Shown here: piece after piece, positions 1-48,899 of the stretch
Layout of the letters: each line of letters opens with the position of its first letter
Position numbering within the stretch: the first letter of the stretch is position 1
Source: Chloroflexota bacterium
Lineage (GTDB): Bacteria; Chloroflexota; Dormibacteria; Dormibacterales; Dormibacteraceae
Assembly: GCA_005881025.1 (NCBI GenBank)
Contig: VBFO01000045.1
Span: 1 to 48,899, forward strand
Direction: 5' to 3'
Length of the DNA stretch: 48,899 bases
Translations under genes and position numbers: made by a program
Notes under the pieces: model-generated
The model's input: the letters and a program-made list of their open reading frames with translations, nothing else
Database searches by the model: none
What the model was told of the DNA's origin: nothing

Positions 1-78
1 CTGGTCAAGGTCTCTCGCCGTCCGGACGGGCCAGAGGTCCGCCCCGGCGCCGACCAGGCCGCAAGCTCCGACCGGTAG
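1..78 (+). CDS. grpE: GrpE nucleotide exchange factor, C-terminal fragment (partial)
   Basis: The first 25 codons are open from base 1 and end at TAG (76-78). They read L-V-K-V-S-R-R-P-D-G and then an acidic/polar tail. The LVKVSRR segment resembles the last beta-strand of GrpE, which normally ends in a short hydrophobic-basic strand after an 'LRPA' turn. The gene immediately downstream is dnaJ, and grpE-dnaJ (often after dnaK) is a common chaperone operon. Only about 25 residues are visible, so the identification rests mainly on position plus this short match. The C-terminus of another protein cannot be excluded. Confidence 0.55.
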   Translation: MVKVSRRPDGPEVRPGADQAASSDR

Positions 79-87
79 GCGAGCGCC

Positions 88-1206
88 GTGGCCGTAAGGC
101 GGGACTACTACGAGGTGCTCGGCGTCGGCCGGCAGGCCTCGGCCGATGAGCTCAAGCGTGCGTTCCGCAAGATCGCGATGGACTCGCACCCGGACCGCAA
201 CCCCGATGACCCGGCGGCAGCCGCCCGCTTCAAAGAGGCAAGCGAGGCCTATGCGGTGCTGTCGGACCCTGGCCGCAGGCGCAGCTACGACATGTTCGGC
301 CACGCGGCGGCAGACATGGGCGGCGGGCCGGCCGTCGATTTCACCGACATGCCCTTCGCTGATCTGTTCGAGACGTTTTTCGGCGGCGGGGCCGGTGGAC
401 GCTCGAGGCGCCCGTCCAATCGCGGCGACGATCTCCGGTACGACCTGACGCTCACGTTCGAGGAGGCTTTCAAGGGACTCGACAAACAGATCGACGTCCC
501 CCGCCTTGTCACCTGCGAGCGCTGCACAGGAACGGGCGCCGAGCCCGGCACCGGGGTGGACACGTGCCGGTCGTGCGGCGGGGCCGGCCAGATCCGCCGG
601 GCCCAGCAATCCATATTCGGATCGGTCGTGACCGCCAGCACGTGCCCGACCTGCCAGGGCGCCGGCCGCGTGCTCAGAAGCCCCTGCGCAGAGTGCCGCG
701 GTCAGGGCCGTGTCGAGCGGACCCGGCGGCTGATGGTCCGCATCCCTGCCGGGGTCGACAACGGGTCGCAGATCCGCCTTTCAGGCGAAGGCGAGGCGGG
801 CGTCCGTGGGGGCCAGCCGGGCGACCTGTACGTGGTGATGCGGGTGAAACCGCACCCTCAGCTCGACAGGCGCGACCAGGACGTGATCTACAAGCTCCTC
901 GTCAACATCGTCCAGGCCGCCGTGGGCGACCAGATCGAGGTGCCGACCCTGGACGGCCCTGTCGAGATCGCCATCCCGCCCGGTACCCAGTACGGCCAGA
1001 CGTTCCGCCTGGCCGGCCGGGGCATGCCTGACGTCCGCGGAGGCCGGCGGGGGGACCAGTACGTGCTTGTCCAGATCGTGGTGCCCAAAGACCTGAACCT
1101 GGACCAGAAGGCGCTGCTGCGGAAGGTTGGCGGGCTCACCGGCAAGCCTGAGAAGATCAGCAAGGGTTTCTTCGAGAAGCTGAGGGATGCCATCAGCCTG
1201 GACTAG
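88..1206 (+). CDS. dnaJ: Chaperone protein DnaJ (Hsp40)
   Basis: Cytosolic co-chaperone that delivers unfolded clients to DnaK and stimulates its ATPase through the J domain. The 372-residue protein has the full type I layout. The J domain is at residues 5-70 with HPD at 34-36. A short glycine/phenylalanine region follows around 75-105. The zinc-finger region holds four CxxCxGxG-type repeats (Cys143/146, 160/163, 186/189, 200/203). Two C-terminal substrate-binding beta domains follow from about 215 to 345. The start is GTG at 88, 9 bases after the grpE stop, with AGGCGAG upstream as a possible ribosome site. It is probably co-transcribed with grpE. No CIRCE or HAIR operator is visible, but the operon promoter lies outside the window. 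Confidence 0.96.
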   Translation: MAVRRDYYEVLGVGRQASADELKRAFRKIAMDSHPDRNPDDPAAAARFKEASEAYAVLSDPGRRRSYDMFGHAAADMGGGPAVDFTDMPFADLFETFFGGGAGGRSRRPSNRGDDLRYDLTLTFEEAFKGLDKQIDVPRLVTCERCTGTGAEPGTGVDTCRSCGGAGQIRRAQQSIFGSVVTASTCPTCQGAGRVLRSPCAECRGQGRVERTRRLMVRIPAGVDNGSQIRLSGEGEAGVRGGQPGDLYVVMRVKPHPQLDRRDQDVIYKLLVNIVQAAVGDQIEVPTLDGPVEIAIPPGTQYGQTFRLAGRGMPDVRGGRRGDQYVLVQIVVPKDLNLDQKALLRKVGGLTGKPEKISKGFFEKLRDAISLD

Positions 1207-1293
1207 AAGTCGAAATTCTGGGCATAACCGGGGCCCGGATTTGGTAGTTACTTAGTTGGGTATGAATTTGACGCATGGCAAGGGGAGCGACTA

Positions 1294-1635
1294 ATGGCTC
1301 GAACGATTGATCTGGAGCTGACCCGCGCAGAGGTCGAGGTGCGCGAGCTGGAGGCACGCCTCCGGGTGGTGCCCATGAACGACAACCAGCTTTCGGAGGC
1401 CCTGCGGACCGCCCTGGCCGCCAAGAAGGACCGGCTCGAGAAGCTGCGCGCGATACACGCGGCGGGAACGAAGCCGCGGCCGCAGCGGCCGGCAGCCGTC
1501 AACCCTGACGGCGATGGGAGCGAGCTCAGCAGGAAGATCCCCGTCCACGGCGGCCACCGCACGCCGCTGAAGCGCACGATCCCTCAGCGCACAAGCGCTC
1601 CGACGACCACGGGGAAGTCAAAGACCCGCAAGTAA
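1294..1635 (+). CDS. Small hypothetical protein with N-terminal coiled coil
   Basis: A 113-residue protein of unknown function. Residues 1-55 are rich in Glu, Arg, Leu and Ala with heptad-like spacing, suggesting an amphipathic helix or coiled coil. Residues 56-113 are low-complexity, basic and rich in Pro, Thr and Lys, and probably disordered. There is no signal peptide or membrane segment. The ATG start has a good ribosome site (AAGGGGAG about 6 bases upstream), which supports a real gene despite the lack of a recognised family. It sits between dnaJ and a cyclic-di-GMP protein with no overlap to either. The basic tail could bind nucleic acid or an acidic partner, but nothing shows that directly. 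Confidence 0.65.
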   Translation: MARTIDLELTRAEVEVRELEARLRVVPMNDNQLSEALRTALAAKKDRLEKLRAIHAAGTKPRPQRPAAVNPDGDGSELSRKIPVHGGHRTPLKRTIPQRTSAPTTTGKSKTRK

Positions 1636-1676
1636 CAAGCGGCCTACTTCAAGGCCCCGCCGTTATCGTGGTCGCG

Positions 1677-4600
1677 ATGTTTTCAAGGGGCACACGTCAG
1701 CCGCGCGGGCTCGCCCTCGTGAACTCGCTCGCGCTGGTGACGATAGTGAGCGCCGTGGCCCTGCGGCTGGCGGAGGCCGGAATGCCCCCGGTCGTGGTGC
1801 GCGCGGAGGCTGTCGTTCTGGCCGCCGGCATCGTCTATGGGGCGATCGCGGTGTGGATTCGTTCGACGGCGCTCGCCTCCAGCACGCCGGTCCAGCTCCT
1901 GCTGATGTCCACCAACGTGATCCTGGCCGTGGCCGCGCTGGGGGTGGCCGGGCCGTGGCTCGGCAGCGACCTGCCGCCGCTGGCGGTGGGCATCTTCGCA
2001 GCCATGCTCCTCTACTTCGACATGGGCCACAACGCCCGCCACTTCCGGTACGTGCTGGCGGTGGCGGCGGTCGGGCTCGCGGTCCTGTGGGCCGACGCGG
2101 TCGTCAACCTCGGTGTCGCGGTCACCACTGTCGCCACGTGGACCCTGGTGCTCCTCGGCCTCATGCTCCTTGCCTACGTGACGCATCACGTGATCGACCG
2201 CAGCCTGGTCAGGCAGGCCGGTCGCCAGGATTCGCTGCTGTCCGCCCTCAGCGACATCGGCGAAGGGCTGGTGATCACCGAGGAAGGTAGGTTCGTCACC
2301 GGGAACGAGGCCTACATCAACTTGACGGGCTACACAGCTGACGAGCTGCTGGCCCTGCCATCACTCATCGATCTGGCGCCGGCCGAGGAGCGCAAGATCC
2401 TGGCCGAGCAGCTGGCGACCCGCCTCGGCGGTGGGGAGGTGCCGGTGCACTACGAGTCCGCGCTCATCACCAAGGAAGGCAAGCGCCGCCAGGTCGAGAC
2501 GTCGATCCGGCCGCTGACCGCCGAAGGGCCGCGCCGGTTGCTTGCGGTCGTGCGGGATGTGACCGACAGGCACCGCTCGGAGGCGGCAGAGCGAGAGAGT
2601 GAGACCCGCTTCCGCACTCTGTTTGCGCAGTCTCAGGCGGGCATGGCTTTCGCAGACCTCAACGGGCGCCTGACCTCGACCAACGAGGCATTTCGCCAGC
2701 TGGTCGGCTACACCGACGCCGAGCTCCAGGGTGTCTCGGTCCTTGAGCTGACTCATCCAGAAGACCTGCCTCTCAGCGAGGAGGTGCTGCGCCTGATGCT
2801 TGCCGGCGAAACCCCGGGATACCGCATCGACAAGCGCTATGTGCGCAAGGATGGTCAGTCAGTGTGGGTCGACGTCGCCGCTCGCATGGTGCGCGACCCG
2901 AAGGGCAAGGCGCTGTACATCCAGACCGTCGCCATCGACATCCGCGACCGGATGCGCGGCGAGGTGCTGCAGTCAGCTCGCTTCGCAGTCACGCAGGCGC
3001 TGGTCACCTCACCCGGTTGGGACCAGGCGGCCCCTCACGTGCTCGAAGGGCTTTGTCGAGCGCTCGACTGGGAGCTCGGCGAGTACTGGGAGGTGGATGC
3101 GAATCGAGAATCGATGCACTTCTCGACCGCATGGAAACGACCGGGGCGGGACACGACCGCGTACGAAGCCACGGCGGCACAGCTCACCTACCGCCGCGGT
3201 GAAGGCCTTCCAGGTCGGGTCTGGGAATCCGGCCGGCCGGTTTCAGTCGAGGACCTTGCGAAGGATCAGTCCCCTCGCGCGGCCGCTGCGCTGGCGGTAG
3301 GTCTTCACGGCCTGGCGGCCTTTCCGGTACGGAGCGGCCGGCGTGTGGTCGGTGTCATCGCGCTTGCGACCTGGGCGCCACGCCAGCTCGATGAAGCACT
3401 GCTCGCAGTGATGAACGACATCGGCACACAGATCGGCGAGTTCGTGGAGCGTAAGCGCGCCGAGGTGGCGCTGCAGGAGAGCGAGAAGCGGATGCGATCG
3501 GTGCTGGACAACGTGTCCGACGGCCTGGCGACGCTCGACCAGACCGGCGTCATCGAAGCGGTCAACCCCGCGGTCACGCGTCTTTTCGGCTACGAGGAGA
3601 AAGAGCTGGTCGGCCAGAAGATCGAGGTCCTGGTCGCGACCACGCATCGCGGCTCATTCATGAGCTACGTGGAACGCCGGCTCACTCTCGAGCTGCCCGC
3701 CAGCGGTGCTCTCGAAACCATGGGCAAGCGCAAGAACGCGAGCCTGTTCCCCCTGGAGTTCCTGGTCAGCTCGATGCAGGTCGGGCCACGTCACCTTTTC
3801 ATCGCGACGCTGCGTGACATCTCGGAGCGAAAGGCGCACACAGACGCGCTCGAGTACCAGGCCCTACACGACGCGCTGACCGGCCTCCCCAATCGGACGC
3901 TGTTCGGTGACCGCCTGCGCCAGGCGCTGCTGGCCGCGCGCCGCAACCAGACGATGTTCGGCGTCCTGCTGCTCGATCTGGATCGCTTCAAGGACATCAA
4001 TGACGCTCTCGGCCACGACCGCGGTGACAACCTCCTGCAGGAGGTGGCGGCGAGGCTCAAGGGTGTCCTGCGAGCCACTGACACCATCGCCCGGCTCGGG
4101 GGTGACGAGTTTGCCGTCGTCAGCATCGATGCCAGGCACCCCGACAACGTCATCGCCACAGCACGCAAGATCCTGGCTTCGCTGGAAGGTCCTTTCACGA
4201 TCGCCGACCAGCAGGTCGAGACCGGTGCATCGATTGGGATCGCGATGTATCCGATCCATGGAGACGACCCCGGCACTCTGCTGCGGCGCGCCGACGTTGC
4301 CATGTACGTCGCCAAGCGTGCAGGTGGGGGGTTCGCGGTCTATTCGCCCGAGCATGAAGGGCAGACGTTGCGCCACTCGGGCCTGGCAGGCGATCTCCGG
4401 CGCTCGATCGCGCAGGGCGAGCTGGTCCTTCACTACCAACCGATAGTGCTGCTCCCGGCCCGCACCACCTACGCCGTCGAGGCACTGGTGCGGTGGAATC
4501 ACCCCCGCGAGGGTCTGCTCCCGCCGGAACGGTTCATCGGCCTGGCAGAGGAGACCAACATGATCCGGCCGCTAACCGAGTGGGTGCTCGACAACGCGCT

Positions 4601-5237
4601 CAACCGCCTGTGCAGGTGGATCCAATCGGGGCTCGAGCTCTCGGTCGCTGTCAACGTCTCGCCGCGCCTGCTCGAGGACCACTCGATCGTCGAGGACGTC
4701 GCCAAGGCCCTCGCCACCTCCAACGCGGATCCTGCTCGGCTCACGCTGGAGATCACGGAGGGAGTCGCCACCTCGGCGGCTGCCGGTAAGGCGATACACA
4801 GGCTGGCCGAGATGGGTGTGCGCCTGTCGCTGGACGACTTTGGTACCGGTTACTCGTCGCTCGTCTTCCTGAAGCGCCTGCCGATCCACGAGCTCAAGAT
4901 CGACCGCTCATTCATCAAGCAAGTGGCTGTCGATCCTGACGCGTCGGCCATCGTCCGGACGGCGATCGGGGTCGGGCACAACCTCGGATTGCGGGTGATC
5001 GGGGAAGGGGTCGAGGAACGGGAGGCGGAGGCGGTCCTGATCGAGGCCGGCTGCGACGCCGTCCAGGGCTACCTGATCGGCAAGCCGGTACCGGAAGACG
5101 AGATGACCGATCTGCTGGAGTCGGGCCGCGAGCTCAGCGAGTCGCCCCCCGGCCCTCCCCCCGATGGGGAGGGAGGGCTCAAGGGAGGGGTGAAGACAAC
5201 AACACCGGCGCTAAGTGACAGTTTAGCTGACGCTTAA
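1677..5237 (+). CDS. Membrane-anchored PAS/PAS/GAF/PAS/GGDEF/EAL cyclic-di-GMP signalling protein
   Basis: About 1186 residues. The first ~175 form about six hydrophobic segments, a membrane sensor or anchor of unknown type. They are followed by PAS (~190-300), PAS (~310-430), GAF (~440-595), PAS (~600-720), GGDEF (~730-890) and EAL (~905-1155) domains. Both output motifs are intact: RLGGDEF in the diguanylate cyclase and EALVRW plus DDFGTGYSSL in the phosphodiesterase. It could therefore make and break cyclic-di-GMP, although one domain often dominates in such hybrids. I chose ATG 1677. GTG 1668 is also in frame, but neither has a ribosome site, and TATCGT at 1664-1669 sits 7 bases before the ATG like a -10 box of a leaderless message. 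The last ~35 residues are disordered and include a G/C-rich palindrome-encoded stretch. Confidence 0.9.
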   Translation: MFSRGTRQPRGLALVNSLALVTIVSAVALRLAEAGMPPVVVRAEAVVLAAGIVYGAIAVWIRSTALASSTPVQLLLMSTNVILAVAALGVAGPWLGSDLPPLAVGIFAAMLLYFDMGHNARHFRYVLAVAAVGLAVLWADAVVNLGVAVTTVATWTLVLLGLMLLAYVTHHVIDRSLVRQAGRQDSLLSALSDIGEGLVITEEGRFVTGNEAYINLTGYTADELLALPSLIDLAPAEERKILAEQLATRLGGGEVPVHYESALITKEGKRRQVETSIRPLTAEGPRRLLAVVRDVTDRHRSEAAERESETRFRTLFAQSQAGMAFADLNGRLTSTNEAFRQLVGYTDAELQGVSVLELTHPEDLPLSEEVLRLMLAGETPGYRIDKRYVRKDGQSVWVDVAARMVRDPKGKALYIQTVAIDIRDRMRGEVLQSARFAVTQALVTSPGWDQAAPHVLEGLCRALDWELGEYWEVDANRESMHFSTAWKRPGRDTTAYEATAAQLTYRRGEGLPGRVWESGRPVSVEDLAKDQSPRAAAALAVGLHGLAAFPVRSGRRVVGVIALATWAPRQLDEALLAVMNDIGTQIGEFVERKRAEVALQESEKRMRSVLDNVSDGLATLDQTGVIEAVNPAVTRLFGYEEKELVGQKIEVLVATTHRGSFMSYVERRLTLELPASGALETMGKRKNASLFPLEFLVSSMQVGPRHLFIATLRDISERKAHTDALEYQALHDALTGLPNRTLFGDRLRQALLAARRNQTMFGVLLLDLDRFKDINDALGHDRGDNLLQEVAARLKGVLRATDTIARLGGDEFAVVSIDARHPDNVIATARKILASLEGPFTIADQQVETGASIGIAMYPIHGDDPGTLLRRADVAMYVAKRAGGGFAVYSPEHEGQTLRHSGLAGDLRRSIAQGELVLHYQPIVLLPARTTYAVEALVRWNHPREGLLPPERFIGLAEETNMIRPLTEWVLDNALNRLCRWIQSGLELSVAVNVSPRLLEDHSIVEDVAKALATSNADPARLTLEITEGVATSAAAGKAIHRLAEMGVRLSLDDFGTGYSSLVFLKRLPIHELKIDRSFIKQVAVDPDASAIVRTAIGVGHNLGLRVIGEGVEEREAEAVLIEAGCDAVQGYLIGKPVPEDEMTDLLESGRELSESPPGPPPDGEGGLKGGVKTTTPALSDSLADA
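5153..5173. repeat. G/C-rich inverted repeat inside the 3' end of the GGDEF/EAL gene
   Basis: CCCTCCCC (5153-5160) and GGGGAGGG (5166-5173) are exact inverted repeats separated by 5 bases, with further CCCCCC and GGGAGGGG runs on either side (5145-5190). The stretch encodes a Pro/Gly-rich peptide (PPGPPPDGEGG) just before the stop codon, unlike the rest of the protein. This resembles short palindromic repeats that insert in or near gene ends in other genomes. No second copy was noticed in the window. Confidence 0.5.
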
Positions 5238-5656
5238 CACCTCCTAACGCCCTCCGCAACAAATCGGGCATAAAAAAACTCGGGCCGGGCGATTTCTCGA
5301 CACCGGCACCGAGCTTGGCTGCGGGGGGTGAGGTTCTAATTCAGTTGAGGCGCCGGACACCGACGAGCCGGCTTCCTCGCGAAGGTCCAGTCTAGGCGCG
5401 TCAGCGACGGCCGTGGGCCCGATTTTCTGCGTGTTTTCGACGACAAAGCTGAGATGCCACTCTCGAAATGCCAAGGGTCTGCCTGGCTGAAGGCGAACGC
5501 CATTTGCTTATGATGCGTTGGCTCAGCGCCCCAATTGCAGAATACGATCCGATCGAGGGAGGCTGCCAGTCGTCTGGAAGAGGGCCAGGCGGCGGTTCGA
5601 CGTGCGCCGGAAACAGCCGTCGGTGACCGTCCCTACGGAGAGAGGAAGAAGGCCTG
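5238..5656. other. Gene-free stretch (419 bases) upstream of the glycan cluster
   Basis: The longest stretch without a convincing gene. It holds a minus-strand terminator-like hairpin (5272-5313) and, at its right end, the ribosome site of the GT2 gene (AGGAAGAAGG). Open frames here on either strand are short, lack ribosome sites and read through the hairpin. I looked for tmRNA, RNase P RNA, SRP RNA, tRNA and a GEMM cyclic-di-GMP riboswitch and could not recognise any. It probably carries the promoter of the 5657-13538 cluster, but I cannot pick out a clear -35/-10 pair. Confidence 0.5.
5272..5313 (-). terminator. Rho-independent terminator-like hairpin, minus strand
   Basis: On the minus strand, CTCGGTGCCGG (5313-5303) pairs with CCGGCCCGAG (5288-5279), a 10-bp stem with one bulged base, and is followed directly by seven T (5278-5272). 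On the plus strand the second arm is not followed by T, so the signal points to minus-strand transcription. No minus-strand gene is recognised upstream of it. Confidence 0.55.
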
Positions 5657-8224
5657 ATGGTTCGTTTCGGCACGGCGTTGGGCCTCGCGGGAGGCACTGT
5701 CCTCGCGGCTTTCGGAGTCGCGGTGGCGGTCCTGGCCCCATTTGGCAGCACCGCGAGCCTGGCCGCCGGCCTGGGCCTGGTCGCGATCGGGACGGGCCTC
5801 CTGGCTGTTCAGGTGTGGCGCCTACGCACCGGCGCGGGTGGCGCCGGGGCTCTCTGGTCGTCGATCCTCGACGCGATCCTGCTGGTCGCCGCGGTCATGG
5901 CGATCCTGCCCGCGGTCGCGGTTGTGCGCGGCTTTGTCGAGCTGTTTGCGCACACCCACGTTCACGACAGTCGCGAGGCAGTCGCCTATGGATTTGCGTT
6001 CGCGGGCCTATTGCTGGGCGGCCTCTTCTTCACCTACGCGGTGAAGTACTACCTGGGCACTGTGCTCGTGCTGCTCACGGCGCTGCTGCCGACGGGCCGG
6101 CGGAACGGAAACTCCCATGACCGCATCGGCAACGGCAGGCAGCATGCGTCAGGCCTGAGCGGCATCACGCGTGGGCGTGCCACCGGGAACGGCAACGGCT
6201 ACGACGCTGCTGGAAACGGAAATGGAAACGGCTACCACATCGACCTCGGCTATCAGCCGTTCGTGTCGGTGCACGTCGCCGCCTACAACGAAAAGCGTGT
6301 CATCGAGCGTCTCCTGACTTCGCTCGACCAGCTCGACTACCCGGCCTACGAGGTGGTCGTGGTCGACGACTCGAACGATGAATCGGTCCAGATCCTCCAG
6401 GAGTGGCTGGGCCGGCCGAAGTTCAAGCTCCTGCACCGCACCAGCCGCCAGGGCTTCAAGGGCGGTGCGCTGAACGAGGCGCTGAAGGTGATGGATCCGC
6501 GCACCGAGTACGTCGTCGTCTTTGACGCCGACTCGATGCCATTCCCGGACTCGATCGAGCGGTTCCTGCCGTATTTCTACGAACCTGTCGAGTCAAACCA
6601 GGAGGGGCAGCGCCCGATTCGGCGTGAAGATGTCGCCGCGGTTCAGAGCTACCAGTGGCACGTTTTGAACAAGTCGGAGAGCTGGCTTACGGAGGCGGTG
6701 CGCGCCGAGTACGCCGGCAGCTACATGGTCGAGCGGCCGTTCCAGGACGCGATCGGGTCTCTGAAGATGGTGGCCGGTACCGCCTACATGATCCGCGCCG
6801 ACCTGCTGCGCGAGGTCGGATGGGGCACCAGCCTCACCGAGGACTGGGAGCTGACGTTGAAGCTTTACGCGCGCGGCTACAAGGTGGCGTACACGCCGTG
6901 GGCGGAAACGCCCGCCGAGTGCGTCGCCACATTCTCGCGGCTCGCCCGCCAGCGCATGCGGTGGGCCGAGGGCCATACGCACAACGTCCGCAAGTACTTC
7001 TGGCCGATCATGCTGTCGCCACTCGTCGCACCGTTGGAGAAGCTCGAGTTTCTTTTCGACGCGACGTACTACCTGCAGGCGGCGCTCTTCGTCGCCGGAT
7101 CCATCAGCTGGCTGCTGAGCGAGCTCGTATTCCAGACGCATGTGCCCGGCTGGACAGCAGTGCTGGGCTGGTCGCTTCTTTTCTCGAACATTTTTGCACT
7201 GCCGCTGATGAATCTCGGAGGCCTGATCCTCGAGGAGGCTCCGGGCCGCGACCTGCAGGGAGTGCTTGGTGCGCTTGTGCTTTCCTTCGCGCTGGTGCCG
7301 TTCCAGGGGTGGGCGGCGCTGAAGGGCCTCATTAGAAAGGACGAGGGACCGTGGTTCCGCACCCCGAAGACCGGTCACATCACGGATGAGGTTCATCACC
7401 TGCGCAGGCTGCGGATGCTTCGGCGCTGGCTCCTCGGCGCCCGCGAGCCGAGGCTGCGACCACCATCGGCCCACCCTGCACCGCCGGCTCCCAACTGGAT
7501 CATCACCCCGCGGAACCGGCGCATCGGTTGGATCGCAGTCGGAGGACTCGCGATCGCGATCGCGGCGCTGGCGTGGGGATCATCGAGGGCCCCGATCAGC
7601 CAGGCCGCGGGGAACCCGCTCTACCTCCATGGCACCGGGGTCGCGCCGGCATGCGTGCCGGCGACGATGGATCAGTCGATCGGAGTCCGAGCCACACCGT
7701 GCACCGTCCAGTCGGCTTCGGGCGGCCTGACCACGCTGTTCGCGTTTTCGAACCTGCCGGCCCAGACGATCTCGGCCGGCGTCTGGTCTTTCACGATGTA
7801 CTGGAACGGCGGGTCGGGCAACACGCTAGACGCGGTCACGGTCAGCGCGGGCGTCACCGCGCTTCCAACCTGCGTTGGTTTCACAGCGACGATTCCCAAC
7901 GGCGGCACGACGTGGACGACCACCTATGGAGGCAGCGGAATCAACACGACGAGCCCGCTGACCGTGAACACCAGCGCCGCCCAGGCGGCGCTGACGATTC
8001 CCGCCGGAGGCTCCCTGTGTCTTCAGGTCGTGCTCACGCACACCTCAGGCGGGAAGCCGTCGATGGTCTATGACGGACTGGCAGGTGCAGCCGACACGCG
8101 AGTCACCCCACCCAGCTCGGTGGTCCCCGAGGCGCTGCTGCCGCTCGCGGGGCTCGCGATCGCGATTCCGCTGATCACGGGACGCCGGCGGCTGATCCGG
8201 CTTCTGCAGGTTGTGAGGCGATGA
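5657..8224 (+). CDS. Membrane GT2 glycosyltransferase fused to an exosortase-substrate-like C-terminal domain
   Basis: An 855-residue protein. Residues 1-145 hold about four membrane segments. A low-complexity Asn/Gly linker (~175-193) leads to a cellulose-synthase-like GT2 domain (~200-450). That domain has VVVVDDS (D237/D238), FDADS (D290/D292), TED (394-396) and QRMRW (432-436), the D,D,D,QxxRW set of processive-type transferases. More membrane helices follow (~465-560). After another helix (~623-640) comes a ~170-residue Thr/Ser/Gly-rich, probably beta-rich outer domain with four Cys (666, 682, 739, 788). The extreme C-terminus is VPE (823-825), a hydrophobic helix (826-841) and RRR (843-845), the three-part layout of a PEP-CTERM sorting signal. 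The next gene, overlapping by ATGA, is an exosortase-family protein. There is no PilZ domain, so it is not a standard BcsA. ATG 5657 has a strong ribosome site. The polymer made is unknown. Confidence 0.85.
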   Translation: MVRFGTALGLAGGTVLAAFGVAVAVLAPFGSTASLAAGLGLVAIGTGLLAVQVWRLRTGAGGAGALWSSILDAILLVAAVMAILPAVAVVRGFVELFAHTHVHDSREAVAYGFAFAGLLLGGLFFTYAVKYYLGTVLVLLTALLPTGRRNGNSHDRIGNGRQHASGLSGITRGRATGNGNGYDAAGNGNGNGYHIDLGYQPFVSVHVAAYNEKRVIERLLTSLDQLDYPAYEVVVVDDSNDESVQILQEWLGRPKFKLLHRTSRQGFKGGALNEALKVMDPRTEYVVVFDADSMPFPDSIERFLPYFYEPVESNQEGQRPIRREDVAAVQSYQWHVLNKSESWLTEAVRAEYAGSYMVERPFQDAIGSLKMVAGTAYMIRADLLREVGWGTSLTEDWELTLKLYARGYKVAYTPWAETPAECVATFSRLARQRMRWAEGHTHNVRKYFWPIMLSPLVAPLEKLEFLFDATYYLQAALFVAGSISWLLSELVFQTHVPGWTAVLGWSLLFSNIFALPLMNLGGLILEEAPGRDLQGVLGALVLSFALVPFQGWAALKGLIRKDEGPWFRTPKTGHITDEVHHLRRLRMLRRWLLGAREPRLRPPSAHPAPPAPNWIITPRNRRIGWIAVGGLAIAIAALAWGSSRAPISQAAGNPLYLHGTGVAPACVPATMDQSIGVRATPCTVQSASGGLTTLFAFSNLPAQTISAGVWSFTMYWNGGSGNTLDAVTVSAGVTALPTCVGFTATIPNGGTTWTTTYGGSGINTTSPLTVNTSAAQAALTIPAGGSLCLQVVLTHTSGGKPSMVYDGLAGAADTRVTPPSSVVPEALLPLAGLAIAIPLITGRRRLIRLLQVVRR

Positions 8225-8817
8225 GGCGGCCAGAGCGCGACGCGCTCAACCTGACGCTGGTCGCGGCGTCGTGTGCGCTGCTGATGGTGCTGCCCCTCGT
8301 TACGACCTTTGACGATCTCCTCAGCGGCTGGGCCCTGCAGCTGGGCGCAAACAACCCGCTGCAGTCGATCGTGCCGGTGGAGTCGCGCATGATCGTCGGC
8401 CTGCTGAGCGCCCTGGGCATTCATTCGGCGGCGGCGGGCAGCCACATGGTCGTCTGGGACCGGGCGGGATCGATGCACGTGCTCCTGATCTCGTGGAACT
8501 GCATCGGCTGGCAGAGCCTGATCCTTCTCCTGGTGAGCTTCATCTCCGGCTTGCGCGGCGGCCATCCCCTGGAGTCTCGAGTGCAGGTGGTGATCATCGG
8601 AGTCGCGGGCACGATGCTCTTGAACCTGCTGCGAGTGGCCGCGGTCGCGGCGCTCGCGGCCACGTGGGGACAGACGCCCGCCATCCTGTTCCACGACTAC
8701 GGCGGCACCGTGCTGGTGGTCGGCTGGCTGTTCGGGTTCTGGATGTTCGTTCAGCGATGGATCCTGCCGGCCGACCGCTCGGAAGAGCTCGAGACGGCGC
8801 CGGCGTGCATTCAGTAG
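8221..8817 (+). CDS. Exosortase/archaeosortase-family transmembrane transpeptidase
   Basis: A 198-residue multi-pass membrane protein. It carries the three conserved residues of the exosortase/archaeosortase superfamily in the right order: Cys94 in SWNCIGWQS, Arg138 in NLLRVA and His158 in FHDYGGT, each at a helix end as in known members. Family members cleave a C-terminal VPEP- or PGF-like signal on secreted proteins and are thought to join the product to a surface glycan or lipid. ATG 8221 overlaps the stop of the GT2 gene by 4 bases (ATGA), so translation is coupled to a protein ending in just such a signal. Family knowledge: XrtG-type exosortases of Gram-positives also pair with GT2 enzymes. 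Whether this one belongs to that branch needs a profile search. Confidence 0.8.
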   Translation: MRRPERDALNLTLVAASCALLMVLPLVTTFDDLLSGWALQLGANNPLQSIVPVESRMIVGLLSALGIHSAAAGSHMVVWDRAGSMHVLLISWNCIGWQSLILLLVSFISGLRGGHPLESRVQVVIIGVAGTMLLNLLRVAAVAALAATWGQTPAILFHDYGGTVLVVGWLFGFWMFVQRWILPADRSEELETAPACIQ

Positions 8818-8825
8818 GTCCCAAC

Positions 8826-11069
8826 GTGCCCGCGTCTTCGCGCAACCGCTGGGTCCGGCTCGGACTGCAGACTGCCTTCGGCCTGGCCCTGCTGTGGCTG
8901 TGGACGCGCACTGTTTCGCTGCCGGAGGTTTTCGCCCACATGCGGGTCGGGAGCTGGTGGCCGATCCCGTTGATGATCCTTTTCTTCCTGATCACCAGCG
9001 TCATCAGGGCTCGCCGGTGGTTGCTGCTTCTGCGCACCCTCGCGCCGGTGGGGATGGTGCGAGCGTTCGCCATGAACGCGACGGGTGGGCTGCTCAACTA
9101 CGTGCTGCCCATCCGTGCCGGCGACGTCGCACGTGCATGGTGGCTGTGGCGTCGACACCGCATACCCGGTGGCTCCGCGCTGGCGACGATCGTGATCGAC
9201 AAGGCGTGCGACCTGGCCGGGGTCGCCGTCGTGCTGGCGGTGATGGAGACCGCAGCCATCGCCGGCCTCGTATCCGCACCGCGGGGCCTGCTCGGCGCGG
9301 TTGCGCTGGCGGTGGGTCTGCTCGGCGCGGTGCTGGGAACGGCCCTGCTGGGCCCGCGCATCGCGCGCTCGGGGTTGGCGCGGCGAGTGCTGCCGGCGCG
9401 CCTCGCGTCAGCGCTTGCGGGCCAGGCCTTCGCGTTCAGGGCTGGAGCCCGAGGACTGTGGACGCCCGGCCTCGCCGCCCGGCTTGCCGGATGGACCGGA
9501 CTGGCGATGGTGATCGACGCCTACAACCTGAACCTGCTCCTGGTTGCGGTCGGTGCGAACGTGCCGGTGCTCAAGGCGATGGCTGCTTACCCGGCGCTGC
9601 TGCTGAGCTTTGCGGTCCCCGCAGGACCCGGCTATCTCGGCAACCTCGAGGTGGCGGGCTCGCTCATCCTCGGTGGTGGGCTTGGGCTGGCGCCGGCGGT
9701 CGCGGCCGGGGCGATCGTGCTGTATCACGCGATCACCGCCGGCTATGCGCTCGCGCTTGGCCTCATCGGTTTTCTGCTCGTCGGCGGGCGCCGACGCGTG
9801 CGCGCCGGTGGCCCGCGGCGGATCGCAGTCTTTCATTGCGGGTTCACGTACTCAGGCGGTGGGGAGCGCATAGTCATAGAGGAGGTGCTGGGCCTGCGGC
9901 GGCGGGGCTTCCAGGTCGAGTGCTACGCGCCGACAGTGGACGGATCGCGCTGCTACCCGGACCTGCTGGGCGAGGTTGGCGTGCGCACATTCCTTCCGCA
10001 GCTACCGCGATGGTTCCCATTCCGTGAGGCCATTCAGATGGCGGCGACGTCATTGCTCATGCCGCTGTACGCGTGGCGCTTCCGCGACGTAGACGCGATC
10101 GTCGGATGCAATCAGCCAAGCGCATGGATCGCCTGGTGGGCGGCGCGACTCATCGATGTCCCATATGTGGTCTACCTCAACCAGCCGAATCGCCTCGTTT
10201 ATCCCCGCAACATCGACCGTGAGACTGGCTGGGTGGCCAACGCCGACTACAGATTGCTCGCGGAGATCGTGCTGAGAGCGACCAGGTTCGTGGCGTGGGC
10301 CGATCGCAGGTCGGTCCAGGAGGCGGACCAGCTGCTGGTCAACGGCGACTACATCGGCGACATCATCCGCGGCATCTACCGGCGTGAGGCCATCGACTGT
10401 CCGGCGGGATGTCACGTCGCCACATCGGGTTTTCCGCTACCGGTCGAGGCACGGTTCGGCGGGGGGCTCACCATCAACGGGTACCCGATCCGCAGGCCTT
10501 ATGTCCTGCTGACCAACCGGCACTATCCGCAGAAGCGGTTTGACCTGGCGATCCGGGCGATGGCGGAGGTGCGCGCCGTGCACCCGCGGGCCCAGCTGAT
10601 CATTCCGGGACCCGCGACTGCGCACACGTCGGTTTTGAAGGAGCTCGTCGCGGAGCTTGGCCTCACTGACGGCGTCCTGTTCCTGGGACCCATCAAAGAA
10701 GAGGAGCTGCAGCGCCTTTACGAAGGCGCCGCTGTGTATGTGTACCCTGCTCCCGAAGAGGATTTCGGCATGGGGGTGATCGAGTCCATGGCCAAGGGCG
10801 TACCGGTCGTGGCCTGGGATCAGGCCGGGCCGACCGTCACTGTGGCCCCTGGTACCGGGTATCGAGCCGACCCGCTTCAGGTTGGCGATTACGCGCGCGG
10901 CATCATCTCGCTCCTCGACGACCGCAAGGAAAACCAGGCCACCGGCGAGCGCGCCTTCGAGTGGGCACGGCGGTTCGACTGGGAGCGGCATCTCGACGTG
11001 CTCGAGCGATGTGTGCTCGAGGTGGCGCGCTCGCACGAGCAGGTGGCGGCGGAAGCGGCCACGGCTTGA
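8826..11069 (+). CDS. Fusion of a UPF0104/LPG-synthase-like membrane domain and a GT4 glycosyltransferase
   Basis: About 747 residues from GTG 8826 (GTG 8805 is also in frame; both lie at the exosortase stop). Residues 1-320 form 8 or so membrane segments of the AglD/MprF-N-terminal type (UPF0104), with the typical LPIRAGDVAR and PAGPGYLGNLE loops. This family is linked to flippases or lipid-linked glycan processing. Residues ~330-735 are a GT-B fold GT4 transferase: GGGERIVIEE near its start, a sugar-nucleotide region with NRHYPQKRFDLAI, and PAPEEDFGMGVIESMAKG with the donor-binding acidic residues. It probably adds a sugar to a lipid-linked acceptor on the inner face and may help move it across the membrane. 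The two parts are usually separate proteins. The end overlaps the next gene by TTGA. Confidence 0.8.
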   Translation: MPASSRNRWVRLGLQTAFGLALLWLWTRTVSLPEVFAHMRVGSWWPIPLMILFFLITSVIRARRWLLLLRTLAPVGMVRAFAMNATGGLLNYVLPIRAGDVARAWWLWRRHRIPGGSALATIVIDKACDLAGVAVVLAVMETAAIAGLVSAPRGLLGAVALAVGLLGAVLGTALLGPRIARSGLARRVLPARLASALAGQAFAFRAGARGLWTPGLAARLAGWTGLAMVIDAYNLNLLLVAVGANVPVLKAMAAYPALLLSFAVPAGPGYLGNLEVAGSLILGGGLGLAPAVAAGAIVLYHAITAGYALALGLIGFLLVGGRRRVRAGGPRRIAVFHCGFTYSGGGERIVIEEVLGLRRRGFQVECYAPTVDGSRCYPDLLGEVGVRTFLPQLPRWFPFREAIQMAATSLLMPLYAWRFRDVDAIVGCNQPSAWIAWWAARLIDVPYVVYLNQPNRLVYPRNIDRETGWVANADYRLLAEIVLRATRFVAWADRRSVQEADQLLVNGDYIGDIIRGIYRREAIDCPAGCHVATSGFPLPVEARFGGGLTINGYPIRRPYVLLTNRHYPQKRFDLAIRAMAEVRAVHPRAQLIIPGPATAHTSVLKELVAELGLTDGVLFLGPIKEEELQRLYEGAAVYVYPAPEEDFGMGVIESMAKGVPVVAWDQAGPTVTVAPGTGYRADPLQVGDYARGIISLLDDRKENQATGERAFEWARRFDWERHLDVLERCVLEVARSHEQVAAEAATA

Positions 11070-12715
11070 GGCTTCTCCCTCGGATCCTGGCCGACGAGGA
11101 CGAGCTCGACCGGCAGCCCGAAACCACTGACGCCAACCGTGATCAGGCCCGTTCGCCGGCGTTTCCACCCGCACCGGCGCGTGTCTGGATCGCGTTGGTG
11201 GCAGCTGGCGCGCTGATACCTCGCCTGGTCTACCTGTTCCTGTTCACCGACCCTGAGAACGCCGGTCACGGGTTCACCGACGCATACCACCACTGGCAGA
11301 TCGCCTACCTGACGAAGGAGATCGGTCTTTCCCACGGACCGCGACTGTGGGACCTGCGGGGCTGGGAGTACTACTGGGGCCTTCTCCATCCCGCGCTGAT
11401 GAACGTGCTGTTCTTCGTGACAGGTTCCGCCGACATCGTTCAGGCCCGGCTCCTGAGCGCGGCTTTCGGAACCGTTGTAGTGGTGTTGATCTTCACGCTG
11501 TGCCATCGCTACTGGGGCTACTCGGTCGCGATTCCGTCCGCGGTCTTCGCTGCACTGGCCCCGGCAAATGTCTTCAATGACACGGCCGGCCTTGCGGAGC
11601 CCATCGCCGTCGCGCTCGTCTTGCTAGGGATCTGGCTGGCACCGTCAAGGGGCTTCTGGGGCGGCGTGGCCTGGGGCCTCGCAGCGATGGCCCGAGCTGA
11701 AGCGTGGCTCTTCGGCGCGGGCATGGTCGTCGCCTGGCTGCTCGGCAGCAATCGGATGCGCGGTCGGTGGTGGTTGGTAGGAGGCTGGATCCTCGCAATG
11801 GGGCTGTACGCGAAATTCCTCCTCGACCAGACCGGGAATCTGATCTACCCGGTGTACTGGAATTTTCAGTTCATATTCTTCGGCGCCATCGACCCAACGC
11901 CCGTGATCAGCGCCACGGATCGATCACTTGCCTACCCATTGCTTGGTGCGACCTTCGGTTCGCTTCTGGCCCTTGCATGGGCGCTCTGGAAGCGGCCCAC
12001 CTCATATCTCTTGCTGGTCTACGGATTCGGATATTCGGCGTACAGCTTCGCTACGTATTTGAAGGTCGATGCGTGGAAAGAACGGCGCTTTGAGCTCCCG
12101 CTCGATTTCGCGGCCATCCTTGCATGCGTATTTCTGTTCAAGGTAGTGCCGTCGGCTTGGCCCGGACTGGCGCGACTCTCGCCGGTGGTTGCCGCCCTGG
12201 CCCTGATCGGGATCCAGGTTTTCTGGATTCCGATTCAGACCGCGTACGCCGCCACCGAGCCTGGTTTTCGCGCCCAGGTGCAATCGGGCCGAGACGTAGG
12301 CGCCGTCTACAACGACCCTGCATATCGGGGGGGCGTGATCGGGGTGCCTGGTGACAATCCGACTCTGATCTACACGATGATTCGCTACGGCGGCGTGCCG
12401 GGTGATCGCGTGACGAGCGAGTTCTACGATCCTTTCTATTACCTGCCCGCCGGTTATCACTATCCAGACCATCGGGATGTGGCCGGCCCGCTGCTCCAGT
12501 GCTGGATGTCGAGCACCCACATGCGGTTGCTGCTGATGCCTGCCGCCAGCGCTTTCGACCACTCGGTTCCGGACTATCAGGCCTTCATGGCCGACCATCC
12601 GGACTGGTTTGTCGATACACAGGCCCGCCTTGGCGACGGCATGAGCCTCTTTGCCGTGCACGTCCCACCTCTGAGCGGCAGCGAATGCGCGCAGGCGGCT
12701 CGGAATGCCCCGTGA
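11066..12715 (+). CDS. GT-C type membrane glycosyltransferase-like protein
   Basis: About 549 residues from TTG 11066, which overlaps the previous stop by 4 bases (TTGA). No better in-frame start lies between the previous stop and the first membrane segment. There are roughly ten hydrophobic segments from residue ~45 to ~410, then a ~140-residue soluble outer domain. The first outer loop carries FTDAYHHWQIA, with the acidic-aromatic character of the catalytic loop in GT-C transferases (GT39/ArnT/dolichyl-phosphate-mannose-dependent types). Such enzymes use lipid-linked sugars and act outside the membrane, which suits its place after a flippase-like fusion. The donor and acceptor cannot be read from sequence, and the exact GT family is uncertain. 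Confidence 0.7.
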   Translation: MRLLPRILADEDELDRQPETTDANRDQARSPAFPPAPARVWIALVAAGALIPRLVYLFLFTDPENAGHGFTDAYHHWQIAYLTKEIGLSHGPRLWDLRGWEYYWGLLHPALMNVLFFVTGSADIVQARLLSAAFGTVVVVLIFTLCHRYWGYSVAIPSAVFAALAPANVFNDTAGLAEPIAVALVLLGIWLAPSRGFWGGVAWGLAAMARAEAWLFGAGMVVAWLLGSNRMRGRWWLVGGWILAMGLYAKFLLDQTGNLIYPVYWNFQFIFFGAIDPTPVISATDRSLAYPLLGATFGSLLALAWALWKRPTSYLLLVYGFGYSAYSFATYLKVDAWKERRFELPLDFAAILACVFLFKVVPSAWPGLARLSPVVAALALIGIQVFWIPIQTAYAATEPGFRAQVQSGRDVGAVYNDPAYRGGVIGVPGDNPTLIYTMIRYGGVPGDRVTSEFYDPFYYLPAGYHYPDHRDVAGPLLQCWMSSTHMRLLLMPAASAFDHSVPDYQAFMADHPDWFVDTQARLGDGMSLFAVHVPPLSGSECAQAARNAP

Positions 12716-13538
12716 CGGATCTGCGGTAGCCGCGGGCAGCGCGTTCGACTACGAGTCGAAGCGATGGGGCGCGGCCCGCATCGCGCCCAGGCCGTGGTTC
12801 ATGAACGGCCTGAAGCTTCGCTACCTGCTGTCTGACCTCAGTCCGGTCCACGGACGGGTGCTGGACGTCGGATGCGGGGCGGGATCGATCGCCAAGGCGG
12901 TCAAACGGGCGCGGCCGGACCTGGAGGTGTTCGGATGCGACATCAGCAGCTCGGCGCTCGCCGCGGCAGTCATGCCATCAGCGGAAGGCGTTGATTTTCG
13001 CCTGGCCACCGCGGAGCGCCTGCCCTTCGCAGATGGCGAGATCGATTTCGTCTGGATCTTCGACGTGCTGGAGCACGTCGAGTCTCCCGAGGCCGTGCTG
13101 CGCGAAGTCGCGCGCGTGCTGAGACCGAGCGGTGGCTTCCACATAGTGCTGCCACTCGAGGCCCAGCCATGGACTCTGTACAGGCTGGTCGGCTGTGGCA
13201 CGCGCTGGAAAGCAAAGGTCCGTCATGGGGGACACATTCAGCTGTTCTCGGCGACTCGCTTTGAGGCGATGGCCGGCGCCGCCGGCCTCCCGGTCGTGCG
13301 CAGTAGATGGAGCTATCACTTTCTGCTCCAGGTCCTCGACCTTCTTTATTTCTCCTGGCTCGACCTGCGTGGCCCGGTCAGCGGATCGGTGGAGGACATG
13401 GCCGCCGGCCGGCACGGCGTCCTCGGATCCGCCATGCGCGGATCATCGATGACGGTGGCGACGCTGGCGTGGGGTGAGGCCCGGCTGATGCGGGCGCTGC
13501 CCGGTGGCTGTGGGCATTTCACCTGCACCCGCAGCTGA
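12705..13538 (+). CDS. SAM-dependent methyltransferase (Methyltransf_11 type)
   Basis: 277 residues. Motif I is VLDVGCGAG at ~52-60, followed by the acidic residue after the second strand (GCDIS) and the IFDVLEHV/LREVARVLRPSGG region typical of class I SAM methyltransferases such as UbiE/Methyltransf_11. A hydrophobic patch near residue 210 could touch the membrane. The ATG start overlaps the GT-C gene by 11 bases. As last gene of the glycan cluster it probably methylates a sugar or lipid intermediate, or caps a chain. The substrate is inferred from context only. It converges on a minus-strand epimerase with a 6-base gap. Confidence 0.85.
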   Translation: MPRDGSAVAAGSAFDYESKRWGAARIAPRPWFMNGLKLRYLLSDLSPVHGRVLDVGCGAGSIAKAVKRARPDLEVFGCDISSSALAAAVMPSAEGVDFRLATAERLPFADGEIDFVWIFDVLEHVESPEAVLREVARVLRPSGGFHIVLPLEAQPWTLYRLVGCGTRWKAKVRHGGHIQLFSATRFEAMAGAAGLPVVRSRWSYHFLLQVLDLLYFSWLDLRGPVSGSVEDMAAGRHGVLGSAMRGSSMTVATLAWGEARLMRALPGGCGHFTCTRS

Positions 13539-13544
13539 CTCAGC

Positions 13545-14516
13545 TCAGGCGGTCGCTGCCCAGCTGACCAGGTCTTGAAGCCCCTGGTCGAATGAGATGC
13601 CCGGCTCCCATCCGAGCTGCTCGTGGGCCTTGGTGATGTCGCTCACGTAAAAGGCCTGGTCGCCCTCTCGCCACTCTGCGAAGGAGTAGTGAGGCTTCTT
13701 CTCCGTCAACCTCCCGATGTGCTCGATGACCTCCAGCAGATTGCGCTGATTCTTCGGCCCGCCCCCGACGTTGTAGATCTGGCCGCTGGTCTTGTCGATC
13801 TGATCGATCGCGAGCATGTAGAGCCGGCTGAGGTCGCGAGCGTCGAGCAGGTCGCGGACCTGAGTCCCGTCTCCGTAGATGGTGAGCGGGCGGTCCTTGA
13901 GGATGGAGTGGACGAAGTGCGCGACCCATCCCTGATCCTCTGTGCCGTACTGGTGAGCGCCATAGATGCAGCTCTGGCGCAGAACCACAGTGTTCATGTG
14001 GAAGCAGCGGGCGTAGTCCCGCACGTACTGGTCGGCCGCCCCCTTGCTGCAGCCGTATGGACTGTGGAAGTCGATTGGCTGCGTCTCTTTACAGGCCTGG
14101 TTGCTCGACTCGAGCTTTCCATACACCTTGTTCGTCGAGGCGAACACCACCGCCGCCTCAGGGTTGTGCTTACGGGTGGCTTCGAGGAGGTTCAGCGTGC
14201 CTCGAGCGTTGATCTCGAAGTCCGTGACCGGGTCGAGAAGTGAGGTGGTGACGGCCACCTGCCCGGCGAGGTGGACGATGGCTTCGTGGTCGCGCACGTG
14301 GCTGTCGAGAGCCGTGGCGTTCCTCAGGTCCTCATGCACGAAGCTGATCGCGCCGGCATGGTGCTTGGTCAGCCAGTCGAGATTCCTTTCGGTGCCCGGG
14401 CGGCTCAGGTTGTCCAGCACAGTCACCAGCCAGCCGGCGCCGGCAAACGCGGAGGCTGCGTTGACACCAAGGAATCCGGCTCCGCCGGTGATCAGCACGC
14501 GCCTTGAGGACGCCAT
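13545..14516 (-). CDS. NAD-dependent sugar-nucleotide epimerase, CDP-paratose 2-epimerase-like
   Basis: 323-residue extended short-chain dehydrogenase/epimerase. The NAD-binding GGAGFLG is at ~11-17, and the active site has the YGCSK (YxxxK) pair. STNKVYG is a signature I associate with CDP-paratose 2-epimerase (Tyv/RfbE type) rather than GalE, which usually has SSAAVYG. RQSCIYG and the C-terminal LGWEPGISFDQGL fit the family. It probably makes a nucleotide sugar for the facing glycan cluster. No CDP-hexose dehydratase is visible here, so the paratose assignment is tentative. It is the last gene of a three-gene minus-strand run (epimerase, membrane protein, this gene). Confidence 0.8.
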   Translation of the reverse strand: MASSRRVLITGGAGFLGVNAASAFAGAGWLVTVLDNLSRPGTERNLDWLTKHHAGAISFVHEDLRNATALDSHVRDHEAIVHLAGQVAVTTSLLDPVTDFEINARGTLNLLEATRKHNPEAAVVFASTNKVYGKLESSNQACKETQPIDFHSPYGCSKGAADQYVRDYARCFHMNTVVLRQSCIYGAHQYGTEDQGWVAHFVHSILKDRPLTIYGDGTQVRDLLDARDLSRLYMLAIDQIDKTSGQIYNVGGGPKNQRNLLEVIEHIGRLTEKKPHYSFAEWREGDQAFYVSDITKAHEQLGWEPGISFDQGLQDLVSWAATA

Positions 14517-14551
14517 AGCGGTTCCCTACCTTAAGCCAAGCGAAGCGAAGC

Positions 14552-14920
14552 TCAGCCGGTGGCGAATCCTCGAAAGAAAGCGATCGCGACGATCCAGCAT
14601 GCGCCGGCAAGAAAGACCGCCTCGCGCCTGGCCGAGCCGCCGTGAGCGTAGAGGTACAGGCCAGGGAGAAACAGGACGGCGAAAACGCCGTAGACGACAT
14701 GCAGCAGCTCCGTGGGCCGCTGGCCGGCGAGAAATGCAGCTGCTCCGGCCAGGGTCTGGAGCGCAGTCACTGCTGCCATGCCGAGAAAGCTCGCCCGGAA
14801 ACCGCCGGTCACCGCCTCCTTGCGGAAATAGAGGTAAGTGCCCCAGAGGCCCAGGACGACTGAGTAGATGAGGACCACGCGCGCGAGCCACTCGTGCAGG
14901 AAGACGATGGCCCCGGTCAC
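14552..14920 (-). CDS. Small four-helix membrane protein, unknown function
   Basis: 122 residues with four hydrophobic segments (about 8-28, 40-62, 70-90, 100-118) separated by short charged loops, GTG start. Helix 1 carries HEW and helix 3 carries LLHVVYG, so a few histidines lie in or near membranes, but I recognise no cofactor motif. It lies 25 bases after one epimerase and 35 before another on the same strand, so it is probably in the same transcript. No family recognised. Confidence 0.65.
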   Translation of the reverse strand: MTGAIVFLHEWLARVVLIYSVVLGLWGTYLYFRKEAVTGGFRASFLGMAAVTALQTLAGAAAFLAGQRPTELLHVVYGVFAVLFLPGLYLYAHGGSARREAVFLAGACWIVAIAFFRGFATG

Positions 14921-14945
14921 TGGTGGTGGATGCGCCTGTTGATCG

Positions 14946-15887
14946 TCAGGCTGGAGTGCTCGAGACGCGCTCGCGGAAGTAGCCCACGGTCAGAGCAAGT
15001 CCCTCCTCGAGACCGATGCGTGGTTCCCACCCAAGGTCCCGCCGGGCCCTGGCGTTGTCCAGGGCGATGCGGTAAACATCGCCCTTCCTCCGCGGGCCGT
15101 GCTCGGGGGCTTGCTGATATCCGGTCAGCAGAGCGAGCTTGCGAAACAGCTCGTTGACGGTGACGTCCCGGCCGGTGCTGACGTGATACGTGCCGCCCTC
15201 TCCCCGGTCCAGGGCGGCCAGATTGGCGGTCGCCACGTCGCCGACATGCAGCATGTCCCGAGATTGCCCGCCGTCACCATCGATGGTGATCGGCTTGCCG
15301 GCGAGCATCCGGCTCGCGAAGATCGCGATCACCCTGCCCTCCTCGCTTTGAAAGTCCTGGCGAGCCCCATAGATGTTGGCGTAGCGCAGGACGGTGTAGG
15401 CGAGGTCATAGGTGCGGCGGAAAGTACCGAGGTACTGCTCGAAGCAGTATTTGCTGGTGCCATATGGTGAGAGCGGGCGGACCGGGTGGTCCTCGTCCGC
15501 AGGCGCGACGTCAGGCTCTCCGTAGAGCGCGCCGCCGGTCGAGACGAAGATGAATTTTTTCACGCCGTGATCGACGCTTGCCTTCAACAGGTTGATGCCG
15601 CCGATGAGGTTGATCTGCGCATCGAGCGCCGGCTCGGCCACCGACCTGGGCACCTCCGCCTGCGCCGCGTGGTGGTTGACGATCTCGGGCTTGAAGGCTG
15701 CGATCGCGGCGTCAACCGCACTCGCCTCCCGGACGTCGAGCCGGTGGAGCTGGGCGGCCGGGTTCACGTTGGCAGCGTTGCCGGTGCTGAAGTTGTCGAT
15801 GACCGCCACCTGATGGCCGGCTGCGACATAGGCATCGACCACGTGGGACCCGATGAAGCCGGCTCCTCCCGTCACCAAGATCCGCAC
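14946..15887 (-). CDS. NAD-dependent epimerase, UDP-glucose 4-epimerase-like
   Basis: 313 residues from GTG 15887, chosen because the protein then begins directly at the Rossmann strand (RILVTGGAGFIG). An upstream alternative would add 17 unusual residues and overlap ybeY. Motifs: GGAGFIGSHVVD, HHAAQAEVPRSV, the STGGALYG active-site Ser region, YGTSK (YxxxK), RYANIYG and LGWEPRIGLEEGL. This fits GalE-like enzymes that interconvert UDP-glucose and UDP-galactose or their uronic or N-acetyl forms. It is first of the minus-strand trio and likely supplies sugar donors for the glycan cluster. Its start lies only 24-33 bases from that of ybeY on the other strand. Confidence 0.85.
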   Translation of the reverse strand: MRILVTGGAGFIGSHVVDAYVAAGHQVAVIDNFSTGNAANVNPAAQLHRLDVREASAVDAAIAAFKPEIVNHHAAQAEVPRSVAEPALDAQINLIGGINLLKASVDHGVKKFIFVSTGGALYGEPDVAPADEDHPVRPLSPYGTSKYCFEQYLGTFRRTYDLAYTVLRYANIYGARQDFQSEEGRVIAIFASRMLAGKPITIDGDGGQSRDMLHVGDVATANLAALDRGEGGTYHVSTGRDVTVNELFRKLALLTGYQQAPEHGPRRKGDVYRIALDNARARRDLGWEPRIGLEEGLALTVGYFRERVSSTPA

Positions 15888-15911
15888 GGCCAGTGAATCT
15901 AGCGGGTTTAC

Positions 15912-16385
15912 TTGACGGCTGTGCCTGAGCGCAGCCACCTGGCCGTCGACTTCGTCAACGCCGTCCGTGCGCCGGTGGCACCGGCCTACGTGCGATCGGT
16001 GCTGCGCAAGTCCGGCAACCTGCCTGAGGTCGCAGCGCGACTGCCCGCCGAGCAGGCCACGGTAGCGGTGAGGCTCACCGATGACGTGGAGCTGCGCCGC
16101 CTACATCGTGAGTACTCGGGTGAGGACTCGATCACGGACGTGCTTTCCTTCGCCGGCACGGGGGATCACCTGGGAGACCTCGCCATCTCCTGGGAAGCGG
16201 TCGTGAGGCAGGCGGCGCGTCATCGCTATACCCCGCAGGGTGAGCTGGCACTGCTCTGCGTCCATGGCCTCCTCCACCTGTTGGGCTGGGACCACACAAG
16301 CCGCGCAGAGACTGCGGAGATGCGGCGGCTCACCACGGCCGTGCTCGCTCTGTCTGAGGTGGCCCTGCCACCTGGAAGGCTCTGA
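15912..16385 (+). CDS. ybeY: Endoribonuclease YbeY (rRNA maturation)
   Basis: Single-strand-specific zinc-dependent RNase for 16S rRNA 3'-end maturation and ribosome quality control. The protein is up to 157 residues and has the full zinc signature HGLLHLLGWDH (three His) plus SITDVLSF. These are normal values for the family. The start is TTG 15912 or GTG 15921. Neither has a ribosome site, and TTTACT lies 9 bases before the GTG, so a leaderless message is possible. It is followed at 91 bases by pth. Confidence 0.93.
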   Translation: MTAVPERSHLAVDFVNAVRAPVAPAYVRSVLRKSGNLPEVAARLPAEQATVAVRLTDDVELRRLHREYSGEDSITDVLSFAGTGDHLGDLAISWEAVVRQAARHRYTPQGELALLCVHGLLHLLGWDHTSRAETAEMRRLTTAVLALSEVALPPGRL

Positions 16386-16476
16386 GCGCCGCGTAAACTC
16401 ATGAGCCGGTCTGCGGCGCTCGCCGCGGGCCTTGCCGCGTCTGCGCCGATTCCATGAGGTTCCCATCGAAGAGACG

Positions 16477-17058
16477 TTGATAGTGGGTCTCGGCAACCCC
16501 GAGACCGAGTATGCAGACACCCGACACAACCTCGGTTTCGCCTGCGTGCGCGAGCTGGCGCGCCGGTTGGGCGCCGGCGTGACCAGGAAGCGATGGCGCT
16601 CTCTGGCCGGACATTCGGAAGGAAGCAAGGTGTGGCTGGTGCTGCCGCAGACGTACATGAACCTCTCGGGCCAGGCTGTGTCCGCGGCCGTGCGCGACAC
16701 CGGCGTCGAGCCGGCACGCGTGTGGGTCGTGCACGACGAGCTTGACCTGCCACTGTGCAGGCTGCGAATCCGGCGCGGCGGCTCCGGCGCCGGGCACAAC
16801 GGGGTGCTGTCGCTGATCTCCTCGCTCGGCACGCCGGACTTCGTGCGGTTCAGGGTTGGCATCGGAAAGCCGGCACGCAGCAGCGGTGCGGGCCGCCGCT
16901 ATGTGCTCGGCAGGTTCACCAAGGCCGAGGCCGAGCGCCTGGAGAAGGTCGTGTCAGGAGTCGCCGACTCACTCGAGCTCGCCCTCGAGTCGGGGCTCGA
17001 GCGGGCGATGGAGAGGTACAACCGCGCCGGCGCGCTTGGCTGCGAGGAGCTTGCTTGA
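16477..17058 (+). CDS. pth: Peptidyl-tRNA hydrolase
   Basis: Cleaves peptidyl-tRNA released from stalled ribosomes, recycling tRNA. From TTG 16477 the protein is 193 residues, close to the E. coli length, and begins right at the first strand (IVGLGNP). An upstream TTG at 16432 would add 15 residues. Conserved sites are present: the catalytic His in TRHNLGF (residue ~17), PQTYMNLSG, HDELDLP and GAGHNGVLSL. The usual 'GNPG' is GNPE here, a minor change. The last codon overlaps the mfd start (TTGA). Confidence 0.92.
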   Translation: MIVGLGNPETEYADTRHNLGFACVRELARRLGAGVTRKRWRSLAGHSEGSKVWLVLPQTYMNLSGQAVSAAVRDTGVEPARVWVVHDELDLPLCRLRIRRGGSGAGHNGVLSLISSLGTPDFVRFRVGIGKPARSSGAGRRYVLGRFTKAEAERLEKVVSGVADSLELALESGLERAMERYNRAGALGCEELA

Positions 17059-20000
17059 CAGCGATCTGGGAGTCCTCGCTTGGCGCCGCTCCGGAGCTCA
17101 TGCGGTGGCTGAACGAGCCGGCTGGTCGCCTGAGCATCGCAAGGCTTCCGCGCGCGGCGTGGCCGATCGTGGTCGGGTCGATCGCGCGATCCACATTGGC
17201 GAGTGGGCGCCCGCTGTTGGTGTTGGTCCAGTCGCCGGACCGCTTTGCAGAGGAGCTGCGGCCGTGGCTCGCCGGACGGCCATCGACGGTGGTGTTCGCG
17301 GAGGTGGCTGTTTCTTTTCTCGACCGCCCGCCCGCGTTTGACCCCGCGGTCAGCCGGAGACTCGAGGCGGTGGCGGCGCTGGCTGCGGATGGGAACCGAG
17401 AGCGCAGCGTGGTGGTGTCGTCCAGGCGCGCGTGCACGCGCATGACCATCTCGCCGGACGACGAGCGCGGACGGACGATCGAGCTTGCGCCTGGAGGTGG
17501 GCCGGACCCGGTGACCGTCGCCGAGCGGTTGGTCGAGCTCGGCTACGCGAGGGAGCCACTCGTCGAAGAGGTGAGCCAGTTCTCGCTTCGAGGCGGAATC
17601 CTCGACGTCTTTCCCGCGGGCGCCGACTCGCCGGTGCGGGCCGAGTGGCTCGGCGACACCATCGACACGCTGCGCGTGTTCGACCCTGAGAACCAGAGGT
17701 CGGTGATGGGTGTGTCGCGGGTGGTAGTGCACGCAGGCAAGGAGCTGCTCATCGGGCCGCAGCGCGGGTCACTGGCGGTGAGGCGGATCCGGGAGGGCCT
17801 GGACCTCGAGTCACTGCGGGCGGACGTGAGGTCGGATTGGGAGGACGACCTGACACGCCTGGAGGCGGGTGCGTCGTTTCCTGGCGTTGAGTTCTACTCC
17901 GCCTACCTCGAGCCTGGCTTGCCATCACTGCTGGACCACGTCACACCTGAGACGCTCGTGCTCGATCTCGAGCCTCGGCGACAGCTCGCCGACGTGCACG
18001 CGATCCACGAAGAGACAGCCATGCTGGCGGCCGCCGAGGCCTCCAACGGCGAGCTGCCGAAGGGGTTCCAGCTGCCGATGATCTCGGTCGACAGGCTGGC
18101 GCTCGACGCGCGGGGGGGTGTGATCGAGGTCTCGGCGGGCGAATCGCATCCGGGTGCGCTCGACCTGGGTTGGGCTGATGCGGAACCGCTGGTAGGAAGG
18201 GCGCACCCCATGGCGGATGTTGCCGCGATGGCCGAGTCCGCGAGCGTGATCGTGGCCACCGAGCAGTCGGAGCGAGTCCAGGCCCGGATGGAGGCCGAGA
18301 AGGTGCGCACCTCGCTCGCGAAAGTCGACCTGGACCTGGACCTGGACCTGGCGCCCGGGCTGAGCCTCGCCGACATCGACATCGCTGCGGGAGCGTCGCA
18401 GCCGGCCATCGGGTTCCATCTGGTCACCGATTCGGAGCTCTTCGGACGTGTGCGGCGACCGGCGCGAAAGGGCCCGGGCTCGCGCCAGCGTGCAGCCGAC
18501 CTCACCCGCGAGTTCACGCTCGATTTCGCCCCCGGCGAGCTGGTGGTTCACGTCGACCACGGCATCGCCCGCTTTGGCGGTATGCGGCTCATCGAATCCG
18601 ATGGAGCGCATCGTGAATACCTGGAGCTCGAGTACGCCGAGGGCGACCGGCTCTTCGTACCGGTCGAGAGCCTGGACCGGGTGCAGAAGTACCTCGGCGG
18701 TGAAGGCCAGCCGACGTTGCACCGTCTCGGTACTGGCGATTGGAGCCGAGCCAGAAGTCGCGCCAAGCGCGTGGTGCAGGACGTGGCGGAGGACCTGCTC
18801 AAGATCTACGCACAGCGGGAGGCTCGAGCCGGGATCGCGTTCACGCCCGACACCGCCTGGCAGCAAGAGCTCGAGGCTTCCTTCCCGTACGAGGAGACAC
18901 CCGACCAGCTGAGTGCGCTGGCCGAGATCAAGGCGGACATGGAGTCCGACCGGCCGATGGATCGACTCCTGTGCGGAGACGTCGGCTTCGGCAAGACCGA
19001 GCTGGCGCTGCGCGCCGCATTCAAGGCCGCGATGAGCGGGAAGCAAACCGCGCTGCTCGCTCCGACCACCGTGCTGGCTCAGCAGCACTTCCACGTTTTC
19101 AGAGAGCGACTGAGCAAGTTTCCGGTCACGGTCGAGATGCTTTCGCGCTTCGTGGACGAAGAGACGCAGGCGCAGACGGTTGAGGGTTTGAGGTCGGGCC
19201 AGGTCGACGTGGTGATCGGGACGCACCGCATCCTGCAAAAGGACGTGCGCTTCAAGAACCTCGGGCTCCTGATCGTCGATGAGGAGCACAGGTTCGGGGT
19301 CATGCAGAAGGAGCGCCTGAAGAAGCTCCGCACCCAGCTGGACGTGCTCTCACTGTCGGCGACGCCGATCCCTCGCACCCTTCACATGGCCGTCGGCGGC
19401 ATCCGCGACATGAGCGTGATTCAGACACCGCCCGAGGAGCGCCAGCCGATCAAGACCTACGTAACAGCCGACCTCGACGACATGGTGCAGGAGGTGATTT
19501 CCAGGGAGCTTCAGCGCGGCGGGCAGGTTTACTACGTGCACAACCGCGTCCGAACAATTCAGAAAGCCGCCGAACGCGTGCGTCGCCTAGTGCCGAAAGC
19601 GCGGGTTGCCATCGGTCACGGGCAGATGGCGGAAGACGAGCTGGCCAGGGTGATGGTGGACTTCGAGGCCGCCAAGTTCGACGTGCTCGTCTGCACGACC
19701 ATCATCGAGTCGGGTCTCGACATCCCCAACGTGAACACGATAGTGGTCGAGCGCTCGGATCGTTTCGGGCTCGCGCAGCTCTACCAGCTGCGCGGCCGCG
19801 TCGGCCGCTCGGGCCGCCGGGCGTACTCGTACTTTCTTTACGATCCGCGCCGCTCTCTCACCGAAGGCGCCGACAAACGCCTGGACGTCATCTCCGGCCT
19901 GCACGAGCTGGGTCAGGGATTCAAGATCGCTCTGCGGGACCTGGAGATCAGGGGCGCTGGGAACCTGCTGGGCACCGAACAGCATGGGGCCATCGCCGCC

Positions 20001-20552
20001 GTCGGCTTCGAGATGTACCTGCAGATGCTTCAAAGCGCCGTGTCCGTGCTTCGGAGTGGGGCGGACGAGACCGCGATCAGCGACGTGCTGTCGACTGCCG
20101 AGATGAACCTCGACCTGCCGCTCGACCACTTCATCCCACGCTCGTACATCCGCGACGAAAAGCTCAGGCTCGCCGCCTACCGTCAGCTTGCCGCCACCGA
20201 GGAGGAGGCAGAGCTCGACGCGGTGCTGAGGTCGCTGATCGACAGGTATGGCCCGGGCCCCGATCAGCTCGACAACCTCGTCTACTCGCTTCGAGTCAAG
20301 CTGCGAGGTCACCGTCTGGGCCTGCGCGGGGTGATCGCGGAAGGGCACGACATCGTGATCAGGGTTGATCCCGAGCGGGTGCTGGACGTCGACGAGCTGC
20401 TGCGGCGCATGCCGGGTCGCCTCGCGATCGGACCGAACCGGATCAAGATGCGACGTCAGGGTGAGGGATGGATGGAGGACCTGCTCACGCTGCTGGCGGA
20501 GATGACTGAGCTCTACGCAATGGTGCCGGCCGCACCAGTGCCGGCCCAGTGA
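17055..20552 (+). CDS. mfd: Transcription-repair coupling factor Mfd
   Basis: ATP-driven translocase that removes stalled RNA polymerase from damaged DNA and recruits UvrA. From TTG 17055 (TTGA overlap with pth) it is 1165 residues, the normal size. The N-terminal UvrB-like part includes SQFSLRGGILDVFP. A CarD-like RNA-polymerase-interaction domain starts near FAPGELVVHVDHGIARF. Helicase motifs follow: GDVGFGKTE (Walker A), DEEHRFG (Walker B), SATPIPRTL, and the RecG/Mfd-specific TRG segment QLRGRVGRSGR. A C-terminal UvrA-binding module ends the protein. Oddity: a perfect hexanucleotide run (GACCTG repeats, ~18328-18349) encodes DLDLDLDL in a linker before the CarD-like domain. Confidence 0.95.
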   Translation: MTAIWESSLGAAPELMRWLNEPAGRLSIARLPRAAWPIVVGSIARSTLASGRPLLVLVQSPDRFAEELRPWLAGRPSTVVFAEVAVSFLDRPPAFDPAVSRRLEAVAALAADGNRERSVVVSSRRACTRMTISPDDERGRTIELAPGGGPDPVTVAERLVELGYAREPLVEEVSQFSLRGGILDVFPAGADSPVRAEWLGDTIDTLRVFDPENQRSVMGVSRVVVHAGKELLIGPQRGSLAVRRIREGLDLESLRADVRSDWEDDLTRLEAGASFPGVEFYSAYLEPGLPSLLDHVTPETLVLDLEPRRQLADVHAIHEETAMLAAAEASNGELPKGFQLPMISVDRLALDARGGVIEVSAGESHPGALDLGWADAEPLVGRAHPMADVAAMAESASVIVATEQSERVQARMEAEKVRTSLAKVDLDLDLDLAPGLSLADIDIAAGASQPAIGFHLVTDSELFGRVRRPARKGPGSRQRAADLTREFTLDFAPGELVVHVDHGIARFGGMRLIESDGAHREYLELEYAEGDRLFVPVESLDRVQKYLGGEGQPTLHRLGTGDWSRARSRAKRVVQDVAEDLLKIYAQREARAGIAFTPDTAWQQELEASFPYEETPDQLSALAEIKADMESDRPMDRLLCGDVGFGKTELALRAAFKAAMSGKQTALLAPTTVLAQQHFHVFRERLSKFPVTVEMLSRFVDEETQAQTVEGLRSGQVDVVIGTHRILQKDVRFKNLGLLIVDEEHRFGVMQKERLKKLRTQLDVLSLSATPIPRTLHMAVGGIRDMSVIQTPPEERQPIKTYVTADLDDMVQEVISRELQRGGQVYYVHNRVRTIQKAAERVRRLVPKARVAIGHGQMAEDELARVMVDFEAAKFDVLVCTTIIESGLDIPNVNTIVVERSDRFGLAQLYQLRGRVGRSGRRAYSYFLYDPRRSLTEGADKRLDVISGLHELGQGFKIALRDLEIRGAGNLLGTEQHGAIAAVGFEMYLQMLQSAVSVLRSGADETAISDVLSTAEMNLDLPLDHFIPRSYIRDEKLRLAAYRQLAATEEEAELDAVLRSLIDRYGPGPDQLDNLVYSLRVKLRGHRLGLRGVIAEGHDIVIRVDPERVLDVDELLRRMPGRLAIGPNRIKMRRQGEGWMEDLLTLLAEMTELYAMVPAAPVPAQ

Positions 20553-20559
20553 GAAGGCC

Positions 20560-21366
20560 GTGACAGAATCAAGGTCAGTGTCGAAATCAGAGGAGCCGCC
20601 GTACTCGCCCGGTCTGGGCGCGCTGTTCGAAGTCGTCGCGCGCCTGCGCGCTCCCGGGGGATGTCCCTGGGATCGTGAGCAGACGCACGAGTCTCTCCGT
20701 CCTTATCTGTTGGAAGAGACCTACGAGGTTCTGGAGGCGATCGACGCCGGAGACGACGAGAAGCTCAAGGAAGAGCTCGGTGACCTGTTGCTTCAAGTCG
20801 CGATGCACGCGGAGATAGCCGCCGAGCAGGGTCGCTTCAACGCGGTGCAGGTTTCGGAAGGTGCCGCCGCGAAGATGGTTGCGCGCCATCCCCATGTCTT
20901 CGGGGACACGGCGGTGGCTGATGCGGACGAGGTGCTTCGGAACTGGGAGCACAACAAGGCGAAGGAAGCGCAGAGCTCCGGCCGCGAAGGCGAGTCCGTC
21001 GTCGACCGCGTACCGAACACTCTGCCTGCGCTCGCGTGGGCCCTGGGCCTTCAGAAACGGGCTGCCCGCGTGGGGTTCGAGTTTGCATCGCCGGCCCAGG
21101 CCGCTGAGGCGGTGGCCGAAGAGGCTCGCGAGCTGGCCGAGGCGGCCGACCCCGAGGCGGCATTCGTCGAGGTCGGCGATCTTCTCTTCGCGATCGTCTC
21201 GCTGGCCCGCCGGATGAAGGTCAACCCCGAGGATGCGTTGCGGGTCTCTGGACAGCGGTTCAGAAAGCGGTTCGGTCAGCTGGAGTCATCGCTGGCTCTG
21301 GAGGGTTTGAGCTTTCGCGAGCTCGAGCCCGATGACCTCGCTCGACGGTGGGAGAAGTCCCGCTAA
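20560..21366 (+). CDS. mazG: MazG nucleoside triphosphate pyrophosphohydrolase
   Basis: House-cleaning enzyme hydrolysing NTPs/dNTPs to monophosphates. 268 residues with two MazG-fold halves. The N-terminal half has CPWDREQTHESL, EETYEVLEAID and EELGDLLLQV (the EExxE...ExxD metal site). The C-terminal half repeats it with EEARELAEA and VEVGDLLFAI. Start GTG 20560 has GAGAAGG just upstream; GTG 20578 is an alternative. It follows mfd after 7 bases, so it is probably in the same transcript. The mfd-mazG-FtsB-like order occurs in several Gram-positive lineages. Confidence 0.93.
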   Translation: MTESRSVSKSEEPPYSPGLGALFEVVARLRAPGGCPWDREQTHESLRPYLLEETYEVLEAIDAGDDEKLKEELGDLLLQVAMHAEIAAEQGRFNAVQVSEGAAAKMVARHPHVFGDTAVADADEVLRNWEHNKAKEAQSSGREGESVVDRVPNTLPALAWALGLQKRAARVGFEFASPAQAAEAVAEEARELAEAADPEAAFVEVGDLLFAIVSLARRMKVNPEDALRVSGQRFRKRFGQLESSLALEGLSFRELEPDDLARRWEKSR

Positions 21367-21395
21367 CCACATCAACCTACAAACCGGTACCCCTT

Positions 21396-21404
21396 TGCTA
21401 TAGT
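21396..21404 (+). promoter_or_regulatory. Extended -10 promoter for the FtsB-like gene
   Basis: TGCTATAGT matches an extended -10 (TGnTATAAT with one change), about 43 bases before the ATG. The -35 region (CCTACA at ~21376) is weak. Predicted from sequence alone. Confidence 0.4.
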
Positions 21405-21446
21405 CGGCATCCTTCACAACACGTCGCTGCAGCAAACGATTTAGCA

Positions 21447-21803
21447 ATGAGATACACCACCACTCTCACTGTTCCCGGCGGGGCACGGGCGCGCGGAGTT
21501 GGCGCTCGAAGATTCGTCATCCTGATCGCGCTGCTCGGTTTTGTCGCATGGATGGCTTTCGCCTATGCGCAGGAGGCGTACCTCGCGCACAGGCTGAGCC
21601 AGCAAGCCTCGGACCTGCGGCACCAGAACGCCCTCATCGCAGCGCAAAACCAGGGCTACCACAAAGATGTCCAGGCGATCACCAATGGTGCCGCCGACGA
21701 GGAGGAGGCCCGGCTCAACGGCTACTCCAGGCCCAACGAGCGCCTGTATCTGGTCACCGCGACACCGGCGCCGGCGGCGCCGTCACCCAGCCCCAAGCCC
21801 TGA
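21447..21803 (+). CDS. FtsB/DivIC-like septum formation initiator
   Basis: 118 residues. A basic N-terminus (1-22) is followed by one membrane helix (~23-43), a coiled-coil-prone stretch (44-78) and the EEEARLNGYSRPNERLYLV block, which matches the C-terminal 'E..AR..G...p.E..y' block of FtsB/DivIC proteins. It ends in a Pro/Ala/Ser tail. Such proteins join FtsL and FtsQ/DivIB in the divisome and help activate septal peptidoglycan synthesis. ATG 21447 excludes an extra 33 codons that would overlap mazG. No clear ribosome site is visible. Confidence 0.78.
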   Translation: MRYTTTLTVPGGARARGVGARRFVILIALLGFVAWMAFAYAQEAYLAHRLSQQASDLRHQNALIAAQNQGYHKDVQAITNGAADEEEARLNGYSRPNERLYLVTATPAPAAPSPSPKP

Positions 21804-21807
21804 CCGG

Positions 21808-21828
21808 CCGGCCCAAAAAAAGGGCCGG
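21808..21828. repeat. Perfect hairpin between the FtsB-like gene and tRNA-fMet
   Basis: CCGGCCC (21808-21814), seven A, then GGGCCGG (21822-21828): a perfect 7-bp stem with an A7 loop, directly after the FtsB-like stop and one base before the tRNA -10 box. There is no T-tract on the plus side, so it is not a standard terminator. It occupies the place where a -35 box would be expected. Confidence 0.6.
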
Positions 21829-21829
21829 G

Positions 21830-21835
21830 TATAAT
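21830..21835 (+). promoter_or_regulatory. -10 box of the initiator tRNA gene
   Basis: TATAAT, a perfect consensus -10. Only six bases (21836-21841) separate it from the tRNA 5' end, so the expected transcription start falls at or next to the mature tRNA +1. No -35 consensus is present; a hairpin lies there. Confidence 0.6.
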
Positions 21836-21841
21836 CGAAAT

Positions 21842-21916
21842 CGCGGAGTGGAGCAGCGGCAGCTCGTCGGGCTCATAACCCGAAGGTCCTTGGTTCGAAT
21901 CCAAGCTCCGCAACCA
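21842..21916 (+). tRNA. Initiator tRNA-fMet (CAT), CCA encoded
   Basis: 75 bases including encoded CCA. The acceptor arms CGCGGAG (21842-21848) and CTCCGCA (21906-21912) pair except for C1 and A72, the unpaired first position that marks bacterial initiator tRNA for formylation and keeps it off EF-Tu. The anticodon stem has GGG/CCC around CTCATAA, the three G-C pairs needed for P-site entry. The D stem is GAGC/GCTC and the T arm CTTGG-TTCGAAT-CCAAG. These features separate it clearly from elongator tRNA-Met. Confidence 0.95.
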
Positions 21917-22008
21917 ATGACCAATTCGTGAGGGGCTCCCGCGGGGTCCCTCTTTTCTGTCTCAGGCCGGGGGCGCCCGTTTAGCATTCGGCAATCCACA
22001 GCATCCCC

Positions 22009-24282
22009 TTGCGCCAATGCACCGTCGTGGTACTCCTTGTTGCCGCGATCCCGTTGGCCACGACGGCCATCAACGCCGGCGCGAGCCCTGGATGGGCGAT
22101 CACCTCGACCGCAAACCCGCCCGTTCCCAACGGCTCGATGGCGGCGGTCAGCTGCGGGAGCAGTACCGCCTGCATCGCCGTCGGCTCGTACGCCTCGAGC
22201 TCCGGCAGCTCAGCACCCTTTGCCGAGTCTCGAGCCGGCACCACGTGGACGCTGCAAAACGTACCTGTTCCGGCTGGTGCCGTCGCATCATTTTTCAACG
22301 CCGTCTCATGCGTCTCGGCCACCTCCTGCACGGCGGTCGGCTACTTGACCAACAGCGTGGGCACGCACCTTCCAATCGCCGAGCATTGGGACGGAACCAG
22401 CTGGTCGGTCCAGCCGATCAACGGCGAGCCAGGCGCGAGCGTGACGGAGCTGTGGGGGATCTCATGCGTCTCATCTAGCGCTTGCATCGCGGTCGGCAGC
22501 TACGCTGCGAGCTCCGGTCGGCTCACCTTTGCAGAAGCCTGGGACGGCAATTCGTGGTCGGTTCAGTCGACACCTGATCCTCCGCAGTCGACGGCCCACC
22601 TCAGGGGTGTTGCCTGCTCTTCGTCGACCAGGTGCATCGCGGTCGGCAGCTCGACCTCGAGCTACACGGGCCGGACATCGACCCTGGCCGAGCACTGGGA
22701 CGGCACAACATGGAGGATCCAGTCGATGCCGAACCTGGGCGGCGTAGCCGAGTTGAGCAGCGTGGCCTGCTTCACGGCCATCTTCTGGGGCACGTCCTGC
22801 ATAGCTGTCGGCTACTTCAACTCGGGCAGTTTCACCGGTGGCCTCCCGCTCACCCTTGCCGAGCTGTGGTGGGGTGGCAGGTGGAGGCTCCTGGCCGCAG
22901 CGAACCCCGCCGGCACGATCGGCGCCTTCCTCGACGGCGTGTCCTGCAGTGGGCTTGGCGTCTGCGCCGCCGTGGGGTATTACGAGCCAGGCTCCGGCTC
23001 TGCGCCCATCCTTCCTTTGAGCGAAACCTGGGACAGCCGAGCCGGGTCCTCACGATGGTTCATCGGCACCACGCCAAGCCCAAGCGGCACGCTCAACGCC
23101 CTGTTCGAAGGAATCGCGTGTCCACAGCCGGCGTCGTGCGTCGCAGTGGGCTACTACGCGCAGACAGGTGCGGGCCCGGCAGGGGCCCGAGCGAACACCC
23201 TCGCCGAGGCGTCGAGTGGCGGCACGTGGTCCATCGAACCAAATCCCAATCCGCCGGGATCGATGGGCGCGGGCCTGAACGGGATTTCCTGCCCGGCCGC
23301 GAATGCTTGCGAAGCCATCGGCTTCTACGCCGACCCATCGGGCAATCTGGCGACCCTGGCTGAAAGCTGGGACGGCACCCAGTGGGCCACGCAGGCAAGT
23401 CCCAATCCGACATCACCCAGCTCGGCGACCACTGCGGTTTCGTGTCCAGCGGCCACCACCTGCATGGCGGTCGGCAATTACTACAACGGTTCGGCTTCGC
23501 AGGTTTTCAGCGAGAGCTGGAATGGGACCTCATGGTCGATCCAGTCCACACCAGGGCCCTCAGGTGCGGTCGACGCGCATCTGACCTCGATCTCGTGCCC
23601 GTCAGCAACTGATTGCACGGCGGCGGGCTATTACTCGACCACGGGAAGCAACGAGCTGCCCCTGGCGGAGCTCTGGAATGGCTCGGCCTGGTCGATCCAG
23701 TCCATGCCGATCCCTTCCGGCTCGCTGACCGCGGTGCTGGAGGCGGTTTCCTGCTCGTCCAGCGGCGCATGCGTGGCGGTCGGGTACTACAGCGCGTCCT
23801 CGAGCGGTGGAACGCTGGCCGAGAGCTGGGACGGCGGCGCATGGTCGATCCTGCCAACGGCCAAACCCAACGGCTTCTCGGGTAGTTTCACCGCGGTCAG
23901 CTGCCTGTCCGCCACGTCCTGCGAATCCGTCGGAGGATTCAATCCCGGCACTGGATACCCGACGCCGTTTGCGGCGAGCTGGAATGGTTCGACCTGGACG
24001 ATCCAGAGCATGCCGACACCGGGCGGCTCCCTGCTGTCCGGGGCGACCGCGCTCTCATGCACTTCCAGCTCGAACTGCACGGCAGTCGGGTACTACGAGG
24101 CGAGCTCCTCGTTCGAGTACTTCACCCTGGCCGAATCCTGGAACGGCGCGTCTTGGTCGGTCGCGGCCACGCCAAACCCTCCGGGGCCTGCCGGCTCCCG
24201 GCTCTTTGGGGTTGCTTGTCCCACCAGCTGTATGGCCGTCGGGCGCGGAAACGGCGAGACCCTGGCGATGTCCGACGGCTGA
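22009..24282 (+). CDS. Secreted protein of 14 Cys-pair repeats
   Basis: 757 residues. After a hydrophobic N-terminus typical of a signal peptide (about 5-25) the whole protein is 14 modules of ~50 residues. Each has a core like VSC-(5-7)-C-x-AVG, then a Gly/Ser-rich segment, then LAEsWdGtsWsvQstPnP. The paired Cys in each unit suggest one disulfide per module outside the cell. The regular beta-turn pattern suggests a propeller-like or solenoid fold; I know similar repeats from Actinobacteria and Chloroflexota, without assigned function. There is no sorting signal or C-terminal helix, so it is probably released or bound non-covalently. TTG 22009 has little ribosome-site support; GTG 22027 is an alternative. 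It sits between two tRNA genes in an otherwise housekeeping stretch. Confidence 0.8.
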   Translation: MRQCTVVVLLVAAIPLATTAINAGASPGWAITSTANPPVPNGSMAAVSCGSSTACIAVGSYASSSGSSAPFAESRAGTTWTLQNVPVPAGAVASFFNAVSCVSATSCTAVGYLTNSVGTHLPIAEHWDGTSWSVQPINGEPGASVTELWGISCVSSSACIAVGSYAASSGRLTFAEAWDGNSWSVQSTPDPPQSTAHLRGVACSSSTRCIAVGSSTSSYTGRTSTLAEHWDGTTWRIQSMPNLGGVAELSSVACFTAIFWGTSCIAVGYFNSGSFTGGLPLTLAELWWGGRWRLLAAANPAGTIGAFLDGVSCSGLGVCAAVGYYEPGSGSAPILPLSETWDSRAGSSRWFIGTTPSPSGTLNALFEGIACPQPASCVAVGYYAQTGAGPAGARANTLAEASSGGTWSIEPNPNPPGSMGAGLNGISCPAANACEAIGFYADPSGNLATLAESWDGTQWATQASPNPTSPSSATTAVSCPAATTCMAVGNYYNGSASQVFSESWNGTSWSIQSTPGPSGAVDAHLTSISCPSATDCTAAGYYSTTGSNELPLAELWNGSAWSIQSMPIPSGSLTAVLEAVSCSSSGACVAVGYYSASSSGGTLAESWDGGAWSILPTAKPNGFSGSFTAVSCLSATSCESVGGFNPGTGYPTPFAASWNGSTWTIQSMPTPGGSLLSGATALSCTSSSNCTAVGYYEASSSFEYFTLAESWNGASWSVAATPNPPGPAGSRLFGVACPTSCMAVGRGNGETLAMSDG

Positions 24283-24373
24283 GGTCGGGCCGCAGGCCGC
24301 CTGGTGGCTTTGAATACAATTGCAAAAGGACGTCGGAAGAATCCGACCGCTCCGGAAATCTGATCTCTGCTAC

Positions 24374-24404
24374 GGAGCCGGGGGTTCTCGGCTCCTCTGC
24401 TTTT
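24374..24404 (+). terminator. Hairpin with short T run upstream of a tiny basic gene
   Basis: GGAGCCG (24374-24380) and CGGCTCC (24389-24395) form a perfect 7-bp stem with an 8-base loop. TTTT follows at 24401-24404. It may end the repeat-protein transcript or act as an attenuator for the next small gene, whose GGAGG ribosome site starts right after the T run. Confidence 0.45.
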
Positions 24405-24413
24405 GGAGGCATC

Positions 24414-24497
24414 CTGAACAAGAGAAAGCGGGTCGCGCTCGCCAAGCGAAGGCTGAAGAAGAGAAAGCTGAAGGCACGCGCCGCGGCCTCGCGGTAG
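24414..24497 (+). CDS. Putative 27-residue, very basic protein with a non-standard start
   Basis: A short frame encoding NKRKRVALAKRRLKKRKLK and then an Ala/Arg tail, ending at TAG 24495. About half of the residues are Lys or Arg, like the smallest ribosomal proteins (bS22/AURKAIP1-type or THX-like), though I cannot match it to one of them. A good GGAGG (24405-24409) lies just before it, but the frame has no ATG, GTG or TTG: candidates are CTG 24414 (4-base spacing) or ATC 24411. It ends 24 bases before a tRNA gene. It could be a translation-related protein controlled by a weak start, or chance. Confidence 0.4.
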   Translation: MNKRKRVALAKRRLKKRKLKARAAASR

Positions 24498-24521
24498 GAT
24501 TCGGCCGCTCTCGGCCGCGCT

Positions 24522-24597
24522 GGTGCCGTAGCTCAGGTGGTAGAGCGCGCGACTCATAATCGCGTTGTCGCTGGTTCGAGTCCAGCCGGCACCACCA
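24522..24597 (+). tRNA. tRNA with CAT anticodon, probably tRNA-Ile2 (lysidine type), CCA encoded
   Basis: 76 bases. The acceptor GGTGCCG/CGGCACC is fully paired, so it is not the initiator. The D arm is GCTC...GAGC, the anticodon arm CGCGA-CTCATAA-TCGCG, and the T arm GCTGG-TTCGAGT-CCAGC, followed by A73 and CCA. The anticodon stem and T arm closely match E. coli tRNA-Ile2 (ileX), whereas E. coli elongator tRNA-Met has CATCA/TGATG. The adjacent gene is tilS, whose enzyme turns the C of this anticodon into lysidine so the tRNA reads AUA. Elongator tRNA-Met remains possible. Confidence 0.85.
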
Positions 24598-25883
24598 TGC
24601 CACTCGATTCCGCCATTCGGGCACAAATGGCCGGGTTAGCGCAGTTGAGCCTTGACCCTCGCCAGCGGGTTCTGGCGGCGGTCTCGGGAGGCCCCGACTC
24701 CACCGCGCTGCTGGTGGCTTTGACAGAGGAAGGCTTCAGGGTCGTCGCGGCCCACTACGACCATGCACTGCAGCCGGCGTCTGCATTGGTGGCGGACCAC
24801 GTGGAGCGGATGTGCGAGTCGATGGGGGTCGAGCTCCTGAGGGAGCGCCGCACCACACCGATGGCGCGCGGCTCGCGCCAGGCCGCGGCGCGCACGCTCC
24901 GTTACGACTTCCTTCTTCGCGCCGCAGCTCAGTCGGGCGCGCCGGCGATCGCGCTGGGACACACCGCCGACGACCTGGTCGAGGGGGCGGTCATGCACCT
25001 GCTCCGAGGATGTGGGATCGCAGGCATGCGGGGCATGCCTTCACGCCGTGGAATTTTCGTCCGTCCACTGCTCGGCGTGTGGCGAACCGAGGTCCTCGAC
25101 TTCCTCGACCGGCGCGGGATCGGTGCGGTCGCCGATCCGGCCAATACCGACACCACGTATGCCCGTGTCCGGGTGAGGAGCGAGCTGCTGCCTGCGCTCG
25201 AGCGCGACCGGCCGGGCATCACGCGCCGGATCCACGCGGCGGCGCTGAGAGCCGCCGGCCTCCAGGACCAGATCGAGCTCCAGGCGGCAGCGCTGCTCTC
25301 GAGCGCGCCACTGACGACGGCCGCCGTGGCCACCCTCAGCGAACCGGTGGCGGTCGAGGTCCTGCGTCAGCTGTATGCGCGGGCAGCCGGCGTCGAGCCG
25401 GCCCTGGCCAGGACGCACCTGATGGCAATGCTTCGACTGATCCGCGGCGGCAGCGGCGGACGGGGCGTCGATCTGCCCGGCGGCCTCAGGTTCCGGGTCG
25501 TGGCGGAGCGCGCCCAGATCGTGCCTCGGGTTCCCCCACCGATGGAGCTCTCACTTGCGACCCGGTCATGCGACGGATGTGACGACGCCGAAGCAGCCCA
25601 CCTGCAGAGTGGCCTGATCCTCAGTCTCGGCTTCAGGCAGCCGGGGCTGACGATGCGCCCGGCGCCTGGGCGCGGAACTCGCAAGCTGCAGGACATCTTT
25701 GTGGACGCGCACGTCCCGCGCGAGGACCGTGACACCTGGCCGCTTGTCTTTGCCGGGCGGCGGCTGGCGTGGGTGCCGGGCGTTGCCGTCGATCGAGACC
25801 TGCGCGCCAATCGTGGCGAGACCTCTCTCCACGTAACGGTGACACGTATCCTGTCGTCAGGACTTCAAAAGTCGCCATGGTAG
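24597..25883 (+). CDS. tilS: tRNA(Ile)-lysidine synthase TilS
   Basis: Uses ATP and lysine to modify C34 of tRNA-Ile2 to lysidine, changing its identity from Met to Ile. 428 residues from ATG 24597. The PP-loop SGGPDS is at 30-35, then HYDHALQPAS, RGSRQAAARTLRYDFL and GHTADDLVEG, followed by TilS-like middle and C-terminal substrate domains (RPAPGRGTRKLQDIFVD). The A of the ATG is the last A of the tRNA's CCA. Alternative ATG 24627 would give a 418-residue protein and skip an 18-bp repeat. There is no ribosome site in front because the tRNA occupies that space, so translation needs uncut precursor RNA, a leaderless mRNA or the later ATG. Confidence 0.93.
   Translation: MPLDSAIRAQMAGLAQLSLDPRQRVLAAVSGGPDSTALLVALTEEGFRVVAAHYDHALQPASALVADHVERMCESMGVELLRERRTTPMARGSRQAAARTLRYDFLLRAAAQSGAPAIALGHTADDLVEGAVMHLLRGCGIAGMRGMPSRRGIFVRPLLGVWRTEVLDFLDRRGIGAVADPANTDTTYARVRVRSELLPALERDRPGITRRIHAAALRAAGLQDQIELQAAALLSSAPLTTAAVATLSEPVAVEVLRQLYARAAGVEPALARTHLMAMLRLIRGGSGGRGVDLPGGLRFRVVAERAQIVPRVPPPMELSLATRSCDGCDDAEAAHLQSGLILSLGFRQPGLTMRPAPGRGTRKLQDIFVDAHVPREDRDTWPLVFAGRRLAWVPGVAVDRDLRANRGETSLHVTVTRILSSGLQKSPW
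24613..24630 (-). repeat. 18-bp dispersed repeat, copy C (inside tilS start region)
   Basis: On the minus strand this reads CCATTTGTGCCCGAATGG, identical over 18 of 18 bases to the copy at 43096-43113. It encodes residues ~6-12 of TilS if ATG 24597 is the start, and ends around the alternative ATG 24627. Confidence 0.6.
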
Positions 25884-25886
25884 AAT
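25878..25886 (+). promoter_or_regulatory. Extended -10 promoter for ftsH
   Basis: TGGTAGAAT fits TGnTATAAT with one mismatch, overlaps the tilS stop and lies about 28 bases upstream of the ftsH TTG. No good -35 is seen. The resulting leader would contain the AGGAGA ribosome site. Confidence 0.45.
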
Positions 25887-25914
25887 CCCCGAACCGCCCT
25901 CCAGGAGAGCCTAG

Positions 25915-27759
<1,845 letters not shown>

Positions 27760-28566
27760 CTGACGGCCGACCGACTCTTTGTAGCCGGTCGGGGCAGGCT
27801 GGGCCGCAGCCTCTCGCGCGCGCTCCCGGCTCGCCTGCTGCCGGCGCGAAACGGTTTTGTGCCGCCTGACAGCGGCCTCGTGTTCCTTGCCGTTCCGGAC
27901 GGCTCCGTCTCCGAGATGGCGTCACGGATCGCCGGTCTGAAGCCTGGGCCGGCGGTGAGCTTCGTCCACCTGAGCGGCGCGCTCGGACTGGACGTGCTCG
28001 AGGCGCTGAAGCCGCGGGCGGTCGGTTCGTTTCATCCCCTGCAGTCGTTCCCCGCTCCGCGAGGATCCGAGGCCTTTCGGGGCATCACGATCGCAATCGA
28101 CGCCAGCACGCCGGCCCTGAAGCGCCGGCTCTCTGCGCTGGCGCGCAGGCTGGGGGCGCGCCCGAAGCCGGTCGGAGACGCGCAGCGGGTCGTGTACCAC
28201 GCGGCCGCCGTCTTTGCCTCCAACTACGTCGACGTGGTGGTGGCGGAGGCGGTGAGGATGCTGCAGGGGATTGGCTGGAGCGAGGGCGAAGCCACGCGAG
28301 CGCTGCTGCCGCTAGTCGACGGTTCCGTGCAGAACATCCGCCGGCGGGGCGTGGTGGAGGGGCTGACCGGACCGATCCGCCGGGGCGATGCGGGGACCGT
28401 GAGGCGTCACCTGGAAGCTGTGGACAACCCCGGTCTTTATCGTATGCTCGGCGCGATCACGCTCGAGATCGCGCGCAAAGCGGGGCTCGACCCCGCCGCG
28501 GCCGAGCGGGTGCGTAGGGCGCTGACCCCTGAAGTGGCAGCGACCCGAAGGAGAGTGCGTCGATGA
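27760..28566 (+). CDS. Rossmann/DUF2520 protein, possible ketopantoate reductase
   Basis: 268 residues if read from CTG 27760, directly after the ftsH stop. The first standard start, GTG 27859, would remove the nucleotide-binding segment LFVAGRGRLGRSL, so a CTG start is likely. DUF2520 signatures follow: FVHLSGALGLDVL, VGSFHPLQSF, YHAAAVFASNY, and GPIRRGD...HL. These proteins resemble 6-phosphogluconate/ketopantoate-type dehydrogenases. The stop overlaps panB by ATGA, and panC follows, so it fills the place where PanE, the reductase between PanB and PanC, would act. From memory, PanG of Francisella is an alternative ketopantoate reductase of a related Rossmann type. The link here is inference. 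Confidence 0.8.
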   Translation: MTADRLFVAGRGRLGRSLSRALPARLLPARNGFVPPDSGLVFLAVPDGSVSEMASRIAGLKPGPAVSFVHLSGALGLDVLEALKPRAVGSFHPLQSFPAPRGSEAFRGITIAIDASTPALKRRLSALARRLGARPKPVGDAQRVVYHAAAVFASNYVDVVVAEAVRMLQGIGWSEGEATRALLPLVDGSVQNIRRRGVVEGLTGPIRRGDAGTVRRHLEAVDNPGLYRMLGAITLEIARKAGLDPAAAERVRRALTPEVAATRRRVRR

Positions 28567-29417
28567 CCACGGTGCTGGACGTCCAGCGTTTCAAAGACGA
28601 AAGCCGCCGTTTCACCATGCTCACTGCCTACGACTTCCTGAGCGCTCAGATCCTCGACCAGGCCGGCATTCCGATCCTGTTGGTGGGCGACAGTCTCGGC
28701 ATGGTGATGCTGGGCTACCCGACCACGCTGCCGGTGACGATGGACGAGATGATCCATCACGCCAAGGCGGTCTCGCGTGGCGCGCGCCAGGCCCTGCTGG
28801 TGGGCGATATGCCGTTCATGTCGTATCACTCTTCGACCGAGCAGGCGATCGAAAGCGCCGGGCGATTCGTCAAGGAAGGCGGCATGCACGCCGTCAAGCT
28901 GGAGGGCGGCGGCAGGATCGCCGAGCTCACCCAGCGACTGACCGGTATGGGGATCCCGGTGATGGGCCATCTCGGCCTGACGCCGCAGTTCGTGCACCAG
29001 ATGGGCGGATTCAAGGTGCAGGGCAAGACCGAGGCGCAGGCGGCCAGGATCCTCGCCGACGCCCGCGAGCTCGAGGCCGCCGGTGCCTTCAGCCTCGTGC
29101 TGGAAGGCGTTCCCACGGCAGTGGCAAGCCGCGTGACCAAATCCCTGCGGATCCCGACCATCGGCATCGGCGCCGGGCCACAGACCGACGGGCAGGTGCT
29201 TGTGTTCCACGACTTCGTGGGGCTGACCACGGGCAAGGCACCGAAGTTCGTGAAGCGGTATGCCAACCTGGCCGACGAGATCTCTCGCGCCGCGCAGCGG
29301 TTCTCGGACGACGTCCGAAATGGGACGTTCCCCGGGCCGGAGCATGAGTACACGGCCAACGGATCGACGCCGCATGCGGAGTCGAAGCGGGATGAGGTCA
29401 AGTACGGGGCCGGATAG
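28563..29417 (+). CDS. panB: 3-methyl-2-oxobutanoate hydroxymethyltransferase (ketopantoate hydroxymethyltransferase)
   Basis: First step of pantothenate synthesis: adds a hydroxymethyl group from methylene-tetrahydrofolate to 2-ketoisovalerate. 284 residues. Motifs: MLTAYDFLSAQ, VGDSLGMVMLGY with the metal-binding Asp, GDMPFMSY, KLEGG, GHLGLTPQ, LEGVP and IGIGAGPQTDGQVLV. ATG 28563 overlaps the DUF2520 stop by 4 bases and has GGAGAG upstream. The C-terminal ~20 residues (charged, polar) extend beyond the usual fold and overlap the panC start. Confidence 0.97.
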   Translation: MTTVLDVQRFKDESRRFTMLTAYDFLSAQILDQAGIPILLVGDSLGMVMLGYPTTLPVTMDEMIHHAKAVSRGARQALLVGDMPFMSYHSSTEQAIESAGRFVKEGGMHAVKLEGGGRIAELTQRLTGMGIPVMGHLGLTPQFVHQMGGFKVQGKTEAQAARILADARELEAAGAFSLVLEGVPTAVASRVTKSLRIPTIGIGAGPQTDGQVLVFHDFVGLTTGKAPKFVKRYANLADEISRAAQRFSDDVRNGTFPGPEHEYTANGSTPHAESKRDEVKYGAG

Positions 29418-30264
29418 CGGTCCGGTCGTAGTCGATTCGCCGGTGCGACTGCGGGAGCTGTCCCGCGGATGGCATCGTGCCGGCGAGGTGGTCGGCCTCG
29501 TGCCCACGATGGGGGCGCTGCATGCGGGCCACATGAGCCTGGTCGACCGTGCCCGAGCGGAGAACACGAAGGTGGTCGTCAGCATCTTCGTGAATCCATT
29601 GCAGTTCGGGCCCAGGGAGGACTTCCAGCGCTATCCGAGGCCCGTGGCCGCCGACCTCGAGCTGCTGCGGCGGGCATCTATCGACGCCGTCTACATGCCG
29701 CGTCCCGAGGCGATGTACCCGCCCGAGGCGAGCACGCGCGTCAGCGTCGGCGGCCTGACGTCGCGGTTGGAGGGCCTTGCGCGTCCAGGCCACTTCGAGG
29801 GCGTGGCCACAGTGGTCGCGAAGCTGTTCTGGGCGTCGGAGGCGGATCGAGCCTACTTCGGTCAGAAGGATGCTCAACAGGTGGCGGTGGTGAAGCGGCT
29901 GGCGGCCGATCTCGACTCCGGCGTCGAGATCAGGGTCGGTCCCACGGTGCGCGAGGCCGACGGCCTGGCGGTGAGCTCGAGGAATGCTTACCTCGACGCG
30001 CGTGAGCGCCAGGCCGCGGCGAGCCTCAGCATGGCCCTCCGCAAAGCCGCCGATGCCTACCAGGCGGGAGAGCGCGCCCTCGCGATTCTTCACGGCACGC
30101 TGCTGGAAGAGCTGGGCCGGGAGCCGCTCGCGCAGGTCGACTACGCCGAGCTGGTCGATCCCGAGGACTTTGAGGGGCCGGGAACGCTGGCGGTGCTTGC
30201 GGTTCGGATCGGCCGGACACGCCTGATCGACAACCACGATCTCGCCAAACCCTTCCCGGGATGA
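29392..30264 (+). CDS. panC: Pantothenate synthetase (pantoate-beta-alanine ligase)
   Basis: Joins pantoate and beta-alanine using ATP. 290 residues from ATG 29392, which overlaps panB by 26 bases; an earlier in-frame start would be far inside panB. The HIGH-type motif is PTMGALHAGH (38-47), followed by FVNPLQFGPREDF, GHFEGVATVV, FGQKDAQQ and the KMSKS-equivalent SSRN. The family-typical C-terminal domain starts near LDARERQAA. No panD is seen, so beta-alanine supply is encoded elsewhere. Confidence 0.96.
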   Translation: MRSSTGPDSGPVVVDSPVRLRELSRGWHRAGEVVGLVPTMGALHAGHMSLVDRARAENTKVVVSIFVNPLQFGPREDFQRYPRPVAADLELLRRASIDAVYMPRPEAMYPPEASTRVSVGGLTSRLEGLARPGHFEGVATVVAKLFWASEADRAYFGQKDAQQVAVVKRLAADLDSGVEIRVGPTVREADGLAVSSRNAYLDARERQAAASLSMALRKAADAYQAGERALAILHGTLLEELGREPLAQVDYAELVDPEDFEGPGTLAVLAVRIGRTRLIDNHDLAKPFPG

Positions 30265-30355
30265 GCGGCACCCGTGAGTTACAATTGGAGTTCGTTTGGC
30301 GGAGGCCGCAATTGACGACCAAGACCACACCAATAATCTCTAGGGGGTTCTTACG

Positions 30356-31558
30356 TTGGCTAATGATTTTGGGGCTGTCCTGACCGAGCCTGAGGAGGCG
30401 ACCGAACAGGACGACCCGTCAGCCGCGATGACGATGGAGGACTACCTCCACTATGAGGAGGAGGCCTTCAAGACCCCCAATCATGGGGACATCGTCGACG
30501 GCATCGTCGTGCGCGTTGATCCGGATGAGGTCCTGGTCGACATCGGCGCCAAGGCCGAGGGCGTGATCTCGAGCAAAGAGCTTGGACTGCGCGGCGAGGT
30601 CGACTCGCTCGGTCTCGAACCTGGCGACCAGATCAAGGTGTTCGTGCTCCAGCCTGAGAACGAGGAGGGCAACGTCGTCCTCAGCCTCCGGCGGGCTCGC
30701 GCCGAGACCACCTGGCTCGTGGCGGCTGAGAAGCAGACCGACGGGTCGGTGATCGAGGCCGACGTCCGCGAGCAGAACAAGGGCGGCCTGATCGTCAACG
30801 TGCTCGGACTGCGTGGGTTCCTGCCCTCCAGCCAGGTGGCGCGCGCATACGCGGGCAGCCTGGAGTCGTTGGTCGGCCAGCGGATCCCGGTCAAGATCCT
30901 GGAGGTCAACCGGAAGCGGAACCGGCTGATCGTCAGCCAGAAGGCAGCCGAGGACGAGGATCGAGCGCGCAAGCGGGAGGAGCTGTTCAGCCGCCTCCAG
31001 ACCGGGACCACCGTGAAGGGGACTGTCTCCGGCATCACGAGCTATGGCGCCTTCGTCGACATCGGCGGGGCGGACGGCCTGATCCACATCTCCGAGCTGT
31101 CCTGGGACCGGGTGTCCAAGGTGACCGACGTGCTTCAGCTCGGCGAAGAGGTGACCGTGAAGGTCATCAAGCTCGACCCCGAGCAGACCCGGATCTCGCT
31201 TTCGCTGCGCCAGCTGCAGCAGGATCCATGGGAACGGCTGGTCCAGTCGATGCCGATCGGATCTATCGTCGAGGGCCAGGTCACCAAAACCAAGAAGTAC
31301 GGGGCTTTCCTTCAGATCATGCCCGGCATCGAAGGGCTGCTTCACATCTCGGAGCTGTCCTGGGACCACGTGGAGCGGACCGAGGACGTGCTGAAGGTTG
31401 GTGAGGACCTGCAGGTGAAGGTGATCGGGATCGACACCGCGCGCCGGCGGATCTCGCTGAGCCTGAAGCAGCTTTCGGCGCCGCCGGCCGCCCTGGCCGG
31501 CAGCCGGGTTGGCCGCTCGGAAAGCTACCCCGAACCTGACGAGGAAGACGAGTCCTAG
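30356..31558 (+). CDS. rpsA: 30S ribosomal protein S1
   Basis: RNA-binding protein that helps load mRNA on the ribosome. 400 residues with four S1 domains (~43-113, 130-197, 215-285, 300-372) between an acidic N-terminus and an acidic tail, the four-repeat form usual in Gram-positive-type lineages (E. coli has six). The last two repeats are the best conserved (YGAFVDIGGADGLIHISELSW and a near copy). Start TTG 30356, with AGGGGG about 10 bases upstream. The 91-base gap after panC contains TACAAT (30280-30285) and TTGACG (30312-30317) as promoter-like elements, but no convincing pair. Confidence 0.94.
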   Translation: MANDFGAVLTEPEEATEQDDPSAAMTMEDYLHYEEEAFKTPNHGDIVDGIVVRVDPDEVLVDIGAKAEGVISSKELGLRGEVDSLGLEPGDQIKVFVLQPENEEGNVVLSLRRARAETTWLVAAEKQTDGSVIEADVREQNKGGLIVNVLGLRGFLPSSQVARAYAGSLESLVGQRIPVKILEVNRKRNRLIVSQKAAEDEDRARKREELFSRLQTGTTVKGTVSGITSYGAFVDIGGADGLIHISELSWDRVSKVTDVLQLGEEVTVKVIKLDPEQTRISLSLRQLQQDPWERLVQSMPIGSIVEGQVTKTKKYGAFLQIMPGIEGLLHISELSWDHVERTEDVLKVGEDLQVKVIGIDTARRRISLSLKQLSAPPAALAGSRVGRSESYPEPDEEDES

Positions 31559-31576
31559 TCTTCTAGTTGCGTGGCG

Positions 31577-33208
31577 TCAGGCAGTCGCCAGGCCACCATT
31601 GGCCGCCAGGCGCTGTTTGGCCGGTAACCAGTAGGGATCGATGGTGAGCGCCATCTGGTAGTCGGCGCGTGCCTGCGCGACGTCTCCCGTCCGCAGCTCC
31701 TCGTCACCCAGCTCGACGTACAGCGACGGATCGGTGGACCCCAGCCGCGCCGCCAGTCGAAGCTCGGACAGGCCCTGCTGCTGAGATCCCTGTCCGATCA
31801 ATCTCTCGCCGAACGCACGGTGGTACTGCGACTGAAGCGGATCGACCTGCACCGCAAGATCGGAGCGGCCCTCGGAGTACCAAGCCTCAGCCAGGATCGG
31901 CAGGGCGGCCAGACCCACGGCGACAAGCGCAAGCGCCAGCGCCTCCACCACCCGCAGCAGGCCGCCCCCGGGTCGCGCCCGCTCGAAGAGCTCGTTCGCG
32001 CTGGGCAGCTCCTCCCCTTGAATCGAGCGCACGGCCGACCAGCCGGTGCCGGCCAGCAACCAGAACGGGCCGGTCGCCGGCGCCCAGTCGAAGTTGAAAG
32101 CGACCCACACCGTGTAGGCGATGCAGGCGGCTCCGACAGCCCCGATCGTGCCCACTCGAACCGGCCTCGACCCGTGGGCTGGTGGCGCATGCCGGTAGCG
32201 CCAGAGCCCACGCAGCAGCACCACAAGCACAATTCCGAGCGCCACGAGTCCAACCAGTCCCTGGGTGGCAGCCAGATCCAGCGGCCCCGAGTGCGCCCGA
32301 TCAAAGGTCACGCCGGGTGACCAGTCACCGGTCAGAAAGCGGCCGAACACAAGCCCGGTGGCGTCCTCGCCCCAGCCCACCAGCGGGCTTGCGCTGATCA
32401 TCCGGACGGCGTCCGGATACAGATGCAGGCGGGTGGGCCCAGGGTCTCCGTTGAGATTTCGCAGGGGTGAGAAAAGGATCGCCAGCAGCGCGAGCCCGAC
32501 CACCGCGGTCGCCGCGACACCGATCAGGGCGGCGGCGCGTCCCCTCGCCGCGAACACAGCCAGCGCCAGGCAGCCCGCCAGCGTTGCGAGGGCGCCGCCC
32601 CGAGACGTGGAGACGATCAGCCCCCCGACCATGACGGCCGAGCACAGGAGCCAGAGCGGAGAGGCCCAGTCGAATCTCAGCAAGCGGGCCACGGACAGTG
32701 GCATCGCCAGGGCGATCAGGGCTCCCAGCAGGTTGGCGTTGCCGAGATTACCGTCCGGGCGGAACGGGACATGGATCCACCATTGGGCGATCGCCTCGAG
32801 CGAGGCCAGAGCGGTTCCAATCACAAAGGCCACGATCACGGCGCTTCGCGACAGCTCGCTCCGCAAGAGCCAGACCGGGACCGCGAGCAGACCCAGGTAG
32901 GCGAGCCGCATGGGCAGCGACTCGTATCGCGTGTAGCCGCCAACCAGGCTGAGGGGCCATGAGGAGGAGAATGCAAACGCGAGCAGGGCGGCCGCCGCCG
33001 CGGCCAGCAGAGGCCACCGCAGGGCTCCCAGGCTCGGCCTTCCGTGAACAAGAGCAGCCAGGCCGGCGCCCAGGCACGCCCCGGCGATGACGACAGAGGC
33101 CCTGGGGAGGATGAATGCATCCACCAGGTTGGGTAGAAAGAAGGTCGGAATGGCGAGGGCCACCAGAGCGGGGAACCATCCGGCAAGGGGCGTCGAGACT
33201 GATCTCAA
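31577..33208 (-). CDS. O-antigen ligase-like (Wzy_C) membrane protein with C-terminal TPR
   Basis: About 543 residues from TTG 33208 (minus), chosen because GGGAGG lies 4 bases upstream. About 11-12 hydrophobic segments. The Wzy_C/WaaL-like core lies around GGLIVSTSRGGALA, with LVGWGEDATG and FDRAHSGPLD in the long outer loop (Arg and His typical of the O-antigen ligase family). The last ~110 residues are soluble and TPR-like (ARADYQMALTIDPYWLPA). Such enzymes polymerise or transfer lipid-linked glycans outside the membrane. It is not next to the glycan cluster but could work with it. It converges on rpsA and is divergent from clpC. Confidence 0.78.
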   Translation of the reverse strand: MRSVSTPLAGWFPALVALAIPTFFLPNLVDAFILPRASVVIAGACLGAGLAALVHGRPSLGALRWPLLAAAAAALLAFAFSSSWPLSLVGGYTRYESLPMRLAYLGLLAVPVWLLRSELSRSAVIVAFVIGTALASLEAIAQWWIHVPFRPDGNLGNANLLGALIALAMPLSVARLLRFDWASPLWLLCSAVMVGGLIVSTSRGGALATLAGCLALAVFAARGRAAALIGVAATAVVGLALLAILFSPLRNLNGDPGPTRLHLYPDAVRMISASPLVGWGEDATGLVFGRFLTGDWSPGVTFDRAHSGPLDLAATQGLVGLVALGIVLVVLLRGLWRYRHAPPAHGSRPVRVGTIGAVGAACIAYTVWVAFNFDWAPATGPFWLLAGTGWSAVRSIQGEELPSANELFERARPGGGLLRVVEALALALVAVGLAALPILAEAWYSEGRSDLAVQVDPLQSQYHRAFGERLIGQGSQQQGLSELRLAARLGSTDPSLYVELGDEELRTGDVAQARADYQMALTIDPYWLPAKQRLAANGGLATA

Positions 33209-33345
33209 GGCGCCTCCCGTAATGGAATCTGTGAGGTGAGGCGGACGGTATATTACTTGCACAGTGCTGCAGGCACGAGAGTTATCAGATCGAGGAGGTG
33301 CTGGCCCCACCGAGTCGCCGGAGTCCGAATAGACAGAGGACCTTC
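33209..33345. promoter_or_regulatory. Divergent promoter region between O-antigen ligase-like gene and clpC
   Basis: 137 bases. TATATT (33249-33254) could serve as -10 for clpC, and TAATAT on the other strand (33256-33251) for the ligase-like gene; -35 boxes are weak for both. GTGCTGCAGGCAC at ~33264-33276 is a near-palindrome. No CtsR (GGTCAAA) or HspR (CTTGAGT/ACTCAAG) operator was found. AGAGGA precedes the clpC ATG. Confidence 0.35.
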
Positions 33346-35856
33346 ATGAGCACCATGTATCCGTTCGAGAGATTTACTGAGCGAGCCAAGAAGGTTCTGA
33401 CGCTCGCACAGGAAGAAGCAGAAAGATCCCACCACAGCTACATAGGGACCGAGCACCTACTTCTGGGCCTACTCCGCGAAGGTGAGGGCCTCGCCGCCAA
33501 GGTTCTGAACAACCTCGGCGTCGAGATCGGCAAAGTCCGCCAGACGATCGAGTCGGTTCTGGGTCGCAACGAGCGGATCATCATCCAGCAGATCATCCCG
33601 ACCTCGCGCGTCAAGAAGGTGATCGAGATCTCCTTCGAGGAAGCGCGCCGGATGGGACACAACTACGTCGGTACCGAGCACCTGTTGCTTGGCCTGCTCA
33701 TCGAGGGAGAGGGCATCGCGGCCCATGTGCTCGAAGATCTCGGCGCGACGCTCGACAAGGTCCGCTCCGAGATCGAGCGCCTGCTGCACGACTCGAGCGC
33801 CGAAACCGAGGCCGAGCCCGCGCCGAAGAAGCCGTCCAAGACTCCGTTGCTGGACCAGTTCGGTCGCGACCTCACTGAGCTCGCGCGCCGAAATCAGCTG
33901 GACCCGGTCATCGGGCGGGAGATGGAGATCGAGCGCGTGATCCAGATCCTCAGCCGCCGCACGAAGAACAACCCGGCTCTCATCGGCGAGCCTGGCGTCG
34001 GCAAGACAGCTATTGCTGAAGGCCTCGCGCAGCAGATCAACCTCGGCAACGTGCCCGAGTCGCTGCAGCACAAGCGCGTGCTCACTCTCGACATGGGCGC
34101 CCTGGTCGCCGGCACGAAGTACCGCGGTGAGTTTGAGGAGCGACTCAAGAAGATCCTTGACGAGATCCGCTCGAGCCGCGAGGTCGTGCTCTTCATCGAT
34201 GAGCTGCACACGCTGGTCGGCGCAGGCGCCGCCGAAGGCGCGATCGACGCCGCCAACATCCTCAAGCCCGCGCTCGCGCGCGGCGAGATTCAGTGCATCG
34301 GCGCCACGACCCTCAACGAGTACCGCAAGTACATCGAGAAGGACGCCGCTCTCGAGCGCCGGTTCCAACCGGTGTTCGTGGATCAACCTACGTTGGCCGA
34401 GACGATCGACATTCTCAATGGCGTCAAGTCGCTCTACGAGAAGCATCACCGGGTGACCATCACGGAAGCGGCCGTTCACGCGGCGGCGGTGTTGAGCGAC
34501 CGATATGTGAGCGACCGGGCCCTGCCCGACAAGGCGATCGACCTCATCGACGAGGCCTCGGCTCGCGTCCGCATGAAGCTGACGACCACGCCCGACGAGC
34601 TGAAGGAGCTTCAGAAGGAGATCAAGAAGCAGCGGGTCGACCAGGACGATTCGGTCAACAAGCAGGACTTCGAGGCCGCCGCCGCCGTCCGCGACAAGGT
34701 CAAGAAGCTGCAGGACAAGCTAGCGCTGAAGGAAGCCGCCTGGCGCGACAAGCTGGGCGAGACGGTGCCTGAGGTGAGCGAGGAGCACATCGCACAGATC
34801 GTGGCCGCATGGACCGGCGTTCCGGTGTCGCGACTCGTCGAGGAGGAGACAGCTCGACTGTTGCGCATGGAAGAAGAGATTCACAAGCGCATGGTGGGCC
34901 AGGACGAGGCGATCCTCACCGTCTCGCAGGCCGTGCGGCGGGCACGCGCAGGCCTCAAGGACCCACGCCGCCCGATTGGCTCCTTCATCTTCCTTGGCCC
35001 GACCGGTATTGGAAAGACCGAGCTGGCGCGTGCGCTCGCGGAGTACCTGTTCGACTCCGAGGACGCGCTCATCAAGCTCGACATGTCGGAGTTCATGGAG
35101 CGGCACACGACTGCGCGATTGGTTGGATCACCTCCGGGCTACGTCGGATACGACGAGGGCGGTCAGCTCACCGAGGCAGTGAGGCGGAGGCCCTACTCGG
35201 TGATTCTTTTCGACGAGATCGAGAAGGCGCACCCCGAGGTCTTCAACATGCTGCTGCAGATCCTCGAGGACGGCCGGCTCAGTGACGCGAAGGGCAAGGT
35301 GGTGAACTTCGCGAACACCGTGATCATCATGACCTCGAACCTCGGCATTCGGGACGTGAACCAGGCCGGAACCGCGCTGGGTTTCCAGCCCGCTGTGGTC
35401 GACGAATCAGAGGAAGTCGAGCGGCGGCACAAGAACACCAAAGAGAAGATCGACGAAGAGCTGAAGCGGATGTTCAGGCCGGAGTTCCTCAACCGCGTCG
35501 ACGCGGTGGTGGTGTTCAAGAGCCTGACGACCCAGCAGATCCGGCAGATCGTGGACCTGCAGCTGGATCGGCTCGGCAAGCACCTGGTCGAGCAGCAGAT
35601 CACCATCGAGGTGACCGACGCAGCCAAGGACCTGCTTGCGAAAGAGGGCTACGACCGCATCTACGGAGCGCGCCCGCTGCGGCGGGTGATCACCAGCCGG
35701 ATCGAAGACCAGCTGTCGGAGCACCTGCTGCGCGGAAAGATCGCGCGTGGCGACACCGTGCAGATCGACGTCGAAGGCGAGGACGCCCTCAAGTTCACGC
35801 CCGTGAAGCATCGCCACAAGGAGCCGGCCGGGACCGGCGCCGCCGCGAAACCGTAG
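33346..35856 (+). CDS. clpC: ATP-dependent Clp protease ATP-binding subunit ClpC
   Basis: AAA+ unfoldase that feeds substrates to ClpP. 836 residues from ATG 33346 (AGAGGA ribosome site; an upstream in-frame start would add 16 residues). Two Clp-N repeats (~5-140), each with [12 protein letters not shown] or [15 protein letters not shown]1 has [15 protein letters not shown] and [16 protein letters not shown]-type middle region, [16 protein letters not shown], marks ClpC rather than ClpB. AAA2 has [19 protein letters not shown] and [13 protein letters not shown], followed by a C-terminal D2-small domain. ClpP is not in the window. In ClpC-type bacteria this protein often serves general protein quality control and adaptor-guided proteolysis. 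Confidence 0.97.
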
Positions 35857-35932
35857 CTCGCGCTCGACCGCAGGGCTTTCTGAAGGGCCGCTGCTGCCGG
35901 CACTGGCGGATTCCTCGCTTCGATGAAAGCCG

Positions 35933-35948
35933 CGGTTGCCGGCAACCG
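35933..35948. promoter_or_regulatory. Perfect 16-bp palindrome upstream of the membrane-protein operon
   Basis: CGGTTGCCGGCAACCG is a perfect palindrome with no spacer, 60 bases before the ATG at 36008 and 77 bases after the clpC stop. The size and position fit a dimeric regulator's operator. No T-tract follows, so it is not a terminator. Confidence 0.45.
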
Positions 35949-36007
35949 TGCAGTTCGAGCCCAAAGCGTGGGCATCGTGGCGGCGGCGGCGGCGACAATG
36001 ACTCCCC

Positions 36008-36832
36008 ATGAGCGTCCCGGTGCCGCTCCGCCTACGCCCACTCGAGATTGGCGACGTCCTCGACGAGATCTTCCGAATGTACCGCCGGCACTTCCTCCTC
36101 CTCGCCGGCATAGCGGTGGTGTTCTCCGTGCCGCTGGCGGCCCTCGCCGGCTATGGCTTCTTCGCGCTCTTCAGCGATTTGATCGGGCAGGCCAGCTCGG
36201 GCCAGACGCCGGACCTGAACGCGTTCGCGCCGTCGCTCATCGCGCTGGGTGTGGGCAGCGTCATCAACTTTGCGATCACGCCGCTTCTGTACGGCGCTCT
36301 GTCCGCCGCCATCTGCCAGTCCGCCGCCGGACGGCCGGTGACCTGGTGGGGCGCGATCAAAGCAGCTCTCAGGCGGTACCTGCACGTCGCCGGCTACCTC
36401 ATCCTCCTGGTCCTCATGTCGATCGCCTTCTGCCTGTTCCCGTTGTGGATCTGGATTGCAGTCGGTTGGGTGGCGGTGCTGCCGGCGATGTTTGTCGAGA
36501 ACATCGGTCTCATCGACGCGATGAGGCGGAGCTGGAACCTCGTTCAGGGCCGCTGGTGGCGGACCTTCTTCATCCTCTTCCTCGTCTTCGTCCTCAACTA
36601 CGTGGTGTACCTCGCGTTAGGCGCATTCCTCTACCTGGGCCAGAGCCTGCTGTCGATCTTTGTCTCGCCATATCTCGCCGTCGCGCTCTATGAGGGCGGC
36701 GTCGTCCTGGCGAGTGCGCTGACCCATCCGATCCTGCAGATCGCGATAGTGCTCGTCTACTTCGACCTCAGGGTTCGCAAGGAAGCGCTTGACCTGTTCC
36801 AGCTGGCGCAGCACGTGGCCGCGCCCGCGTGA
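36008..36832 (+). CDS. Multi-pass membrane protein, GDPD-type membrane domain family
   Basis: 274 residues with six or seven hydrophobic segments. The soluble start PLRLRPLEIGDVLDEIFRMYRRHF and the central FVENIGLIDAMRRSWNLVQGRWWRTF block are typical of proteins annotated as 'glycerophosphoryl diester phosphodiesterase membrane domain' or DUF7847. The catalytic phosphodiesterase domain is absent. It is the first gene of a tightly overlapped run (next gene by GTGA) with DUF4129, DUF4350, MoxR and DUF58. Function unknown; a structural membrane role alongside those partners is plausible. Confidence 0.75.
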   Translation: MSVPVPLRLRPLEIGDVLDEIFRMYRRHFLLLAGIAVVFSVPLAALAGYGFFALFSDLIGQASSGQTPDLNAFAPSLIALGVGSVINFAITPLLYGALSAAICQSAAGRPVTWWGAIKAALRRYLHVAGYLILLVLMSIAFCLFPLWIWIAVGWVAVLPAMFVENIGLIDAMRRSWNLVQGRWWRTFFILFLVFVLNYVVYLALGAFLYLGQSLLSIFVSPYLAVALYEGGVVLASALTHPILQIAIVLVYFDLRVRKEALDLFQLAQHVAAPA

Positions 36833-37764
36833 CCTCGGGCAAGGCTGCTGCCGAAGTTCTGAGCGCCCGCACGCTCTTCGCGCTGCCGGCGGCGATTGCG
36901 CTGTTCGTGCTCACCTCACCCGGCGGCGCGTGGGCGGACGCACCCACCCCGACCTATGAACACGCAGTCTCGAGCGCCCTTGACATCGTCCGCCAGGCCT
37001 CGTCCGGTGACGTCAACGCCGCGCAGCAGGCGAGCGCGATCCTCAAGGCCGGCACTGGACTGACTCAGCCGGAGATCCTCGCCGACCTGACCGCGACACC
37101 ACCCGCGTTCGCTGATGCACAGAAGCGGCTGACTGCGCTGCTCGACGCCATCGAGCACCCCGCCACCACCGCCGACCCATCCCTCGCCCAGTCCAGGCTG
37201 CACGAGGTGCTGTCGATGTCGCGCTACGACGCGCTCCATCGGCAGCCTTCCGCACTCGACAACTTCGCGCAGTGGGTGCGTGATCGAATCAACGACCTCC
37301 TGCGAGCGATCTTTGGCAACACCGGTCCTACCGGATCTGTTGCCACCTGGATCGTCTACACGGCCGGCTTGCTGATCATGGCCGGCGTCGCATTGTTCGT
37401 CTTCTACTCCACGCGCGGACGGTTCTCAGGCGGCTTCGCGGTCAAAGGCGTCGAAGGCCCTCACACGCCCGCCGACTTTTTTGCCGAGGCAGACCGGCTT
37501 GCCGCCAGAGGTGACAGGGTCGCCGCGATCCGCGCCCTATGCGCCGGCGTCGCCGCCACGCTCGCCGGTGAGCGCACCTGGGAAGGCAGCCCGCTGACGG
37601 TGCGGGAGATCTTCCAGCGTGCACCTGATCCGGCGCGGCTGCGCCCGCTCCTGCTGCCGTTCGAGGCAGCTGTGTATGGCGGCCGCGAGGTCGACGAGGA
37701 AGCTTACGGGCGGGCGGCGGCGGTGGCTGAGCAGTTCCGGGCGCCGGTCGAGAAGGCGGCATGA
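36829..37764 (+). CDS. DUF4129 domain membrane protein
   Basis: 311 residues. A signal-like or anchoring hydrophobic segment (~15-37) is followed by an outer region (~38-175) of helices, one membrane helix (~182-202), and a cytosolic DUF4129-like domain (~215-305) with RAIRALCAGVAATLAGE, LTVREIF and AVYGGREVDEEAYGRA. In this family the cytosolic part is usually next to MoxR/DUF58 genes, as here, and is thought to belong to one membrane complex. GTG 36829 overlaps upstream by 4 bases and the stop overlaps DUF4350 by ATGA. Confidence 0.8.
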   Translation: MTSGKAAAEVLSARTLFALPAAIALFVLTSPGGAWADAPTPTYEHAVSSALDIVRQASSGDVNAAQQASAILKAGTGLTQPEILADLTATPPAFADAQKRLTALLDAIEHPATTADPSLAQSRLHEVLSMSRYDALHRQPSALDNFAQWVRDRINDLLRAIFGNTGPTGSVATWIVYTAGLLIMAGVALFVFYSTRGRFSGGFAVKGVEGPHTPADFFAEADRLAARGDRVAAIRALCAGVAATLAGERTWEGSPLTVREIFQRAPDPARLRPLLLPFEAAVYGGREVDEEAYGRAAAVAEQFRAPVEKAA

Positions 37765-38894
37765 GGGGAGCGCGCGCGTGGATCGCCGGCGCCGTCATTC
37801 TCCTCGCCCTGTTCGGTGCAGTCGTCGTCGGGCAGCAGCATCCGGACTCGCCGGAGCACAGCACCAACAGCGACGCCGCGAATGGCGCCTCGGCGCTGAT
37901 GCTGTTCGCGTCGGCGATGGGCCACCCGACAAAACAGATCGCCGGTTCGTTCGCGCCGCCAACCGCGAACGGCCTCATGGTCGTCCTGACGCCGATCAGC
38001 ACCTTCAGCTCGAGCGAGGCAACCGACACGGCTGCGTGGGTGCGACAGGGTGGCGTCCTGGTTTACGCAAGCGAGTCGGGCGATTCTGAGCTCGACGGCG
38101 CGCTCGGGGTGCAGCGGATCCCGGCGCTGGTGGGCGTGTCGACTGTCAACTCCGCCGGGCCGATGGTGCAAGGCGTGGAGCGGGTCGCGGGCGGTGACTA
38201 CGCCCAGCCCTTCCGGACGACCCCTGACCAGGTCGCGCTGCTCCGCGTCGGCCCATACGTCGTCGCCTACCTGCAGCGTATGGGTGCCGGCACGGTCATA
38301 GTCCTCGGCGATCCGCTCGAGCTGTGCAACGGCTATCTGGACAAGGCCGACAACGGGCGCCTGGCGGCCGACCTGCTCGGTCTTGTCGATGCCGGCGCGC
38401 CGGTGGCCTTCGACGAGTTTCACCACGGACTCACCATCACCGACCTCACACCGTCGGCCTGGATCCTGACGCCATGGGGCGCGGCGCTTTTATGGCTCAT
38501 CGTCGCGGTGTTCCTGGGACTTCTTCTGCGCGGGCGCAGGTTTGGCCCCCTCATACCGCGGCGGGCCGAGGCGTCGCGGGCCGAGGCGGAGTGGACCGTG
38601 GCGGTCGGTGAGCTGCTGCGCCGCGCGGGCGCGAGAGCGGTTACTTTGGGTGTGCTCGCTAATGCGAGCGAACGCGCGGTGGCGGCGAGCACCGGCCTAC
38701 CCGTGCAGCCGCGCGAGCGTTTCTGGCAAGCGCTCTGGCAGCGCGCCCCCGAGGTCGCCGCCGAGCTGGATTCCGCGGAGCGGGCTCTTTACAGCTCCGC
38801 CAGCAACGAGCGAGACCTGCTGCACGCAGCGCAGCGCCTGCACCGAATCGCCTATCCAGTCTCTGAAGAACGCAGGAGGCGCCGTCCACAATGA
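37761..38894 (+). CDS. DUF4350 domain membrane protein
   Basis: 377 residues. N-terminal anchor (~8-24); an outer GATase1/ThuA-like DUF4350 domain (~45-235) with GGVLVYASESG, VIVLGDPLELCNGYLD and AFDEFHHGL; a second helix (~245-262); and a basic cytosolic tail (~265-377) of helices. Proteins of this type always lie with MoxR, DUF58 and DUF4129 genes. They may bind a ligand outside and signal through the helix to the MoxR ATPase, but this has not been shown as far as I know. ATG 37761 (ATGA overlap). Confidence 0.82.
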   Translation: MRGARAWIAGAVILLALFGAVVVGQQHPDSPEHSTNSDAANGASALMLFASAMGHPTKQIAGSFAPPTANGLMVVLTPISTFSSSEATDTAAWVRQGGVLVYASESGDSELDGALGVQRIPALVGVSTVNSAGPMVQGVERVAGGDYAQPFRTTPDQVALLRVGPYVVAYLQRMGAGTVIVLGDPLELCNGYLDKADNGRLAADLLGLVDAGAPVAFDEFHHGLTITDLTPSAWILTPWGAALLWLIVAVFLGLLLRGRRFGPLIPRRAEASRAEAEWTVAVGELLRRAGARAVTLGVLANASERAVAASTGLPVQPRERFWQALWQRAPEVAAELDSAERALYSSASNERDLLHAAQRLHRIAYPVSEERRRRRPQ

Positions 38895-38907
38895 ACAAGG
38901 AAACGCA

Positions 38908-39870
38908 ATGACCGCAAACGTCGCCACGGCCACCGACTTCTACAGCCGGTTTCGTGAGCAGCTCACCAAAGCGATAGTCGGACAGGAGGACGCCATCCGC
39001 CTGTGCGCGGTCGCACTCATCGCTCGCGGACACGTGCTGCTCGAGGGCGTGCCGGGTACCGGCAAGACTCTGCTGGCCAAGGCGATCGCCCGCGCGCTCG
39101 CGCTGGACTACGGCCGCGTTCAGTTCACGCCCGACCTCATGCCGGCGGACATCCTTGGCACTTCGGTATACGACCTCACGACCCGCACGTTCTCGCTGCG
39201 GCGAGGGCCGATCTTCACCAACGTTCTACTCGCGGACGAGATCAACCGAGCCCCGGCCAAGGTGCAGTCCGCACTGCTGGAGGCGATGGAGGAGGGGGGC
39301 GTGACCCTGGAAGGGCAGCAGCTGGCGCTGCCTCAGCCGTTCTTCGTGCTTGCGACGCAGAACCCGGTCGAGTACGAGGGGACCTATCCCCTGCCGGAAG
39401 CACAGCAGGACAGGTTCCTGTTCAAGGTCCGGCTCGATTACCCATCGGCCGCAGACGAGATGGAGGTCCTGCGGCGCTGGGAGTCGGGAATCGAGCTCAA
39501 AGACCCGACGAAGGCCGGCGTCGAGCCGGCGCTTGGCGCCGCTGACGTGGAAGCCTGCAGGCGGCAGGTGGCGGGAGTGGTGCTGGACGAAAAGATCCGC
39601 CGCTACGTCGTCGAGCTTGCGATCGCGACCCGCAACTCACCCGAGATCGCTCTCGGCGCGAGCACGCGAGCCGAGGTGCTGCTCATGCTGGCGGCGCGCG
39701 TGCTGGCCGCCTTCGACGGATCCGAGTTCGTGACCCCGGACCACGTCAAGGCGATCCTGGCCCCCGCCTTCAGGCATCGCCTCCTGCTGCGTCCCGAGGC
39801 TGAGGTGGCCGGCCAGACGCCGGACAGCGTGCTCGAGTCGGTGGCCGCGCGGGTGGTGCCGCCGCGCTGA
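38908..39870 (+). CDS. MoxR-family AAA+ ATPase
   Basis: 320 residues from ATG 38908, with AAGGAAA a few bases upstream. The AAA+ core has [16 protein letters not shown] (Walker A), VLLADEINRAPAKVQSALLEAMEE (Walker B and the MoxR-specific helix), FVLATQNPVEYEGTYPLPEAQQDRF (sensor 1 and arginine finger region) and the MoxR lid domain. MoxR ATPases act as chaperones that insert metals or assemble complexes, often with a von Willebrand-type partner, which here is the DUF58 protein just downstream. The substrate complex is unknown. Confidence 0.95.
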   Translation: MTANVATATDFYSRFREQLTKAIVGQEDAIRLCAVALIARGHVLLEGVPGTGKTLLAKAIARALALDYGRVQFTPDLMPADILGTSVYDLTTRTFSLRRGPIFTNVLLADEINRAPAKVQSALLEAMEEGGVTLEGQQLALPQPFFVLATQNPVEYEGTYPLPEAQQDRFLFKVRLDYPSAADEMEVLRRWESGIELKDPTKAGVEPALGAADVEACRRQVAGVVLDEKIRRYVVELAIATRNSPEIALGASTRAEVLLMLAARVLAAFDGSEFVTPDHVKAILAPAFRHRLLLRPEAEVAGQTPDSVLESVAARVVPPR

Positions 39871-39883
39871 CGCGGCGCTAGAG

Positions 39884-41206
39884 ATGCTTCGCGGTCTCTC
39901 TCCACAACCGCGCCTGCTGTGGGCGATCGCCATCGGCGCCGGTCTGATTGCGCTGGCCGTGGCGGCGCCCGTGCTGGTGCTGCTGGCGGTGCTGTATCAC
40001 GTCGGTCTGGCGGCCGTGGTCGCTCGTGACCTGGCGATGCTTCCGACGTCCGGCTCTTACCGCGCGCGGCGGATCATGCCTGAGCCCTTCTCTCTAGGCG
40101 AGCACGAAGAGGTGAAGGTGATGATCACCAATCCCGCCGCGGCCGGCCTGAAGGCGCGACTTGCCGATCATGCCCCGGCCGGCCTCAATCCAAGGCCCCG
40201 CGAGATCGGCGGCAGCTTCGACCCGAAGGGCGGCATCGCGCTCTCGTACGCGACGTCCTCGCCGCGACGCGGTGCCTTCCGGTTCGGCCAGATGGATCTA
40301 CAGGTTTCCCGCCAGGACGGCTGGCTGCGCCGCCAGGTGCGCCTGCAGCTGCCGCACGACGTCGCTGTGTTCCCGAACATCGTCGCCATCAAGCGCATCC
40401 AGCTGACGCTGCGCCGGGGCCTGCGCGCGCTGGTCGGGCAGCGGCGCGCGAAGCCGCCGGGCGCGTCCACCGCTTTTGCTGGACTGCGCGACTACGTGAG
40501 GGGAGACGACGTGAGGCGCATCAGCTGGACCGCGACCGCGCGCCGCGACCGGCCGGTGATGGTCGAGGTCGAGGCTGAGCGCGGCCAGCAGGTGATGATC
40601 GCCATCGACTGCGGCCGGCTGATGACCGCGCCGGCAGGAGAGCTCGACAAGCTGGACCATGCAGTCAATGCCGCGCTGATGCTGGCCTGGGTCGCGCAGG
40701 CCCATGGCGACAGGGTCGGGCTCATGACCTTCGACGATCGCGTCACCGGCTTCATCAAGCCGGAGCGGGGAACCACACAGCTTCATCTCCTGACCCAGGC
40801 GCTGTACGCGATCAAAGCTTCGTACGTCGAGCCCGACTTCGGGCATGCGCTGACGCACCTGGCCCTGCGCGTGGGCCGGAGGTCGATGGTCGTGATCCTC
40901 ACCGACGTGCAGGACCCCAACGCGTCGCGCGAGCTGGTGGCCCACTGCCTCCGCCTCGCCGCCCGCCATCTCGTGTTGGTGGTGGCGATGAGCGATCCGG
41001 AGGTACTGAGCGCTCGTTACGCTCCGGTCACATCGTCCGGGCGGGCATATCAGTGGGCGGCGATGGAAGAGTTCGTCGCCAGCCGCCGCGAGAGCTTCGA
41101 GCTGCTGCGCAAGGGCGGAGTGCTCGGGCTCGACGTGGTCGCCGGCAGCCTCAGCCCTGCGCTGGTCGAGCGCTACCTGGAGCTCAAGGAGAGGGCGCTC
41201 CTCTAG
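39884..41206 (+). CDS. DUF58 protein with von Willebrand A-like domain
   Basis: 440 residues. Two hydrophobic segments at ~12-45 anchor it. A beta-rich stretch follows (~60-170). The DUF58 block has STAFAGLRDYVRGDDVRRISWTATARRDRP (~205-235), and a vWA-like part (~240-400) begins at MIAIDCGRLM and includes DRVGLMTFDD. This family works with MoxR ATPases. The gene runs 13 bases after moxR and its 3' end overlaps the convergent SpoIIM-like gene by 23 bases. No ribosome site is obvious. Confidence 0.88.
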   Translation: MLRGLSPQPRLLWAIAIGAGLIALAVAAPVLVLLAVLYHVGLAAVVARDLAMLPTSGSYRARRIMPEPFSLGEHEEVKVMITNPAAAGLKARLADHAPAGLNPRPREIGGSFDPKGGIALSYATSSPRRGAFRFGQMDLQVSRQDGWLRRQVRLQLPHDVAVFPNIVAIKRIQLTLRRGLRALVGQRRAKPPGASTAFAGLRDYVRGDDVRRISWTATARRDRPVMVEVEAERGQQVMIAIDCGRLMTAPAGELDKLDHAVNAALMLAWVAQAHGDRVGLMTFDDRVTGFIKPERGTTQLHLLTQALYAIKASYVEPDFGHALTHLALRVGRRSMVVILTDVQDPNASRELVAHCLRLAARHLVLVVAMSDPEVLSARYAPVTSSGRAYQWAAMEEFVASRRESFELLRKGGVLGLDVVAGSLSPALVERYLELKERALL

Positions 41207-42173
41207 GGGCGGTCGCGCGACGGCGGTCGGTCCTGCCCGCAAGCAGGAGATACGCGTACAGGAGAGAACCTGTGCTCAGCCCGATGAGGAGCTTGGCCGC
41301 GAAGGGTGCATCCGATGGCGAGATGTTGCCTTCGATGATTCCGGCCACGACCAGCAGCGGTGCGAGCCCGAGCACCAGCGTGAACGCTCGCCCAGTCGCG
41401 ATGACCAGGGCGTCCGAGCGCTTTCGATTTCCAGGTGAAACGAGCGCCCAACCCATCAGCAGGCCGCCTCCGCCGATAGCGACCACAATCGACAGCTCGA
41501 GGACGCCATGCGCGATCACGAAATCAAACAGGCCACCCCCGAGCCCGTAGGCCTGTGTGAGGCCGAAAAGCCCGCCGAGGCTGATGCCGTTGGTGATCAT
41601 CACCCAGATCACGGGCAAGCCGAAGACGACTCCGAAGGCAAATGCGAGAAAGACGACTCCGATGTTGTTGGTCATTATCGCCCCGGCCGCCTGGATCCTC
41701 TCGTCGGGTGGGATGTGAGTCCAGAGCTCGTGGTGGTGGACCTTGTCGATCAGATCCGCCGGCGCGATCCCGTAGGCGGCGTCGGGGTTCGCGAGCACTA
41801 CGAAGAACGCGATGGTCGCGGGTCCGAACAGCAGCGCGGCCGACGCCAGAAGGTACGGCCACGCCCCCCGGTACGTCTGCGGGAGCGTGTGGGTGTAGAA
41901 GGTGCGCGCCCGCCCCCACGCATCACCGCCGCGCCGGTAGACGACACCGTGACCACGCGCGACAAGGCCGTTCAAGTAGCGGCGGACAGGCTCGTCGGGC
42001 CAGTCGCGCTGGGCTCGGGCAAGGTCGGCCGTCGCCCGGCGGTAGAGCGCCGCGAGGGTGAGCACCTGCATCGGGTGCAGCGGGTTCAGGCGCCCGGCGC
42101 TGCCGCGGGCGATCAGGTTTTCGAGGCGGTTCCAGTCCTCGCGGCGGCTCGCAACGAACTCTTCGGCGCGCAT
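41184..42173 (-). CDS. Stage II sporulation protein M-like (SpoIIM/DUF95) membrane protein
   Basis: 329 residues from ATG 42173; an ATG four codons upstream is possible. A soluble helical N-terminus (~1-95, FVASRREDWNRLENLI) precedes about six membrane segments, with NNIGVVFLAFAFGVVFGL and the FDFVIAHGVLELSIVVAIGGGG block typical of SpoIIM/DUF95. In sporulating Firmicutes SpoIIM works with SpoIID and SpoIIP in engulfment. In non-sporulators this homologue is usually beside RDD and MoxR/DUF58 genes, so sporulation should not be inferred. It starts 21 bases from the divergent RDD gene. Confidence 0.85.
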   Translation of the reverse strand: MRAEEFVASRREDWNRLENLIARGSAGRLNPLHPMQVLTLAALYRRATADLARAQRDWPDEPVRRYLNGLVARGHGVVYRRGGDAWGRARTFYTHTLPQTYRGAWPYLLASAALLFGPATIAFFVVLANPDAAYGIAPADLIDKVHHHELWTHIPPDERIQAAGAIMTNNIGVVFLAFAFGVVFGLPVIWVMITNGISLGGLFGLTQAYGLGGGLFDFVIAHGVLELSIVVAIGGGGLLMGWALVSPGNRKRSDALVIATGRAFTLVLGLAPLLVVAGIIEGNISPSDAPFAAKLLIGLSTGSLLYAYLLLAGRTDRRRATAPRGAPSP

Positions 42174-42194
42174 TACGCAGCCCAAAATAGCCCA
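42174..42194. promoter_or_regulatory. 21-base divergent start region, candidate bidirectional leaderless promoter
   Basis: Only 21 bases separate the two ATGs. They hold CAAAATA (42183-42189), which reads TATTTTG on the minus strand, a fair -10 about 10 bases before the SpoIIM-like ATG. On the plus strand CAAAAT lies 6 bases before the RDD ATG. There is no room for normal leaders with ribosome sites for both genes. Confidence 0.35.
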
Positions 42195-43070
42195 ATGGAG
42201 CAGTCACTTCCCGAGAGTGAGCTGGTTGTCGCGACCCCCGAACGCGTCTCGTTCGACTACCAGGTGGCTGGCCTGGGGACCCGGGCCATCGCTCAGCTGC
42301 TCGACCTTCTGATCCTGTCCGCCATCCTGGTGGCGCTCTTTTTCGCTGGTTTGTTCGTCGGGATCGTGCTCGACTCGGGGGTGGTGGCGAACCTCATGTG
42401 GATCCTGGGCAGCTTCGTCGTGATCTTCGGCTATTTCTGGGTCAGCGAGGCCATGTGGTCAGGACAGACGATCGGCAAGAAGGCGTTTCGACTGCGTGCT
42501 GTAGGCGATCGAGGTGAGCCGTTGACCCTCATCCAGGCCGGCATCCGCAACGTCGTCCGCGTCGTCGACTTCCTCCCCTACGGCTACGGCGTGGGTCTGA
42601 TCGTGCTGTTCATCAACGGGAAGGGCAAACGGCTGGGAGACCTCGCCGCGGGCACCGTGGTGGTCAAGGATTCCGACCACGTCTGGCTCTGGCAGCTGCC
42701 CGGCGCCCGACCTGTTGACTTTCAAATGGCCTCCGGACAGCAAGCGCAGATGCCCTTGCCGCCGGGTTATCCGCCACCTCCTCCGCCGCTGATCCCGCCA
42801 CCACCACCTGAGCCCCCGGCTCCGGGGCCCAGCCCATACACGCTGGCCTCGAACGCGGAAAGCATCCTGCGCCGCCTCGACCCCGAGCTCCGCCGCTTCG
42901 TGAGCTCGTACGCGCACCGCAGGCCCGCCCTGGGGTTGGAGCTTCGTGTGCAGCTCGCGGGCGGCATTCAGCCCGGTTTGCGCCGGGCCATGCCCGACAT
43001 GTTCGAGCAGCAGGGTCCGCTGGCGACGCTGGACTACCTGGCCGACCTGGAGCGGGGGCTGGCGACCTAG
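42195..43070 (+). CDS. RDD family membrane protein with proline-rich linker
   Basis: 291 residues. The RDD domain (~17-160) has three to four membrane segments, with an Arg in GLGTRAIAQLLDLLIL and WSGQTIGKKAFRLRAV typical of the family (the eponymous Arg-Asp-Asp appears here in altered form). A run of prolines (~190-215) forms a stiff linker to a ~75-residue helical C-terminal part (SILRRLDPELRRFV). RDD proteins may be ion transporters or membrane scaffold parts and are often with SpoIIM and MoxR genes. ATG 42195 has no ribosome site. Confidence 0.85.
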   Translation: MEQSLPESELVVATPERVSFDYQVAGLGTRAIAQLLDLLILSAILVALFFAGLFVGIVLDSGVVANLMWILGSFVVIFGYFWVSEAMWSGQTIGKKAFRLRAVGDRGEPLTLIQAGIRNVVRVVDFLPYGYGVGLIVLFINGKGKRLGDLAAGTVVVKDSDHVWLWQLPGARPVDFQMASGQQAQMPLPPGYPPPPPPLIPPPPPEPPAPGPSPYTLASNAESILRRLDPELRRFVSSYAHRRPALGLELRVQLAGGIQPGLRRAMPDMFEQQGPLATLDYLADLERGLAT

Positions 43071-43095
43071 CTCGACGCGGGTGGTCCGGTGGCGA

Positions 43096-43113
43096 CCATT
43101 TGTGCCCGAATGG
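43096..43113 (+). repeat. 18-bp dispersed repeat, copy A
   Basis: CCATTTGTGCCCGAATGG, in the gap between the RDD gene and the dehydratase. It is identical, inverted, to 24613-24630 and matches copy B (42 bases to the right) at 16 of 18 bases. The ends (CCATT/AATGG) are themselves inverted. Confidence 0.6.
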
Positions 43114-43137
43114 TGCAATCCCGGCCGCTGGATACGG

Positions 43138-43155
43138 CCATTTGCGCCCGAATTG
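43138..43155 (+). repeat. 18-bp dispersed repeat, copy B
   Basis: CCATTTGCGCCCGAATTG, a direct, slightly diverged copy of 43096-43113, ending just before the 3' end of the dehydratase gene. Confidence 0.55.
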
Positions 43156-43159
43156 CGGG

Positions 43160-44134
43160 TCAGCGCGGCGCCGCCGGGGGGCTCAGCAGCCAGCTCCTGA
43201 TCTGGTCGGGGGTGATGTTGCCGCCGGTGACGATCACCGCGATCCTCCCGCCGCCCCACGTGACCCGAAGCTTCTTCGCCGCTGCGAGGCCGACTGCGCC
43301 GGCGGGCTCGACGATCAGGCCGGCGTCATTCATCAACATGCGCATCGCTTCGACGGTCTCGTCGTCGCTGACGTGGACCACGTCGTCCACTGTTTCCTTC
43401 ATGTCTCTCACCGCGTCCGCGACCGGCGCGCGAACAGCGATGCCATCGGAGATGGTGGAGATGCTTTCAGTCGTGACAGCACGTCCCGCGCGCCACGACA
43501 TCTCCATCGCAGGTGCGCCCTCTGGCACGACTCCGATCACGCGTGTGGAAGGTGACTCGCGCTTGATCCAGAGTCCCATGCCGGTGACCAATGCGCCGTC
43601 GCCCAGAGGAACGAGCACGGCGTCGATCGGTTTCTCCATCCGGCCCAGCTCGAGTGCGATGGTGCCTGCGCCTTCTGCGATCGGTGCGACCGCGCCGTCC
43701 TCGATGAAGATCGCGCCGGTTTCGTCCGCGCGCCTTCGCGCGGCGTCTTTGGCCCCGTCGAAATCGTCGCCCTCGAGGACGACCTCGGCGCCCAGCGCGC
43801 GCATGCGCTCGATCTTGAGGGGATTCGCGTTGGTGGCCGCGAACACCGTGATGGCAATTCCATGCCTGCGAGCGGAGTACGCCATGCCCTGGCCGAAGTT
43901 GCCGGCCGATGCGCAGACGTACCCGTGCTTGTGTGAGCCGAGTCGGTGAATCAGGTAATCGGTGCCGCGGCCCTTGAATGACCGGATCGGGTTAAGGCAT
44001 TCGACCTTGAGAACGATGTCCAGCCCGAGCTGCTCACTGATCGGATCACAGACGTACTGCGGTGAATCTTTGAAAACGGAATCGATGACCTGATAGGCAT
44101 CGGTGATCCGATCGATCGAAATTCGCTGCTCCAC
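43160..44134 (-). CDS. PLP-dependent threonine/serine dehydratase (ammonia-lyase)
   Basis: 324 residues from GTG 44134; earlier in-frame codons run back through a terminator hairpin and give an implausible N-terminus. Fold type II PLP enzyme with the Schiff-base lysine in RSFKGRG (Lys54), the substrate Ser/Asn loop SAGNFGQG and the phosphate-binding glycine loop VPLGDGALVTG (usually GGGGL). It has the short catabolic or serine-racemase-like length with no ACT domain, so it probably deaminates Thr/Ser rather than serving as feedback-controlled IlvA. GGDGALV in place of GGGGL leaves the exact substrate open. A strong hairpin with T6 lies 13 bases upstream. Confidence 0.85.
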   Translation of the reverse strand: MEQRISIDRITDAYQVIDSVFKDSPQYVCDPISEQLGLDIVLKVECLNPIRSFKGRGTDYLIHRLGSHKHGYVCASAGNFGQGMAYSARRHGIAITVFAATNANPLKIERMRALGAEVVLEGDDFDGAKDAARRRADETGAIFIEDGAVAPIAEGAGTIALELGRMEKPIDAVLVPLGDGALVTGMGLWIKRESPSTRVIGVVPEGAPAMEMSWRAGRAVTTESISTISDGIAVRAPVADAVRDMKETVDDVVHVSDDETVEAMRMLMNDAGLIVEPAGAVGLAAAKKLRVTWGGGRIAVIVTGGNITPDQIRSWLLSPPAAPR

Positions 44135-44147
44135 AGAGGCGAAGCAT

Positions 44148-44183
44148 AAAAAAGCGCCACCCTGGGGGTAGTCAGGGTAGCGC
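44148..44183 (-). terminator. Strong terminator or attenuator directly upstream of the dehydratase
   Basis: On the minus strand GCGCTACCCTG (44183-44173) pairs with CAGGGTGGCGC (44164-44154), an 11-bp stem with one G-T pair and an 8-base loop, followed by six T (44153-44148). It is oriented to stop minus-strand transcription just 13 bases before the dehydratase GTG, and there is no other minus-strand gene upstream to terminate. Confidence 0.7.
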
Positions 44184-44295
44184 CACAGCAGGGAGGGACC
44201 TTGGGGTGACCGCAGTCCTCTCAAAGATGAAACGCCTGCCTACGTAAAAAGCTACGAGTTCACTTGTAAAAACGACTCCGGGGCCACAAAGTGGG

Positions 44296-45729
44296 GTGGT
44301 GCCGAAGGCTTCGATCACTTTCGTCTGCACCGAATGCGGAGGAGAAACCCTTCGCTGGGCCGGTCAGTGCCCTCACTGTCAGGCGTGGAACACGCTCCAG
44401 GAGTTCCAGGCCCGCAAGCCCGAACCTGGCCGGCGGGCCAGGTCCGAGCCCAGACAGATTGGTGTTGGCGGCTCCTCACGCCCGGTACCCCTCACCGAGA
44501 TCACGTCCGACAGCGCGCCTCGGCGCCGGATGGCGTGGGGAGAGCTCAACCGGGTGCTGGGCGGAGGCATCGTCCCCGGAAGCCTCGTGCTGGTCGGCGG
44601 TGAGCCTGGTGTCGGCAAGTCGACCCTGCTGATGCAGGCCGCGAGCCAGGTCGCGGGTGGAGGCGGCCAGGTCCTGTACGTCTCAGGCGAGGAGTCGAAT
44701 CAGCAGGTCCACATGCGGGCTGACCGCCTTGGCGCGCTGGCGGAGAACATCCTCCTGCTGGCCGAGACCGACCTCGACGCGATCTGCGAGGCGATCACCG
44801 CGGTGCGGCCGGCCCTGGCGGTCATCGACTCCATCCAGACAGTCACCGACCCAGGCCTCTCAGGCACCGCCGGCAGCGTGACCCAGGTGCGGGAGTCGGC
44901 GGCCAGGCTCATGAGGCTGGCCAAGGAGGAGGCAATCCCGATCTTCCTCGTGGGCCATGTGACAAAAGAGGGAGCGATAGCTGGACCGAGGGTCCTTGAG
45001 CATATCGTTGACACGGTGCTTTTCATGGAAGGCGACCGCCGCCAGGAGCTTCGACTCCTGCGTGCGATGAAGAACCGATTCGGATCGGCCGAGGAGATCG
45101 GCGTCTTTGCCATGGGCGAGCATGGCCTGGAGGAGGTGCCGGACCCGTCGGCCGCGCTGCTGAGCAACGCGACCACCTCATCGCCAGGCACCGCTGTCGT
45201 CGTCGTCATCGAAGGCACCCGGCCGCTGCTGATCGAGGTGCAAAGCCTCGTCAACAAGAAGGAAGGCGGCTACCCGCCCCGGCGGGTAGCCAACGGATTC
45301 GACCTCAACCGCCTCCATATGCTGCTGGCGGTGCTCGACCGCCGAGGTGGCGTGCCGATGGGAGAGGCCGACGTTTTCGTGAACGTGGCGGGCGGCATCC
45401 GGATCACGGAACCAGCCGCCGACCTGGGACTCGCCCTGTCGATCGTCAGCAACCGACACAGCGAGCCACTGCCGGACGGCCTGGCTGTGGTCGGTGAGCT
45501 GGGACTGGCGGGCGAGGTCCGGCGCGTGGGCCAGCTCGAACGACGCCTCAACGAGGCGGCGCGGCACGGCTTCACCCGCGCATTGATTCCGGCCGGCTCG
45601 CGAGCCGCCCGGCCGTCCGGCCTCGAGGTGATCGAGGTGCGGACACTGGCGGAGGCTGTCTCCGCGCTCTTTTCTAAACACATCCGGTCCGGCGCATTCA
45701 TAAAGGAGGCCGGGGTCTCGGTCTCCTGA
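44296..45729 (+). CDS. radA: DNA repair protein RadA (Sms)
   Basis: RecA-like ATPase that promotes branch migration in recombination. 477 residues. N-terminal zinc finger with Cys11, 14, 25, 28; Walker A GGEPGVGKST; the RadA-specific KNRFGSAEEIGVF; and a Lon-protease-like C-terminal domain (GGIRITEPAADLGLALSI). Start GTG 44296, or GTG 44299 one codon on. The ribosome site is weak. It begins the run radA - yacL-like - ispD - ispF - cysS. Confidence 0.96.
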   Translation: MVPKASITFVCTECGGETLRWAGQCPHCQAWNTLQEFQARKPEPGRRARSEPRQIGVGGSSRPVPLTEITSDSAPRRRMAWGELNRVLGGGIVPGSLVLVGGEPGVGKSTLLMQAASQVAGGGGQVLYVSGEESNQQVHMRADRLGALAENILLLAETDLDAICEAITAVRPALAVIDSIQTVTDPGLSGTAGSVTQVRESAARLMRLAKEEAIPIFLVGHVTKEGAIAGPRVLEHIVDTVLFMEGDRRQELRLLRAMKNRFGSAEEIGVFAMGEHGLEEVPDPSAALLSNATTSSPGTAVVVVIEGTRPLLIEVQSLVNKKEGGYPPRRVANGFDLNRLHMLLAVLDRRGGVPMGEADVFVNVAGGIRITEPAADLGLALSIVSNRHSEPLPDGLAVVGELGLAGEVRRVGQLERRLNEAARHGFTRALIPAGSRAARPSGLEVIEVRTLAEAVSALFSKHIRSGAFIKEAGVSVS

Positions 45730-45739
45730 GGAGGTTCCC

Positions 45740-46813
45740 GTGAGACGTTCCGATACCCTCGCCCAGAGAGCCGGGCTGGGGGTCGGGGTCGTTGGTGGCT
45801 TCGTCCTCGGTTACAGCCTGGTCCGCCTGTCGGGGATCACGCACCAGGGTTGGGTGCTGATCCTCCTGACGACGCTCGAAGGGCTGATCTTCGCGTACCT
45901 GGGCACGCCCTATGTGCTCGGCGGCTGGCGTGGATTCAACCGCGGCCTCATCAGCACCCCGCTTCCAGACCTGCTCAGCGGCCTCCTCGGCATGGTGGTC
46001 GGTCTTGTGATCGCCGTGCTGGTCGGCGTGTTCGTCCGTGAGCTCCCCTTCGGATATCTGCTCTCATCCATCCTGGCTCTGCTGCTCGCCGCGCTCGGCG
46101 CCTCGGTCGGCGTCACCAGGCGGGCCGAGCTCGCTGCGATCTTCTTCGGGGGTGCAGTCGAAGCGGGCAGCCACCGACTGACCAAGGTGCTGCTCGACAC
46201 GTCGGTCATCATCGACGGCCGCATCCTCGACATCGCCAAGACCGGTTTCGTCGATATGCCACTCGTCATCCTCAGCTCGGTCTTGCGCGAGCTGCAGCTG
46301 GTGGCGGACTCCGCCGACGCCATGCGCCGCAGGCGGGGGCGTCGCGGGCTCGACGTCCTTACGGAGATGCAGAAGGAGGCCTCCATCACCCTCGAGGTGG
46401 TCGACGACGAGGCCACTCCGAGCACCGAGATCGACGCCCACCTCGTCCGCTATGCGAAGCGAAAAGGCTGGGCCATCATGACCAACGACTTCAACCTCAA
46501 CCGCATAGCCCACCTCGAAGGAGTGGCTGTGCTGAACCTCAACGAGCTTGCTCAGGCGATGCGACCAGTCGCGATCCCGGGCGAGGAGATCATGGTCACC
46601 GTCGCGCGCGAGGGCAAAGAGCCTGGCCAGGGGGTCGGCAGCCTGGACGACGGGACGATGGTCGTGGTGCAGAACGGCCGGCGCCTGATCAACCAGACGA
46701 TCAGCGCCGTGGTCACGTCTGTCATCCAGACCTCCGCCGGCCGGATGATCTTCGCCGAGCCGTTGGGCCAGGACGGACGGCGATCGGGAGCTCGCAACCG
46801 CCATGAAGAGTGA
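45740..46813 (+). CDS. PIN/TRAM domain membrane protein (YacL-like)
   Basis: 357 residues. Four membrane segments (~10-28, 38-55, 78-98, 105-125) are followed by a PIN nuclease-like domain (~148-270) with LLDTSVIIDGRI, ELQLVADSAD and IMTNDFNLNRIA carrying the acidic metal-binding residues, and a C-terminal TRAM domain (~285-345) that may bind RNA. It matches B. subtilis YacL, which lies next to radA and ispD in the same order. The nuclease activity has not been proven as far as I recall. GTG 45740 has GAGGAGG 6 bases upstream. Confidence 0.92.
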   Translation: MRRSDTLAQRAGLGVGVVGGFVLGYSLVRLSGITHQGWVLILLTTLEGLIFAYLGTPYVLGGWRGFNRGLISTPLPDLLSGLLGMVVGLVIAVLVGVFVRELPFGYLLSSILALLLAALGASVGVTRRAELAAIFFGGAVEAGSHRLTKVLLDTSVIIDGRILDIAKTGFVDMPLVILSSVLRELQLVADSADAMRRRRGRRGLDVLTEMQKEASITLEVVDDEATPSTEIDAHLVRYAKRKGWAIMTNDFNLNRIAHLEGVAVLNLNELAQAMRPVAIPGEEIMVTVAREGKEPGQGVGSLDDGTMVVVQNGRRLINQTISAVVTSVIQTSAGRMIFAEPLGQDGRRSGARNRHEE

Positions 46814-46828
46814 GGCATCGAGCGCCTG

Positions 46829-47524
46829 ATGCCGTCAGTGGGAGCGATAGTGGCTGCGGCCGGCTCGGGCTCACGCCTGGGTCGCGGCAGCAAGGCGCTG
46901 GTGAGGCTCAACGGTCGTACCACCCTGGCCCGAGTCCTGGAGCTCTTCCTCTCGCTGGAGGAGGTGGACAGGATCGTCGTCGTAGGTCCTCCGGCGCGCC
47001 TCGAGACCGCCGAGCAGGAGGTGGCCGCGCTGCATCCAAGCAAGCCGGTTCTTGTCAGGCCCGGCGGCGAGAGCCGCCAGGAGTCGGTCCGGGCCGGGAT
47101 CGCGGCGCTCGGCGAGTGTGACTACGTGCTGGTGCACGATGCCGCTCGACCTCTCGCCTCGCCTGCGCTGGTGCGCAGGGTGCTGGCGGCCGCGATCGAG
47201 TCGGGGGCGGCGTTTCCGGCCATCTCCCCCCGAGACGCGGTCAAGCGAGTGGAAGGCAACCGCCTGGTCGAGAGCCTCGACCGCTCGCGCGTGGTGCTCG
47301 CACAGACTCCGCAAGGCTTCGCCTACTCGCTGCTCGCGCGTGCACATCGTGAGGCGGCGGACGCGGGCCTCGTCGGCGACGATGACGCGCAGCTCGTGGC
47401 GGCCGCCGGCCACGCGGTCACCGTGGTCCAGGGCGATCCCGCGAACATCAAGCTGACGACGCCCGAGGACTTCGCCGTGGTCGAAGCCCTCATCAAAGAA
47501 CAGGAAGCGGTCTCCTCCACTTGA
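46829..47524 (+). CDS. ispD: 2-C-methyl-D-erythritol 4-phosphate cytidylyltransferase
   Basis: Third step of the MEP isoprenoid pathway: MEP + CTP to CDP-ME. 231 residues. AAAGSGSRLGRGSKAL is the CTP-binding loop, HDAARPLASPALV holds the metal-binding Asp region, and TPQGFAYSLL and the C-terminal GDPANIKLTTPEDF complete the family set. ATG 46829 lies 15 bases after the yacL-like stop. The stop overlaps the ispF start by TTGA. Confidence 0.96.
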   Translation: MPSVGAIVAAAGSGSRLGRGSKALVRLNGRTTLARVLELFLSLEEVDRIVVVGPPARLETAEQEVAALHPSKPVLVRPGGESRQESVRAGIAALGECDYVLVHDAARPLASPALVRRVLAAAIESGAAFPAISPRDAVKRVEGNRLVESLDRSRVVLAQTPQGFAYSLLARAHREAADAGLVGDDDAQLVAAAGHAVTVVQGDPANIKLTTPEDFAVVEALIKEQEAVSST

Positions 47525-47994
47525 GGGTCGGCATCGGCTACGACCTGCACCCTCTGCGCGAGGGCCGACCGCTCGTGATCGGCGGTGTGCGCATCGATCA
47601 CCCGAGCGGCCTCGACGGTCACTCGGACGCCGACGTCCTCACTCATGCGGTCATCGACGCCATCCTCGGCGCCGCCGGTCTCGGCGACATCGGCGCTCAC
47701 TTTCCGCCGGACGACTCGCGCTATCGGGACGCGTCGAGCATCGACCTGCTGGCCGAGGCGGCGCGCGTGGTCGCGAACGCGGGTTACCGGATCGTGAACA
47801 TCGACAGCACCGTGGTCGCGCAGTCCCCACGATTGCAGCCGCACCTTGAGCAGATGAGCGGCAACATCGCCCACTGCCTGGGGCTCGACCACGGCTCAGT
47901 GAGTGTCAAGGCGACCTCGCCAGAGAAGATTGGTGCGCTCGGCGGCGGCGCCGGGATCGCAGCCCAGGCTGTCGCCCTTATCGACGCCACCTAG
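47521..47994 (+). CDS. ispF: 2-C-methyl-D-erythritol 2,4-cyclodiphosphate synthase
   Basis: Fifth step of the MEP pathway. 157 residues. GYDLHPL gives the zinc ligands Asp and His, GHSDADVLTHAVIDAILGAAGLGDIG is the family signature, and KATSPEKIGALGGGAGIAA completes the active site. TTG 47521 overlaps the ispD stop by 4 bases. With ispD it shows isoprenoid synthesis through the MEP route. Confidence 0.97.
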   Translation: MRVGIGYDLHPLREGRPLVIGGVRIDHPSGLDGHSDADVLTHAVIDAILGAAGLGDIGAHFPPDDSRYRDASSIDLLAEAARVVANAGYRIVNIDSTVVAQSPRLQPHLEQMSGNIAHCLGLDHGSVSVKATSPEKIGALGGGAGIAAQAVALIDAT

Positions 47995-48006
47995 ACTGAC
48001 CCCTTC

Positions 48007-48899
48007 GTGACGCTCAGGCTGCACAACACGCTGACCGGCACGAAGGACGTCTTCGAGCCCCAGGAACCTGGCCAGGTCCGAATGTACACATGCGGGCCGA
48101 CTGTATGGAACTACGCGCACGTGGGCAACCTGCGAGCGTTCCTCTTCTACGACCTGTTGCGTCGCCACCTGCAGGTGGCCGGTTTCCGGCTCGACCACGT
48201 GATGAACCTGACCGACATCGACGATCGGATCCTCGACGAGGCGAAGCACGCCCGCGTCACCATCGCCGAGTACACGCGACCATTCGCCGAGGCCTTCTTC
48301 GAGGACATGCGCGCCCTGCGCGCTCAGCCCGCCGAGCAGTTCCCACGCGCGACCGAACACATTCCCGAGATGGTGGCGATGATCTCCCACCTGCTGGAGC
48401 ACGAGTACGCGTACGTCGCCGACGGCGACGTGTACTTCAGGATCGCGAGCTTCCCTCGCTACGGCGAGCTGTCGCACCTCGACCGCGCCGGGCTCCGCGC
48501 TGGGATTCGGGTTGCCACGGACAAGTACGAGAAGGAGTCGGTCTCCGATTTCGCGCTCTGGAAGAAGGCACAGCCCGACGACGATCGCCTCGGTGCGGCC
48601 TGGGATGCGCCGTTCGGAACGGGCAGGCCTGGCTGGCACATCGAGTGCTCAGCGATGAGCAAGCGCTACCTCGGCGAGACGCTCGACATCCACGCCGGTG
48701 GTGTGGACCTGATGTTTCCCCACCATGAGAACGAGATCGCCCAGTCGGAGGCGGCCAACGATAAGAAGTTCGCGCGCGTGTGGCTGCACTCCGAGCACCT
48801 CGCCGACGCGACAGGGGCAAAGATGTCGAAGAGCGCGGGCGGGTTCACGACGCTGCGCGATCTCACTGCGGCTGGACACGATCCACTGGTGGTGCGCTA
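48007..48899 (+). CDS. cysS: Cysteinyl-tRNA synthetase, 5' part (runs off the window)
   Basis: About 297 residues visible from GTG 48007, open to the last base. MYTCGPTVWNYAHVGNLR gives the first zinc Cys and the HIGH-type motif. MNLTDIDDRIL, GWHIECSAMS (second Cys), GGVDLMFPHHENEIAQSEA (His and Glu zinc ligands) and AKMSKSAG (KMSKS loop) are all present. It charges tRNA-Cys. Class I fold, normal spacing up to the cut. The ispF-cysS order is common in Gram-positive-type genomes. Confidence 0.96.
   Translation, partial: MTLRLHNTLTGTKDVFEPQEPGQVRMYTCGPTVWNYAHVGNLRAFLFYDLLRRHLQVAGFRLDHVMNLTDIDDRILDEAKHARVTIAEYTRPFAEAFFEDMRALRAQPAEQFPRATEHIPEMVAMISHLLEHEYAYVADGDVYFRIASFPRYGELSHLDRAGLRAGIRVATDKYEKESVSDFALWKKAQPDDDRLGAAWDAPFGTGRPGWHIECSAMSKRYLGETLDIHAGGVDLMFPHHENEIAQSEAANDKKFARVWLHSEHLADATGAKMSKSAGGFTTLRDLTAAGHDPLVVR

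Follow-up and report, generated by a model that had tools for sequence, protein, structure and literature searches.

The XrtG system of Firmicutes comprises the exosortase XrtG, a Firmicu-CTERM substrate and two glycosyltransferases, including TIGR03111 (PMC12854382). The listing of this substrate supersedes the statement, made in a preliminary description of the locus treated here, that XrtG has no obvious substrate. The PEP-CTERM/EpsH (exosortase A type) system, described for outer-membrane bacteria, combines a signal peptide and a PE-helix-basic tail on its substrates with a Cys/Arg/His triad in the enzyme, lies in an exopolysaccharide neighbourhood and has a median of eight substrates per genome (PMC1569441). 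In the case of archaeosortase A, the genes for HvPssA and HvPssD, the enzymes predicted to synthesise the lipid proposed as acceptor, can adjoin artA, and the archaeosortase A substrate HVO_0405, a cleaved, two-domain protein, is itself a gene fusion (PMC7157517).

The window, i.e., the 48,899-nucleotide stretch of Chloroflexota DNA that was analysed, carries a gene in which a GT2 glycosyltransferase and a putative exosortase substrate form a single chain, followed by an exosortase gene (Table 1). The window lies in C134, one contig of a draft genome of 2.6 Mb. As in the XrtG system, an exosortase is co-encoded with a dedicated glycosyltransferase and one substrate; unlike that system, where the substrate is a separate gene, the putative substrate here makes up the C-terminal half of the GT2 protein, which scores 34.9 bits on TIGR03111 against a cut-off of 364. 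The PE-helix-basic tail, the Cys/Arg/His triad and the exopolysaccharide neighbourhood are shared with the PEP-CTERM/EpsH system, whose signal peptide may have a counterpart in the signal-peptide-like segment; the locus differs from that system in having a single fused tail in a closed genome (G327), in the lack of a match to PEP-CTERM models and in a Pro at E+13. Like archaeosortase A, the locus may tie Cys-dependent tail cleavage, predicted here from sequence, to acceptor-making enzymes; the substrates of archaeosortase A, however, are not fused to an acceptor-making enzyme, and its acceptor is a lipid and not the product of a glycosyltransferase. The XrtP-associated glycosyltransferase NF053846 is likewise a GT2 enzyme, one that takes its name from a neighbouring exosortase, but the window GT2 reaches only 51.7 bits on this profile against a cut-off of 520, and the profile, at 440 residues, leaves no room for an outer domain.

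Table 1. Features of the fusion gene and the adjoining exosortase gene, in positions of the window.
Feature	Position	Strand	Basis
Fusion gene, 855 aa: membrane GT2 synthase, signal-peptide-like segment, outer domain and VPE tail	5657..8224	+	
N-terminal four-helix membrane part, residues 2-143	5660..6085	+	AF2 secondary structure
Predicted cytosolic GT2 catalytic domain, residues 200-440; D237/D238, D290xD292, D396, QRMRW 432-436	6254..6976	+	Pfam, invariance, BcsA/HAS fold match
WFRTPKTG motif, residues 566-573	7352..7375	+	Alignment; likened by position to the BcsA FxVTxK gating loop (putative)
Internal signal-peptide-like segment, residues 620-651: NRR n-region, hydrophobic 623-640, S648-Q-A650/A651	7514..7609	+	
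Outer domain, beta-sandwich, residues 652-820, four Cys (two conserved)	7610..8116	+	AF2 pLDDT ~95, jelly-roll matches, alignment
Putative sorting tail, residues 823-855: V823-P-E825, helix with P838 (E+13), RRR	8123..8221	+	
Exosortase, 198 aa, ATGA overlap with the fusion gene	8221..8817	+	HMMs, triad invariance
Exosortase Cys94, Arg138 and His158	8500-8502, 8632-8634, 8692-8694	+	

The fusion gene had first been read as a GT2 enzyme with the full D,D,D,QxxRW set, followed by a helix, a four-Cys outer domain and a VPE-helix-RRR end, a reading that is borne out by a Pfam match and by an alignment of 26 homologues. Residues 201-439 match Glyco_tranf_2_3 (E 1e-27), D237/D238, D290/D292 and D396 are invariant in all 26 GT2 homologues, and QRMRW (432-436) is invariant or nearly so. 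In a fold search with the AF2 model, the GT2 part was most similar in structure to BcsA and hyaluronan synthase. The features of a processive GT2 synthase of the BcsA/HAS/NodC-like kind (GT2 fold, DD, DxD, D and QxxRW) are all present, and the GT2 part is a predicted BcsA/hyaluronan-synthase-like membrane synthase. It shares with these enzymes, besides QxxRW, a gating-loop-like WFRTPKTG motif, which in the window protein is followed by a basic loop before the hydrophobic segment 620-640. BcsA and hyaluronan synthase, unlike the window protein, have no exported cargo and no sorting tail, and the window protein has no PilZ domain. Over the full chain the AF2 model has a mean pLDDT of 62; apart from the GT2 fold and the outer domain it is weak.

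The N-terminal module differs among the fusions. The four helices of the window protein are replaced by a helix-turn-helix in a paralogue from the same genome (L105) and in Patescibacteria copies, and by a response-regulator receiver (REC) plus MshEN in G169. The GT2 and the tail are the constant parts of the fusion family, and the N-terminus and the outer region change.

The next gene was described from the outset as an exosortase with Cys94, Arg138 and His158 in position and an ATGA overlap, and it scores above the cut-off on two models: 37.2 bits on NCBIfam TIGR04178 (cut-off 23) and 26.9 bits on Pfam EpsH PF09721 (cut-off 25.7). The three residues are invariant in 49 of 49 exosortase relatives, and the ORF is a member of the exosortase/archaeosortase superfamily with predicted transpeptidase activity. 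Among the named exosortase types, archaeosortase C included, none was reached above its cut-off, the best being thaumarchaeosortase (33.2 of 250 bits) and XrtX (33.1 of 170 bits), and the XrtG profile gave no match to the window exosortase. The ATGA-overlap start codon is found at every readable exosortase start beside an untruncated Dormibacterota fusion. Because the same fusion and the same ATGA overlap recur in ~30 independent MAGs, an assembly or frameshift artefact joining two genes was ruled out, and by comparison across genomes the fusion is a real gene.

The tail of the window protein consists of the residues SSVVPEALLPLAGLAIAIPLITGRRRLIRLLQVVRR; with the description of the whole protein, the C-terminal tail is given as VPEALLPLAGLAIAIPLITGRRRLIRLLQVVRR. 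Its signature is [VIT]PE-x12-P-(R/K)n, and the Pro stands exactly at Glu+13 in 56 of 64 tails from Chloroflexota and Patescibacteria whose outer regions are unrelated. In the Dormibacterota alignment, E825 is invariant in all 26 homologues, including the same-genome paralogue, in which VDE replaces VPE; P824 is nearly invariant. The tail is present in 54 of 57 unbroken fusion frames. An automated count picked a few motifs wrongly at first (LGD, SND and AEE); the true motif is IPE in L044 and VPE in L052. The three remaining frames and an excluded fourth (L037) contain frameshifts or N-gaps, and the other frame ends in PE-helix-KR beside the exosortase. Loss of the tail with retention of the exosortase was not seen, L037, L059, L064 and L052 being apparent cases that trace to these frameshifts or N-gaps. 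All readable fusion ends consist of [VITL]P[ED] or VDE, a helix and K/R, that is, a PEP-CTERM-like tripartite tail. The profile check proposed in the preliminary description was run, and the curated PEP-CTERM models TIGR02595 and PF07589 gave no match to the tail, which is for this reason called PEP-CTERM-like rather than a member: by its pattern it is a putative VPE-type signal of its own class.

The outer domain is modelled by AF2 with a mean pLDDT of 88 (~95 in the core), and of the four Cys in this part of the window protein C739 and C788 are conserved. The fold is similar to that of the jelly-roll domain in CocE/NonD hydrolases (TM ~0.5), a similarity that shows no function; jelly-roll folds often serve binding. 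A PDB profile search for its identity by sequence gave weak matches to viral fibre and envelope proteins only (E 0.003 or worse). Across the family the outer region ranges from ~170 to >2600 residues and is unrelated between lineages, being a beta-sandwich here, MG2 domains in L051 and glycine-rich in Woesebacteria.

The segment that precedes the outer domain resembles a signal peptide placed inside the chain, with a basic n-region, an h-region and an AxA motif. The mean net charge of the n-region is +3.4, the core is strongly hydrophobic, and in the Dormibacterota alignment A651 is invariant and A650 nearly so. A strict AxA within 25 aa of the h-region occurs in 34 of 68 copies versus 14% of control stretches; the loose signal-peptidase motif [AVSTG]xA occurs in 96% of copies, and because it is also common in the controls (73%), a cut by signal peptidase I is proposed tentatively. 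The segment also bears on the earlier proposal that cleavage at VPE could release the outer domain. A VPE cut alone would not set it free, because helix 620-640 still ties the outer domain to the GT2; the second cut, absent from that proposal, would fall to signal peptidase I if this enzyme acts at the AxA. The broader idea that the substrate is fused to the polymerase fared better, being conserved in two phyla, lost together with the exosortase and one-to-one in a closed genome.

One alternative is that no internal cut occurs, that helix 620-640 keeps the outer domain on the GT2, and that the exosortase trims the tail and lipidates or caps the C-terminus, thereby maturing or switching on the synthase. 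The internal helix can equally be read as a plain transmembrane helix. BcsA has two further helices after its gating loop, and the two helices here could therefore be ordinary TM7/TM8. Half of the copies lack the strict AxA, and the MshEN/REC and HTH N-termini suggest a regulated enzyme. However, outer regions of ~170 to >2600 aa, unrelated between lineages, fit a cargo better than a regulator of the synthase, and unfused cargos exist, which makes this alternative unlikely. One such cargo, the 271-aa L158:949-1764 (G060), has a RRLAW...APIAEAAG segment near its N-terminus, followed by the shared outer domain and the tail; here the segment putatively serves as an N-terminal export segment, without a GT2. 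Another, L175:7065-9095 (G169), has a signal segment and a PE tail and overlaps the stop codon of a fused copy by ATGA. From these two proteins it follows that the outer domain and tail can exist as a separate exported protein.

A genome scan using one genome per species found 72 loci. The fusion is present in ~30 Dormibacterota MAGs, in another Chloroflexota lineage (G169, G204 and G325) and in many Patescibacteria, and the closest scan relatives of the window locus are Chloroflexi or Candidatus Dormiibacterota MAGs. The Dormibacterota hosts are soil bacteria, and the source of the window is most likely a bacterium of this type. Every untruncated Dormibacterota copy retains all three parts, GT2, outer domain and tail. 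The GT2 core of the Patescibacteria copies (Microgenomates and neighbours) is ~40-54% identical over matched segments; these fusions have outer regions of ~150 to ~2650 residues and end in [VIT]PE-helix-(K/R), and in very many of them an exosortase begins at the stop codon. The comparison of fused and split forms called for at the start thus yielded a recurrent fusion in both groups together with the split cargos L158 and L175. Neither the absence of an exosortase HMM match, nor loss of the tail beside a retained exosortase, nor an assembly error near 7,500, the three outcomes named beforehand as contrary to the original reading, was encountered.

Among 61 genomes of the class Dormibacteria or nearer, which are related and hence are not independent trials, the GT2 is found in 29, the exosortase type in 32, both in 28 and neither in 28. 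Three of the five mismatches (G009, G015 and G019) fall at contig ends, the contig beginning inside the fusion in G009 and G019; the other two (G003 and G035) lack the GT2, and their exosortase is reduced to decayed fragments that do not include Cys94. By this pattern of gene content, the GT2 fusion and the exosortase are lost together in Dormibacteria. Distances of the GT2 and the exosortase are correlated in Chloroflexota (r 0.90, n 29), and no correlation was seen in Patescibacteria (r 0.11, n 10). A survey of all tails in the closed 819-kb Woesebacteria genome G327, covering all ORFs of at least 80 aa, found one exosortase and one such tail, namely the fused one; of the two other motif matches, one belongs to a polytopic membrane protein and the other is an LPDTG end. 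Across the fetched loci, ~1 Mb in all, other PE tails occur only in pieces of fusions, in frames left open at contig ends or in the unfused cargo L175. No plasmid match was found, and viral contigs gave no match to the exosortase core motif in its conserved DNA form, a narrow test.

These patterns bear on a second alternative, in which the VPE helix is the ordinary last transmembrane helix of a synthase with an inserted outer domain, and the exosortase acts elsewhere or is linked to the GT2 only through a shared glycan locus. Exosortases are often found near exopolysaccharide genes (PMC1569441), and no curated PEP-CTERM model calls the tail. Nevertheless, no further candidate tail exists in the closed genome G327, PE with a Pro at E+13 is a fixed pattern, the GT2/exosortase pair is lost together, and unfused proteins without any GT2 end in the same tail; this alternative is very unlikely.

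The reading that we favour, to which a probability of roughly 0.6 is assigned and in which the nature of the acceptor has no part, is that a synthase and the precursor of a secreted cargo are carried on one polyprotein-like chain served by a dedicated exosortase. That the parts stand in this order, that the order is conserved across two phyla with outer regions that interchange, and that a dedicated, predicted exosortase gene is present can be read directly from the sequences. Set against this reading are the VDE paralogue, the tail that PEP-CTERM models do not call, the lack of co-divergence in Patescibacteria, the possible TM7/TM8 and the weak full-chain AF2 model. In the proposed sequence of events, the hydrophobic segment 620-640 would export the outer domain, signal peptidase I may cut at AxA and so free it from the synthase, and the adjoining exosortase would cut at VPE through Cys94, giving an acyl-enzyme as proposed for archaeosortase A; the export step, with its possible internal cut, and the VPE-cleavage step are both likely. 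The new C-terminus of the outer domain would then be transferred to an amine or hydroxyl acceptor in the vicinity.

The most plausible acceptor, as a guess, would be a glycolipid or glycan that the linked GT2 makes or displays, and each synthase made would bring one surface protein to the site of acceptor production and anchor it there. The dependence of archaeosortase A on predicted acceptor-making enzymes and the fused nature of HVO_0405 suggest, by analogy, that a fused enzyme might make the acceptor; that the acceptor is the product of the chain's own GT2 is possible, yet doubtful. Equally tentative is a third alternative, in which an ordinary phospholipid receives the cargo, as with archaeosortase A, and the GT2 has an unrelated target, for example the cargo itself, which it would glycosylate, or a capsule. 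Cleavage by ArtA requires HvPssA and HvPssD, the predicted makers of archaetidylethanolamine (PMC7157517), and the Thr/Ser-rich outer regions could be glycosylated. On the other hand, the genes for synthesis of the ArtA acceptor cluster with the sortase, whereas the clustered and fused enzyme here is a GT2 and no lipid enzyme. If the cargo-precursor reading is extended to a glycan acceptor, the locus might constitute a surface assembly line on one chain, in which a dedicated exosortase joins the cargo to the glycan of the same chain, and cargos (jelly roll, MG2, glycine-rich, up to thousands of residues) are swapped freely under HTH or receiver plus c-di-GMP-type MshEN regulators in Chloroflexota and Patescibacteria; this extension is put forward tentatively.

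An exosortase co-encoded with a GT2 and a substrate was already known, and we rate the fusion of the GT2 with the substrate as new within this known kind, and its breadth as unusual. In agreement with the original remark that no such fusion had been described, none was found in the openly available literature that was searched. The tail signature [VIT]PE-x12-P-basic, not called by the curated models used, is searchable. Since the description of PEP-CTERM it has been asked why exosortases adjoin exopolysaccharide genes and what their substrates become attached to. Because one chain here links a putative glycan synthase and a substrate beside a single exosortase, the question of the acceptor becomes a one-substrate experiment. 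The arrangement suggests that surface-protein anchoring and sugar synthesis are coupled. It is also a candidate system for the delivery of surface proteins in two groups of which few members have been cultured.

Besides the pair in the window, the MAG to which the window belongs (G000) has another fusion/exosortase pair, on contig C139. The tail of this second fusion reads VDERSLPLAGVAVMIPLL, with Asp replacing the Pro of the sorting motif. The exosortase gene overlaps the fusion gene; a search of its product against NCBIfam models at 1e-3 gave no match. Contig C166 of this MAG, 4 kb long, encodes an exosortase of the canonical EpsH type (TIGR02602, 144 bits) and, after it, PrsK (TIGR02916, 437 bits); the two could belong to a genuine classic PEP-CTERM system, or the contig could be mis-binned.

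Fusion genes, neighbors and the EpsH-type locus
Feature	Location	Description
Fusion/exosortase pair	G000:C139, L105:3467-6672	Fusion: HTH_17 N-terminus, GT2, outer domain, tail
EpsH-type exosortase, PrsK	G000:C166, L106:613-3536	TIGR02602, TIGR02916 (NCBIfam)
Large PAS/GAF/GGDEF/EAL protein	window 1668-5237	Immediately upstream of fusion gene
Membrane protein, 584 aa	window 10961-12715	Inside glycan locus
Fusion, second Chloroflexota lineage	L174:4230-7688 (-)	N-terminal response-regulator receiver, MshEN
Fusion, second Chloroflexota lineage	L175:2437-7065	N-terminal response-regulator receiver, MshEN

A PAS/GGDEF protein resembling that upstream of the window fusion is found near the decayed exosortase locus of another Dormibacteria genome (G003, L170). 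The 584-aa membrane protein matched no Pfam family and showed weak similarity (14.6 bits) to an archaeal STT3 model; G009 (L167) also has a homologue downstream.

The receiver and MshEN domains of the second Chloroflexota lineage suggest that the synthase is under signal or c-di-GMP control. Helix-turn-helix domains occupy the N-termini of five Patescibacteria fusions (L043, L044, L046, L049 and L051), DNA-binding-type modules being joined to a membrane enzyme with a giant, predicted-exported C-terminus. Several fusion copies, with the GT2 core matched eight times, occur in a Chisholmbacteria genome (G330, L052), where paralogous synthases possibly deliver several cargos.

Follow-up and report, generated by a model that had tools for sequence, protein, structure and literature searches.

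The locus described here lies in a window of 48,899 nucleotides, i.e. the whole stretch of DNA that was analysed, and combines a very small gene with two methionine tRNA genes, two hairpins and the gene for a tRNA-modifying enzyme. The features, in order along the forward strand, are as follows.

21842..21916, + strand: initiator tRNA-fMet gene, with the arm GGGCTCATAACCC and the end CGCAACCA, here 2.5 kb from the small open reading frame
21930..21952, + strand: 10-pair terminator-like hairpin, directly behind the tRNA-fMet gene
22009..24282, + strand: open reading frame for a 757-residue repeat protein, between the tRNA-fMet gene and the small gene
24374..24395, + strand: 9-pair terminator-like hairpin with seven GC pairs, followed by TCTGCTTTT (tail TCTGCTTTTG)
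24405..24409, + strand: Shine-Dalgarno-like GGAGG site, read from the sequence, 4 nt before the CTG
24414..24497, + strand: 27-codon gene, with a CTG start assigned by homology, a TAG stop codon at 24495-24497 and the product (M)NKRKRVALAKRRLKKRKLKARAAASR
24522..24597, + strand: elongator tRNA-Met(CAT) gene, 24 nt behind the stop codon of the small gene
24597..25883, + strand: tilS, for tRNA-Ile lysidine synthetase (Pfam ATP_bind_3 and TilS_C), translated from a provisional start at 24597

The two tRNAs are the only Rfam matches in the window, and the signature by which the first was assigned as an initiator is that of Escherichia coli tRNA-fMet, which we take to apply here. The repeats of the 757-residue frame resemble AVSCxS..CxAVG..LAESWDGxxW, and its sole domain hit is to DUF2510, at 27 bits against a cut-off of 24. 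Between the stop codon of the small gene and the tRNA-Met gene lies an inverted repeat, CGGCCG-CTCT-CGGCCG (24498-24521), which is possibly a processing or pausing element.

The order in the window is GGAGG, C, ATC (24411-24413), CTG (24414-24416), 26 more codons and TAG. This bears out the first-pass annotation, which had described GGAGG followed by ATC CTG, with a basic frame of 27 codons ahead of a tRNA, and which was also right that a standard start is missing, ATG, GTG and TTG being absent within the frame. Given the apparent CTG start and the neighbouring methionine tRNA gene, the small gene is one that annotation would overlook. Lysine and arginine make up 14 of the 27 residues of its product; the window contains 64,186 open stretches of 27 codons (counting overlaps and the gene itself), of which 71 encode at least 14 such residues and eight at least seven lysines. 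Composition by itself is a weak argument for the small gene, and conservation is a strong one.

The window peptide was matched once in its own genome, and the first peptide search was positive for 35 of 61 genomes, i.e. 35 of the 37 from its own family (f1) and none of the 24 from the other families of the class. A wider profile matched 39 of 42 listed f1 genomes at E<=2.7e-7, the three without a match being 63-86% complete; in this search of 110 genomes none outside f1 reached E<=0.01, the best having an E-value of 0.064. In a sample of the phylum, the profile matched at E<=0.01 in 142 of 400 genomes, representing 84 of 225 genera. The lack of matches at that threshold in the other genomes of the class implies that the protein is not needed throughout the phylum. 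For comparison beyond f1, 40 of the 101 matched non-f1 genomes were taken, mostly the best scoring with some weak ones, and three loci without the motif (L092, L098 and L099) were dropped to leave 37 wider loci.

The frame is intact in all 35 f1 loci, with N2, K3, R4, K5, V7, A8, K11, R13 and K20 invariant, and N2, K3, A8 and K11 are invariant across an alignment of 44 rows drawn from 10 of the 35 f1 loci and 34 of the 37 wider loci. The N-terminal signature of the family is MNKRKRVAxxKHR, and its members are usually about 24-45 residues long. Over codons 2-24, the median dN/dS among the f1 loci is about 0.15 (552 usable of 595 pairs), and third codon positions account for 55% of pairwise differences. 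Many open frames arise in high-GC DNA, and a chance frame was thus worth considering here, but its probability is negligible, as it is already refuted by the conservation, the low dN/dS and the fixed N-terminus. Stops, frameshifts or a lost Lys/Arg pattern in relatives, which the first-pass annotation had named as refuting its proposal that a small basic gene without a standard start codon had been missed, were looked for in the 35 f1 loci; the frames are intact, the Lys/Arg columns are conserved and the proposal is supported. From these comparisons of sequence, we conclude that 24414-24497 is a real, conserved gene under purifying selection, in which the N-terminus and the charge pattern are kept.

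The first-codon column is occupied in 39 f1 loci by ATG (20), GTG (12), TTG (3), CTG (2) and ATC (2), a tally that combines 35 loci (with 16 ATG and the same numbers of the other codons) with four further ATG loci; in the 37 wider loci it is occupied by ATG (32), TTG (4) and GTG (1). The CTG at 24414 falls in this homologous column. The ATC at 24411..24413 (+ strand) was rejected as the start, since a single nucleotide separates it from GGAGG and it lies outside the homologous first column. The nearest in-frame upstream ATG, GTG or TTG is the TTG at 24216, 66 codons up, which was likewise rejected, lying within the preceding open reading frame and ahead of its stop codon. The second CTG locus (G013) belongs to a different genus from the window genome, and has a GTG at codon 7 and another 17 codons upstream. 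ATC occupies the column in L015 and L017, from two species (G004 and G016) of one genus, where GGAG lies 8 nt upstream and no codon but ATC is a candidate start for the conserved N-terminus; neither locus has an ATG, GTG or TTG in frame upstream before a stop, and both have two such codons internally, GTG (codon 7) and TTG (codon 14). Starting at these internal codons would cost the protein its most conserved part, and on this alignment CTG is very probably the start of the window member.

An assembly or sequencing error, with the CTG standing for an ATG, GTG or TTG, is conceivable in that the genome is a draft of 172 contigs (87% complete) and that one of the three standard codons is present at the homologous position in 35 of the 39 f1 loci. 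We consider it unlikely, because CTG recurs in another genus, ATC is present in two further genomes and, in the two ATC loci, the frame reaches a stop upstream without passing a standard start codon. By analogy with infC, which encodes IF3 and whose AUU start likewise falls outside ATG, GTG and TTG, it is also possible that the weak start is an autoregulatory device, by which the protein or the fidelity of initiation controls the gene's own translation. The four CTG and ATC starts are spread over three genera, ATC is common to two species with slightly differing upstream sequences, and the preceding gene is often that for tRNA-fMet, all of which favour such a device. ATG, however, predominates both in f1 and in the wider loci, and the coding sequences of the two ATC loci hardly differ, such that the two may represent one event. 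infC retains its AUU start widely; the small gene encodes a different protein and its start codon is not conserved within its family, CTG or ATC being present in only four of the 39 f1 loci. The mark of infC-type autoregulation is that expression falls as the product rises, and overall we regard its operation here as rather improbable.

The first-pass annotation had reported a 7-bp hairpin ahead of the ribosome site; the hairpin is present, but has nine pairs, not seven. It has the GC-rich stem and T run of an intrinsic terminator, and scores 0.02 against 100 mononucleotide shuffles, whereas for the 60-nt leader as a whole, compared with dinucleotide shuffles, z is only -1.4. A strong upstream hairpin (<=0.05 against 100 mononucleotide shuffles) is present in 20 of the 25 f1 loci outside the genus g9 and in none of the 14 within it. 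The start codons of g9 are ATG in 13 of 14 loci, and those of the 25 other f1 loci are ATG (7), GTG (11), TTG (3), CTG (2) and ATC (2); because the hairpin-less, ATG-rich loci belong to one genus, they may reflect a single historical event. In the sister family f3, which lacks the small open reading frame, a hairpin of this kind, likewise with a T-rich tail, directly follows tRNA-fMet. Given this and its absence from g9, the hairpin was rejected as a dedicated regulator, and the idea that it might allow control of the small gene was not sustained. The simplest reading is that it is the terminator of an upstream unit, either a tRNA or a gene. Intrinsic terminators behind tRNA genes likewise consist of a GC hairpin and a T-rich tail, here between tRNA-fMet and the open reading frame, though in the window the hairpin follows the 757-residue frame and tRNA-fMet has a hairpin of its own. 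A sigma-70 promoter was looked for and none was found; with just 9 nt between the end of the hairpin and GGAGG, the small gene is probably reached by read-through.

The place of the gene is conserved within f1. The elongator tRNA-Met starts 8-61 nt past the stop codon in 34 of 35 f1 loci, and tRNA-fMet ends at most 400 nt upstream of the small frame in 27 of the 35, such that in most f1 relatives the tRNA-fMet gene adjoins the small gene; several other genomes also have longer sequence between the two. In the sister families, tilS was matched in 10 of 12 genomes, with two Met-anticodon tRNAs upstream of it in eight of the 10 and one in the other two, over the stretch examined. Five of these eight have 45-132 nt between the tRNAs and nothing resembling the small frame, and the other three, from f3, have a gap of 812-833 nt from which the motif is absent. 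Thus, both tRNAs and tilS are kept in the sister families without the small gene, whose link to this position is confined to f1. Comparison of the neighbours of 41 loci (37 wider and four f1, antisense frames included) revealed none that is conserved outside f1. A TPR gene precedes and a PucR-type regulator follows the small gene in 13 of the 41, and in 11 of those 13 a gene with radical-SAM, UPF0004 and TRAM domains, i.e. those of a tRNA methylthiotransferase, lies two genes upstream; a phosphorylase is upstream in eight of the 41 and an NTPase overlaps or is downstream in seven.

With respect to known small proteins, the nearest family is bS22 (AURKAIP1/COX24, mS38-like). Excerpted text of one source describes bS22 and bL37 as additional, short and basic proteins of actinobacterial ribosomes beyond the E. 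coli set, with bS22 as the structure-functional counterpart of eL41 (PMC10085706), and an excerpt of another describes Borrelia bS22 as unannotated and as having a GUG start (PMC10618245). The small protein is like bS22, mS38 and eL41 in being short (about 25-33 residues), with half or more of its residues lysine or arginine, predicted to be helical, easily left unannotated and with non-ATG starts in some members. An AlphaFold2 model of a 30-residue relative (L083) is a single helix over residues 3-29, with a pLDDT of 94. The small protein also shares with bS22 a similar RK[R/K][V/I/M]..[K/H]..R spacing, but does not have the GSVIKKRRKKM start or the KTRWQRR end. A register-preserving resemblance was found with hhalign, which aligned 21 columns, matching RKRVA..KHR with RKKI..HKYR (28 bS22 loci were read, of which 22 yielded sequence by pattern), and favours membership of bS22; the probability, though, was only 20%, and the score was 16.5 against a maximum of 17.2 for shuffled columns, with one of 60 shuffles at or above it. 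So faint a resemblance leaves a very old kinship possible.

Searches with small ribosomal protein profiles, as suggested by the first-pass annotation, yielded no match: neither the three query peptides (the window protein with an initial M and two composites) nor six exact members matched any Pfam or NCBIfam family at E<=10, including the bS22 profile PF08213. The window genome has a separate PF08213 gene (G000:C88:2266-2349), scoring 34.8 bits against a curated cut-off of 23, PF08213 was matched in 56 of the 61 genomes searched, and both families are present together in 41 of 400 genomes by a hand count of two profile tables. The small protein is therefore not the bS22 of its genome, and membership of bS22, a family characterised by binding to the h2/h27/h44/h45 pocket of 16S rRNA, is mostly refuted and in our view very unlikely. 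The bS22/COX24 genes L119 (at G000:C88) and L120-L122 have TTG or GTG at the GSVIKK start and are easily missed too. bL37 is comparable to the small protein, being in the excerpted account of Actinobacteria a short ribosomal protein that is limited to some lineages and annotated as hypothetical (PMC10085706); PDB sequences, however, gave no match to a composite query.

Judging from composition, size, breadth of occurrence and neighbours, a ribosomal or RNA-binding function is most likely. The reading that we favour, with modest confidence, is that 24414-24497 encodes a Lys/Arg-rich, single-helix protein of an unnamed phylum-wide family, most likely an rRNA-binding, lineage-specific ribosomal or ribosome-assembly protein. 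Such a protein might bind rRNA in the manner of bS22, bL37 or eL41, with its basic helix in an rRNA groove. Its CTG would be read by the initiator tRNA, aided by GGAGG, with low expression as a result; the upstream hairpin, as an intrinsic-type terminator, would pass only some transcription, and the small mRNA may share a transcript with the elongator tRNA-Met, which lies 24 nt downstream, and be separated from it by tRNA processing. Counting against this reading are the negative searches of family libraries, PDB sequences and sigma-70 promoters, and the lack of a conserved neighbour outside f1 and of matches in the other genomes of the class; a basic helix is likewise expected of non-ribosomal DNA- or RNA-binding peptides. 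It is possible, though less likely, that the product is a real small protein whose helix has tRNA, a different RNA or the nucleoid as its target. The adjoining tRNA-Met gene in f1 and the nearby tRNA-modification-type gene in another group are consistent with such a role, as are the long Lys/Ala/Pro-rich C-terminal tails of some members (L082 and L095; up to about 145 residues in total), which are reminiscent of DNA-binding tails. The neighbourhood, though, is not conserved across the phylum, and the length of most members suits small ribosomal proteins. Extending the ribosomal reading, it may be that this is an undescribed, phylum-wide ribosomal protein of Chloroflexota beyond bS22, the synthesis of which, in Dormibacteria, from a gene between the initiator and elongator tRNA-Met genes and with some CTG or ATC starts, could sense initiation fidelity or the supply of initiator tRNA; we consider this combination improbable.

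No paper naming the protein family was found in the open-licence literature, using the signature peptides and small ribosomal proteins of Chloroflexi, Chloroflexota or Dormibacter. A protein family conserved across a phylum can thus escape profile libraries, and some of its members escape gene callers limited to ATG, GTG and TTG. Orthologues differing in their start codon (ATG, GTG, TTG, CTG or ATC) constitute a natural set for studies of initiation. If the protein is on the ribosome, it would be an extra component of the translation machinery of this phylum.
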